From: Beroe forskalii
Taxonomy: Eukaryota; Ctenophora; Nuda; Beroida; Beroidae
NCBI GenBank assembly: GCA_011033025.1
Contig: WFMF01000510.1
Span: 1 to 64,000, forward strand
Length of the DNA: 64,000 bases
Direction: 5' to 3'
Shown: piece after piece, positions 1-64,000 of the stretch
Position numbering within the stretch: the first letter of the stretch is position 1
Layout of the letters: each line of letters begins with the position of its first letter
Position numbers and translations under genes: made by a program
Notes under the pieces: model-generated
What the model saw: only the letters and a program-made list of their open reading frames with translations
The model's database searches: none
Told to the model about the DNA's origin: nothing

Positions 1-300
1 TGCCTTTGCGATTTTAAACTTCAAGGTAATAATAATATTCCGGGTCATATCAACGGACTCAGTTTCGCCTTGTGAATGATGAATAAAATGGAAAATTCCA
101 CTTCTAGCGTCCTTATAAACCGAGAATATCGCGTCGCCTTAGCCAATATGAATACAAAAGTTAACATTCTGGGTCCTTATAAATAAACTCGAGGTTTCTA
201 CTTCTAGTTCTAGCCTTTGGGAATATAAAGGTAAACAATACAAATTCCGGATCCTTATGAATGATTAAAAACCGGAATTACGCTGCGGAATTCAGCCAAA
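1..300. other. Non-coding, AT-rich, weak internal repetition
   Basis: I see no gene. A phrase resembling ATTCCGG-TCCTTAT followed by AATGA recurs loosely near 36, 165 and 243, which may be remnants of a diverged repeat with a period of roughly 80-130 bp. The match is too weak to define a unit. Confidence 0.3.
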
Positions 301-369
301 TGCAAAATTTGCCAATTGTGACACTGCGCGGCACAAGCGCCGCGCAGTGTCACAATTGGCAAATTTTGC
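301..369. repeat. Perfect 31-bp-arm palindrome (hairpin)
   Basis: The arm at 302-332 (begins GCAAAATTTGCCAATTGTGA) is the exact reverse complement of 339-369, with a 6-base spacer. Imperfect pairing continues outward. The structure could be a very short MITE or a recent inverted duplication; exact arm identity suggests recent origin or active homogenisation. Confidence 0.9.
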
Positions 370-455
370 GCCGAATGTTTGCAAATTCTTTTTCGGAGCG
401 CGCGAAATTCGTGATCGCGCGATAATTTGTTACTACGCAGCCACTGTGTGGAGAT

Positions 456-493
456 CCATTGGTGCCATTTAGTGGCACCATTGGCACCAATGG
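456..493. repeat. Nested GGTGCCA inverted repeats
   Basis: CCATTGGTGCCA (456-467) pairs exactly with TGGCACCAATGG (482-493). An inner GGTGCCA/TGGCACC hairpin lies at 461-479, so two alternative stems share bases. No gene is adjacent. Confidence 0.75.
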
Positions 494-709
494 CGCCATT
501 GGTGATATGTGCTACTCTGTATGACACTTTCGCCGTTTTCAGTTCCCCTAACCAGGTTGTCAGGCGTTGCCTGACCCCCTCGCGCGCGTGAAGCGCGCGC
601 GCCACGACTCGCAATTTAAAATTTCAAATAATGGGTCTGACGACGTCAGACAATAACCAGGGGCGTCGCTTGCGGCGCACTCCGTGCGCGTAACCAGGGT
701 CCTGGTTTG

Positions 710-1735
710 GGCAACGTTTTCAGGAAAAAACGCACGCATGCACAGCGTTTTCAAAAAACACGTGCCGCACGCGCGGCGCTTCAAAAAAACACATACAGCG
801 CGTGCAGCGTTTGCAAAGCAAAAACACGCGCACGCATCGGTCTATTCGTCTGTGAAGCGAAAACACACGCGCAACGTTTGCAAAGCAAAAAACGCGCCGC
901 GCAGCGTTTGCAAAGCAAAAACACGCGCCGCGCAGCGTTTGCAAAGCAAAAACACGCGCCGCGCAGCGTTTGCAAAGCAAAAACACGCTCCGCGCAGCGT
1001 TTGCAAAGCAAAAACACGCGCCGCGCAGCGTTTGCAAAGCAAAAACACGCGCCGCGCAGCGTTTGCAAAGCAAAACACGCGCCGCACAGCGTTTGCAAAG
1101 CAAAAACACGCGCCGCGCAGCGTTTGCAAAGCAAAATACGCGCCGCGCAGCGTTTGCGAAGCAAAAACATGCGCCGCGCAGCGTTTGCAAAGCAAAAACA
1201 CGCGCCACGCAGCGTTTGCAAAGCAAAAAAACCCGCCGCGCAGCGTTTGCAAAGCAAAAACACGCGCCGCGCAGCGTTTGCAAAGCAAAAACACGCGCCG
1301 CGCAGCGTTTGCAAAGCAAAAACACGCGCGCGCAGCGTTTGCAAAAACATGCGCGCGCGGCGTTTGCAAAGCAAAAACACGCGCGCCCAGCGTTTGCAAA
1401 GCAAAAACACGAGCGCCCAGCGTTTGCAAACACGCGCGCCCAGCGTTTGCAAACACGCGCGCCCAGCGTTTGCAAACACGCCGCGCCCGCGTTTTCAAAG
1501 AAAACACACGCGCGCAGCGTTTTCAAAGAAAAACACGCGCGCGCTTGCCAGACGTTGCCTGCGAGTCGGGGCGCGCGCGCGAGGGGGCCAGGCAACGCCT
1601 GGCAAGCGCGCGCAGTGTTTTTAAAGAAAAATAAGCGCGCGCAGCGATTTTAAAGAAAAACACGCGCGCGCATCGTTTTCAAAGAAAAAAAACGCGCGCG
1701 CAGCGTTTTCAAAGGAAAAAACGCCGCGCCCGTGT
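710..1735. repeat. GC-rich minisatellite, 31-bp unit
   Basis: About 25-30 tandem copies of a unit with core GCAGCGTTTGCAAAGCAAAA followed by ACACGCGCCGC. Most central units (about 890-1330) are 31 bp and nearly identical. Units shorten and diverge toward the right: 1330-1500 contains about 17-25-bp versions and after 1500 the core becomes TTTTCAAAGAAAA. Since 31 is not a multiple of three and the unit has no stop in any frame, all six frames stay open for 200-300 codons. The arginine/alanine/lysine-rich (plus strand) or cysteine/alanine/phenylalanine-rich (minus strand) translations are artefacts of the repeat, not proteins. The CpG-rich GC content contrasts sharply with the AT-rich flank that starts near 1740. 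Confidence 0.93.
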
Positions 1736-4700
1736 TTTTGAAACCCTAGTGAATTAACAATTACAAATTAAGATATTACACTCATATTGATTATTTACAA
1801 AATTAAAGAGGTTTTAAAAATCAATATTGAATATCGAATATGTACATTTTATATTTAAGAACGTAACAAAATATCTTAAATAATCACGAATTATTTTGTA
1901 AGGCGGTCATCGGATCAGTCTCATTGCACATTGCATGGGATTCTACATTCAATTCCGTACATGATCCTTTGACCTATATTGATGCGTCTGCTGGTGTATG
2001 TATTTCAAATTAAAAGTACAAAGGTAAGTTAGTTTTACATCTCTGTAGTTTTAGAGCTATAATTGCAGACCTGAAGATGTCTTAGAACGACGAACTTGAT
2101 TGTCATTGAAGGACCACATCGTTATCGCATTTGCACTTTTAACACTGGGTCAAAAGAGAATAAATCATGTACCCGCTAATTGTAATCATGCGACTCTTAT
2201 TCAACGAACCGATCAATATACTCAACGAAATTGAAAAGATTTCGTAAAAACTTCACTCCCACTCCAAAACGACTGTCTAAAGCTCTTAACCTGTAAAGAG
2301 CTCTTACGTCTTACTCACGCACCTCCAGGATCCTTAAAAGCGTTTCAGATGTTAACTGTCAGTCAATTGTTAAAGCGTTTCAGGAATAATGTGTCCTCTG
2401 TCAGAGATCCAAATCCTCCCGATCACTGCCCCTAGAGTGTGCCGCGTGGGTGCACCTCCTGAAAATTAGAGAAATTTAGTGACCTGAGTTGGAGAGAAAT
2501 GGGCGAACTATTTTAATAAATCGTGATTCAAATATAAGTTTTTAAATTTATATCAATAACATGATTATTGATTTGGAAAATTAGACACAAAAATGGAAAG
2601 ATTCAGATAAATGTTTTGGTCTACGTTGAATAAACGTATTCATCTCCAATCTTTCAATGGAGATGAGTCAAGTCTAGACTTTGGACTAACGTATAATAAT
2701 AACCTACTTCTGACGTTTTCCATTTTTATTAGGTACAGTTACAGTCGTAGTAGAATGAAGTCAGGCAGAAACAGATGGAGAAATTCACTGGGCATTTTAA
2801 ATAGTTAAATACTGCGTATTATCTCATTATCTCTTCATAATCACATAGAATTAATTGCAAAGGAAATATTCCACGCGCGTACAAGAAACGACTTTATTCC
2901 ACATTTGATAACAATTTTCTCATCTGGCATTTCGGTTGGAAATCAAACCACAAAGCCAACATTTAGCTTTTTGTTTGAGGCCTCCTCCAGAAATAAAGTG
3001 GTCCTTCTTGTAATTTGTGCTTTGTCAAAGTGGAGATTTCGTGTCTGATACCGATCAGTGATGCTCAGTCTGTTTTGAATCTCAAACATTTTACGTAAAA
3101 ATGTTGAAATATTCTTGCCATGGAAAGACCACAAAAATGCATCTAGCGTTGAATTCACGTTCTGCTAAGTCGATACTATACGCCCACTATACATATCACA
3201 CTCAGTACACAATGTTTACTGTGCGTGATATGTATAGTGCATACTATATGTAACACACACAAAATAAACCATACATACCACACATATACATATCACACTT
3301 CATATACCTATTCTCTGCATGTCTTATAGCATCACACATTATTGCTAAGACTGTGCTCGGTGCCTTTCTAAGAAGTTAGCCCTAGTGTCCCACACTGAGA
3401 GAGCACAGCAAATACCATGAACCACTGCACTCTCAGCGCTATTAACAATAATATCATCATGAGTACGCCGGGTAGTCCAATGATTAACGCTTTAATATTG
3501 CGAGAGCGATTACATGCGTGATATCATTATCATTGTGTTAGATGAATTGCATAGTGCAAGGGATCGCAGTAAATCACTGTGGAAATTTTAAGAAAATATT
3601 ACATTATATAAGAAGCACACCTCTCAGTAATCATGTGATAGTGGTGTTGTTACGTGGTGTGTAGTGGCTTGCATTGTTACGTGGTGTGTAGTGGCTTGCA
3701 TTGTTTCGTGGAATCGTGGATAGTCCAATAGCTAAATTGATAAAATGTGGACATGCAATCGCTATCTGTCAATTGTCCACTGGACAGTAACCGATGGATG
3801 CTGTAGGTCACCGTAGGTTTTAGGGTTTGGTTTCGGCTAGTGGAGTCCAAGATCGCCACATTTCATAAGTTGACGTCATATGATTTGTATATAGGTCCCA
3901 AGAAGCCCATCCACCCCCGGAGAATGTTTCTAAGATGTGGCTCTAAGATTAGATAGTAGAAATCACTATCTAGGGTGGTGGGCTCATGGAATAGTGCCAA
4001 AACATGCAAAGTGTGATTTATCCACTTCCAATGTCCCCTTCCAAGGTTCACATCACAGGTTCACAGGTCTTCTCACAACCAGGTGGTAACCTTTGCGGGG
4101 CCTCCTCACAATCCTAAACTAAGTACCTGCACTTAGCACAATGATCACAGTGCCTACTCCTCGAGTAGTTAGTCAGATCAAATGAGTCAAATTAAATAGT
4201 ATTCGGCTGGAAATACGATCATTACTTCGTAACTACATTGCTACAAATGTAGTCATGAAAGTAGTTCTATTTACAAGTTACAGCCATATGTTGCTTGAAT
4301 TCTAGTTTTGTAATAGAAAAAACAATTGCGTTTTTACTTTTTAGAGTATTAGTTATGTTCAGTTGGTAAGTAAAGTTACGTTTTTCAGTTTTAACACTAC
4401 TTGCTATGGAAAATTGACCAGTCGTCTGATGAACGCATCCTTGCTAACCTTCAAAAATTTGTCTAAAAATTCAAAATTTTTCTTCTCAATAAGTTTTTGA
4501 CTCGATATGTTTTTCGTTTTTCACAATATTTTGGCCTTTACTGGTCTCACATGATTCCGGGCACTGAGTACAGTGGCCGGATATGGGTTAATCTGTTCGG
4601 TCTGCACTGAATTTATCAGATCTAGCTCAGATAATATTATTATCAGGGAGCTATTACCCCGTTAAGAACCTGCCCCAGGGAACACAGAGTATAAGACTAA

Positions 4701-5019
4701 GTCTATGCGCTGTACACACTGTACAACTCATAAACCTTCCCATATAGACGCGTAGAGGGCATCACCAATAACAATACACTTTAAATACCACAGTAAATCA
4801 TGAGTCAGCTCCTCAAAGCCCGGCTACAGATACCTCACATACCGCCGCAGTGAGCTTCTGCCTTTGAGCATGCCAAGTGCCGACCTATTCACAAATACAT
4901 AGGGACTTCACCCATTCAATCATTCACAAATGTCCCAGTGAAAAGCGTTATCAATTACTCACCGAATCCTTTGCAACGATCAATGATTACTCACACGACA
5001 GTCACTTAGTCAAGCACTC
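1736..5019. other. Intergenic, no gene recognised
   Basis: AT-rich sequence without a convincing coding region; the short open frames (up to about 70 codons) have no recognisable protein features. The only clear structure is a perfect 15-bp inverted repeat, CACTATACATATCAC at 3185-3199 with its reverse complement at 3225-3239. A 26-bp direct repeat around GTTACGTGGTGTGTAGTGGC occurs twice at about 3650-3705. Confidence 0.6.
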
Positions 5020-5300
5020 AATCCCCAGTCACTCACTCACTCACCCTCTCATTTTTCACTTACTCACTTACTCAATACTGACTCACTCACTCACTCACTC
5101 AATCACTCGCTTACTCATTCACTCACTCATTCACTCACTCACTAACTCACTCTTCCACTCATTCATATATCAATTCACTCAATCACTCACTCGCTCACTT
5201 ACTCATTCATTCACTCATTCACTCTCTCAATCATTAACTCGCCCACTCGCTCACTCAGTAACTCAACAACTCACTCAATCGATCCCTCACCCACTCATTC
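5020..5300. repeat. ACTC/ATTC microsatellite tract
   Basis: Imperfect tandem copies of ACTC with interspersed ATTC and AATC variants run through this stretch. A 206-codon open frame over 4877-5497 on the plus strand is a by-product: its translation is a monotonous Ser-Leu-Thr-His string in the repeat and has no recognisable domain outside it. Confidence 0.9.
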
Positions 5301-5960
5301 AGAAACACAATTGCCACAGATTAGATATTTGCCCGGTTATGATTAATTTCCTTGATTTCAGGCTCCAAACCTTAGGACATTATGATAGACGGCCCTCGAT
5401 TTGCCACTTGTTATTGATCATTCATCTGTCTGCTTCCAAAGCAGCAGTCAATACCTTGAAATTGCGAAGACAGCGTTCTAAAACCAGACTCAGATAGTCA
5501 GATAGTGTTATCGTGGAGAAGCTAATCATTTCAGGCTAATAATTCCAAGCTAATTCCGTGATTTGATTAAACTTATAACGATAGACCACTTCGGTATAAG
5601 CTAAAGTTACGTGACCTATAATTCATACTTCATACGATTGTTCATAGGCTTGGTAGACTTATTTTTAATCCAGTAGATTATTTTTAATTCGTTGATTTTT
5701 TAATTCTTAATTGTTTTCAGCACCTGGAGATTTTCCAGTAAGCTTCCACATCGTCAAATCTAGGCTATAACAACCGTTTGTGCTTGTTTTCCAATTTTCG
5801 TGGTCTCATTAAACCGTTTTAATAATCCCATACGGAAACTTCAAATCTCCTCGACAAAAATTGCGTAATTTTAGAAAAGGCCCACAATTCCCAACAGAAA
5901 TGAAACCATTTCAGAAGACCCAATATTAGTTCTTCATACTTGGACAAATGGTCTCCTGGT
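5301..5960. repeat. Dispersed repeat, left part, with ACCATTTCAGAA motif
   Basis: No gene. From about 5780 the sequence resembles the stretches at 13,430-13,760, 42,070-42,410 and 53,550-53,900: a motif of the form AATGG-N-N-CCATTTC-GAA recurs (here near 5900). The element continues at 6374-6490 after interruption by the 5961-6373 MITE. The family is old and poorly conserved, and no termini could be defined. Confidence 0.45.
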
Positions 5961-6373
5961 AAATAGGTACTTTAGCGCAAGGCCTAATTGAGCGGCGAGC
6001 GCAAATGAGCTCAATTGGGGGCAATTAAATGCAAATGGGCGCGATTATTTGCCCTCTAGAAAATGGCTGGTTGCATATGAGTGCAAAATTTTACGCTCAA
6101 TTGCGCCCATTTCGCAGTCAGAGCGCAAATGGTAGCAGAAATTGAAAGACAGAAAAATGGGCGCAAATTTGCACTCAGTTTTTATGGGCGCAAAAATATT
6201 TGTGCTCTTTTGCGCTCAAACGGGCGCAAAAATTCATGGACAGAATAATTGGCACAAATGAGCGCAAACGAGCACAAATTGGGCGCAAATGAGCGCATTT
6301 GGACGCAACTGAACACTGAGCAGTGCCTGAGCGCAAATTCGCACCCAGTTAAAAGGCTTAAAAGTATCTATTT
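5961..6373. mobile_element. MITE with AAATAG-GTACTTT termini
   Basis: A 413-bp element. The left end AAATAGGTACTTTA matches the reverse complement of the right end (AAATAGATACTTTTA). Flanking GGT on both sides may be a short target duplication. Its interior is built from many copies of GAGCGCAAATG and GGGCGCAAAT in both orientations. No coding capacity, so it is non-autonomous. It interrupts an older dispersed repeat: a CATTTCAGAAG motif lies left of it and the related CTATTTCTGAAAAGG right of it. Confidence 0.75.
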
Positions 6374-8225
6374 GGTGGTCTCCTTTAGAAATTGCTTAAA
6401 AATCAAAATAGCTTGAAGGAAATGGCGCTATTTCTGAAAAGGACCGAGAGAAAAATTAAGCCATCGTTTGCCAAATTTGAAATTTTATTGATTCACTCGG
6501 TTTTTTAGAGCTGTCCAACCCCTGAAGATTATGAGAAGATCACATGCGATTCCCCCAATCTGCTCCCTCTATACGCTTGAAGAATGAAGCCCCAGAGCTC
6601 ACCGTCTACCCTGCCAAATTATCACTTAAAGTTAACATATGGCATATATTATTATTCCCACAATACGGAATACCTCCCTCAAACAGCTGCACCAGCTACT
6701 AGAAGTAGTACCTTTCAACCTGACGTTTTTGATGCGACCACTTCGACACGGGGGCTGCTGCTTTGTGGTGCTCCAGCTTTACTATTACCTACCACCGGGA
6801 ATACAATTTGCTGGTTTCGCAATATGTTTACCTACTCGGATACTTTGTGGAAGTCTGTTTGTTTGTGAAGTCTGTGTATTCATGCATTTTGGCGATTTGT
6901 GAAGTTTGAAAATTTATGAAGTTCGAAAATTTATGAAGTTTGACAATTTATGTTCTTCGAAAATTTATACAGTTTGGCATTTGATAATTGACACAACAGT
7001 ACATTTATGATCGTAAGTTTTTTGATTTCTCGATTTTTCAACCTTTCTTTAACGTGGGTAGAGGATTGTTCTGGCATCTATCATATTGAAGTCTCAACCA
7101 TGAAATTCCAATCGATCCTTTTCAAGTCTTGCAACATCAGGCCACACTGCACTAAGCAACCTGAGAGTGCATTGTGTCTTGTGAACATCTGGGATTTGTT
7201 CCATTGTCGATATTTATTATTTACACATTTTCAATGTGACGATTAAACTCAACATTCAGAATATTATTTCTAAACTAGTTTGTACGTGTTTCTTAGAGAA
7301 TGGAAGTTAAGTTAGTCATCAAATGCCATCTCAATGTCATGAGCTTCTTCTACCAAAAGATACCAATCTCCTCCTAATTATGGGGGATGAAGAGGTTCAA
7401 TAGCCTTCTATCTCTTAGTCATAAGAAGCTCAGGAGCCCTCTATCTCAACTAATAGCACTCTTCCCACCGTGAACTAATAATAGCAGCAGTTTGTTTAGG
7501 CGGTATTCTACATGTAAAATACACAATCTAAATACAATAAGCGTGCATCGTCCTGCATTGACGCTGTATACACAACAGTTGTTGTTGATGGATTGTGGAC
7601 AGTGCCCTCCTTAATATCTTAATATATGAGCATTGTGGCCCTCCCACCCTATCATAGCATGCAGGGTCCGATCAAATGAATAATATCATCATAACCATAT
7701 AATTATCTTATCAATTAATATGCTCCTGACCATTGAACATCTCCGCGGCTATCAAGCTATCTAGCTCATTGTACAGCACAGAAATCTAAATTACTCACAT
7801 CATCGAAGTTAAACATCTTTTATAACTTCTTCCGTTTGTTGATATTTTCTCTGTAATTCGTACATATATGTAGATGAGCGAACGTTCCAGGTCAATTTAG
7901 CAATTTTCGCCAGGTAGACAGCCACAGACACGGCTGATAAAAATAGCCATGGGTATTTTACACTTGCTTGCTTGACTCACCGACAGAAAATCCCGACCGG
8001 GCCGATTATTAAAAACAAAAACGGGAGTTGATGCACTTCCTATGACCAATGGTAACTCGCGTCACAGCTGGTAGCCACTTCTGTAAGAGCAAGCACTCCT
8101 GTTAGAGCAAGGTACACTCGAAGCAGGTACATTCAAAGCAGCTTGGCAAGGCGCGTCTGCGTTTCCTAAGATCAGTGGCACACAAGCGTTAAGATTCACA
8201 GGTGACGGTATTGAGTCAATACCGT
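6374..8225. other. Intergenic, no gene recognised
   Basis: The right part of the dispersed repeat reaches about 6490. Beyond it, open frames of 70-95 codons at 6584-7246 show no recognisable domain and overlap one another in different frames, so I do not call them genes. A short run of GAAGTTTGAAAATTTAT-like repeats lies at 6898-6975. Confidence 0.5.
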
Positions 8226-8412
8226 GGTGTCTCGATCTTTGAAAGTGCGGCGTGTTACGCCGCGCATGGGTACTTTTTGCGGCGCATGACAGCGCACAAA
8301 ATATGTGCTTACTATGTTTCGCACAGAAAGTAAATACTTTGCACGCTGTCACGGGCTGCAAAAAGTACCTCAGTGCGGCGTACTGCGCTGCACTTTCAAA
8401 GGTCGAGACACC
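8226..8412. mobile_element. GGTGTCTCGA-family MITE, copy 1
   Basis: A 187-bp element bounded by GGTGTCTCGATCTTTGAAAG and its inverted counterpart ending CTTTCAAAGGTCGAGACACC. Inside, GCGGCG-rich subterminal repeats and a core containing ACAGCGCACAAA are shared with copies at 35,467, 51,444 and 58,766. It has no coding capacity. Superfamily is uncertain because I see no clear target duplication. Confidence 0.85.
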
Positions 8413-11177
8413 AGGGTTCTGCAGAACAACAGGGAGCTCCGTCAGCCTCTTTCACATGTCATGAATCTCTACAGAACCTAGGCAGCTTCTTTTCACATGC
8501 CGTGATAGGAATCCCTGCTTCACATGTGAGTAGAATCTATGCAGACAGGCAGACAGGAAGACAGCTCTGTTGACAGATTCTTAACAGGGATTGCTGACAA
8601 CTTTGTGTTTTTGATACTTTTTTGCCATATGTTGTCAATATAGTTGTTGGGATAAATGTTAAAAGTGAGAATGTGGCTAAGACCCTAATTTAGCTCCGTA
8701 GTTTGTTCGTTGAGGAAAACTTGTTTGTGATTCCACTTTGAAAACAGGATTCCAAATGATTGGAATCTCATTTTAACGAGATTTGCTTTAAATTCTATCT
8801 TCACAATTCACATCCGGACTTTTACTGAACTTACCTCCTAATCCTAAGTTCAAAAATCCCCAAAGATATAAGAAGACTAACGGAAGATGCGCCATACCCG
8901 CCCATCAGATCTCCCCACCCAATCTCCCGCCGTAAAACAAACACCATGTTAGCCTCTTCAACACACTCCTGCACTATCTACTTGCCTGCACCAAATGTTC
9001 CCTTCTTTGTTGCCAATGTTGTTGATTGTATCCGCTGTTAACATGAGTATTTATCCCATTATCTGCTTTGATGTACCTGTGTCTGGACCCCCCAGGAATG
9101 GGTCAACCCACAGGAGGTAGTGTAGGGAACCACAACCATTCTGACAATGATTACATATGCATGATATGCACATTGTGAGTATGCATAATGTCCGAGAGGT
9201 CATTTTCCACGGTCTCTCACGTGGTAACACACCATTGCTGTAATTTACCAGGTTTCAAAGCACCGTATTACTTCATCAAATTCCACAGATACTCAGATAC
9301 TCAGTAGTCGCTACAAATTAGCATTAACATTACATTGAACTCACGGGTTGGAGGATGCCATCATCAAATCGCTATGCTGAGGCTAGATACTGCCCGCAAC
9401 CTCAGCCATTACATTATTCATACACAGCCTGAATAGGAGCCGCATCTTACCACCCTGATCCATATTAAAATGATTCACGCAGTACCTGGGGAAACTGAAC
9501 ATACACCAATGTAGAGTGTAGACTTGGGACACTCATACATAAACCCATACTTACGTACAGACATGCATTCATTATGTTTTCGCATACATATACATATTAC
9601 ATTCATACGTGGTCGTGCACTTCTAGTACATAGATGTACAGTGCACACGCGCGCACAGAAAACACGCGCACAGAAAACGCGTGCACAAAAACACACGCAC
9701 ACAGTGCACAAACGCGCACACCAAAAACCTTGCAACCACCCGCACAATAAAGACACACAGGCACTACAAACACACGGCCAAACACTATTTTTCGCAAACA
9801 GATGCACCGAATGCAGATCAAGCGACCTCTCTCTCACTCTGCATTACATACAGCCGTCACATCCCTGTCTCATCATTTAGAATGGGTGGTTCATAATGGG
9901 GCTGGAATGTGCCATCATTATATCATTATCACGAGCATCGGGACTAACTCGTCGCAACATTTCGATCTAGAGCTATTATTCAAGCTATTGATAGTGTCGC
10001 CAAGGTAAGGTAGCTCAGTGGCAACAAGCCAAAGATTTCTACAGACTTACATGCCACTTCCGTTACCCTAGACTAATATTTTCAACTCGAAATGAATTTA
10101 ATAATTTATTGATTATTCTCACTTTTGGAGTTTTTGTTTGCCGTTGTATCGTTTTTTAAATGATTTTCACTCGAATTGAAACTGTTCTTACTCCGTAACA
10201 TCCGCAACATCATACCGACGATCCATTGAACACGTCATAACTTTTCGTGATGTGATGATCCATTGAACACATGTTTAAATCAACGATGCACAAAGTTTGT
10301 GAACTTAATCAATATACTTGTTACACTACTCAAAATGTGCCTCATCAGACCATGTACCATGGCTATAAACAATGAATATCGGTTAAGCAAGTCAGACAAA
10401 CAACTAATTACCATGCTAAGAAAGTAACCACTCAACCATTCAAATACTTGTACTCTGAAGTGAGACCTTTGCTCTGTGTACCCACTCTTCTATTGAAGAA
10501 AGAGCCATCCTCCATTGATGATGTCAGAACTGATAACACCGGCCCGAATGGAGAACTTACTACAATGTGGTATCAAATATTTTCAGTTATCATGATTGAT
10601 TGATACTTTGAGATCTGTGCTGATACCTACGAGACGAAGTCGAGGCGGTTGCACAGATCGAAAAGTGAGAGGGTATTAATTCAATGCAGTTTTGGTTCAA
10701 TATAGAATTCAATATAGAATTCTTTGACGTTTTCCTGCGGGTCTATAATACATAGACACTTGCCTCATCCATATTGGATAAGACCGTCGTCCTGCGGGCT
10801 CGGGCCAAAAGCCGGATACATCCCTCGGGGCTCCGGCTTACGCCCTCGGGCAGTATCACACAGTGGACCTGATAACTGATAGGCGCGTGTCTCTGTATCA
10901 TAACCACTGCAGGGAGGAGTGAGAAAGCGGTTATTTAATCATTTCTCAAAAGTTACAATCTGTGATTCAAACCATGTCCTGATTATCTAACCAGTTACTA
11001 TGATAACACCGTGCCCTGATGGCCTGCCGTATATATCACACCTTCTCACTCTCACCACAGCCTAAACTCCTTTACTCCAACCCCACCGAAACTAAATTCC
11101 AGGTAATTACTGCAGGCAAATGGCACTGCTTTGAACCACACGACTGCGCTGAATATATTAAAAAGGCTCTGTAATAG
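8413..11177. other. Intergenic; short CA/CGCG-rich tract, no gene
   Basis: No gene recognised. A tract of GCGCACAGAAAACACGCGCA-like repeats lies at about 9638-9725 and opens overlapping frames on both strands that look spurious. TAGCTCAGTGG at about 10,010-10,020 fits a tRNA A box, but no B box or acceptor stem follows. A GC-rich hairpin with GCCGGAT and ATCCGGC-like arms sits at about 10,785-10,855. Confidence 0.5.
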
Positions 11178-11214
11178 GTCACGTGACCAGGTCACGTGAC
11201 TTTTTTCCTCCAAT
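11178..11214. promoter_or_regulatory. Two GTCACGTGAC boxes plus CCAAT
   Basis: GTCACGTGAC is present at 11,178-11,187 and again at 11,191-11,200, three bases apart, followed by CCAAT at 11,210. This 10-bp palindrome is the binding site of bHLH-leucine-zipper factors (USF, MITF/TFE); the same decamer is called CLEAR in vertebrates. Two perfect copies make a real regulatory site plausible. The nearest recognised coding start is the channel gene 2.8 kb downstream on the plus strand; an unrecognised 5' non-coding exon could lie between. Function is inferred only. Confidence 0.45.
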
Positions 11215-13429
11215 CACAGAGCAGGATATGGTTCTCTCTTAACAGCAGCACAATGAGATCCATCCGTTTGATACCTGTACTCAGCTCATGATGCTCCATT
11301 TCTCACCCAGTATTCCGGATTTCCGTTACTTTCCCCAATAATCTGTAGCATTGCACTTACTACTACTACTTTCCCACTATAATAGTGATCTCTGCGCTAC
11401 TTCCAGGCTGATTCATGGCCACGGTAACAGTAGTTACCGTGCCTAAAATCTACCACTTCGTCCAATATTGAGTCGATTATTGAGCCAATACTTCGCCTCG
11501 AGTCACTTATCTATGGTTCGTTTATTTGCCGTTTAGACGAAGGAGGTCAGTCACGCCCGCTTGCACAATCTACGGTCTAGCACATCCCCTAGCGTTGCAC
11601 AACAAGCTAGCGTTGTGGAAGAGCTTGAATAACTTGAAGTAAGTCAGTGGACGTAACTTGGAGTTAGTCAGTGAACGCGTAGCTTGGGAATTGTGATGTT
11701 CCTGTTTTATGAAAAACAATCGGCCTAGCCTCTACCCTCATGACTGACTGACAGGCAAAGAGTCCGTACGCAGAGGTAGATAGTGTCAAAACTCAAATGT
11801 CAAGGCTGCTAAGTTTTCTCTTCAATTGCCGTTCACATACCATAATTCATCACGAATATGAGCATTTTAAGCAAGTGCCAGCAATTGGCACTCTTTTGCA
11901 GAGTTGATCACACATACCGAACAGGGCGCGTCAACTTGCCTCTGATTCGTCAGTCAAACGATTTATTGGTGAGATGTTTTTGCTATAATTAGCCGCCGGG
12001 CGTCAAATGTCGACAACAGGTACTCATAATGCCTTAAATTTCACGTACAGCATAATAATATGAAGTCTTCTTTAGAATTTGGAGCATTCTTTAAGATTTC
12101 CCCGCTCACTAGGTTGTCCATAGCATATCAAGCTACACAATGCAGGTTTAACAGCTTCAAGTTTGCCGAGCAGATTATGCAGATCAGTATCAGATTGCTC
12201 TAAAGCGGTAATTACTCTGAATCAGCCGGCAAAAACACGCAGCAATCAGCATGAGGTGTAGATCCTTGATATCGCATTTCAAATCATTGGCTCCACACAC
12301 AGGAAAACAAGCTAACCTTTGTTTTCCTTCGCAGTGACCTGCTCGGCTTCACGACTCCACTGGAATCATGAGCCTTATTACATGGCAAACAGCTGCTGGT
12401 CTTATATACGCTAATCGCTGCAGGGGAAATGATGAGCCGTTACCCCTCGCTCACACTTCACAAACTTTGGTAGGAACTCAGGAGATGAGGTAGAGAAGAG
12501 GCAGAGAAGAGGTAGGAACCTGCTACTCCTACTACTCAGGAGAGGTAGGAGAGGTACTACTTAGGAGGTCTCTGATTTCCATTATACTGACACTAGGATT
12601 AGTACTCATGAGAGCAGAGGGAGCCGTCATATTAGCATATATCATTCTCTTAGATTGTGTGGCTGCGTTCTCTTTGACCTCGCACGGGAGTGTAGCTAGT
12701 GTTAGATATACCACGTCTTATAATACCACAGGACATGTGATATCACGTATTTTATGTGGTTATTTCTTATTATTGGTATGCTAAATGCTGAAATATTTGG
12801 TGTTAGTTAGAATGTTAGATATACCACGTGTCGTACGATAAGTTTGATAGCACACAATTATTATCATTTTGTATGGTTATTTCATGATATAATTGCTGTG
12901 CTAGATACTGATATCTCTGAGTATTCTCATGCTCCAGACAATTGACTTGTATCGCGGCTAGATAATATCCAATCCTCAGATGTTCTCAAGATATTGAATT
13001 TCGAAATTAAAATCGACATATTGTTACTGCTTGGTGTATTGATGATATTGTGAGATAAGGACTGATTAATTCGAGGGTCTTATCACGAATTCAACTCCGT
13101 GGTTTTGGTTGTCGAAACAATCTTTCTCAAGAATAATTCATATTTATCAACTGCAGTTTACATCAGTTATTGAATACGATTTTGCTTCTAGTAGTTTTGA
13201 GCTTTTTTTGAATTGCCAAAAAACGCTGAAGTTGATATGAAAAAAGACAATTAACACACTGAAAACACTGAAGTTAACAATTAACGATGTTAAATATCAT
13301 TTTAAAAAGGCCGCTAATTCCCCGTACCAGTTCTGTAAATGATAAAAACTACCGAAAAAAGTTAGTACCATTTTATGATCTTTGATTGAAAACCCGAATA
13401 TTTATTCTCCTTTTGAATCCAAAATCATG
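11215..13429. other. Intergenic, no gene recognised
   Basis: AT-rich sequence without a supported gene. A purine-rich GAGGTAGAGAAGAGGCAGAG-type tract lies at about 12,485-12,565. GTTAGATATACCACGT occurs twice (about 12,701 and 12,811), a local direct repeat. Confidence 0.5.
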
Positions 13430-13760
13430 AGATGAAAAGGTTTTTAAAGTTTTAAATAAAATGGCGGCATTTTTGGAAAGGGTAGAAAGTCTTTATCCCT
13501 GAACTCCCCAAACATCTAGTCCCCTTTCCAACCCAAAAAGGAAGAAAAGTATAATCTTAGTTGCTAAAATGGCCCCATTTCAGAACAGGGTCGATATTTC
13601 TCAGCAAGGATGTACCCTTTCAAAAATAGCTCGAATACCTCGACAAAATGAAGCACTTGTGACGGAGGGAAAATTATCAAACAATAATTATACTTTTCAA
13701 AAATTTAATTCCCTCCCATAAATCCCTATTTGCCAATTTTAATATCCATCCGGGGTTGCC
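13430..13760. repeat. Dispersed ATGG-NN-CCATTT repeat family
   Basis: AAAATGG-CGGCATTTTTGGAAAGG and AAAATGGCCCCATTTCAGAA occur here about 100 bp apart, and the segment ends in ATTTGCCAATTTTAATATCC. The same order of motifs, including the closing ATTTGCCAATTTTCATATCC, is seen in the two copies at 42,070-42,410 and 53,550-53,900, so this is a diverged member of one dispersed family. Its ends and class are not resolved. Confidence 0.5.
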
Positions 13761-13973
13761 CCACCATAAAAAGACATCACCTTTCAGTTCTAAGAATGAG
13801 CACTAAGCAGGCTATTCTACCCCCGACTCATCACAGTTCTTTCATTAACATCTTCTTTTCCTCAGTTCTAGGAATGACAAGGCAGTTCTACCCCAGATAA
13901 GCAAGCTACCCCAGATAAGCAAGCTCCCCGAGATAAGCAAGCTACTGCAGGGTTCAGTAGGGGTGATGGTGAG

Positions 13974-16900
13974 ATGTGCACGAAGGACGAAACACACCTC
14001 CGATACGGAGACACAGTCCTGCTCACACAGAAGGGAGCCATGTTGGGTAGTTACTACACCAACAGCGCTGTCTCCAACCTCTTCATGCTCCCACTAAACC
14101 ACCAGTCCATCCCGCCCGAGCTGGCGTGTGCCAAGACATGCGGGTGCTTCCGGATAATGCCCTGCTACGAGTTAGTATGATTTATTAGTATATTTAGTTA
14201 CACATGTTTTCCCCTTGCCCCCCCCCCTTGCTGTTTTTACTGGGTGATATTTTGTTCAATTAAAAACTAGCATTTATTTATTGCGCACATCTCCAAGCTT
14301 TCACAAATTATGTGATGCAGTGCTAAGGTATCATGTTTTGTAGAACATTTAAGGAGTGCATTTATATCGTACGTTGTTTACTTGTTTGGATGGATCTGCG
14401 ACGGTTTAGTACTAAAATGATATCTGGGTCTAAGTATTCTTAACTTTATCGATTCCACGAAGTTGGTGAATCTTGCATAATATGCAGAATTTACATCCCT
14501 TTTTACTTTTTTATGTCATTTGCCTTGTTATGATCTTATCAGTAAATGTTATGCATCCAATGAAAAGCAAAACAACGATCCAAATTTCACAGACAATTCC
14601 CAGGTTCGAATCCTTGGAAAGGATAAAAGAAGCAAAGAAGTTGAAATGGATGAGTTGCAACAAGATCCTGGACTTGGAAGAGAACCTGAGGCGGGAGGAG
14701 AAAGAAAACCAGCGGCGACTCAACCGGTACATGGGGAGGGTAGTCCGGTACGACCATGTCATCCAGCTGATGCACCTGTTTTCCAACAAGATCGTGACAG
14801 CATCCCCCAACAACACCTCCCACACGGAGCCCCGGAACTTTGCCTGCTATTTGGACGATGATCCGAACCAGCGGAGCAGGTTTAAGGTCGTTCCGGCAGT
14901 TGACGGGTATGACCCGGGGGACCCAGTCAATCACTCCGACTTCATTAACCTCTTCAGTGATCCTGATGGTTTCGTGGGCACAAGTGATCATAACTTCGAC
15001 TCAGTTTCAACACTCTATCCACCACTTTCAGAGGTTTCCATTGGGCCCCGTGGAGGCGGGTTCTCAATCAAGTTGTACAAGTCAGTGAACATAAGCACCA
15101 AAAGTGCTGTCAAGACATCAGCTGATATGTCTATCAGACAAAACACTATCTTCGGAGGTGACGTGGTTCAATTCTACAATAAGAACCTCAATTTGTTCCT
15201 GACAACAGACGAGAGCAATAATCTGATCCTGAAGAAACCAACCGTTTACGATGGAAAGCACATCAGCTCGTTGGCAGAGAGTTTCTGGATAATAGAAAAT
15301 GTCAAAGCAAAGTATTCTCTCCCAGTACAAATATCATCCGGAAGTACGACAGACCAAGATATCTATTTGACGAACTTTGTAACAGGGAAAAGAGCCGTTT
15401 TCCCATCTGGTGACGACAAAACGTCTCTAAAGACTCTGATCAAATTAACAACACTGGATGTCAAGTCCGGTGATTGCATCAAATTCTTCTCAGCCAAAAC
15501 TTGGCTTAGCTTCGGAGGACTTGAAAGTGATGGTAGCACCAGAAAATTGATATGCATCGATCATCGAGACCATACCGATGTGTTCACCATTCATAAAATA
15601 GAGAAACACAAACGCCAGAAGATGTTCAAATTACTCGGCTATAAAATGCTCCTGTCAGTTATAGAGGAAAGGTGTAAAACAAAGGAAATATCAATTCCAC
15701 ACCTTAGAAACACCTTGTCAGCAGTGGAAGAAATCCACTTATTTATCGATGGAATCAAAAGAAAAACGGATATCCATGAGAATTGCTACGATTTGGGGAT
15801 CACCCAGCAGTGTTTCAACATCGCCAACTACCTGATCCCGAGGATGCAGGAGCACGATGAGTACAAGAAGAACGTGGAGAAGTTAGTGACCCTCATCCGG
15901 GACATGATGAAACACACTGGACACTTACTGGACGACAAAGCACTTGCTCTCACGGAGAACATCTTCATTGATAAGTCTGGTGTAGGACTCCTAGCCTTTT
16001 TGAATATCATCCGTCATAACGTGACTCTTGTATCAATAATTCCTATGGATCTGGTTGAGTATTTGGTACAGGATTACACTAATCACGGAAAGCCTATCTA
16101 CCTGAAAGTCCTCCGAAAGTTGTGCAAGTGTAAGAAACAAGCTGTTCCGAGCAATCAGAACACCATAATCTCCGCCCTGTTCGGAGCACAGATCCACAAC
16201 AGGTTCGTGCGAGTCCAGAAGGCTGCAGGGACGGGTAACATCAGCATTCTCCATGAAAACAGCTGGATTCCCTTCACTGATCTGCGCTTGGAGCGGTACA
16301 ATGAGCCGTACAGTGAGTTCCTGAGTCAGTTGGACCTCATCAGGAACATGCTGTTTGGGAAGAACGCCTTGGGGAAGTGTCTGATCATTGAGAAGTACAT
16401 GATGTTCAGTGAGGGGGAGTGTGTGGACGTCATCACTAACGAGGCCATAGATCTGCAGGTAGTGTCATCATTTACATGGTACATTATTTGTAATCCACAT
16501 CAATACTAATTCATTCATACATTCATTCTTATTGACAAAATTCTCAGGCTATTTTTGCAGGAATTGACCTTCAAGTAAAGTTAAACTTAAAATTTGTAGT
16601 AATCCCGTTCAAATATTTCATGCCCAAATTTTTGAGTCTTACAAATAGTCCAGAATGCCCAAAATGCCCAAGATACAGTACCAAATATTCCAGATTCGTA
16701 GCAGATACGTTAAGATCATGATTGCAGCTCATATTGACCATCAAATTGAGGGGTCAGCTTTCAAGCCCAGGATGCTTTCATATCACGTCAAGAGAAACAT
16801 CGAGTCAGTGCCTAAAGCAAACGATATCTACTCCACACTTGACAATTGGTTGATCGAATACGTGGAAAATAACACGAACTTGATCATCAAAAAAGAGGTA

Positions 16901-19900
16901 ACCATTAACCAACACCCATTAGCATTGCTGATCGATAGTTTAATTACAGATTCATAGCATTATTTATTATCATTTATCAGCGTTTCCAAATTCTAACAGC
17001 TTTGAAATGTAGCAGATTATTAATTGTGAGCTATTGCACCAAAGTTCCATTGATTTTCTTGTAATTTAACCCGAATATGTGCCAGGAAGAGAATCGTTTT
17101 AAGAACGCAGTAATCATGCTAGTAGAGTACATGTTCCGTAGAGAGGACCTTGGCATCAGCTGTTCTCATCTTGAGAGGTAACTCATTTCCATAATATTCA
17201 TAGCCGACAATACACCGTCTTGATAACATCAGGCATACGTGTGGCTATTTGGGTGGGTTCCTCGCTTCTTTGTTGATTCAAAAGTTGATGAGATCATGAA
17301 ATTTGATGTTATCTGGGTAAACTCTATCCATTATCTACCTGACTATTTGTGCTTGAAGATGATTATTCATGCACCAGCAAATCACCCAATTCTGCTTTCT
17401 TCTCCAGATATATAGCTGCTCTAATGAAATGGCTGGACGGGAAATTGGACAAGTATTATGAAGGACAAGATGATATCAGTTTAGATGTTTTCAGAAGGAT
17501 ATTCAGGTGAGTTGGCTTAATGGGTTTATCCTGATCTTGCTTCAATATAATTACATAAGTACTCTGTCACATCTCACCAATATTATGATTTAGCATAATA
17601 GGAAAAGATTTTAAATGTTACTTAACTGAAAAGATTTTGAGAAAAAGTGTGACACGGTTTTGTAATTTCAAAAAATCGTCAGCTTTTCGAACACTCAGAT
17701 TCCGTGAAGAACCTGAAAACAAGAAATGCAACCAGATAAAACAACGAGTTATCCAAACACTGCATCTCACGTTCTGGCACTGTCTTACAAAGTTCTGGGA
17801 AAAGAGCATGCCCCCTCTTTGCAATTCCGTTTCTGATGTAACCTCTCAAAATATTGAAATGAAAAGTATGCCCACAACTCAACTCAAAAGTGCAATGCAA
17901 GGAGTCCTACCAGGGATGACAATGACGGAAGCTGTTGCAGAACTGGTCAGACCAACTGATAACAAACCGCCAAGTACAGCCAGTAAAGAGATTCTTATGG
18001 CTTTCCTTGAGGATATTCTAGATGACATCGACTTGTTTGCAGACACTGCTGAAATAATGAGAGTAGTAGCGGATGTTCTTAATTATGAGTCAGAAACACT
18101 TACAACAAGGTATTCCTGTTCAAGTGATTTAAGATAATCAATAAGCTTGGACTTGGCGATGAACGTGATTTGTGGTTCTTTGTCATTCTATTCACAGTTC
18201 ACTATCTCAACATTGCTGAGCTGCCCATAATGAGATATTTTATAGCTATTTTATTTCTACTTGAATGTAACTGTTTCAGTGCAGCGGAACTTCTGGTCAT
18301 GTTGTTTTCACCCATTGACATGCTGTTGACTATACTTCCCAAGACAAGAATAATGCTCACAGATGAGACCTACGAGAAACGGAAGGAGATCACGGAAAGA
18401 TATTTTGAAATATGCAAACTTGCAACAGACCCGCTCAGGTGGGTAACCATTTTCCTTGTCCTTGTTATGTAGCAACTGCACCCATTTTAAGCTGGTTTTA
18501 CAACTGCTTAATTTCCCTCTCCCAACTCGTGCAGGACATCTCTATTGCACTTTTAACTCTTTTTATTTTCCTCGGGGGCTATAAGAGTATTGGGGGCTAT
18601 ATATAGCCCCACCAGGTCCCAATGAGGGGAAAAAGCACCCATTAGCATATAGCCTCGAGCTCCATGGAGGCTTATTTGCCCCATGGGGGCTAGTGGGTTG
18701 TAATTTTTTGTATTTCTCTTGTTCTATTTCATCTACATCTCACAGTGAAGAGTTGCTCCAGAAGGTAATCATGGCTCTCAAAAACCTGCGAGATAGCTGC
18801 TTGAATGAGGATCACAGTGTAAATAAAACAATGCAAAGATTTGTATTTGACCTTGGTACTGTCGATGAGTTGATAAGGATTGTTCTGGCATCCAAAGTCA
18901 CCATATCGTCGACATGCCTTCCAACTGATGCAAATGAATACATGGGAGAAAAGCTCTTGTCACTGAAAATTGAAAGTTTCCGACTGCTCAAAGTAAGTTC
19001 GGTCTTCAATTCTAAATAAATCCCTTTAGGCGTTTTTGAAATACCTACATCATAAACTTCAAAAGATTTAAGTCATTGTTAAGCATGCATTGCAATGTCA
19101 TGGCGTATTTAAGTTCGAAATATTAAAAGGAAACTCTTTTTTGAGGTGATTCATGAAACTACCAATGCTTCTCAATGCTTTTTCACTTTCAGATCTTTTT
19201 CACATCATTTCCTAAATTCAGGTGATAATATCAGGATTGGATCAAGGTCAAGAAATTGTCATGAATCACTTTAAGGCCCTTCTAACGGTAAAAGATGAAG
19301 AGGGAATAGATAAGGATAGGACCTTGGAGCAAGTCAAAGCAAATGCATTGGATGAAATTTTCACAGACAATACCAATCTTAGCTTGAATGTGCAAGAAGA
19401 CGAAATCCTTGGTAATTTTCAGGGGTCGTTTTTGGCTTTTCTCATGGCTATTGTTGTACTGTAACTATACTGTAATTATTGCTTAAAGGATTATAAACCT
19501 ATAAAAATCTTAATTTTCATATTGCTTGTAGGTACTAGCAGATATATTATCTACAGGATAAAATATTAAATTAAATTCGGCTCTTCTCATTGTACAAAAT
19601 ATGTAGAACAAGAGGACAACTCATGAGTGAAAATCATTAAATGCAGCGCATTGTCATTGCTTTATTAAAGTAGTGGGTATTTTCATAATGGGTACCTTGA
19701 TCATTGCTGAATAATAACAGGGCGAAATTTCAGCGGTTTTCCATGAAATCATCAACTCTGTCACTGGAAAGAAGGAAGATGTAGAATTTAATGCAAAATA
19801 CAGTTACCTATACCTTTCAATGATAGAGAACATGATCGATATGGAAGATTCAACAGATGTGTTATGTAAGCACCAGACTTATGTGCTCAGGTATGAAAAC

Positions 19901-22900
19901 CAGAAAAAAGTATTTAATTTTGATGTAGAGCTTAAAACTTTGAACTATTAAGCAATTGCATAAGCATTTAGAAAGTCACATAAATTTGTCAAGATTAGAA
20001 GATTATAGGTACAACTTTCAACCAAATACTTAGAATGACATTGTACATTTTGCTTGCAGACTGATTAGAGAATATTGGAATGAGCTTAATGGACGGCTAG
20101 TAGAAGATGAGTCCTCGGACACTTTAGTTGAAATGAATCTTCTAAGTCTTGGACAAAACAAGGAAAATGACATGAGCTCCGATCTTACCATCAAAAAAGA
20201 GGAACTACTATCAAGTGAAAGGTTTTGATCATTGGCGCTATCCCAGCAGATTCTACTCCGCTTGGACTCTGGGGCAGAGAAAGTTTTGGTGGACTGTCTG
20301 CTGCTCCACGGCAGAGCCTAGTGGAGTCTGCTTGGAATAGCAGAGTCTGCGTGGTTCTGCTTGGAACTCTCCATGTCCACCAGCAAAAAGTTTTGGCAGA
20401 GTCTGCTAAAGTCCACATGGAGTCCATGGGGGTCTGAGTGGTTTCACACAGAGTTCAAGCAGAGTCAGCTGGGGATAACGCCTGATCTTTGAATCATTTT
20501 GATTTATGCAAAGTAATTAAGTAATAAAAATAAAAATATCTTTCGATGCTGTTGAAAATTTGAACATATACATATGTCAATGGAGTGGATTTATACTGAA
20601 GATTTTGCACCAAAATCAAGCAGTCAACCATCCCAATTCTCGTTAACTCATTACTTCAGGGGCTGGGAAGGTCTGTATTTTTCTCACATGATTTCACTCA
20701 TGGCATGCTGCGTTGTTGGTGATGCCAAGTCGACAGAAACCATTTGTAAGGTATATAATATTTAGCAAAATATTATGGTAAGAGACGTTATCTTCTGATA
20801 CTTCTTATTGCTCTATCTGAATTTTAACAAAACTGTGAACTGCTTATCAATGAAACTGATTAATTAGATAATTATCTATAAGCCATAATAATTAAAATTT
20901 GTTATTTTCAACATAGTGCTCTGCACTCATCAAGAATATGTGAAATTTAATTGTAAGGAGTAATTGTAAGGAGTAAAGTTTTAAACTTTACAGCGCTTCA
21001 TTATGTAATTGTAATCAAACTTGAGGCATTCCTGCTGATGTTGCAGATCAAGTAGGAACTTAGATAATTCACCTATGACTTGATACTGACAAACGACCCG
21101 TTTTCAGGAACAATATTCCTTGGATGTCATTTTCCCACTATTGAGAGCTGCCAAGTCAGATATATGCTACTTTACGTGCCTCTCAAAATTTGTACTGAAT
21201 GTTTACATCAAGTCATACAGCATAGTAAACAGACAGGTTTGGAAAGCTAATGAAGCTAGAAAATTAAACTTTATACATCAGTTTGTCAGTGCAAAAACAA
21301 TTTGAGAGCCACTGTAAGAAACAACTTTAATAATTTATTGCAGCACCAGAAAATTATAGATTTATCTCTCGTCTATACATCTTGTTTCAGTTTTATGAAG
21401 GTTATAATGTAAGTCGGAAGTCAGTAAGAAAGGTAGGTATTGATACGATACAGTGTGTCCAAAGTGATTCCTGAAGAGAATTCTTATTGCTTCAATGCCC
21501 TTTTAGAATGAAAATGTTTCAAAGCAATGTGGTTTACAGTGGTCTACTTTCTGTGCACAGTTATTTATAAATCAACTATTCAACTTCTATCTTTATTCTA
21601 TCCCATCTAATGCATCCTTCCATTTATCAAAGCAGAATTTTATTCCAAAGCATTTTTCCTCAACAGGGTTCATATTTTAATCAAACACTTTGACAATGAA
21701 TCAATCAGTTGCTAGATTGAGCAATCTGTAGTTATTAGGAATTTGGATATAGTTGAGGATGTTATTATTGGGCAATGGGAACCAAGCTAATTCAGGGCCC
21801 ATGTAACTTTGGACTTTTGGAATAGCAGCAGGAGAGATAATTGATGTCATATATTTCAGTTTTTATTAGGAACAGATCTATCGTGGTATATCAATGAAGG
21901 AGTGACCCTGGTAGAACATGCTGTTAAACAACTGACCACTGGTGTATCACATAAAACATACCTAATTAACAACCAAACCCTGGAGAGCTATGGACCGCCC
22001 TCTGGTGAATTTTGACTAATTCGTGATTTTAAGCAGTTGTAACACAATCTCGTCGATACTAAAAGCAGGAACCCACCCAAATCCAGCAAACCCACCAAGA
22101 ACCCACCTGATTTAGCCTTGAAACCACCAAACCGACCTGAAACATCTGAACATCGGGTGGGTTCTGGTGGAACCACCCGACACCACCTGAACCCACCTGA
22201 AACAAGCAAAACTAGGTGAACCACCAAAAGTTCGAGTTTTGGATGGTTTCGGGGTGGGTTTGGGTGGTTTCAGATGGGTTCAAAAAATTTCGGGTGGGTT
22301 CCAGGCTCATATCCAGTGGGTTGAGGTGAGTTTGGTGGCTTCGGGTGGTTCCTGATTTTAGTATCAATGAACACTGTCCATTTCAGATAAAACTGCTATC
22401 AAGTCGAGATGATGTTGATAAAGATTTAAAAGATCTCGTCTGCTACTACGACTACATTTTCTTTGTGTTATTTCCCATCATAAAGAATATATTCAGCTTT
22501 GACAAGGAAATGGTAAATATCATTCTTCATTTACAAATCTATGTTAAAACTCTATACTTCTATATTAGCAAATGATGCAGCAAAATATATTTTCTGTGTT
22601 GGAAACACCTAGCAATTACAAAAGCTGTACATTGAGAAGTCTTGTACACCAAAATTTTTCTCAGCAGCTTAAAATGTCTTTTAGATTTGATAAAGATACG
22701 TTTATTTTTCAGGTTGTTCAAGCATTTAGCAAAGAAGACCGCTGGAACATGATAACTCAATTTTGTACATTTGCCAATTTCGTGTCTCCATTCATTCCTC
22801 CAATTCTTTGGAATCTGCTTTTTGATGCCATTCAGGCAGTCAATTCCATGGAGAACTATGACTTATCAGATTACTGTTTTGCAGACATAAAATATAAAAT

Positions 22901-25900
22901 GCATAAATTCCAGAAAGATTCAGAAGTTCTCATAACGGTTTGAAGCATTCATCTTCCTTTATCCTACAAATTTGAAAGTTTAGTGTGATTTTGTAGCATA
23001 ACTAGCATTAATAAGTCAACAAAGTAGGAAGGTCGTTTCGGATTGTGCCATCTACTCATCACAGTTTTGAAACATACCTGAACTATCTCCCACTTTAGGT
23101 TGATATACCTGTAGTTTTCCCAAAAGTAATCCAAGATGTCATGGATTTTGTGGTGAAACGAACTGGTTGCAAATTGAAGGAAGCCTACACAAAGAAGATA
23201 CTGAATGAAATCAAAGAGTCAACACTGAATGATGGATTTAAAAGACTTACAACTGTTCTTGTTGAGGTACAGTTTTAATTGAACCATGCAAAATATATTT
23301 GAGTCTTGATACCTATGCAAGTCAAGAAACAGATGAGAAGATGCCATGATAGCTATCAATACTAATAGAAGACTAAAGTTTCAATTCATAGATCACAGCA
23401 AACGTGGCAGAGGGAAGCAGTGTAAAGATGAGTGAAGAATTGAAAAGTTTGGGCTTCAACTTCTTCCAAGAAGCCAATGAATCAACACCAATGGACTCCT
23501 TCACGAATTTTGCACCATTTTGTGATGACACGGTAAAGTATGGAACAAAATATAGAAATTCTTATTATATGAGTTATCTCCCATCCATCCCAAATGTTAC
23601 ACCTAGAAACAATCTTAATCATCAATTCATCAAGTTCGACTATGACATCTCCATAGGTGCCCCCACTCCATTGATGGCCCTCTTTCCTTTTGCCTGGTAC
23701 AAGTCTTCTTTTTCGTGCCTTATGAGCCATATGAGCATTGAGCAATTCCAAAGAAATATATCTGATATACATTCATAGTTCATCTGCAGGCTATTTAATA
23801 ATCACCGAATTTGTGAAATAGCACAAAAAGATAGAGTTAAAGAATATAAATGGCAAGAAGGGCATATATTGAGCATCCAATGACAACAAATTTGTTACCA
23901 GGAAGACGACTATGAGACCCATGTTCCCATCCCCCAACTAGCCAAGATAATTAACAAGATGGCAGGTGAAGACTGTTCAAACTATGTCATGATTCGTCTT
24001 ATCAATGTGTTCTCTGCACTGGCTGAAGACAGCAATAGAACTAAGGTGAGTGGTCTTTCTTAGTTTATTGGCCCAAGCCTTAATTGTGAATATTTCATGG
24101 ACGGAATTTAAAAATAGAGATCAAGCAAACTTAAAATCTTAAGAAATAATGAATGTGAGGTTGTGTAGCCTAAGGCTTTGAACTTTTGAAAGATCAATGA
24201 TCATGTACTCATTAACAAGGTAGGCACTTTTTCAATCTTATTACCTTTTCCACTGTTCTATGGATATGAAAATATTTTCATAAATTGTAACTATGAAGCT
24301 CCATGGTCTGCTCTGTAAAATGTATTAAAAACTGTGCATGTCAGTGGGGGTAAGATGAGAAAAATTTTTATCTTGATCAAAGTATGGCCTAAGGATACAA
24401 TAAAAGAGCAGACTCATGAAACGTCAGGAAGAAGGTTTAATGGGCTAGTGGAGAAATTTAAAGTGTCTGTAAGTACACGGGAGGTGCTGAAATTTTCATG
24501 TAACAAATTCTTTGGATGAAGCACATTTCTTTCATACTATGAAAACTCGAAGCATTTAATCGATCATTGTTATGAGATACAAGCAAATACAAACAATACG
24601 GCCAATCTTGCTTCTCTAAGTCTTCTCTTAGAAAGAAAATTGGACAATTTATTCTGGGTGTCTTGGGACATTTCTTTGGCAGGGAACTTCTGGGTATACA
24701 TCTTATAATAACTAAAGCTGAAGCTGCAATTCACTATTGTCTTGAATTTTCAACAACAGCCCATAACTGATTGCTATGATGCATTCTTTTAACCTTTGAT
24801 TCGGATGATCCCTAGGAAAATTTTCTCATTTTCAAATTCAATGAACGATTTAAACTATAAATAAATAAACCTTGCTGCCTGCACCTTTTGGGAGAAGCCT
24901 GTATTTTATTGAGGATCAATTCAAGTGAAATGTATGTTTACCACCGTTTTATCCAAACATTCTATCAGAGTTCTCCAGCTTCCTCTCTGCTGAATCTCGG
25001 CCTAACAGAAGCGTTGGGAAACCTCATGGCTAGCTGTGAAGATGACAGTATTCAGAAAGCTGTAACAGAGTGTCTTCTGTCACTTTTGAAGATCCCATCA
25101 ACTAGAAATAGGTGAGACTGAGAAGACACTTATTACTGTCCTCTGGATGTGTTAGAGCGAAAACTGGAAGAATGTACATGATTGATTGTCTATTGAGCTT
25201 CTAATAATTTAAAACTTTAAAGAGGTCAAGAGGCTTGATTTTAAACTTTTATATTGATAAATCGACAGATTTCAAGTGAAACTTACACTTACAGTAATTG
25301 CTGGTGTTATCCAAACTCTTCAGGTTGCACGAATACTGCATGACCACAGTTGATCCCTTATTTGAGTGGTGTTACGAGAACATAAAAGCAGCAATTGAAG
25401 GTAGAATTTATTCTGTTTAAATGTGACCACACCAGAAGGGAACAATTTCATGCAGCCATATAAACTAGAGAAGTGATAAAGTTGAAAAGTGCTCATCACA
25501 ATTTGCTGCAGGAAACACTCAGTTACGGATGATAGAAAGCATGAGAGAAAAAGGAGGCATGAGTGGACCAATCGACGATATTGGTATTGTATCCAGTACA
25601 CCCATGATACGTCTGTCTGTGCAACTCATTGGAGCTATGTGTGAAGAACAGTTTACATCAATGCAGGTATATAGTTGTAAACATTATCTACAGACATTAT
25701 CTACAATCTACTCATTATCTACTTATATTACAGCAGCGATGATTTGGAAACTAGGAGACCAACATAACCCATATAACATTCCTCTATTTACTTAAAATTT
25801 GCCTAATCCATGAAAAAGCTAAGTAGCTAACAGCATGATATTATCATTTTTCCACAGAATTATTTACGTTTTCAAGACAACAAGATAATGTCATGGAATT

Positions 25901-28900
25901 TTTTGGTGCTGCTTATAAAACTACTTCATTGTGCAAGATCTGGAGAGTTACTCATGGATACAATGAAGTCCATCAATTCATTGATTTCTGCCAATGATGT
26001 AGCAAAAGAAACAGCTATTGAAAATGATATTGTGGAAGTTCTGAACAAAATCGTTGCTGAAAAAGCACCAGGTATGTCTATTTTAACTTTCTGAGGTCCA
26101 CAATTTATTGTCATAAAAGTAACGTAGTATATTACCAGGATCGTCAACCGAATTGTTATAGAATTTTGAAACTTATAGTGCATAATCACCATGGCCCAAC
26201 TGATGAGTGATGACTTGTTTGAGCCCGTGACCTCATTTGAATTTAAGTAATTTTCTGGCCTCAATTTTCCAATAAATATTAAATAGTAGTGGTACCAATA
26301 TTCTTCCCATGATCATTATATTGGCTCATGAATCTCACAAACAGCATCATCGTTTCTATCTTATCACAATAATTCCTGACATGAGTTTATCAGATTGCAG
26401 AACTTAATCTGTACTGTGGTTTGTAGACAAAATACGATGCAAGTTATTTATACACTCTGCTATCAACGAGCAATAAAGATATTTGACAATCCTCTTGGTG
26501 GCAGCCAATCATCTATTAATTAAGTTACATGGACTATATGGTAATTACTAGTGTAAAAATTGTATTGCTATTCAGAAAATTTGAGAATAATTAGAATATA
26601 TCTGTACTTTTCAGCACATGACAGCCTGAATGCACAAGAAATTAAAGCAAATTGTTATTCTCTATTATCCACTCTGATTGAGCAATCGAATATGCTTTGT
26701 GAATTCTATGATAAGGTCAGAAAAATATCATGATTCATTATATGATTACCGAGTTTAAACTTATCTCCATCTGACATGAAATCTCATCATAGCAATATGA
26801 CAGAAAAATATATTCAAATACTCAAATAATTTTCCTCGGTTCAATTATCTTACATTTGGTTGGATGTAATGATTGAAGGTGCAACAAATTATTACACTCA
26901 AATAGACATCATTCTATATTTTAAGGTTCAAGAGGAATTAGATGTACAGACTTTACAAAGTGAAATAAATACACATATGAGTCTACTTGGATCAGAAAAT
27001 GGAGACAAAGCCCAAACAGCTGCATTCAAAGGATATGCTTTGCTGAAGAAAATTGGCTCAATGGACAAGAAAGATTATGTGGGGAAACTTGATGAGGAAA
27101 TTGCACTAAAACTCAAGGTAGGTCTAATTTTTGGACTTGACTTCAATAAATAAAAAAGCAATTCGGTCATGACCCGTTGCCTAAACCAGAAATGTAAGTG
27201 CCATTAGAGAGTGCTATTGATGCATATCATATCTTCAGGCCATATTGAGTCGACCTGTAATACCAACTTTCATTGTGTCCAGGTGGCTAGTGTTGAGATT
27301 CAATGGAAAGGTCACCTCGAAAAAGTTTATTACCCAATTCCAAAGGATGGAAATGTGAGAAATAAAGTACGAGAGGAATTGAAATGGAAGATTGACAGGA
27401 AATCTAAATTCGACAAGCAAAGAGATTTCCTAGTATGGAGTCAAGAGGTTGTTATACTCATCACTATCATAAGAGAAAAACACAAATTTGATTTACATTG
27501 CACTACATTTCATGTAGTGCAATGTAAATCAAATTTGTATTTTTATGTTTATTCATAAAATATGTTCTTATATGGGTATAAGAGTCGCATAATTAAAATA
27601 AGTGAGAAATTTATCTATTCTCTCTTGACTCAATGGTACAAGTGCAACTAAAGAACCACATTGCTTCCATTTAACTTGTCCCATTGAGTCGAAAAAGAAT
27701 AAAAATATTAATGAATTACTCTCTTATTGGCTCTAGAAAACATATGTAAGTAAATTTGATATTTCCAGATAGTCGAAGATGTTGAACATCAGAAATATTA
27801 TTCATCTATACCTTTTCTTAACTGGATCATGAGGAAAGAAGTTGTATGGGATTGGTTGGTTTTCATAATTGCTCTCATATTACAGGTAAAATTGGAATGT
27901 TCTAAGTATGTAGATGCTTAATGCTTATTAAATATTTTTGAATTACATCTTAAGTATGAGAGTATGATATTATCAGATTAAAACTAAGGAAATAATTTAA
28001 ATATTTTAACCCATTAGTGCCGGACGACCACATAATATGTGGACACCTGATAGACAATTTTCAAAATTGCATATCAGACTCAATTTTAAGCCATTTTGCT
28101 TAATTTGGATTTGGAAGTGAAGAGGAAACCTAGAATAAAAATGTGAGTCAGAATTTTATTGTTCTGAGCTGGTTCAACCTCAGAAAATTAGTGGCAAAAA
28201 ATGGTGTGAAAAAAACGTGACAAAAACATATGTGGACATCTACAATTGTGGTCAGGAATTTGGTGAAAATTGCAAAAATGTCCACAAATGGAGACGATGT
28301 CCCCATTTGTGAACGGTTGCTGTCCACACTTCAATAAGTCAGTTTCTAGGCATCTGACAATGATAACAACAAAAGATTTCATCTAATTAGGAAAAATGTT
28401 TTCAATCCTGAAAATTTCAGGTTTCTATCTCAACCAGATCTATGTCTCGTCATTAATGGGCTAATGTGGTGATAACATGTCCAGTTGCTACACCCTCTCA
28501 TCAGCTCATCCGATTATTTCATCCAGTTATTCACATTCTTTCACTTCTGAGATCTGACACCATCACCACACTACATAATATACTCCCACACGTGGTCACG
28601 TGACACATCATACACCCTCTGGCTGAAGAAGCTGAGCATTTAGCACATCTATTTGAAAGCTTTTGATTTTAAAAGTCTTCGTATCATTGAATTTTAAACG
28701 TTTCAACTTATGTTCTAAGGTCTGGTTGTTACTGGATTGGATAGATGTGAAAGGTGCTGTTGATCATGACGTGAGTGAAGTTATCGGTAATGCTAATAAA
28801 TCTTATCAACATTTGAAACATTGTGAAGATGAACATGGGCCAAACTACCTTGGTGTTTGTCCTTCAGATGGATTTTATTTCACCATAGTAAGCTTAGGTA

Positions 28901-31683
28901 AGTCTAGTTAAATTTGATAATACATTAATACTTGAATCAGTAGTAAATAGCTATACAAATTAGGTCATAAAAAGCTACAAAGTAGGTAAAAAATACAAAA
29001 GGGCAAATTTTATTTGGTCAGAGGAGGGGCTTAGTTATCCTTATATATTGTAAGATATCCTTTTCAAAAGCACTCGTATGGTAGAGAGATTTTTGAAGAG
29101 GAATCATGGTAAAATGGTTATGTAGCAGATGCATGATATCATGACAATCTAAATCTTGGCTGTATAATCAAATTATTCAGAGGGGAGACTATTATATACG
29201 TTGAGATATTGAGTTTTCAATTGAATGAATTACAGGTTTGGTACATCTTGTGGCCTGTCTGTTCCTATCAACAAGTTATTTCTTTGCCAACTGCCATAGG
29301 ATATCCTTCAAGTTCAACCCCAACAAAAGAATGTTGATTAAGTGGCATTCCTTTTATCACTTCTACTTGCTTGCAATCCTCGTTTGTAGTTGCCTGGGAA
29401 TCTGGTAAGTCATAAATGGGTAAAATTGCTGTTGGTATCGTTGTATTTCGAGCACGTAGTGTTAAATAATATGGTCGTGTATAGTACTTAGACAATGCTT
29501 ATCTAATTGCATTATTTAGATAACAGTGGCTATTTGAATTAAGGTTTTGGATAAGCCTGCACAGTCAAGTATTGCAATTTGCATGGTCAAATTTTGTCAA
29601 ACTGAAAGAGTTTAATTAAATACATTCCCAGGTCAGATGGAATTCTCTACTGTTTCCACTTATTTCACATAGCCACTCTGTTTGATCTGCTAGGACGAGT
29701 TATCAGAGGTGCAACAAAACATGCAGATCAACTCCTGGTGAGTTTTGAAAAAGGTTTCAAATGTATTAAACAGTTTCTCAACCTCCATGTAAGCTAAATT
29801 ACGTTTAAGTTGCTTGTTTAATCATACTGGTAAATTCCAAGCAGAGGAACACAGCGAAAATTAGCCACCACTAGCTCCCATAAGCCACATAAGGGGTTTG
29901 AGTGGTGGCTGTGTGGTTGCTAAATTTTCAAGTATAGGCTAACAGGGGCTAGTCACTGGAGGGGCTAATGGTGTCTGGTGAGTGGTGGTTGCTTTCATAA
30001 AATACATCGGGTGGAAAATGGTGGCAGGGGCCTAGCAAGATTTTTGAAAATGTGGCGGGTTAAATTCAAAACCTGTCGAATTTCTTATTTTGCTATGCTT
30101 CCAGCTCTCATCTAAACGAAGGAGAGGCAGGGTCTGTGTCGCTTTCCCCCTACGCCCCTGACTGATGAGTGATGGTGGCTTATTTTCAGTGGTGCCTATA
30201 CTCGACTTGAGATGTTCCGGTCATGCGGTCACGTCATCTGTGTAACATTTGACATTGCTTGGTGACGTGACATGACCGGCACATCTTAAATCCGCCGATT
30301 ATAGTGGGGGCTAGTGGTGGCTAATTCACCGGGGAGTAGAGTTACATTTTCGTGATGGCTATTGAAATTAGCTGCCACTCAATTCCCACCAGCTGATTCA
30401 ACTTTTTTGACACCACAGTACTGACTGCTGAGTGGGGCTTATTGACAATTCATATTCCAGGTTTGTGCTCCATTTGCAGTGATCATTGCCTATGTTTACT
30501 CTATCATATACTTTAGCTTCTTCCGAGACATGTTTGATCAGGGTAAAATGGAATACTGTCAAACTTTAGGTCAGTGCTTGGTCACTGTCTTGAAGAATTC
30601 CTTGCGACCTTCATCGGGTGGACATAATTACAGGTAGGCATAGTGTAAATCAATGCCACAGCAGAATATAGACTCACTGAAAGTGACTGAAACTTCAATA
30701 GTTATTGTTGGTCAATAGTTGTCGATCGTCATTGTCAATGGTAATTTTTTGATTGAATGCAAATTGTTTGAATTTATTGATTAAAAGTAAATTAAAAGTA
30801 TAAGGATGTTCTTTCCAGTTGGACAGGCAGGACCGATTTTGAAGACCTTTGGATTCGTGTTATAATTGATGCAACATTCTGGATACTTTTCACCATTATT
30901 GGACTAAATGTTGTGACCAGTTTGATATTGGATGGTTTCAGACAGCTAAAGGTACGCATCACAAGTTTAAAACTCACGATATTGTTCAATCAATCAACAA
31001 TTCAATTAATCAATCAATCGATCAATCAATCAATTTAATGTAAAATATGCATCGCTTTGTGGGCTGATTCTATCTTTTGATCTTCAGGCTGAACGAGAGA
31101 GGGCCTTAAAAGACATGACAACTCTTTGCACGATCTGTGGACTATCTAAGGATGAGTTGGTGAGCAATGGGATATCTTGGTCAACCCACGTAGACAGAGA
31201 ACACAACCTTTGGAACTATGTCACCTTCTTCTACTACCTTCAAGAGCATGATGGAAGATTCTCTGCTGTGGAAAACGAGGTTAGTTGAGGGCAGAATTCG
31301 TCCCTATATAGAAATATCGACTCTACAATGAGGATTTTCTCAAAACAATGTCTGACCTATCTTCTTATCTTGTTTAAATCGCTGTGTTCTTTGATTGTAA
31401 GTAAAATACCTTATAACTTTAATAAATAAATAAAATTTATTAACAGCAAATGAAGCCTACAGAAAAATGAGTATATATTTCATTAGGCTACATGAAATTA
31501 GGCACTTTTTGAGGTCTGAGTGCTTTATTCAATGTAAACTTGATTTAACCTCTGATAAGGCATGATGCAATCTCATAACATTATCACTATCAATCTTATT
31601 AGGTGTTGAAGAAGTTCAAAAAAACAGATCCATCATTTCTACCTTCTGGAAGATGCATCTCGATGGATACGAAAATCAGTTGA
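13974..31683 (+). CDS. Divergent IP3-receptor/ryanodine-receptor family channel
   Basis: Predicted intracellular (ER) calcium-release channel of about 2,364 residues. My 35-exon model: 13974-14170, 14604-16458, 16694-16897, 17086-17177, 17408-17506, 17699-18109, 18280-18438, 18746-18992, 19222-19411, 19734-19890, 20060-20221, 20660-20750, 21108-21236, 21391-21408, 21860-21943, 22387-22512, 22713-22937, 23099-23266, 23392-23532, 23902-24045, 24969-25111, 25324-25400, 25512-25666, 25858-26071, 26615-26715, 26926-27117, 27283-27447, 27769-27885, 28720-28897, 29236-29404, 29632-29737, 30461-30633, 30819-30951, 31088-31279, 31603-31683. All junctions are GT-AG and in phase. The start aligns with the IP3R N-terminus (YGDTVLLT like IGDICSLY). 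The family is fixed by the N-terminal beta-trefoil/MIR region, the RIH-associated motif (residues 1763-1790, containing NYLRFQDNK) and the six-helix channel. It is shorter than usual (about 2,700). The 18-nt exon 14, and whether an exon was missed in 24,046-24,968, are the weakest points. Confidence 0.88.
14604..16458 (+). other. Large exon 2: suppressor/IP3-binding core region
   Basis: This single 1,855-nt exon encodes residues 66-683, covering most of the beta-trefoil suppressor domain, the MIR repeats and the armadillo-like (RIH) part equivalent to the IP3-binding core. GGDVVQFY (about residue 250) aligns with GGDVVRLF of mammalian receptors, anchoring the alignment. The basic loop TTGRQ that contacts IP3 phosphates in IP3R1 is replaced by KKPTV, and the DYRK cluster (Y567/R568/K569 of IP3R1) aligns with a DDK segment, so the ligand-contact set is not conserved by eye. 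The remaining coding sequence is spread over small exons, an unusual asymmetry. The next in-phase donor lies at 16,459. Confidence 0.75.
20227..20487. mobile_element. 261-bp MITE abutting a splice donor
   Basis: The left end GATCATTGGCGCTATCCCAG and the right end (reverse complement GATCAGGCGTTATCCCCAGC) form imperfect terminal inverted repeats; TTT flanks both sides as a possible target duplication. The inside is rich in GCAGAGTCTGC and TCCACATGGAGTCC palindromes. It has no coding capacity. It lies in intron 11 of the channel gene, starting five bases after the end of exon 11, so only GTTTT of the original intron remains on that side. Confidence 0.75.
22055..22365. mobile_element. 311-bp MITE with GATACTAAAA termini
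   Basis: The left end GATACTAAAAGCAGGAACCC is the inverted copy of the right end (reverse complement GATACTAAAATCAGGAACC). The interior consists of GGGTGGGTTC/GAACCCACC motifs in both orientations. It sits in intron 15 of the channel gene and ends only 21 bases before the exon 16 boundary. It is non-autonomous; superfamily unknown. Confidence 0.8.
27482..27538. repeat. Perfect 26-bp-arm palindrome in intron 27
   Basis: Arm 27,482-27,507 (begins ACAAATTTGATTTACATTGC) is the exact reverse complement of 27,513-27,538, with a five-base spacer. It lies in the intron after exon 27 of the channel gene. Perfect arms imply recent formation. Confidence 0.9.
28010..28460. mobile_element. piggyBac-like MITE in intron 28
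   Basis: TTAA at 28,006-28,009 precedes CCCATTAGTGCCGGACGAC, and the right end ACGAG-like inverted repeat finishes CATTAATGGG followed by CTAA. TTAA targets with CCC-starting termini are typical of piggyBac transposons, so this 451-bp element is most likely a piggyBac-derived MITE whose right target copy has one change. It also contains several CACATATGTGGACA-like words. It has no coding capacity. Confidence 0.7.
29855..30340. mobile_element. MITE-like insertion rich in TAGCCACCACTAG
   Basis: Intron 31 of the channel gene holds ATTAGCCACCACTAGCTCCC near the left and its inverted form GGGGGCTAGTGGTGGCTAAT near 30,305. A nested hairpin built from ATGTTCCGGTCATGCGGTCA and GTGACATGACCGGCACATCT lies at about 30,210-30,285. 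The boundaries are approximate. Related GGGGGCTA/TAGCCCC words occur in the 18,570-18,695 intron. Confidence 0.5.
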
Positions 31684-31821
31684 ATAATTGTTCACAAGAT
31701 AAACAACTGATGTAGATAAAGTATGTCCTAGACAAATTATTAGAGATTTAGTTTGATGAAGAAAACTATAGACAAGAACCACGACAGAAAGATACTGGAA
31801 AATAATGGAAGTTACTGAAAT

Positions 31822-31827
31822 AATAAA
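31822..31827 (+). terminator. Candidate polyadenylation signal, channel gene
   Basis: AATAAA occurs about 140 bases after the channel stop codon at 31,681. It is the first canonical hexamer I see downstream in this orientation. Confidence 0.5.
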
Positions 31828-32115
31828 TTCGAGTGGAGAAATAATGAGATGGAAATTTCTGTAGATGTGTATAATCGAGACTCAAAAGGCTGATAAGCTT
31901 AGCAATGATAGCCACAGGAAGAAATACTGAGAGAACAACATGATTCAAAGCAAGGAGCTCCGTACTTTGTTCAGAATGTTTTTATGACAATTGGAAACAG
32001 TTGATTTGAAGATCTTAATAACTCAACATAAAATTACGAGAAAGTCTAATAGTACTTTGTTTCAATGTTTCGTTCATAATGCTGTGCTTTTATCTTTGAA
32101 CAATCAAATTGATTA

Positions 32116-32121
32116 TTTATT
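32116..32121 (-). terminator. Candidate polyadenylation signal, P450 gene
   Basis: TTTATT on the plus strand reads AATAAA on the minus strand, about 130 bases beyond the P450 stop codon at 32,250-32,252. Confidence 0.5.
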
Positions 32122-32249
32122 ACTTGTTGATTGATAATTTTTGATAACCAACTCAATTGATGATTTCTTAATAACTGCTTCTTCTCGTAGAATTCATAAC
32201 ACAAACATAAGTATAACATCTAATTATGATTAGCTTGATACCTATCATG

Positions 32250-35200
32250 TTATTTCTGCAAGAGATAAAGTGCAGTTCCTTCAGAAGGGAAAAGCGTCAT
32301 CTTGAAACCTGTTTGAATGTATTGGTTGTCTGGAGCACTGAAATAGAATTCACAGATAAGCTGAGAAATCACAAGCTTTAGTTCAAGCATAGCAAAGTTC
32401 ATTCCAATGCACTTCCGAGGTCCAATCAAGAACGGGATATATGTAAAAGGTTTGATTCCATCCTTCTCTAAGAATCTTTCTGGTTGAAACCTAGTTGAAT
32501 TTTTCCAGTACTCCTCTGTTCTCCCTTGTATGAAGGGAAAAGTCATGACCTGAGTGTTTCCCGGAATTATACAATCACCAATAAGAGTATCACCATTTGA
32601 GTTTCGCCTGACCATGGAAACCACAGGATAGAGGCGCAGAGTTTCTTTTATGATACACTCAATATAAACCAGTTTGTGCAAATCATCTTCCTCTATGAAG
32701 GACTTACCAAGGAGGACACTGTTAACCTCCTCAACTGCCTTTTCACAGACCTCGGGGTGTCTTGCAAGGAGAGCTAACACAAAACACAGTGTATTTGAGG
32801 TAGTTTCATGACCAGCCACAATGAAAGTAACGAAATCATCCACTATTTCTTCGTCAGAATACCATGGGTTGTTGTTCTGAATGTCTATCGAATGTGCAAG
32901 CAAATCTGATGGAGTTTTGTCACCAATTATCAATTCTAATCTTCTTTTGGCTATTGCATCATGTCCCAGTTGCCTGAGCAATGCACCAGCTTCTCTTGTT
33001 TGGTTTATGGAATTCCTGTTTTTAGGTTTGTACATAAAGAGTGGATCAAATGCAGCACCAAAAAAACCATCAAACATGTCTGAGATGTGGTTCAATAGAC
33101 TGCTCATAGATATGTTCGATACAGTCTTATCAAAATCCATCCCATAGCCAATGGTCGCGATCAGTTGAATAGCCAATTTCCTCATATGCCAAGACACATC
33201 TAAAGGGCTATGATCATTGGCATAATTTTTCATATCCTGAATATTAATGTGAACAATTTCATTGATTCGGGGTACCAAGGATCGTAGATAGGTTTTATGG
33301 AAGGCAGGGTCCAATGCGAGCCTCTTCTTGTGCCAAACCTCCCCTCCGATGTGGTTTAGAAGTCCTCCATACCCGGTAAAGCGTTGGTTTCCATAATAAG
33401 TCAAGCTGGAGTTAGTGACCTTGTAAAGTCCACCATTTGTCACTAACATATCTTTTATTCCACTGGTACTCAAAACTGCAACTCCTGAATCAGTACATTC
33501 TCAAAATAATTTTAGGACGTGTTATATTTTCGATTTTACTTCCAGATTCTGTCATTTGAATTCAATAATTTTATTATTTCAGAACTTAATAATATAAGAT
33601 GATGGCTATTATTGAAAATATTTTTGAGTAATAATCTCTTGTTTCATTAGACGAGTTTGCAACTTATCATGAGGAATATCAAGATCTATTCAGAGCAAGT
33701 GAGACAATGCAACTCTTATATACGTTACTCTACTGTTAGATTGAAATTTATATGTCTGTAGGCCCTCTGTAGTGTCAATAGGGAAATAACGGGTGATGAC
33801 TATTTATCCGGAATTACCTCAATGTACTCTTGTGGGCAAATCGAGATCATGTTAGATCTCAGATGTGCTTATTCTGGACCTAAAAAGTCTGCTGATTCAG
33901 AATAACATCATGAGAAAATTTGAGGGCCCTGTTTTCCCATGCTACTGGCCGATTGGTTTGAGAGGGTACAAAAAAATCTTGCACAAATTCAAAGATTGAC
34001 TTCCTGACATATGATTGGAAAATTGCATACAGGAGCATTCCCATCAGTTGCCATCTAGGTTTATTTATGAACTTCGTTAGCTGAGACACTAATGAAGACC
34101 TCTACATGCATTTTTTGTTGAATATCAAGAAAATTCTTGGATTTTAGAGCTAAAATCACGCCAAATTTCTGGAAAAAGGTGTGTGTTTTTTTGCTACACC
34201 AGGCCTTAAGAAAGTCTTAGAACAGGACCTAGGTGGTCTGAACACTCAGATTTGATGGCAGGGACCTCATTAAACATAACTCATGTCTTTAGACCACTTC
34301 CATTTATTGGTATGCAGAATTTTGGATTAACAATTACCCAAAATCGCAGTTTTATGAAAGTGACATTATCCTAGAATTGACGATTTTAAACACGTTTTAG
34401 GTTCCATAGGCTCACCACTGGATAAGTTAGTGATGCTACTTACTGCAGTCACTCTTGAGACCCTCCTGCTCAGAACCATCCCATAGTAAGGCTTAAATAA
34501 CACTTTTGGAGATAATTATTGTCATTGAGATTTTGTGCAAGATTTTTTCGTACCTTCTCAAACTAATCGGCCAGTAGCATGGGAAAACAGGGTTTTCAAA
34601 TTTTCTCATGATGTTATTCTGAATCAGCAGACTTTTTAGGTCCAGAATAATCATATTTGAGCTCTAACATGATCTCGATTTGCCCACAAGAATACATTGA
34701 AATAATTCCAGATAAATAGTCATCACCCGTTAGTTGAATAAAGTGATGAAAAAGTGGTGTCAATCCATAAGTTGGCGTCATAACATAAACTACGAAATTT
34801 GAAAACAATCACAGAATGAAGAGTGAGTGAAACTGAGAAACTGATGCGTTGAGTTAGAATGCATACTTATGTATGTATGTATGTATGTTTTTGCTGGAAA
34901 TTAACCGATTTTAGATGAAATTTGCAAAATAAGATGAATATTTGAGGTGAAATGAATAACAACTACCTGCTTTCCAGAAGAGGAATCGGCACCAAATTTT
35001 GCCATATTGTTTGGTCCACTCATGATAAAGGAAGAACATGTGTCCATCATCATCAATTGCCCTTTTAATTGTTGAAAAATGTCCGCCGAAGAAACTGAAC
35101 AAGGTATTGTTTGAGTGCAATGGGAGTGCAATATTACGGAAATATATTTTGCCACTTTATTAATACAACTCCTGTTGGGAAAGGTAAAAAAGAAAAAACT

Positions 35201-35320
35201 ATACCTTTCTAGAGGAGGTGAAGGAATGTGCTTGTACTTCTCTCGAAACGTCTTCAAATGCCATGTCCAGCAGCAAGCAGCTATGAGCAGACAGAGAGCC
35301 AACAAAACACCGAACAACAT
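32250..35320 (-). CDS. Cytochrome P450, CYP46/CYP4-like, microsomal
   Basis: Heme-thiolate monooxygenase, complete at 492 residues in three exons (minus strand): 35320-35205, 35094-34967, 33484-32250; junctions are GT-AG and in phase. Start: the ATG at 35,320 gives a standard microsomal N-terminus, a hydrophobic anchor (residues 2-22), basic KTFREKYKH, then the proline hinge IPSPP; no upstream in-frame ATG was seen nearby. Motifs: WHKKR helix-C region, I-helix AGHETT (305-310), K-helix ETLR (362-365), PERF (416-419) and heme loop FLIGPRKCIG (433-442) with Cys440 as heme ligand. All key residues are intact. The best resemblance by eye is to cholesterol 24-hydroxylase (CYP46) and the CYP4 clan; substrate is unknown. 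It needs P450 reductase on the ER membrane. It is convergent with the channel gene. Confidence 0.93.
33788..34731. mobile_element. 944-bp foldback element with long terminal inverted repeats
   Basis: Starts AACGGGTGATGACTATTTAT and ends with the inverted copy ATAAATAGTCATCACCCGTT. The inverted repeats extend roughly 200-250 bp (about 33,788-34,000 against 34,530-34,731), including inverted copies of CAAATCGAGATCATG and CCCATGCTACTGGCCGATT-like blocks. It fills most of intron 2 of the P450 gene. No transposase is encoded. Long TIRs suggest a Mutator-like or foldback type, which I cannot settle. Confidence 0.85.
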
Positions 35321-35466
35321 TGCAACAACTGCATCAAACAATAGCCCAATTACTGCTTCCAGCCAATATTGCCTTTTCTGATCAAGACCTATCTGATCGA
35401 TACAGCTCCGCAATTCAGGTATGTTGTATAACTCTCGTGCAATTAGAAGTCGAATACAATTGCCGC

Positions 35467-35526
35467 GGTGTCTCGACCTGTTGAGGCATGGCTAAATACG
35501 CCGTGTTTCAAAAAGATCGAGACACG
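35467..35526. mobile_element. GGTGTCTCGA-family MITE, short copy
   Basis: GGTGTCTCGACCTGTTGAGG at the left and GATCGAGACAC at the right form the family's termini, but only about 60 bp remains and the GCGCACAAAG core is missing. It is an internally deleted copy about 150 bp upstream of the P450 start. Confidence 0.7.
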
Positions 35527-36965
35527 TGGGAAACTGGTCGGCGGTCGTACGCTAACATAACGCCACAAAATGGTTGTATGTGGCACTAAATGTTGCACTT
35601 ATTTGCACTCAGCTGACTCCACATGCCAATTATCATAATTTATATCATAATTTATGTACTTACCAACATTCGGTGTCCTCGAAGGTCGAGTGATTACTGA
35701 TTAGTAAACTATAAAAAATCATGGCACGCGGTCTTTCAAGTTTCATCAATTCATCGTGCAGCTAGTTTACCAGTACCACTATAAGCCATATTTTAGCATT
35801 ATATTGGCGTATATAATATGATATATCCTCCGTGGACAATGAACATTTGAATGAGACATTGTGGACAATGGACATTTCAATGAAATTGTAAATCACAGAG
35901 CTGGCAAGTCGCCTCATGGTCCTTTCATATAATATCCGCATTATTATTTGAAAACCAAGGAACTAGTAATCTCATATGTCAAATTCTTGATGATTATCAT
36001 CCAATATAATGCCACCTAGTGAAATTATTATTATTATTATGTATGATTATAAGACTGTACCCGCTATCTACTGTTCGGATTCCTACTATTATCGCTTCTC
36101 TCCCCTTTTCTTTTGCAGTGATATTGAGCAGGTCCCCGTTAGTTGTTGGAGGTTGAGCTGTGGCCGTTATGTGCTCCATTGAAGTCAATTCACAAAGTTT
36201 TATTTCAAGATGCACAAATTAGATGAGTCGATTCCAAAAATCCTTCGCAACTTACAATCATAATTTACGAAATTTAGGGGTAGGTAATTAGTTAATTAGT
36301 TAATGCTGACTTAAGGTATTGACTTTAATAGTGGCCGATTGGTTTCGATCTACTTGGAGATGTAAAACACTTTTTGCTGTTATGACTTACGAGTGTGTTA
36401 GGAAGAAATCAACTTTAGAATACTGAAAAGTGAAAGCTCTATTCTGTTATCTATCTATCTATTCATCTACGCCAAGCTTGTACAATCTCGACTGACGATG
36501 CAACGCTGGATTGAATTTAAAGTTGAAGCATATCATCGGGCCTTGTAGCGAAAAGTAGTTATGAATCAACACCTAATTAGACCTCAACTCCTGCTGGAAC
36601 TATACGCCAAATTTTAATCAAATAGAAGGCTTTCTTGTAATATATGAGAAGAGTTCATAAATACGTGATTCCACAGACTAAGTATCCGGGGTTATCGTGA
36701 GGATTTGCAAAGTTGGGCCTGCTGAGAACCCTTTAAGAGGTTCTGCTGAAGGGAAAATGTCACGGTGATGAGTTGAGGCTAGTGTCTGGTGAAGAAGAGG
36801 CTAGTAACAGGTGAAGAAGGAGAAGACACGGTGTATGGCATTCTGCCAAGTTCCGTAACCTTTGTGGTGAGAAACCCATAGTGGGGTAGTCCTCAAGTGG
36901 GGTCTCCTCTCACCAATATTTTGTGGGGAATTGCAGCAATCGATGAAAGGATTGTGGAAGATGTG
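35527..36965. other. Intergenic, presumed P450 upstream region
   Basis: No gene recognised. CATTGTGGACAATG-type direct repeats occur near 35,836-35,875. Nothing marks a clear P450 promoter. Confidence 0.4.
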
Positions 36966-37099
36966 CATTTTACAGTGCGCGCATTTCACAGTGCGCGCAT
37001 TTTACAGTGCGCGCATTTTACAGTGCGCGCATTTTACAGTGCGCGCATTTTACAGTGCGCGCATTTCACAGTGCGCGAATTTTACAGTGCGCGCATTGA
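36966..37099. repeat. 16-bp minisatellite, 8 copies
   Basis: Eight contiguous copies of a 16-bp unit, TTTTACAGTGCGCGCA, with two copies reading TTTCACAG and one GCGCGAAT. There are no spacers between units, so it is a minisatellite and not a CRISPR array. Two frames remain open through it, which does not indicate a protein. Confidence 0.92.
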
Positions 37100-39820
37100 A
37101 TTCTGTCAAAATTACAGTATTTTTACGTGGTTTTATCGATTTATCCGTGTATCGATTTATACACGGTGCAGCTTATATCATTTTGTGGGGATCTTTACAA
37201 AACTGAAAGCTGCAATTCAAGGGCTTTTCCTTGAAACAATTGATTTTTAGACGGTCCATCAATTCTATTTTTCGCAAATAATAGCATCAAATCTGATTAC
37301 AGTCAATGATAACCAAATATTAACAGTAACTTGCCCACTGTATGTCACAAATGCCCCCACACACCTTAATGCTAAGCTGGAGAAGCCATTGTAAGAGCAA
37401 AATTGGTGCAGTGGACACCACGAAGTTAAGGTTCGTTATTAAAATTGCTACATTGAATACGTGATTAGGCCGCATCAGAAAAATTAGGAAAATTGAAGAA
37501 GAGCTTCAAATAAAATTTGACACGTGAATGACCGCTAAAGAGGTGCACATATTGAAACCGAATCCATCCAATCTGAGTCTGCAGCCAGGTGAAACATCCA
37601 GTTGAAGTGACTTAATGTGGTTAATAATAACAGACAGTTATTTAAGTTAATAGAGTTTAATGCATCACATGGTATTCGTCAAATTATCAAACAAATAAAG
37701 TTACATAAATTCAACTTAATATATGCGATGACTATTCAGAGAAAAGAGTTGATTAATCAGATTCAAAAGATGAATATATTATATTTTTGTTATCATACTT
37801 TGCTAAAAAGGTGCAATTAATTAGATGAATCCATCGTATTTTGAAAATTTCGCTCCCTTATTATCACATCCCTCTGTGAAATATAACACATTTGAGATTG
37901 AGCCAATTCTCAAAATCACACTGCTCCCAACTTGAAACACATTTAATCGTCTCAATATGATTAGGTGAAACCACATGCTGTTTCAGGCGAGGTGATCGGT
38001 TATATATCTAGAACCGGCTGATTATATCACATTAATCTGAAGTGCACTGACCGGTATACTTGTACTATATTTCTCATGTCATTCGATAGCTCATTTCGAC
38101 CTTATTCCAGCGTCTTAGCTACATTTTCAGCGTTGCCACGGCAACGCGACTCGCCAGGTGGCTGAAAAGAGAAATCCTAGATCTCTGCCCGTGCACGTAG
38201 TATTATTACGATGCTATAGTTCTCGTTATTCTATGCTTTATTGTTCTCGTTTGTGTGTGTGAGACTTGGAAATATATTGAAGTTTCAAATTTATACTTTT
38301 TGTAGTGGTGCACTACTGCCCTTAGGAGACTTTGTGATTCATACCAAGACTTTATATTTTACTGATCTTTATCATGCGATGACCAGCACCAGTTTACTTC
38401 TGAGCTACGGACCATCAGTCACGTCTCTATTTTTATAGTACTCGAGGTCTTACATTTGCAATATAAGCTTTCAATACTTTTTGCAAACTCACTCTTCCTG
38501 GACACATATTTTCGTTATCATTTGACCGATGAATTTGCTTCTTGGACGACATTCAGTATTACTGCTTGGACGCGGGTATGACTAAATTATCTGAACTCCT
38601 TGGACCTAATCAGTCATTTGGACTTTTGGATAAATTGAACCTTGGATAAGCCACCAATATGACATAATAGTGATCATTAAAGATTTGTCATCTTCATTAA
38701 ATGTTATCAGTGATAATAAATTTGCAGTTATTATCTTCAATTTACTTTCTTTTTAAAATATTTTTACGACATTTTCATTGCCAACATATTATTTTTGGGG
38801 CTAAGGAAATGACATGAGTGAAAAAACGGTATTGTATAGAGACGATTTTAAGTGGTGTCTTCCACAAAGGTATCATCATAGGAACATAACATATTATGAA
38901 TAATATGCAACTTCAAATCATGATAACTTGGATTTCTTAACAATGTTTAAAAAAATATAATGTTTCATTCTTGGCCTATATTCTAATGCATTTTTGGTCA
39001 GTGCAAACGTGAACTTTGAATTTGACCAAGAATAAAATTCATTAAATTCGGCAAACATACGATGCGTATTTTTTGGCAGAAACTGCCGTATTTTTTTGTC
39101 CGTAATTTTTAAATTCTGCTTGAATTTTACAAAATCACAAATTACCACCAAACACTTCACCCAGCAAGATTTTACATGAGATTAACTGTTTTTGGTTGAT
39201 TATTTTTTTGGCAAATTATTATTTGGTTAATCTATAGAAATAAACTGCTGAGTAGTCAAGAACTCCACTTATCCATTTTGTCGATACCATAGCACGTATT
39301 CAACAAAGTGAAACCCATGCTGTAAGATTTGACTTCCATTAAGACCCAGATTAACGCCAGCGGTTTTACCACCAGATATTACAAAATATTGCAACATGCT
39401 AGATCTGTATCATTATCAATAAAAATTTCATTATGAACTATATATGAAATATTTGTTGATAAAGCTATAAATGATCTGATTGATAAATCTAGGTCGATAT
39501 CATGGACAATGGGCTAATGGAGCCGCAACGGTTGGTTTATCAGTGGATTTGTCATTTCATTCGAAGCTTCTAGATAAAACATACACGTTCCCAAGTGAAT
39601 ATATCCTAGTATGTGGTGGTAAACTCACTTTATCAAAGAGAGAAGGCTGCTGGTATGACTGCTTACTTTAATAATAAAGGGGTGGGTCCCTTTCAAACAC
39701 AGCGACCATTAGAACAATCGCAGCAATTTAATAAGTCCTTCACGTCACCAACACGTAAATCTGATGAAACTATGATGCGATAGTTTTTCATTTAGATACA
39801 TGCTCAATATATAGTTAATT
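37100..39820. other. Intergenic, no gene recognised
   Basis: AT-rich, with only scattered short open frames and no recognisable domain, RNA gene or repeat structure. Confidence 0.5.
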
Positions 39821-39917
39821 TAATATCACGAAGATATGATATTTTGAGAAAAAGCTACTGTCAATATTAATATTGACAGTATAGTTTTTCTCAAAATATC
39901 ATATCCTCGTGATATTA
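39821..39917. repeat. 97-bp near-perfect palindrome
   Basis: The two 48-bp halves are inverted copies with about two mismatches and a small central offset. The innermost 24 bases are a perfect palindrome centred on CAATATTAATATTG, so there is essentially no spacer. AT-rich, with strong cruciform potential. Confidence 0.9.
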
Positions 39918-40382
39918 AATCTAGAACGCCACGCGTCGTGCTTTGTAACGTATTATAAAATTCCATATGTTTATTAATAGTTTTGACACGTGAAATATGT
40001 CCCTTCTTATAACAGCGTTCGTCCACGAACTCTCGCGACCGATCTGTCAAATATAAATTCATTTATATTTATATATATATATACCCACTATAAATGCCTG
40101 CATTTCCCGGTATATAGAACTATTTTAGTGGTGAACCATCGGAGCTGTGCGCAACCCGCACAAGGAGAAACTGTGTTTAAAGTTTCATTCTCCGTAATGG
40201 CTCATGTCTTTCTTGTTATTGCAGTTGGTAAACTAGAGGTATATCAGAGGTATTAGGCAATGTGTTCAATCTGTATAATCCAGAAATTTGAGAGTTGTTC
40301 AATTTATTTAAATAAAATTCCGTTATTCTAAATATTTAGGTATCTCATGATCGGAACCGTATTTACTTAATTATGATATACC

Positions 40383-40775
40383 TTATCGGACATAATCATC
40401 AGGGACTTTAGTTTCACGCACCTAAAACTTCACGGACATTAATATTCACGCTCGATCCTGCGACTTCAAATTTCAACGAAATTTCAAAATTTTCGGCTAT
40501 AGATTTTTCCCATTTTATTCCACGATTTGATTTCTTGAATTAAAGATTTTTCAATTTTTTTCGTCAATTAATACGATAAATTTCCATATCGCAGGTACTA
40601 AGCATGAGAAAAAGCATAATTTCGTTAAAAATTTATAAAGGGAAATACTGGACTTGATTTTCAAGGGCCTGAAAATCACGGACATTAGTATCACGGACAA
40701 AATTTTCACGGACATTAATATTCATGCTGAGGTGAACAGCGTGAATTTAATGTCCGTGATAATTATGTCCGATAA
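40383..40775. mobile_element. 393-bp TIR element, TTATCGGACATAAT family
   Basis: The left end TTATCGGACATAATCATCAG matches the reverse complement of the right end (TTATCGGACATAATTATCAC), the match running about 37 bp with few mismatches. The words CACGGACATTAATATTCA recur just inside both ends in direct and inverted orientation. It has no coding capacity. A longer relative lies inverted in a kinase-gene intron (about 61,670-62,803). Confidence 0.85.
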
Positions 40776-41823
40776 TGTAAGAAATCCACATGCATTTTAT
40801 AGCCCTCCTCAGATGTTCCGCAATACATCCAAAGACTCTCAAATAATCCTCTGATATTCTGCAACACAGCTTCATTATATTACAATCTCCCGATGACCTC
40901 ACTGAATAGACCCTGTTGCACTGCTTGTCCATTATTCATAGTACATTGCGCATGACTCTACCTACTCCCATTGTATGTTATAAAAGAAAGGGGGTTACTA
41001 GGAGGTCACCATGACGTGTCTCTAGGGGGTCACCATGGTAACGCATGGCTGTTATACTCCCATTATATCGTATAAAAGGCAGAATCTTTGGAGCAGTCCA
41101 GCAGTACTAGCGGTAGCATATGGACAGTAGGATGAGACAGCAGCAAACGCTTTCTAGGGCCCTGTTCAGATTATCTTTATCCTCTAGAAGTGCCCAAAAA
41201 GGCCCTACTAGACTTAAATTGCTTTAATTATCGTCTTCATAGCTTCAAATAGTCCCTATTTTCGGATTTTCACCACCCTCGTTGCCTAAAAGCGCCCCCC
41301 TCGGATGTTATATGCCGTGTGTTTCTAAAAGGGGAGGGAGGGTAAAGTCACGGCACCAACAAGCCATTCTGAACCATGACAATGGCGTCACCAAAACCTC
41401 GCTATTATACCTCTGGCGACGTTTACTACCAGTACACCACGTCCACTGTGTACTGTATTATAACTTTATAACAGTGTTATATTGTAAAGGGTAGGTATAC
41501 GAGTATTATTGCACGGTTTCATGTACTATGTGTGTGTTAGTTTATAGTTTGACAATTACGTGATTTACGAATATTTCGTTAGTCGTTGTCCTTAATAAAA
41601 GTGTGTGTGTGTATCTTTAATGAAAGCTGTATTCTAGTTTTTTTTCTAGCTTGTTTTTTCGAGTATTGCGCAGTTAAATGGAAGATTTGGATTGATTTTG
41701 AATATTTTAGCATTTTCCAGTCACCTTATTGTTAGAGTACTTTATGAATTAATTCCTTATTAAAGTCGGTACTTTTGAGGACAGTGAAGACTCACCTCCT
41801 CTTCAGTACAATAGACTGTTAGG
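40776..41823. other. Intergenic; repeated TATA-containing block
   Basis: ACTCCCATTGTATGTTATAA (40,964) and ACTCCCATTATATCGTATAA (41,056) are near-identical, each ending in TATAAAAG, with paired GGTCACCATG boxes between them. The block could be a duplicated core promoter or simply a small direct repeat; no coding region follows. No gene is recognised in the rest of this stretch. Confidence 0.4.
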
Positions 41824-42069
41824 TTATAAGCTACGATTATTTGACCATGTATGAATACAGAAACAACGACCCAAAAATTGATATTGATTTTTAACCCAAT
41901 GGATTTAAAAGTGCCACTTCTGAATATTAACCATCTTGTTTAAATTAACAATTCATAAACATAAGATTTTCACTTACCCATGCTGAGCTTTCTGTCAGTC
42001 TTTCTGTGCAAATCCTTCGTTAGTCAGAATATCACTATCTAACTCCTGAAAGAGGTGAATGCTATTTTT

Positions 42070-42410
42070 TGCTGATATGCTCCAAGAAGGGGGAGGGGCA
42101 ACAACGAAAAAAGCTAACAAACTCCGAAAAATGAAACACGGACTTTTCTCATATCCACTTAGGGGTTTAGCAGGTAAAAATCTGCTATTAAAGCTTGAAG
42201 TTAAACATTTGCCAAATTTCATTGATAAAAATGGTACCATTTCAGAAATGTACTAAATGTCTTCAATAAAACGGTGCCATTTGGAAAAGGCCGAAAATTG
42301 ACCAGCAAAATGGTTTAATGGGCTTAAACCCCCATAAGCAATAAAAATTAAAAACCCCATTTGCAAATTTTCATATCCACTTGCGTCTTTTGAGGTTCAT
42401 GAAAAATAGC
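42070..42410. repeat. Dispersed ATGG-NN-CCATTTC repeat, copy A member
   Basis: Contains AAATGGTACCATTTCAGAAA and AAACGGTGCCATTTGGAAAA and ends ATTTGCAAATTTTCATATCC. It is equivalent to 53,550-53,900 in copy B and distantly related to 13,430-13,760 and 5780-6490. Confidence 0.6.
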
Positions 42411-43074
42411 TAACACGACTCCCTCATGCATTTTTTGCAAATAACGCATGCGGTGCGTGCGCTTTTTATAGGAGCCGTGTGTGACCGTGATTAATGCATA
42501 ATATAAACCTTTTGCTCTCCTACTTACACTTCCCATTTAAACCCATTACTGCTGCTTAACTAGGAATCCACTAAAACCACTCTCTCGAGACTCCACTGTA
42601 GTGCAGCAGGAAGTGTTTCATTAAACACCCTCTCAGAGTTGCAGTGACATGGAGCGCCACTCTGATATTATAGGCATTTGAATGGCAGGAGCTGTAACCC
42701 CCCCCCCACGCGCTTCCGAGACATTCAATAATAACTACCGCGGGATTCCGCTTATAAGGACAAGATTCTAGAGTTCTACATAACCGTGTTGACTCATGGT
42801 GTTATTTTTCCAGAAGTGTGCAACGTACTTCTTCAATCTTTCAATATATGTCAATGCCCTTGGACAATGGGCATTTCGCTATCAGTGAGTTGATTCACCT
42901 TCTCAGCAACAAATGAACATTTCTCGGCTGGTTGAGGTCAGACATAATATGCTCGGGAAGTGGGAAGCTATAATTCTGTGTGGGACCCAATAGTATATCA
43001 TCATTATATAAGCAGGGTGACTGCGTGAATGCGTGCCTTGCTGAGTGTTTAGAACTCACTGTTCCTGGGTTTGA

Positions 43075-43570
43075 CATTGACCAATGAGCGAGCAACTAGC
43101 ACACTCATTGGTCAATGTCTCACTGCTCCTATCTCTTATTGGCCAATGTCTCACTGCTCCTAACTCTGATTCGTCAATGTCTCATTGTCTCACAGCTCTT
43201 GACTTTGATTGGCCAATGCCTCAGAGATCCTATATGAGGTACTACATGTCTAGAAGTGGAAGTGTTCCACTTCCTCCGCAGTCTACAAGGAGCTCCCAGC
43301 ATTATATTATACCCAGGAGCTCCCAGCGAGGGATATATAACCCAGAACCCTGGGTGACGTACAATGCTGTTACAGCTCTAACGTTTTGCGCAGTGCTTCT
43401 CATTTATCTGATAATGAACTATTCGCGACTATGATTTATCTGATCGTCGTATGACGATCCGGCGTATTGTATTTACCTCACCCACGGGTCCGTTTGACAT
43501 ATCGACCAATCAGCGAGCAAGTCGACCGTAAACTAGCGCACTGATTGGTCAATGTCATGATAATGCCCAG
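43075..43570. promoter_or_regulatory. CCAAT-rich repeat cluster, copy A
   Basis: GACCAATGAGCGAGCAACTA is followed by several imperfect ~30-bp repeats with core ATTGGTCAATGTCTCACTGC, and a second inverted pair (GACCAATCAGCGAGCAAG with CTGATTGGTCAATG) lies at 43,503-43,555. Each core is a CCAAT box in one or both orientations. The cluster recurs in copy B at 54,957-55,080 and 55,376-55,425. It may be a promoter or subterminal repeats of an old element. The 117-codon open frame here is not kept in frame in copy B. Confidence 0.4.
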
Positions 43571-44290
43571 ATATACGTGTCACGTGATACCACTTCATAT
43601 CTATTGAGACTAAATTCTTGTAAGCGAATACGAAACAGTAGAGTTTCGTAGATAATTCTGCTGGGAATTCTATCGGCGTCAGATATATACAACTCATTCG
43701 TTGCGTGAGAATACTGCAGTGGTGATAACTGCAGATACGATCAGCCTGAAAACCAATGTATCAGGGGGCTGGCAAGCCCCCCGCGGCGGTTTGCGAGCCC
43801 GAGGGCCCGAAGGGCCCGAGGGCGAGCATTGGATGGCGGTCCTAACAGTGCGAGGGCCGAAGGCCGAGCTGCAACCGAGGACCCCGAAGGGTCCGAGGCA
43901 ATGGACAACAGACCTAACAGTGCGAGGGCCGAAGGCCGAGCGCGAGCCAAGGACCCGAAGGGTCCGAGGCGAAACATGTACGATCCTTACAGTAAACGAG
44001 CTTCCGGACATCGGAAGTGAGTTTCGTTAACTTTGCTTGCCAGCCCCAACTATATGTTTTCATGGATTGGCCATATTTCACGTTAAAATTTGAGTAAGTT
44101 CCGTTGCCAAAATTGCACCAAAATTTGAACATCGCATGTTTAGAGGTCAAAGGTGCAACTGTCAAAATTTCAGATCGATTGGATTAAAAATGGCCGAGTT
44201 ATTACAACTTGAATATTGCCAAAATCGAGGGTGTTCTTGTTAAATAGGGTTACGACCATATATATACACATATATGTATATACATACATA

Positions 44291-44929
44291 GGATAGCCAA
44301 AAACAATTGAAAATTGTTTGGGTTCCGCAGCCACTCCAGTACCTAAAATCATACGATTAAAACTGTTGATATGAGTTTTAATCGCAGCCTGTCCGTGGCG
44401 GTGTGCTTTGGTTACTAAGAAATAAGCAGAACTTATCATTCATCAACTCACTGCCGTTTGAATCTCCCTCAATTAACTAATTAAGCGTGAGTTAACGCGT
44501 AAAGCAAGTATCCATAACTTTTAACATTCGTTTATTAAGTGTGTTTTCACGTGAAAAGGCTTGAACACATGCTAAAATTAATTGTACGTTCATCTCTATT
44601 TGATGATTGAAATTGCCAACTTGCAGCGACTTTTAGGGCGATTACAATTTAAAACATGAGTCCACTACTTTAATAATGCATGATTTAAGGCCGTTAGGGT
44701 GACAATATCGCAATTGTGAAGATGCTCAACAATCAACAAGAAAGAAGTAGAAAGTTCTCACGTGTGTAAAGTGAAGTAAGCTCACATCATATGCGTGATC
44801 ACAATATTTCTTAGTAACCAAAGCACACCGCCACGGACAGGCTGCGATTAAAACTCATATCAATAGTTTTAATCGTATGACGTACTGAGTGGCTGCGGAA
44901 CCCAAACAATTTTCAATTGCCAGCTATCC
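44291..44929. repeat. Inverted repeat arms of about 125-130 bp
   Basis: 44,291-44,421 (begins GGATAGCCAAAAACAATTGA) is inverted at 44,805-44,929 (ends CAATTGCCAGCTATCC), with about 380 bp between. Most bases match, including CACCGCCACGGACAGGCTGC against its complement. It may be a smaller foldback element nested in the 2.69-kb one. Confidence 0.85.
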
Positions 44930-44937
44930 ATATCACT

Positions 44938-45880
44938 ATTTTTTGGCATAAAACTTACGACAAACATTTAAAGTTGTGATAATTGCTTTAATTGGCCAAT
45001 TATCTCATTAAGCATATGACAACCGATATTCAAATTAAATATACAAAACGTAATTTTGGCTCTAAGTAAATAATGCCTTTGTAATTAAACCGATATTATT
45101 TTTACTTTTTGAGTTATATGCGATAATCACTTCAATTGGCCAATTACCTAATTAAGCGGTTGGCAACCAGTATTCAAATTAAACGTATAAAACGTAATTT
45201 TAGCTGTAGTAAATAATAACGTTGGAAATAAGTCTTTATCATTTTTACTTTTTGAGTTATACGCGATAATTACTTTAATTGGCCAATTATTTAATTAAGC
45301 GGCTGGCAGCAGGTATTTATATTAAATGAATAAATCGTAATTTTGACGTAAGTTAATAATGCCGTTAGAATTAAGACGCTATCATTTTTACTTTTCAAGT
45401 TATAGGCGATAATTACTTTAATTGGCCAATTAACTAATTAAGCGGATGGCAACCTGTACTCAAATTAAACGTATGAGACGAAATTTTAGCTTTAGTGAAT
45501 AATAACGTGAGAATCACGTCGCTATCGTTTTTACTTTTTGAGTTATACGCGATAATTACTTTAATTGGCCAATTATCCAATTAAGCGGTTGACAACCGGT
45601 ACTCAAATTAAACGTATGAAACGTAATTTTAGCTTTAGTAAATAAAACCGTTAGAATTACGTCGCTATCATTTTTACTTTTTGAGTTATACGCGATAATT
45701 ACTTTAATTGACCAATTAACTAATTAAGCGGCTGGCAACCGGTACTTATATTAAATGAATAAATCGTATTTTCGACGTATGTTAATGATGTCGTTGGAAT
45801 TAAGACGCTATTATTTTTACTTTTTGAAATATAGCCGATAATTGTTTTAATTGGCCAATTAACCAATTAAGGAATTGTCA
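44938..45880. repeat. 143-bp tandem array, about 6.5-7 units
   Basis: The phrase TTAATTGGCCAATTA recurs with its ATTGG at 44,991, 45,135, 45,278, 45,421, 45,564, 45,707 and 45,850: spacings of 144, then 143 five times. Each unit also carries TTTTTACTTTTTGAGTTATA and AATTAAGCGG. Units differ at an estimated 10-20% of sites, yet length is conserved, which is satellite-like behaviour. Confidence 0.93.
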
Positions 45881-46450
45881 GAAAAAATTTTTATACAGCC
45901 TAGTCCACGCACATCATGCTGAAGTTTTATATGCCGTTGAGATTATGACGCTACCTTTTATAGTTTTCGAGAACACTCAAGTACCATTTTTATCATCGAG
46001 TCGTAGTACATCTTCTAATTTTTGATAAAATAGCGTTTTTTCGATAATTTATTGCGAGAAAACGGCGCGGCCGATTTTCATGAAATTTTCAGGGGTTGTT
46101 TATTAGGTCATAGACTACCGCTGTGCAAAAATTTGTATCCAACAGAGCTTATTAACATGTTTGAAATGCGACTCGAAAATCGCGATTTTCGCAAATCGCT
46201 GTATTTTTATATAATAGGCGCTGGCAAACGTATTTTTCAATCCTTGAAAAACGGTTCCGCTACCACTTTTAGCACTTCATGCTGGTACTACTGGCGATTG
46301 GAGTGTCTGGCCAGCAGTCCGGCCCTTCGGGCCGGGACTGCTGGCTCTGTTATGCCCTCGGCCCTTCGGGCCGAGGGCATCTGCCCTTCGGGCAGATGCC
46401 CTCAGAGGGAGGGAACTTTCCGTGGCTGCGGGCGCTTGCCAGCGCCCTGA

Positions 46451-47080
46451 TATACAGATATATAGAGGTATATACATATAGAGAGATGACGCTTTAGTGC
46501 AAGAAGTATACCCTATTTAAACGGCGATATCTCGGGAACAGTAAAAGATACAGAGCTCATCGACCCAGCGTTGGAAAGTAGAAAGATGGAACTTGCGAAA
46601 TATGCCTTAAAACTTTTTACGTCACGATAATGACGTCATAATGACGTCACAAAACTAAGAATTTCAAATGTTGATTTTCCCAAAAATAGGCGTTTTCATC
46701 GCCATTTTTCGGTATGAAGCTTTCGAGATAGGAAAAAATGCCCTAGCGTAGAAAGGAAATTTAATGTACTTTTCAAAATGGTTGAAAAGTTCTGAGCTCC
46801 CAGCATCATTGAGATATATGCGATTGTTTGAAACACTTTGACACGAAAAAATCCCAAAAAATGGCAAAACTTGTGAAGCTAGTGGAGAGAGAACGGGACC
46901 ACCCCAGAACTTCATCTTTGGATATGTTGTCGGTCATAGTCCCAATTGTGTTAATGAATGGGTCTCAGATAGCTTATCTAATTTTATGACGTAATTGTGA
47001 CGTCATCAGTAATGCTAGGTAACGCGAATTTTTATGCGCGATTTGACATAAATTTCAATATCTGGGCACAGAAAAAGGGT
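46451..47080. other. Copy-A-specific segment between two elements
   Basis: About 630 bases absent from copy B, lying between the 2.69-kb TIR element and the foldback element. No gene or terminal repeat is seen. TATATA-rich at the left and with two TGACGTCA palindromes (about 46,630-46,650 and 47,000). Confidence 0.4.
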
Positions 47081-47375
47081 GATATTTTTTCCCAAAAACC
47101 AAAAAGGATTTGGTTGTGATGGTCCGCGGCGGTTTTAAGGCGTTCTTTACAGTAAAACCCATGATATGAGAAAGAACGTGACGGTTAAAACTGCCGCAAC
47201 GGCACTTTTTTGATGCATCAAAGTTACGTGAATGCTGTATATTGTGACGTTGCAGCAGTTTTAACCGTCGCGTTCTTTCTCATATCATGGGTTTTACTGT
47301 AAAGAACGCTGATAATCATAAAACCGCCGCGGACCATCACAACCAAATCCTTTTTGGTTTTGGGAAAAAATTTAT
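47081..47375. mobile_element. Foldback element with ~120-bp arms
   Basis: The arm from 47,081 (ATTTTTTCCCAAAAACCAAA) is inverted at about 47,243-47,375; arms share blocks such as GTAAAACCCATGATATGAGA and TGATGGTCCGCGGCGGTTTT, around a ~40-base loop. It forms the right edge of the copy-A-specific insertion, directly followed by sequence shared with copy B. Confidence 0.85.
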
Positions 47376-47469
47376 CATACTCTTCACATATTATCGGGCA
47401 CTAGCTCACTCTATCTCTATTTCTATAATTTCCTCCATAGTAAAGCATAAAGTAACAATCCCTGACAAC

Positions 47470-47815
47470 GTGTAGCCTCACACACACAGTACACACACAC
47501 AGTACACCTTGAGTCAGATGGTGCGTCCCACCATGCCACCTGGCGGGAAGGAGAGAGAGGAATCCTCCGTCCCTTGCAGTGTCCACACACTATCATATTG
47601 CACACGAACACACAAAGCACAGACAGACACACAAACAGACAAACAGAATCCTCCGTCCCTTGCAGTGTCCACACTATCATATTGCACACACAGAGACCAC
47701 ACACAGACACACAGACAAACAGACACACAGACAAACACACAAAGCACAGACAGACACACACAACACCGACAGACAAAACACGGGCAGACACATCTCAAGA
47801 TGCACAAAACACACT
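47470..47815. repeat. CA/ACAGAC microsatellite, copy A
   Basis: Imperfect CACACA and ACAGACAC repeats open several overlapping frames on both strands (up to 137 codons) that are artefacts. A unit containing CCGTCCCTTGCAGTGTCCAC is duplicated here (47,568 and 47,656) but single in copy B (about 55,868), so the tract has changed since duplication. Confidence 0.85.
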
Positions 47816-49940
47816 GCATAAAAGGTACACAACACCGTAACCAATTCAAAGGTACAGAAGGACAGTCACCCATGATGTTTTATATCCCATACGAACAATA
47901 TTCCAGCTGCTTTCAGCATTGATAAAAGTTCAGCTGTCATGATAGAGCTGCTATTCTACAATAGTGAACTTAACATATGGGGAACAATAACAACAATACC
48001 TCGTTATATACTGGTACATTTACGCAACAGTCACCACTCCTAGTAGAAGCTGATCGTATACTTTACTCGTTCTATATTCTTGTTCAATTATATTCAGCTG
48101 GTCGCTGCTCAGCGCTGCTCGTCATTTCCATAAGGTTGGAAAAGTCTTACGATTTGGAAATCTTTGTTTGTGGACGTTGATTAGATGATTTAGGTATTCA
48201 ATTAACAAATTTTTCCGATTTGTCTGCTTTAGAATGTTTTGAAACGAGCCTTATATATGAAAAACTGCGCCTTAACTGAATATCGCTACTGTAAATGATT
48301 ATTGATTTTGAGGTCAAAATTCAAACCGTACTACAGCTGATAACCTATGACTGAGCAATGACACTGACATTTGACATATTGGTTAGGTGCCAAGAAATGT
48401 ATCTGGAAGTGTGTGGTCCAGGTATAGCAAGATATTCGTATATTCATTAGTCACTTTAAACTTAATCTACTGGTAAATCAACTCTAGATGCCCTTGTATA
48501 ATAATTATACCAGGATTGGTTTTATATATTAATAGTTTCTGTCAATTTCCACGCTTTATTCGTGGGTGGTGAAGTGCCCTCGAGGGGATTGCCTCTTTCA
48601 TGGGCACAGGTGGTTGAAGTGCCCCTGGATTTCCCAGATACGTTCTCTTGTTCTTTAACTTCGTTCGTTGGAGGCCGGAGGGTTTGGTTAACTTTTTTGA
48701 AGTAAATTCCGTGATAAAACCTCACTACAATAGAATTGTTGTGTAAATCACCAAAATATGGGCATTGGACGATGTTCGACCTTCAAAAAGCTTGAGTTGA
48801 GGGTATTTTTGGACCAAAACGATCACACAAATGACATTACTTAGATTTACTTAAATTAGGACCTTTTAATGTAATTCATAGGAGATTGACCAGGCCATAA
48901 ATATCAACAAAGGATCGAACATTGAATTAAGTGGTGAATATCGAAATCACATTGTTCTTTTAAATATGAGTCAGTCTAGGTTGCCGGATTTCAATAATGA
49001 AAAAGCTTCTCTTCTAAGGAGTGAAATTTGGGTATTATAGAAATGCTTTTAAAGGTTCGAATATGCACTTTTTGAAAACACTATAACATGAAAAATAAAA
49101 ACTTGGTTGCAATCAGTTATATGAGCTCATGAGTAACATTTTCTGCTGTACAACCGCATTATGCAACAGCTCTATCAATATTCATTTGGTTTTATCATTT
49201 AAGGACATCTCTGCCCTCAGTTAAACAGACAGTTCGAATCGATCTATCATCAAATCATATTAAAACAACTGTTTCTGCATCAGCCACCGTCTGATTCTAG
49301 GCCAGGGGTGCAATGTGCATGATATCACTAGGAAGCTATCGGTAGGTAATTGTCCCATTTAACCTTTGAATGAATTATCATCAGTGGATGAACAATCTTC
49401 GATATTTCATATTATTTCGTGACGTCTCCTATCAACTAGTTAACTACCCCCAGCAAATTCCCTGCTATGGACGTTGAGAGACGGGTATAGAAATTATCAT
49501 GAAATTAATAGTGATGCTAATATTAAAGTTTTATTGAGTTATAACCGTCAAGAATATATATATGATCCTTGAATGTGACAGATAATCTGTCTGTCAAAGC
49601 TATGAGAGTCGTTTGACTGCATGCTTTATGGCGATACCCAAATATGATACATGTTCGCTGAAATCTGAATCAAAATGAGTATATAAGCAACCAAAAACCT
49701 GGTTTTCACACCGAATTAAATGCTGCTTCTAATTTTGTCGCAAATTAGAAGAAAATCAGGATTTCTCACAGAATCATAGAAAAACCTTGTATAACTAGCA
49801 GGGTAGGTTAAGTATTATTTTATTATTAAGATTAATCTAATATTTTATATTTGACTTTGCATTGCGAGTGAGAGAAAGCTATTAACGAGGAAGTGGGGTA
49901 TGTAGCAGCTAGCAGCAGCAGCTGCAGCACGCATAATATA

Positions 49941-50992
49941 GTCATACAAGGTTTTCTGTGCTTTCGAGTATGACATGCAACCTTTAGCAGTCCATGCCTA
50001 CAAGGAACAGGCGGAGCTTTCCTTGCCTTGGTTTGATGGCGTAGTGAAAGTGAGGGCCGCGCTTCATCAAGAAAACATACATTCAAGACTTGCTAAATCC
50101 TGCATGGAAGACCTGTTCAAAGACCTTTGGAAGGCTGCCCTTACTAAATACCCCAAACTGTCCTTCTACCAAAGCGTCAAAGAAGAAATGGGCTATGAAG
50201 CTTACCTAGATGCTCTACATTACAGTGATAGGCGATGGATATCGAAGCTCAGAGCCAGCAATCATCGGCTCAATTGCGAAACTGGCAGGTACCTGCCAAG
50301 CAAGAACTCTCCCCACTACGAATATAGCAGAAACAACATCACATGGAGGAAAAGTTGCAAGACATGTTGCTCCAGTGACGCTGAAAGATCTAGCTCATCT
50401 CCCATTCTATGAACCTGTAATTGAGGACGAGCAACATGTCCCTTGTAAACCTGCCATAAGTACCATCACCTCAGATTGCAACTCAAGGACAGTATCAAAT
50501 CTATGATCTTAGCCTGGGATCATAGAGAACTTAAGAATCTTTTCTCAGCGGACAAAATCTCTGCATTTTCCGTCTATGTCAGAAGAGTCTTCAAGGAACG
50601 CTTTCCCAAGGATGATGCAAGCAACATCGACTTATCGGCACATGACTCTAACGATGCAGATTAAGTTAATTGAACTTCCATACCTTTACATTTCTGCTCC
50701 GTGTAACTTACAGGGTTTCAGTGAAGTGTTCAATTTAACCACGTTTGTAAATTCCATTGACTAGTGTCATGAATTTCTAGATATCACACTGCGCGTTTTT
50801 AATTAATCGGTTCTTTTTTCATGGGCTTGGATTTTCGTTTTTATTAATTTTTAAACTTTTTGGGCTTTACTTCTTGGGTTCAAATTTAACTTTTTCTTTC
50901 CCTTTTAAGTTATTACTTTCTTAACCTTTTTTACTTTCAGTGAAGTCTGACATTACATGTTGTAATTTGACTTGATATTCTATTTCTATTTC
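49941..50992 (+). mobile_element. LINE 3' fragment, degenerate, only in copy A
   Basis: About 1.05 kb that interrupts the sequence continuous in copy B at about 58,302. From 49,975 a frame reads with SFYQSVKEEMGYEAYL followed by WISKLRASNHRLNCETGRYL, which resembles the C-terminal end of non-LTR retrotransposon reverse-transcriptase proteins (pattern R-x-S-x-HRL-x-x-ETGRY), then a Cys-rich segment. The reading shifts frame at least twice (49,975-50,412, then 50,210-50,506, then 50,476-50,664, the last ending with FSVYVRRVFKERF, like LINE tails). It is a 5'-truncated, decayed insertion; clade not assigned. Confidence 0.6.
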
Positions 50993-50994
50993 TA

Positions 50995-51240
50995 TGATTG
51001 GAACTTTGGTTCTAGATTCTGCATTAAGTTTCCTATTCTAGATTCTACATTACTTCCTCTTTCATCCTACTCTACACATTATGTCTTCTTTGATTCTACT
51101 CAACATTAAGTCTTCTTTGATTCTACTCCACATTATTAAGTCTTCTTTGATCCTACTTCACAATATTAATAAGTCTTTCTTGCTCCCCATTACATCTTTT
51201 GTGATTCTACTCCACATAACGTATTCTATTCCACATTAGG
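50995..51240. repeat. Minisatellite, GTCTTCTTTGATTCTACTCC unit, copy A
   Basis: Imperfect tandem units of about 27-30 bp built from GTCTTCTTTGATTCTACTCC plus ACATTA. The same array, with different unit order, is in copy B (58,318-58,556). Confidence 0.75.
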
Positions 51241-51443
51241 CCGTCGTTTGCTATCATGGAACCACCAGTAGCAACTGCTAATTAATTCAGCGTTCACGAA
51301 CCATGTCATATAAACAATTTTTATGCCGTGGAAGAATAATAGTCAGTTCCATATTATGTGACAATTGATCCACTCTCAAACATTTATGATAATGGCACAA
51401 CCCTGCTTTAACTGCCGATTATTGAGTTAATTTATCGTACCGA

Positions 51444-51595
51444 GGTGTCTCGACCTTTTGAGGCGTGGCATATTCCGATGTGCTTTGGCGCTTTTTTGCT
51501 GCGCGAAACAGCGCACAAAGACCTTTTTATGCAACCCCCATTTAAAATCACCCAAGTGCGGCATAATACGCCACACCTCAAAAGGTCGAGACACC
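51444..51595. mobile_element. GGTGTCTCGA-family MITE, copy A
   Basis: A 152-bp element: GGTGTCTCGACCTTTTGAGG at the left, inverted CCTCAAAAGGTCGAGACACC at the right, core GCTGCGCGAAACAGCGCACA. The identical site is occupied in copy B (58,766-58,906), so the insertion predates the segmental duplication. Confidence 0.9.
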
Positions 51596-52216
51596 ACAGT
51601 CACTTTCAAAACATCGCTTCCAAAGCCATCGCTTCCTGAAGATGGTACATCGCTTGGCTCATAACGTACCACTCTAAGATGAGAAGTACGTATGATACCG
51701 GGCCACAAGTACGTACTAGTACAGACCATTTGAAAAGTACGTACCCGTACCGGGCGTACGATTCAATATTTTTGTGTAAGCTTATAAGCTGCGATTATTT
51801 GACATACATTGACTTACATTGCATACGGGCCAATAAGTCTATGATCACAGAAACAACGACTCACAAATTGATCTAATTACCACAAATCTAACAAACATTA
51901 GATTTTTAGCCCAATAGATTTAGAAGTGCCACTTTCGAATATTATCCAACTTGTTGAAATTAGCAATTTCATAAACATAAGACTTTCACTTACCCATGCT
52001 GAGCTTTCTGTCAGTCTTTCTGTGTAAATCCTTCGTTAGTCAGAATGCCACTATCTAACTCCTGAAAGAGGCGAATGCTATTTTTACCCTCTCCAATTGC
52101 GTTTTTGATTTACAAAAAGGCAAATGAGAGGGTTAGCAGAGATCGTGGTTTGGAGGATATCGGGAGAATTTGTGTATACTACCTTTATCCGTACTGTTAA
52201 TTTTGAAAAGTGCCCG

Positions 52217-52300
52217 GGTGGGGGAGAAATCTCTAAATATGGGGGAGAAATCTCTAAAAATGGGGGAGAAATCTCTAAATATGGGGGAGAAATTTCCACA
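52217..52300. repeat. 21-bp minisatellite, 4 copies
   Basis: Four copies of TGGGGGAGAAATCTCTAAAT plus one base. Since 21 is a multiple of three, frames on both strands encode 7-residue repeats; there is no evidence of a protein. Confidence 0.9.
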
Positions 52301-52368
52301 AATGGCGTAAGAAATCAAGCAACTGCTCCTTTATAATATCAGTCAAGTCGGGGTATTTTGGAGTTTTT

Positions 52369-52440
52369 GGTGTAGTGGCATCGAGTGAAACTGCAAACTT
52401 CTGTTAGCTGACAGGAATTTGGGTTCGATGCTCAGGTCAT
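52369..52440 (+). other. tRNA-like A/B-box pair, possible SINE head
   Basis: TGGTGTAGTGGCATCGAG resembles a pol III A box and GGGTTCGATGC a B box, about 50 bases apart as in tRNAs. The flanks do not form an acceptor stem, so it is not a functional tRNA. It could be the head of a tRNA-derived SINE within the copy-B insertion. Confidence 0.35.
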
Positions 52441-52670
52441 TCTAACCTTAAAATTTACCCTTTTTCAAAAACTTGCCAAATCGATTTCATTTAATATTTT
52501 CACGCTAAAATAATGAATTCAAATATTTATCGATTTTCACGAGTTTGAAGCATTTAGTCTTTTTTCAGCTTGAGCATCTATAAACTGACAATGAATTCAT
52601 ATGATTTGAGACTTGACTGCGACGATGGATCATGATGATCGGTCCAAGGAATTGATTACCTTAGGAGGTC

Positions 52671-53134
52671 TATTTATATGGGTCGAAATTGCGGTGTTTG
52701 AAATTTTGGTAGGTTGAAAATATAGATTTTTTCAAAAATCCCCAAATTTCACCCACCAAATAAAATTGGGTGATTTTTCTAACTTTTGCAGACAAATGAA
52801 AGATTTTTGCGGAAAACAATGGAAAATAGATTAATTCTAATATTACAAATCGAATTCTTGATCGTCTTCCTGAGCCTCTGCTTCATTAATTACTGTTCTA
52901 AATTTTTGAATTTCAATTGTTTTAACCATTTGACTTTGACTAAATTATCTGTAACTATCTGAAAATTATCTCTGAAACGATATTGTACTGTTTTAGTACA
53001 GAAAGCTTAAGAAATTTCGAAAGCGGGTTGAATTAAATCGGGGAGTAAAATTGTGGCGGGCAAAATTTTGGTAGGTTGAAAATATGGGGATTTTTTCGAA
53101 AAATCCCCAAATTACAACCTTTATAAATAGACCT
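52671..53134. mobile_element. 464-bp inverted-repeat element
   Basis: GAGGTCTATTTATA near 52,671 and TATAAATAGACCTC ending at 53,134 are exact inverted copies. Just inside, AAATTTTGGTAGGTTGAAAA occurs directly near both ends (52,699 and 53,062) and is followed by ATTTTTTC-AAAAATCCCCAAA. It is non-coding and nested in the copy-B-specific insertion. Confidence 0.7.
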
Positions 53135-53549
53135 CGTAAGGTAGAACTTTTCCCCGTAATACAAATCTGCAATCTATTTTATTCCGGTAGCTCCCCATTA
53201 TTTCTATTTTCATGTTTATTGACCTCTTGAATTCATGCAAAAGGAGTCGGGATGCAACAATAAGGTGCAACGGCTTGATATCAACAGCAAAGAAAATGTA
53301 ACGCGTAACAAAAATGAACCCCTTGCTTATGAAACTGGGAACGGCGCGCAACGAACGAATCTTCAGAGTTGTTTGTACGAATTGTGGTGATTGCGCGCGC
53401 GTAGATTTTGCCACGTGCATCCGGACCGATCATTCGCCCACGTGCATGCGCGCGCTAAATCAAGCACAATTAGGAGAGGGAAATTAAGCGCCTGCATACG
53501 GGAACAACGGAAAGCAAGAAAAGCACCGGCAGGCGCAATTCTTGTTTGC

Positions 53550-53900
53550 TAATATGCTAAAAGAAGGGTGAGGGGCAACAACGAAAAAACCTTAAAAACT
53601 CCAACAAATGAAACACGGTATTGACTTTTGTCATAATATCCTCTTAGGGGTTTAGCGGGGTAAAAATCTGCTAGTAAAGCTCAAAGTTAAACATTTGCCA
53701 AATTTCGTTGATAAAAATGGTACCATTTCAGAAATGTGCCAAATTTCTTCAATAAAAACGGTGCCATTTCGGAAAAGGCCGAAAATTTACCAGCAAAATG
53801 GTTAAACCTGCTTAAACCCCCATAAGCAATAATAATTAAAAAAACCCATTTGCCAATTTTCATATCCACTTGGAGCCTTTCGGCGTAAATGAAAAATAAG
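53550..53900. repeat. Dispersed ATGG-NN-CCATTTC repeat, copy B member
   Basis: Matches 42,070-42,410 closely, with AAATGGTACCATTTCAGAAA and a closing ATTTGCCAATTTTCATATCC. Confidence 0.6.
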
Positions 53901-53995
53901 ACATTCACTTCGCTCGTGCATTTTTTGCAAATATCGCATGCGATGCGTGCGCTTTTTATAGGAGCCGTGTGTGACCGTGATTAATGCATATTATA

Positions 53996-54370
53996 CCCCT
54001 TCCAAGCTTGTTTTAGTGACCGTGTAAGTTTGGTTATACGGTCTCCACTGAATTACAGAGCAAAAAAGCTTAAAATGAAATCTGATTTTATAAAGGAGCA
54101 CTCAAGAATCTACTTAAGCGTTGAATCCAGACGTGGGTCGTCAGACCCGAGTGAGAAGAAATACTGTTGTTTGGTCAGAAAATAGTCGGCCATAGCTATT
54201 TCCGGTCGGGGTATAATCCGGTTCCATGATCTCAGCTGTGACCGTATACCTTCGATAATGAACTCGGCACGCCTCGTCCATTATCCAACTTACACAGTCT
54301 CGGCTGTCGCCTCGACCATGTAAGTTGCGGTATACGGTCACCACTTCGACATGCAACCGCTTAATAAACA
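53996..54370. mobile_element. 0.37-kb insertion, only in copy B
   Basis: Absent from copy A at about 42,515. It carries GACCGTGTAAGTTTGGTTAT (54,017), GACCATGTAAGTTGCGGTAT (54,313) and an inverted relative around 54,240-54,290 (GACCGTATACC and CCAACTTACACAG). The two outer copies are in direct orientation. Class unknown. Confidence 0.6.
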
Positions 54371-54956
54371 GCTTTTGCTCTCTTACCCACACTTCCCATT
54401 TAAACCCATTATAATGCTGCTTAACTAGGATTCCACTAAAACCACTCTCTCTCTCTCCACTGTAGTGCAGCAGGAAGTGTTGCATTAAACACCCTCTCAG
54501 AGTTGCAGTGACATGGAGCTCCACTCTGATATTATAGGCACTTGAATGGCAGAAGCTGTAACGCCCCCACGCGCTTCCGAGACATTTAATAATAACTACC
54601 GCGGGATTCTGCTTATAAGGACAATATTCTAGAGTTCTACATAACCGTGTTGACTCATGGTGTTATTTTTCCAGAAGTGTGCAACGTACTTCTTCAATCT
54701 TTCAATATATGTGAATGTCAATGCCCTTGGACAATGGGCATTTCGCTATCAGTGAGCTGACTCACCCTCTCTCGGCAAGAAATGAAAATTTCTCGGCTGG
54801 TATAAAAGGCAGACATCATCATATTCTCGGGAAGTGGGAAGCTATAATTCTGTGTGGGACCCAATAGTATATCATCATTATATATAAGCAGGGTGACTGC
54901 GTGAGTCGCTGCCTGCGTGCCTTGCTGAGTGTCTAGAACTCACTGTGTCTGAGTTT

Positions 54957-55425
54957 GACATCGACCAATGAGCGAACAACTAGCGCACTGATTGGTCAAT
55001 GTCTCACTACTCTTACTCTGATTGGTGAATGTCTCACTGCGCCTAACTTTTATTGGTCAATGTCTCACTGCTCCTATATGAGGTACTACACGTCTAGAAG
55101 TGGAAGTGTCTCACTTCCTCCGCAGTATACAGGGAGCTCCCTGTATCATATATATCCCTTCAGGGAGCTCCCAACCCCCCAGCAAGGGATATATAACCCA
55201 GAACCCTGGGTGACGTACAATGCTGTTACAGTTCTAACGTTTTGCAGTGCTTCTCATTCATCTGATAATGAACTATTCGCGTCTGCCGTCTATCATTTAT
55301 CTGATCGTGGACTATTATCGTCGTCTGACGACCCGGCGTATGGTATTTAGCTCACCCACGGATCCGTTTGACATATTGACCAATTAGAGGGCAAGTCGAT
55401 CGTGAAAGAGCACACTGATTGGTCA
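54957..55425. promoter_or_regulatory. CCAAT-rich repeat cluster, copy B
   Basis: Same arrangement as in copy A: GACCAATGAGCG, several ATTGGTCAATGTCTCACTGC repeats, and a second inverted CCAAT pair near 55,376-55,425. One repeat fewer than copy A. About 150 bases upstream, copy B has GGTATAAAAGGCAGAC (54,799) where copy A has no TATAAAA. Confidence 0.4.
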
Positions 55426-55784
55426 ATGTGGTGAAAATGCCGAGATTCTACGGGTAAGCTAATATACGTGTCACGTGATACCACTTCATATCTATGGCGT
55501 TTAAATTCTTGTTAGGGGATCTACGAGTTTCGTAGATAAAACTCTGTTCGTAGGAATTCTGCTGGGAATTACATCGGCGTCAAAAATATACAACTCATTA
55601 GTTGCCTTGAGAATACTGCGATGGTGAAGACTGATAACTGATGCGAATCCCACATGAAAACCACTGTATTCATCGTAATCTTCACATATCGGGCACTAGC
55701 TCACTCCATCTCTATTTCTATAATTTCTTCCATGGTAAAGCATAAAGTAACAATCCCTTGAGTCGTGACAACGTGTAGCCTCAC

Positions 55785-56085
55785 ACACAGTACACACACA
55801 GTACACCTTGAGTCAGATGGTGCGTTCCACCATGCCACCTGGCGGAAAGGAGAGAGAGAGGAATCCTCCGTCCCTTGCAGTGTCCACACTATCATATTGC
55901 ACACACAGAGATCACACACAAACAGACACACAGACAAAGCACATACAAACAGACACACACATACAAAACACAGACAGACAGACAGACACACATACAAAAC
56001 ACAGACAGACAGACAGACACACACACAACACAGACAGACAAAACACGGGCAGACACATCTCAAGATGCACAAAACACACAGCATA
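55785..56085. repeat. CA/ACAGAC microsatellite, copy B
   Basis: Counterpart of 47,470-47,815, with a different number of ACAGACAG units. The open frames through it are artefacts. Confidence 0.85.
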
Positions 56086-56804
56086 AAAGGTACACAACAC
56101 CACTACCAATTCAAAGGTACAGGAGGACAGTCACCCATGATGTTTTATATCCCATACGAACAATATTCCAGCTGCTTTCAGCATTGATAAGAGTTCAGCT
56201 GTCATGATAGAGCTGCTATTCTACAATAGTGAACTTAACATATGGGGGAACAATAACAACAATACCTCGTTATATACTGGTATATATACGCAACAGTCAC
56301 CACTCCTAGAAGAAGCTCGTATACTTTACTCGTTTTATATTCTTCTTGTTCAATTATATTCAGCTGGTCGCTGCTCAGCCACCAGCTCAGAAAAGTCTTA
56401 CGATTTGAAAATTTTCCTTTGTGGACGTTGATTAGATTATTTAGGTATTCAATGAACACATTTTTCCGATTTGACTGCTTTAGAATGTTTTGAAACGAGC
56501 CTTATATGAAAAAACTGACCCTTAACCGACTATCGGCTACTGAAAGTGTTTATTGATTCAAACCGTACTACAGCTGATAATCTATGAGTGAGCAATGATG
56601 CTGACATTGAACATATTGGCAATGTGCCAAGAAATGTATCTGGAAGTGTGTGGTCCAGGTATAGCAAGATATATTCGTATATTCATTAGTCACTTTAAAC
56701 TTAATCAATCTACTGGTAAATCAACTATAGATGCCCTTGTATAATAATTATACCAGGATTGGTTTTATATATTAATAGTTTCTGTCAGTTTCCGCACTTT
56801 ATTC

Positions 56805-56918
56805 GTGGGTGGTGATGTGCCCCCAGGGGGATTGCCTCTTTCATGGGCACAGGTGGTTGAAGTGGGTGGTGATGTGCCCCCAGGGGGATTGCCTCTTTCA
56901 TGGGCACAGGTGGTTAAA
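56805..56918. repeat. 57-bp tandem duplication, copy B only
   Basis: Two units of 57 bp beginning GTGGGTGGTGATGTGCCCCC; copy A has one (about 48,560). The second unit differs from the first by very few bases, so the event is recent. Confidence 0.9.
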
Positions 56919-58317
56919 GTGCCCTGGATTTGCCAGATACGTTCTCTTATTCTCTTGTTCTTTAACTTCGTTCGTTGGAGGCCGGAGGGTTTGGTTAACT
57001 TTTTTGAAGTACATTCCGTGATAAAACCTCACTAGAATAGAATTGTTGTGTATTTCATCAAAATATGGGCATTGGACGATGTTCGACCTTCAAAAAGCTT
57101 GAGTTGAGGGTATTTTTGGACCAAAACGATCACACAAATGACATTACTTAGATTTACTTAAATTAGGACCTTTTAATGTAATTCATAGGAGATTGACCAG
57201 GCCATAAATATCAACAAAGGATCGAACATTGAATTAAGTGGTGAATATCGAAATCACATTGTTCTTTTAAATATGAGTCAGTCTAGGTTGCCGGATTTCA
57301 ATAATGAAAAAGCTTCTCTTCTAAGGAGTGAAATTTGGGTATTATAGAAATGCTTTTAAAGGTTCGAATATGCACTTTTTGAAAACACTATAACATGAAA
57401 AATAAAAACTTGGTTGCAATCAGTTACATTATGCAAGAAGTGGTAAGGCTTCTAATGTACCTCATGTTGGAGTTTCATTTGGTTTAATATTATGAGCTCA
57501 TGAGTAACATTTTCTGCTGTACAACCGCATTATGCAACTCTATCAATATTCATTTGGTTTTATCATTTAAGGACATCTCTGCCCTCAGTTAAACAGACAC
57601 TTCGAATCGATCCATCATCAAATCATATTAAGATAACTGCTTCTGCATCAGCCACCGTCTGATTCTAGACCAGGGGTGCAATGTGCATGATATCACTAGG
57701 AAGCTTTCGGTTGGTAATTGACCCATTTAACCTTTGATTATCATCGGTGGATGAACAATCTTCGATATTTCATATTATTTCGTGACGTCTACTATCAACT
57801 AGTTAACTACCCCCAGCAAGCAGAATCCCCTGCTATGGACGTTCAGAGACGGGTACAGAAATTATCATGAAATTAATAGTGATGCTAATATTAAAGTTTT
57901 ATTAAGTTATAACCGTCAAGAATATATATATGATCCTTGAATGTGACAGATAATCTGTCTGTCAAAGCCATGAGAGTCGTTTGACTGCGTGCTTTATGGC
58001 GATACCCAAATATGATACATGTTCGCTATATTCAAATCTGAATCAAAATGACTATATAAGCAACCAAAAACCTGGTTTTCACAACGGATTAAATGCTGCT
58101 TCTAATTTTGTTGCAAATTATAAGAAAATCCGGATTTATCACAGAAGAACCTTGTATGACTAGCAAGGTAGGTTAAGTATTATTTTATTATTAAGATTAA
58201 TCTCATATTATACTATCATATATTTGACTTTGCATTTCGAGTGAGAGAAAGCTATTAACGAGGAAGTGGGGTATGGAGCAGCTAGCAGCAGCAGCATACA
58301 TAATATGATTGGAACTT

Positions 58318-58556
58318 TGGTTCTAGATTCTACATTAAGTTTTCTATTCTAGATTCTACATTACTTCCTCTTTCATCCTACTCCACATTACGCCTTCTTT
58401 GATTCTACCCAACATTACGTCTTCTACTCTTCTTTGATTCCTTTCCACATTATTAAGTTTTTTTTTGATTCTACTTCACAATATTAAGTCTTCCTTGCTC
58501 CCCATCACATCTTTTGTGATTCTGCTCCACGTAACGTCTTCTATTCCACATTAGGC
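58318..58556. repeat. Minisatellite, TTCTTTGATTCTAC unit, copy B
   Basis: Counterpart of the array at 50,995-51,240 in copy A, with altered unit lengths and order. Confidence 0.7.
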
Positions 58557-58765
58557 CGTCGTTTGCTATCATGGAACCACCAGTAGCAACTGTTAATTAG
58601 TAATTAATTCAGCGTTCAGGAACCATGTCATATAAACAATTCTTATGCCGTGGAAGAATAATAGTCAGTTCCATATTATGTGACAATTGATCCACTCTCA
58701 AACATTTATGATAATGACACAACCCTGCTTTAACTGCCGATTATTGAGTTAATTTATCGTGCCGA

Positions 58766-58906
58766 GGTGTCTCGACCATTTGAGGCGTGGCATATTACGA
58801 TGTGCTTTGGCGCTTTTTTGCTGCGCGCGACAGCGCACAAAGACTTTTTAGTGCAACCCCATTTACAATCACCCAAGTGCGCCACACCTCAAAAGGTCGA
58901 GACACC
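58766..58906. mobile_element. GGTGTCTCGA-family MITE, copy B
   Basis: A 141-bp ortholog-by-duplication of 51,444-51,595, with the same flanks and a short deletion near the right arm. Confidence 0.9.
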
Positions 58907-58910
58907 ACAG

Positions 58911-59020
58911 TCACTCCCAAACCATCACTTCCAAAACCATCACTAAAAAACCATCACTCCCAAAACATCACTCCCAAAACATCACTTCCAAAACCATCAC
59001 ACCCAAAACCGTCACTTCCT
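58911..59020. repeat. CCATCACTTCCAAAA minisatellite, expanded in copy B
   Basis: About seven short units (13-16 bp) of ACCATCACTTCCAAA type, where copy A (51,596-51,638) has only about two to three. Expansion after duplication. Confidence 0.8.
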
Positions 59021-59054
59021 GAAGATGGTACATCGCTTGGCTCATAACGTACCA

Positions 59055-60851
59055 TTGAACTAAATGGTCCAAGTACCATACAATCTATGTTAATGTTTGT
59101 ACAATGGTACAATAGCTGGTGCTTCCAGGGCATTGATATCATTACAATATATATACACCCCATTATATTATATTGTGACCTGCTTGGAATGACGGCTCAA
59201 GCTGCTGGGTCCTGCTGTCACACACGCATTGCAACATTCTCCCTCTGTATTTTAAAGAGGGTTCCAAGCAATTTGTTTAACCACCACTATCACCAATATA
59301 TAATGTGGCTATATATTGTAGTACACCCATCAAAATATATTGTACACCCCTCTCAATACACCTTGATGTCAGGGTAGTTATAATGATATATTGAAAGCGT
59401 GAGATCAACTGCTTCTAAGCGCTTCTACGACCTTGCTCTCCCTCCCATTTAAGACATGATTGCAAGGCCGTTTGTCAAATGTTAGCTTATAAGTATATTC
59501 GAAAGGACAGATGGTCCTTCTGCTATAGCAAAACATCTTCGGTGGGAATTAATAACCCTGTGAAGATATTGAAATATAGTACCCATCTTTTCCTCTGTTT
59601 AAGCAAATTGTTACATTTACGGAGCATAGCCATAACCTGTTTTCTAAGTATTATTGATAGTGTTTCTCAGTTGATGTTGCGTTGTTTCACCGCCTTAAGC
59701 TGGTCATCGTAATCTCATAGTCTACTTATTTTCTATCTTTGGTCACTCAGTTAGATTTTTAATTGCAGCTTTCATAGAAAATAGGTTGCTTTAAATGCGT
59801 TTCAAACTCAACGTAGAGGAATAGTATGTCAAAGAAATTCAAGCAACCTTATTGATGAAATGTGTTCAGTCAAAACTTATATGGGCATCATGTTAAAAAT
59901 AATTATAGCTTTTTCTTTGCTTGAACAAGTTTGTTCTTTCACGACGAAAACATCTTTCGGGGCCTTTTTGCAATTCTTTTGTGATAAAAAGAACGGTGAA
60001 CATGTGGTTTGAATGAGCTGCAAATCCATGTTCCTAATAAGGGCAGATTTTCTGCATTTGTGTTTTATTCATTCTGAATTTCAGCATGAAAATGTCAAAC
60101 GCATGATATATAACTGAACGGAAGTTCGTCACTGCCTTGCGGTGAATAATTGAATATATCGAGAATAGTAGCTGCTACTGAAGCACTAAAGCACCATCTC
60201 ACTATAATGTTAGGGATGACCTCATATAATGCCTACAAGCCTACAGCAAGTGATGCTTGACGTATGTTTTTTCAAAGTTCGGCTTTGTCTGTTCCGTAGG
60301 TTTGGAGAATAAACTTAAGGTCAGATTGCATCGCACTACCCCAGGTGCATCAGTTTGCAGACAAAAAGAAAGAATCTTGATTACGAAATTTGCTCCGAAT
60401 TTTGCTCCGTCAATTTTTCAAATATATTGTATTCAAAGGCTTTTCAACGTTTGATTTGGCGATGCATGCGTTATTTATAGAAATTGAGAACGGCGTAGCA
60501 GTGATCAATGTACACATAGCCACCCGCCACCCCGCCTAAAACTTTACTTTTCAAGCCTGAATCATGTCAATTGGACATTGTTATAATTATTCATATTATT
60601 TGCAAATCGTTATTATTTCGCATGGTCACCTTGAGTGGTTATCTTTGGGTGTAAAATATGTTCTACGGAATCATAGAATCTGTCAATTCAGAACTGCAGA
60701 TAAGAACTGCAGCTAAATGATAAATTTCAGACCTGAAAAACACCTTGAAGCGCAGAAGGTACCCTCGATTCAGTATAGTTTAGATTCCGAACAAGACGAA
60801 AACATAACAACATTTCTCACACCTCTCCCCTCCTAGCCACACACCACACAC
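59055..60851. other. Intergenic region upstream of the kinase gene
   Basis: No gene recognised. CCTCTCAATACACCTTGATG and similar AT-rich text precede about 1.4 kb of plain sequence. No TATA box is seen close to the kinase start; the last 30 bases before it are C/A-rich. Confidence 0.4.

Positions 60852-64000
<3,149 letters not shown>

Follow-up and report, generated by a model that had tools for sequence, protein, structure and literature searches.

A divergent IP3R-like channel gene with an altered IP3 site, calcium site and selectivity filter in the comb jelly Beroe forskalii

The channel gene and its neighborhood

The window analyzed here is a 64,000-nucleotide stretch of the Beroe forskalii genome (assembly GCA_011033025.1, contig WFMF01000510.1, positions 1 to 64,000). 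It contains a channel gene on the plus strand at 13974-31683 that was modeled as 34 exons with 7140 nt of coding sequence, encoding a protein of 2379 amino acids. The model was built by hand from genomic sequence, with exons joined on the basis of splice signals and homology. All 33 introns are GT-AG and in phase, and the joined exons give one continuous frame whose only stop is its last codon. Estimated from base composition, an open frame of 2379 codons would arise by chance with a probability of ~10^-69. The acceptor of exon 10 was set at 19734 instead of 19721, which preserves the phase across all 34 exons. The GC content at third codon positions is 0.77 in exon 1 and drops to ~0.3 in a number of the middle exons.

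Exon 1 (13974-14170) carries the start codon and the first half of a suppressor-type domain (MCTKDETHLRYGDTVLL...), and it ends in a gt donor in phase 2. Its product aligns from residue 1 of IP3R1 onward with both MAFFT and hhalign. Exon 2 (14604-16458) is an intronless block of 1855 nt within a 679-aa open frame (14470-16509), and it encodes the remainder of the Ins145 domain, the MIR/beta-trefoil 2 region, and the ARM1/RIH region. A preliminary description of this DNA had placed an IP3R-family channel at 14604-16458. This assignment holds: the exon is uninterrupted and homologous to the N-terminus of IP3R and, when searched alone, matches the Pfam families Ins145_P3_rec (2.6e-10) and RIH (2.4e-06); its best PDB match is IP3R1 (3.8e-07). 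Exons 3-21 (16694-25400), also hand-built, encode the central solenoid, and exons 22-23 (25512-26071) encode a RIH-associated region whose Pfam match is weak and under the cut-off. The six hydrophobic segments S1-S6 and the pore are encoded by exons 27-32 (27769-30951). Exon 33 (31088-31279) encodes the juxtamembrane motif CTICGL...H...EHNLW, and exon 34 (31603-31683) a short tail that reaches its stop 26 codons in, without an IP3R-type C-terminal extension.

A cytochrome P450 gene (PF00067, 2.7e-76) lies on the minus strand at 32253-35491, tail-to-tail with the channel gene, leaving little space for extra 3' exons of the latter. An open frame at 34904-35491, upstream of the cytochrome P450, may be the 5' part of that gene. 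Elsewhere in the window there is a tandem array of a GC-rich 31-base unit (868-1430; 18.5 copies, 92% matches) and, close to the window end, an exon of a protein kinase domain on the plus strand (62771-63187; PF00069, 1.2e-23).

Family membership and related genes in the genome

Further evidence of family membership comes from the spliced protein. Its N-terminal half matches Ins145_P3_rec (4.2e-13; 49.4 bits, cut-off 23) and RIH (3.5e-06; 27.1 bits, cut-off 22.3) in Pfam. Three other domains of the family scored under their cut-offs: RIH_assoc (25.8 bits vs 28.5), Ion_trans (23.1 bits vs 25), and MIR in exon 2 alone (16.1 bits vs 25.6). The C-terminal half matches IP3R1 in PDB (1.6e-30), ahead of the best RyR (4.7e-24). 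Hydropathy peaks match the positions of S1-S6 (residues 2022-2277); some weaker peaks occur outside these segments, the highest of them at residues 989-1007. The fold of IP3R is preserved between the N-terminal trefoil and the juxtamembrane CxxC...H...H motif. A Pfam scan of the spliced protein found no SPRY domains or RyR repeats at E values up to 1, and the absence of both ruled out a RyR orthologue.

The same genome carries a canonical IP3R on a different contig (C803, ~383512-499908), whose plus-strand pieces are ~32-89% identical to rat IP3R1 in tblastn. This gene retains the motifs RSTGR, NRDRQKLVR, YRK, and GGGIGD, so that IP3 signaling in this animal does not require the window gene. 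The region of the canonical gene that matches exon 2 is split into many tblastn pieces. The Ins145-type profile PF08709 found five places in the genome: two on C803, two on C962 that represent a partial second copy, and one in the window gene. The additional, incomplete sets of exons from the canonical IP3R, located at ~514.7-525.9 kb of C803 (minus strand, inverted) and at C962:29-1177, may be haplotigs or a segmental duplication. Queries from exon 2 and from the middle and C-terminal parts of the window protein matched the window gene only, at the thresholds used. As judged from its sequence, the window gene is a complete channel gene of the IP3R/RyR superfamily that is distinct from the canonical IP3R of Beroe forskalii.

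No RyR was found in the genome with an RyR1 pore query, which matched just the canonical IP3R (two places) and the window gene (one place). A genome search with PF02026, run with no positive control, gave 0 matches, and searches of open-licence papers for a ctenophore RyR led nowhere. In Mnemiopsis, a single insP3R gene, ML25824a, is named in a passage of PMC9949713.

Other genes in the assembly bear on the source of the DNA. A query with berovin (the PDB name) matched at 18 places, with identity of up to 94% in the top match. Berovin-like photoprotein genes form a cluster at C254:69430-215333 and C745:37003-37620, and some are interrupted by stops. The local photoprotein scores 445.7 bits with berovin vs 423.9 with mnemiopsin 1. 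There are also 11 matches to Wnt genes; these and the ctenophore photoproteins point to an animal and against a unicellular source. The cox1 gene is very divergent and reads TGA as Trp, and a tRNA scan of a 2844-base mitochondrial piece found 0 genes.

IP3 contacts, calcium site, and pore

The IP3-binding region was compared with IP3R1 using six MAFFT variants and six hhalign runs. Four of the hhalign runs were full-length and two ended early, one before the IP3 loop and one after it. The contacts scored were positions 265-269, 504/508/511, and 567-569 of the IP3R1 binding-core structure. N-terminal identity to IP3R1 is only about 22-24%. The alignment of the beta-trefoil beats 498 of 500 shuffles (z 4.2). 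For the ARM1 region the top local alignment reaches z 5.1, with one in 500 shuffles scoring as high. The GGDVV anchor of beta-trefoil 2 (15154-15168) is present and aligned, as had been described.

The counterpart of the IP3-phosphate loop FLRTTGRQ is LILKKPTVYDG (15223-15255). RTTGR aligns with K-P-T-V-Y in all six MAFFT variants and in the five hhalign runs that reach it, giving R265K, T266P, an unchanged T267, G268V, and R269Y. The preliminary description had set KKPTV against TTGRQ; the loss of the loop was confirmed, but that register was off by one residue. It had also paired the YRK cluster with a non-basic DDK segment. Instead, YRK (567-569) pairs with YKK (15862-15870) in all ten full-length alignments (six MAFFT, four hhalign), with Y567 and K569 identical, R568 replaced by K, and the character of the cluster conserved. 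The same pairing occurs in the local alignment of the ARM1 region. The agreement across MAFFT and hhalign indicates that the earlier reading was correct on the loop and wrong on YRK.

The least certain contact stretch is 504-511, where hhalign confidence is low. The four full-length hhalign runs place IHENCYDLGI (15772-15801) against ERQKLMREQN, so that R504, K508, and R511 correspond to a gap, E, and Y; MAFFT differs, which leaves this counterpart uncertain. The MAFFT variants give a gap at 504 in all six cases, a gap (four) or T (two) at 508, and a gap (three), H (two), or R (one) at 511. A by-eye register that set KHKRQKMFK against R504-R511, keeping K508 and R511, was rejected, as the alignments put KHKRQKMFK ~50 residues earlier, against AEVRDLDF. 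In addition, R241 is replaced by Q and K249 by L.

Overall, the profile alignment leaves only Y567, K569, and T267 identical and R265K and R568K conservative. A basic residue is kept at three of the seven basic contact positions (265, 568, and 569) in the hhalign alignment, which is not most of them, and the claim of a degraded contact set survives. In other words, an animal protein with an IP3R fold and degraded IP3 contacts is borne out, but the loss of YRK is not. Within the window, tblastn with IP3R1 matched only 14695-15306 and 31079-31252 and showed no further copy of the exon for IP3 binding.

The preliminary description had missed that the gene encodes a complete channel, as well as the changes in the calcium-activation site, pore filter, S6 gate, and C-terminal tail. 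The roles of the site, filter, and gate residues are taken from passages of PMC8930994, in human IP3R3 numbering. One of the two Ca2+-activation glutamates (E1882 and E1946) is lost. E1882 is kept within CEEQF (25640-25654), and the TEYCQGPC segment that carries E1946 and Q1949 is lost in both MAFFT variants, in a gapped region. The two glutamates are 64 residues apart in IP3R1 and equally spaced in human IP3R3. The counterpart of the filter, RPSSGGHNYSW (30605-30822), is split by intron 31 (30634-30818). The GGGVGD filter aligns without gaps with SSGGHN, at equal spacing from the flanking residues, and the GGGxGD pattern of IP3R and RyR is not kept. At the S6 gate, LNVVTSLILDGF (30904-30939), N2510 is kept, and F2513T, G2514S, and I2517L are found. 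In the gene model the C-terminal extension of IP3R is absent, with the stop at 31683 following shortly after the juxtamembrane domain.

Possible function, origin, and comparison with known channels

How would such a channel open? Because the IP3 pocket, the calcium-sensing site, and the ion filter are all altered, the opener is probably something other than IP3. It appears fairly probable that the gene encodes an IP3R-like channel that assembles into its own tetramer, lacks the usual opening by IP3 and Ca2+, and has a lower Ca2+ selectivity. The window protein alone would form a homotetrameric cation channel, presumably in an endomembrane. Its IP3 clamp has lost most of the loop on the beta side, and probably also the basic cluster at 504-511, while K265 and YKK remain. 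Gating could come from another ligand at the YKK patch or from partner proteins, or the channel could provide a basal leak. The constriction at S6 is less bulky. Permeation would be changed, and a lower Ca2+ selectivity would fit the SSGGHN filter.

From its residues we infer that the channel may be insensitive to IP3, and precedent points both ways. Prole and Taylor, in a passage of PMC3194816, took the loss of basic residues in parasite homologues to indicate another ligand. However, trypanosome IP3Rs whose contact residues are poorly conserved act as IP3-activated channels, according to a passage of PMC9694693, so altered contacts are no proof that a channel ignores IP3.

The trypanosome precedent also fits a different explanation, in which the gene is a copy of the canonical ctenophore IP3R that has evolved quickly, and its product an ordinary if divergent receptor that would still bind IP3, perhaps weakly, via K265 and YKK. 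The retained YKK and the conservative R265K are consistent with it, but R269, G268, and T266 are replaced, as are K508 and R511 in the profile alignment, and the filter and the Ca2+ site are altered as well. Relationships also bear on this explanation. Pore identity of the window protein is 29.0% to IP3R1, 27.5% to the canonical ctenophore IP3R, and 28.8% to RyR1; N-terminal identity is 23.5%, 24.1%, and 21.9%, respectively. A quartet test on these four sequences (LG+G4) gave the split of IP3R1 and the canonical ctenophore IP3R from RyR1 and the window protein as the best. The AU p values of the alternative splits were ~0.0001 for the N-terminal part, 0.07-0.11 for the C-terminal/pore part, and 0.0002 for the joined data. 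Pairing of the window protein with the canonical IP3R was rejected in the N-terminal and joined data (~0.0001-0.0002) but not by the pore alone (0.07). Long-branch attraction between the window gene and RyR1 could yield the same split. Unless it misleads, the quartet disfavors a recent copy of the canonical IP3R, and an IP3-binding duplicate seems unlikely.

Less likely again is a regulatory or dominant-negative subunit that would co-assemble with the canonical IP3R and alter its gating or conductance. The N-terminal and pore domains are all kept while the ligand site, the Ca2+ site, and the filter are degraded, which fits a release from gating duty, but the low identity to the canonical protein (~24% N-terminal, 27.5% pore) and the absence of a C-terminal tail make mixed tetramers doubtful. 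A misassembled or decaying gene with no working channel would suit a hand-made model and the loss of several functional motifs, but it is very improbable given a frame intact over 7.1 kb, the presence of every splice signal, and the conservation of the zinc-type motif and the pore-helix spacing.

A more far-reaching idea, which we put forward tentatively and think rather doubtful, is that ctenophores may have a calcium-release-type channel of a third class besides IP3R and RyR, which would pre-date the diversification of canonical animal IP3Rs, be opened by another signal, and have a non-GGGxGD pore. IP3R and RyR are usually regarded as the entire animal set of Ca2+-release channels of this superfamily. 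No prior description of the window channel was found in searches of the open-licence literature. A complete comb jelly channel in which ligand site, Ca2+ site, and filter have all diverged is a natural test of the requirements for gating and selectivity, and it bears on the number of such channels in the first animals.

The window protein resembles canonical IP3Rs (rat IP3R1 and the Beroe gene on C803) in its domain order, six-TM pore, CxxC...H...H motif, best PDB matches, and length class (2379 vs about 2700 aa). Unlike them, it is without the IP3 loop, the 504-511 cluster, the second Ca2+-site glutamate, GGGVGD, and the C-terminal tail. It shares with RyR the superfamily fold, the absence of the IP3 contact set, and a pore about as close to RyR1 (28.8%) as to IP3R1 (29.0%), and like RyR1 but unlike IP3R1 it ends soon after the juxtamembrane domain. 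However, it is half as long as RyR and has no SPRY or RyR-repeat match, and RyR1 has the filter GGGIGD. A possible parallel is Capsaspora IP3R-B, an IP3R paralogue that is reported (Alzayady et al. 2015) to be unresponsive to IP3, alongside a responsive IP3R-A. Finally, trypanosomatid and oomycete IP3R/RyR homologues also miss many of the basic residues in the IP3 core, as passages of PMC3194816 and PMC9694693 indicate, but the window channel, unlike them, belongs to an animal with a canonical IP3R as well.
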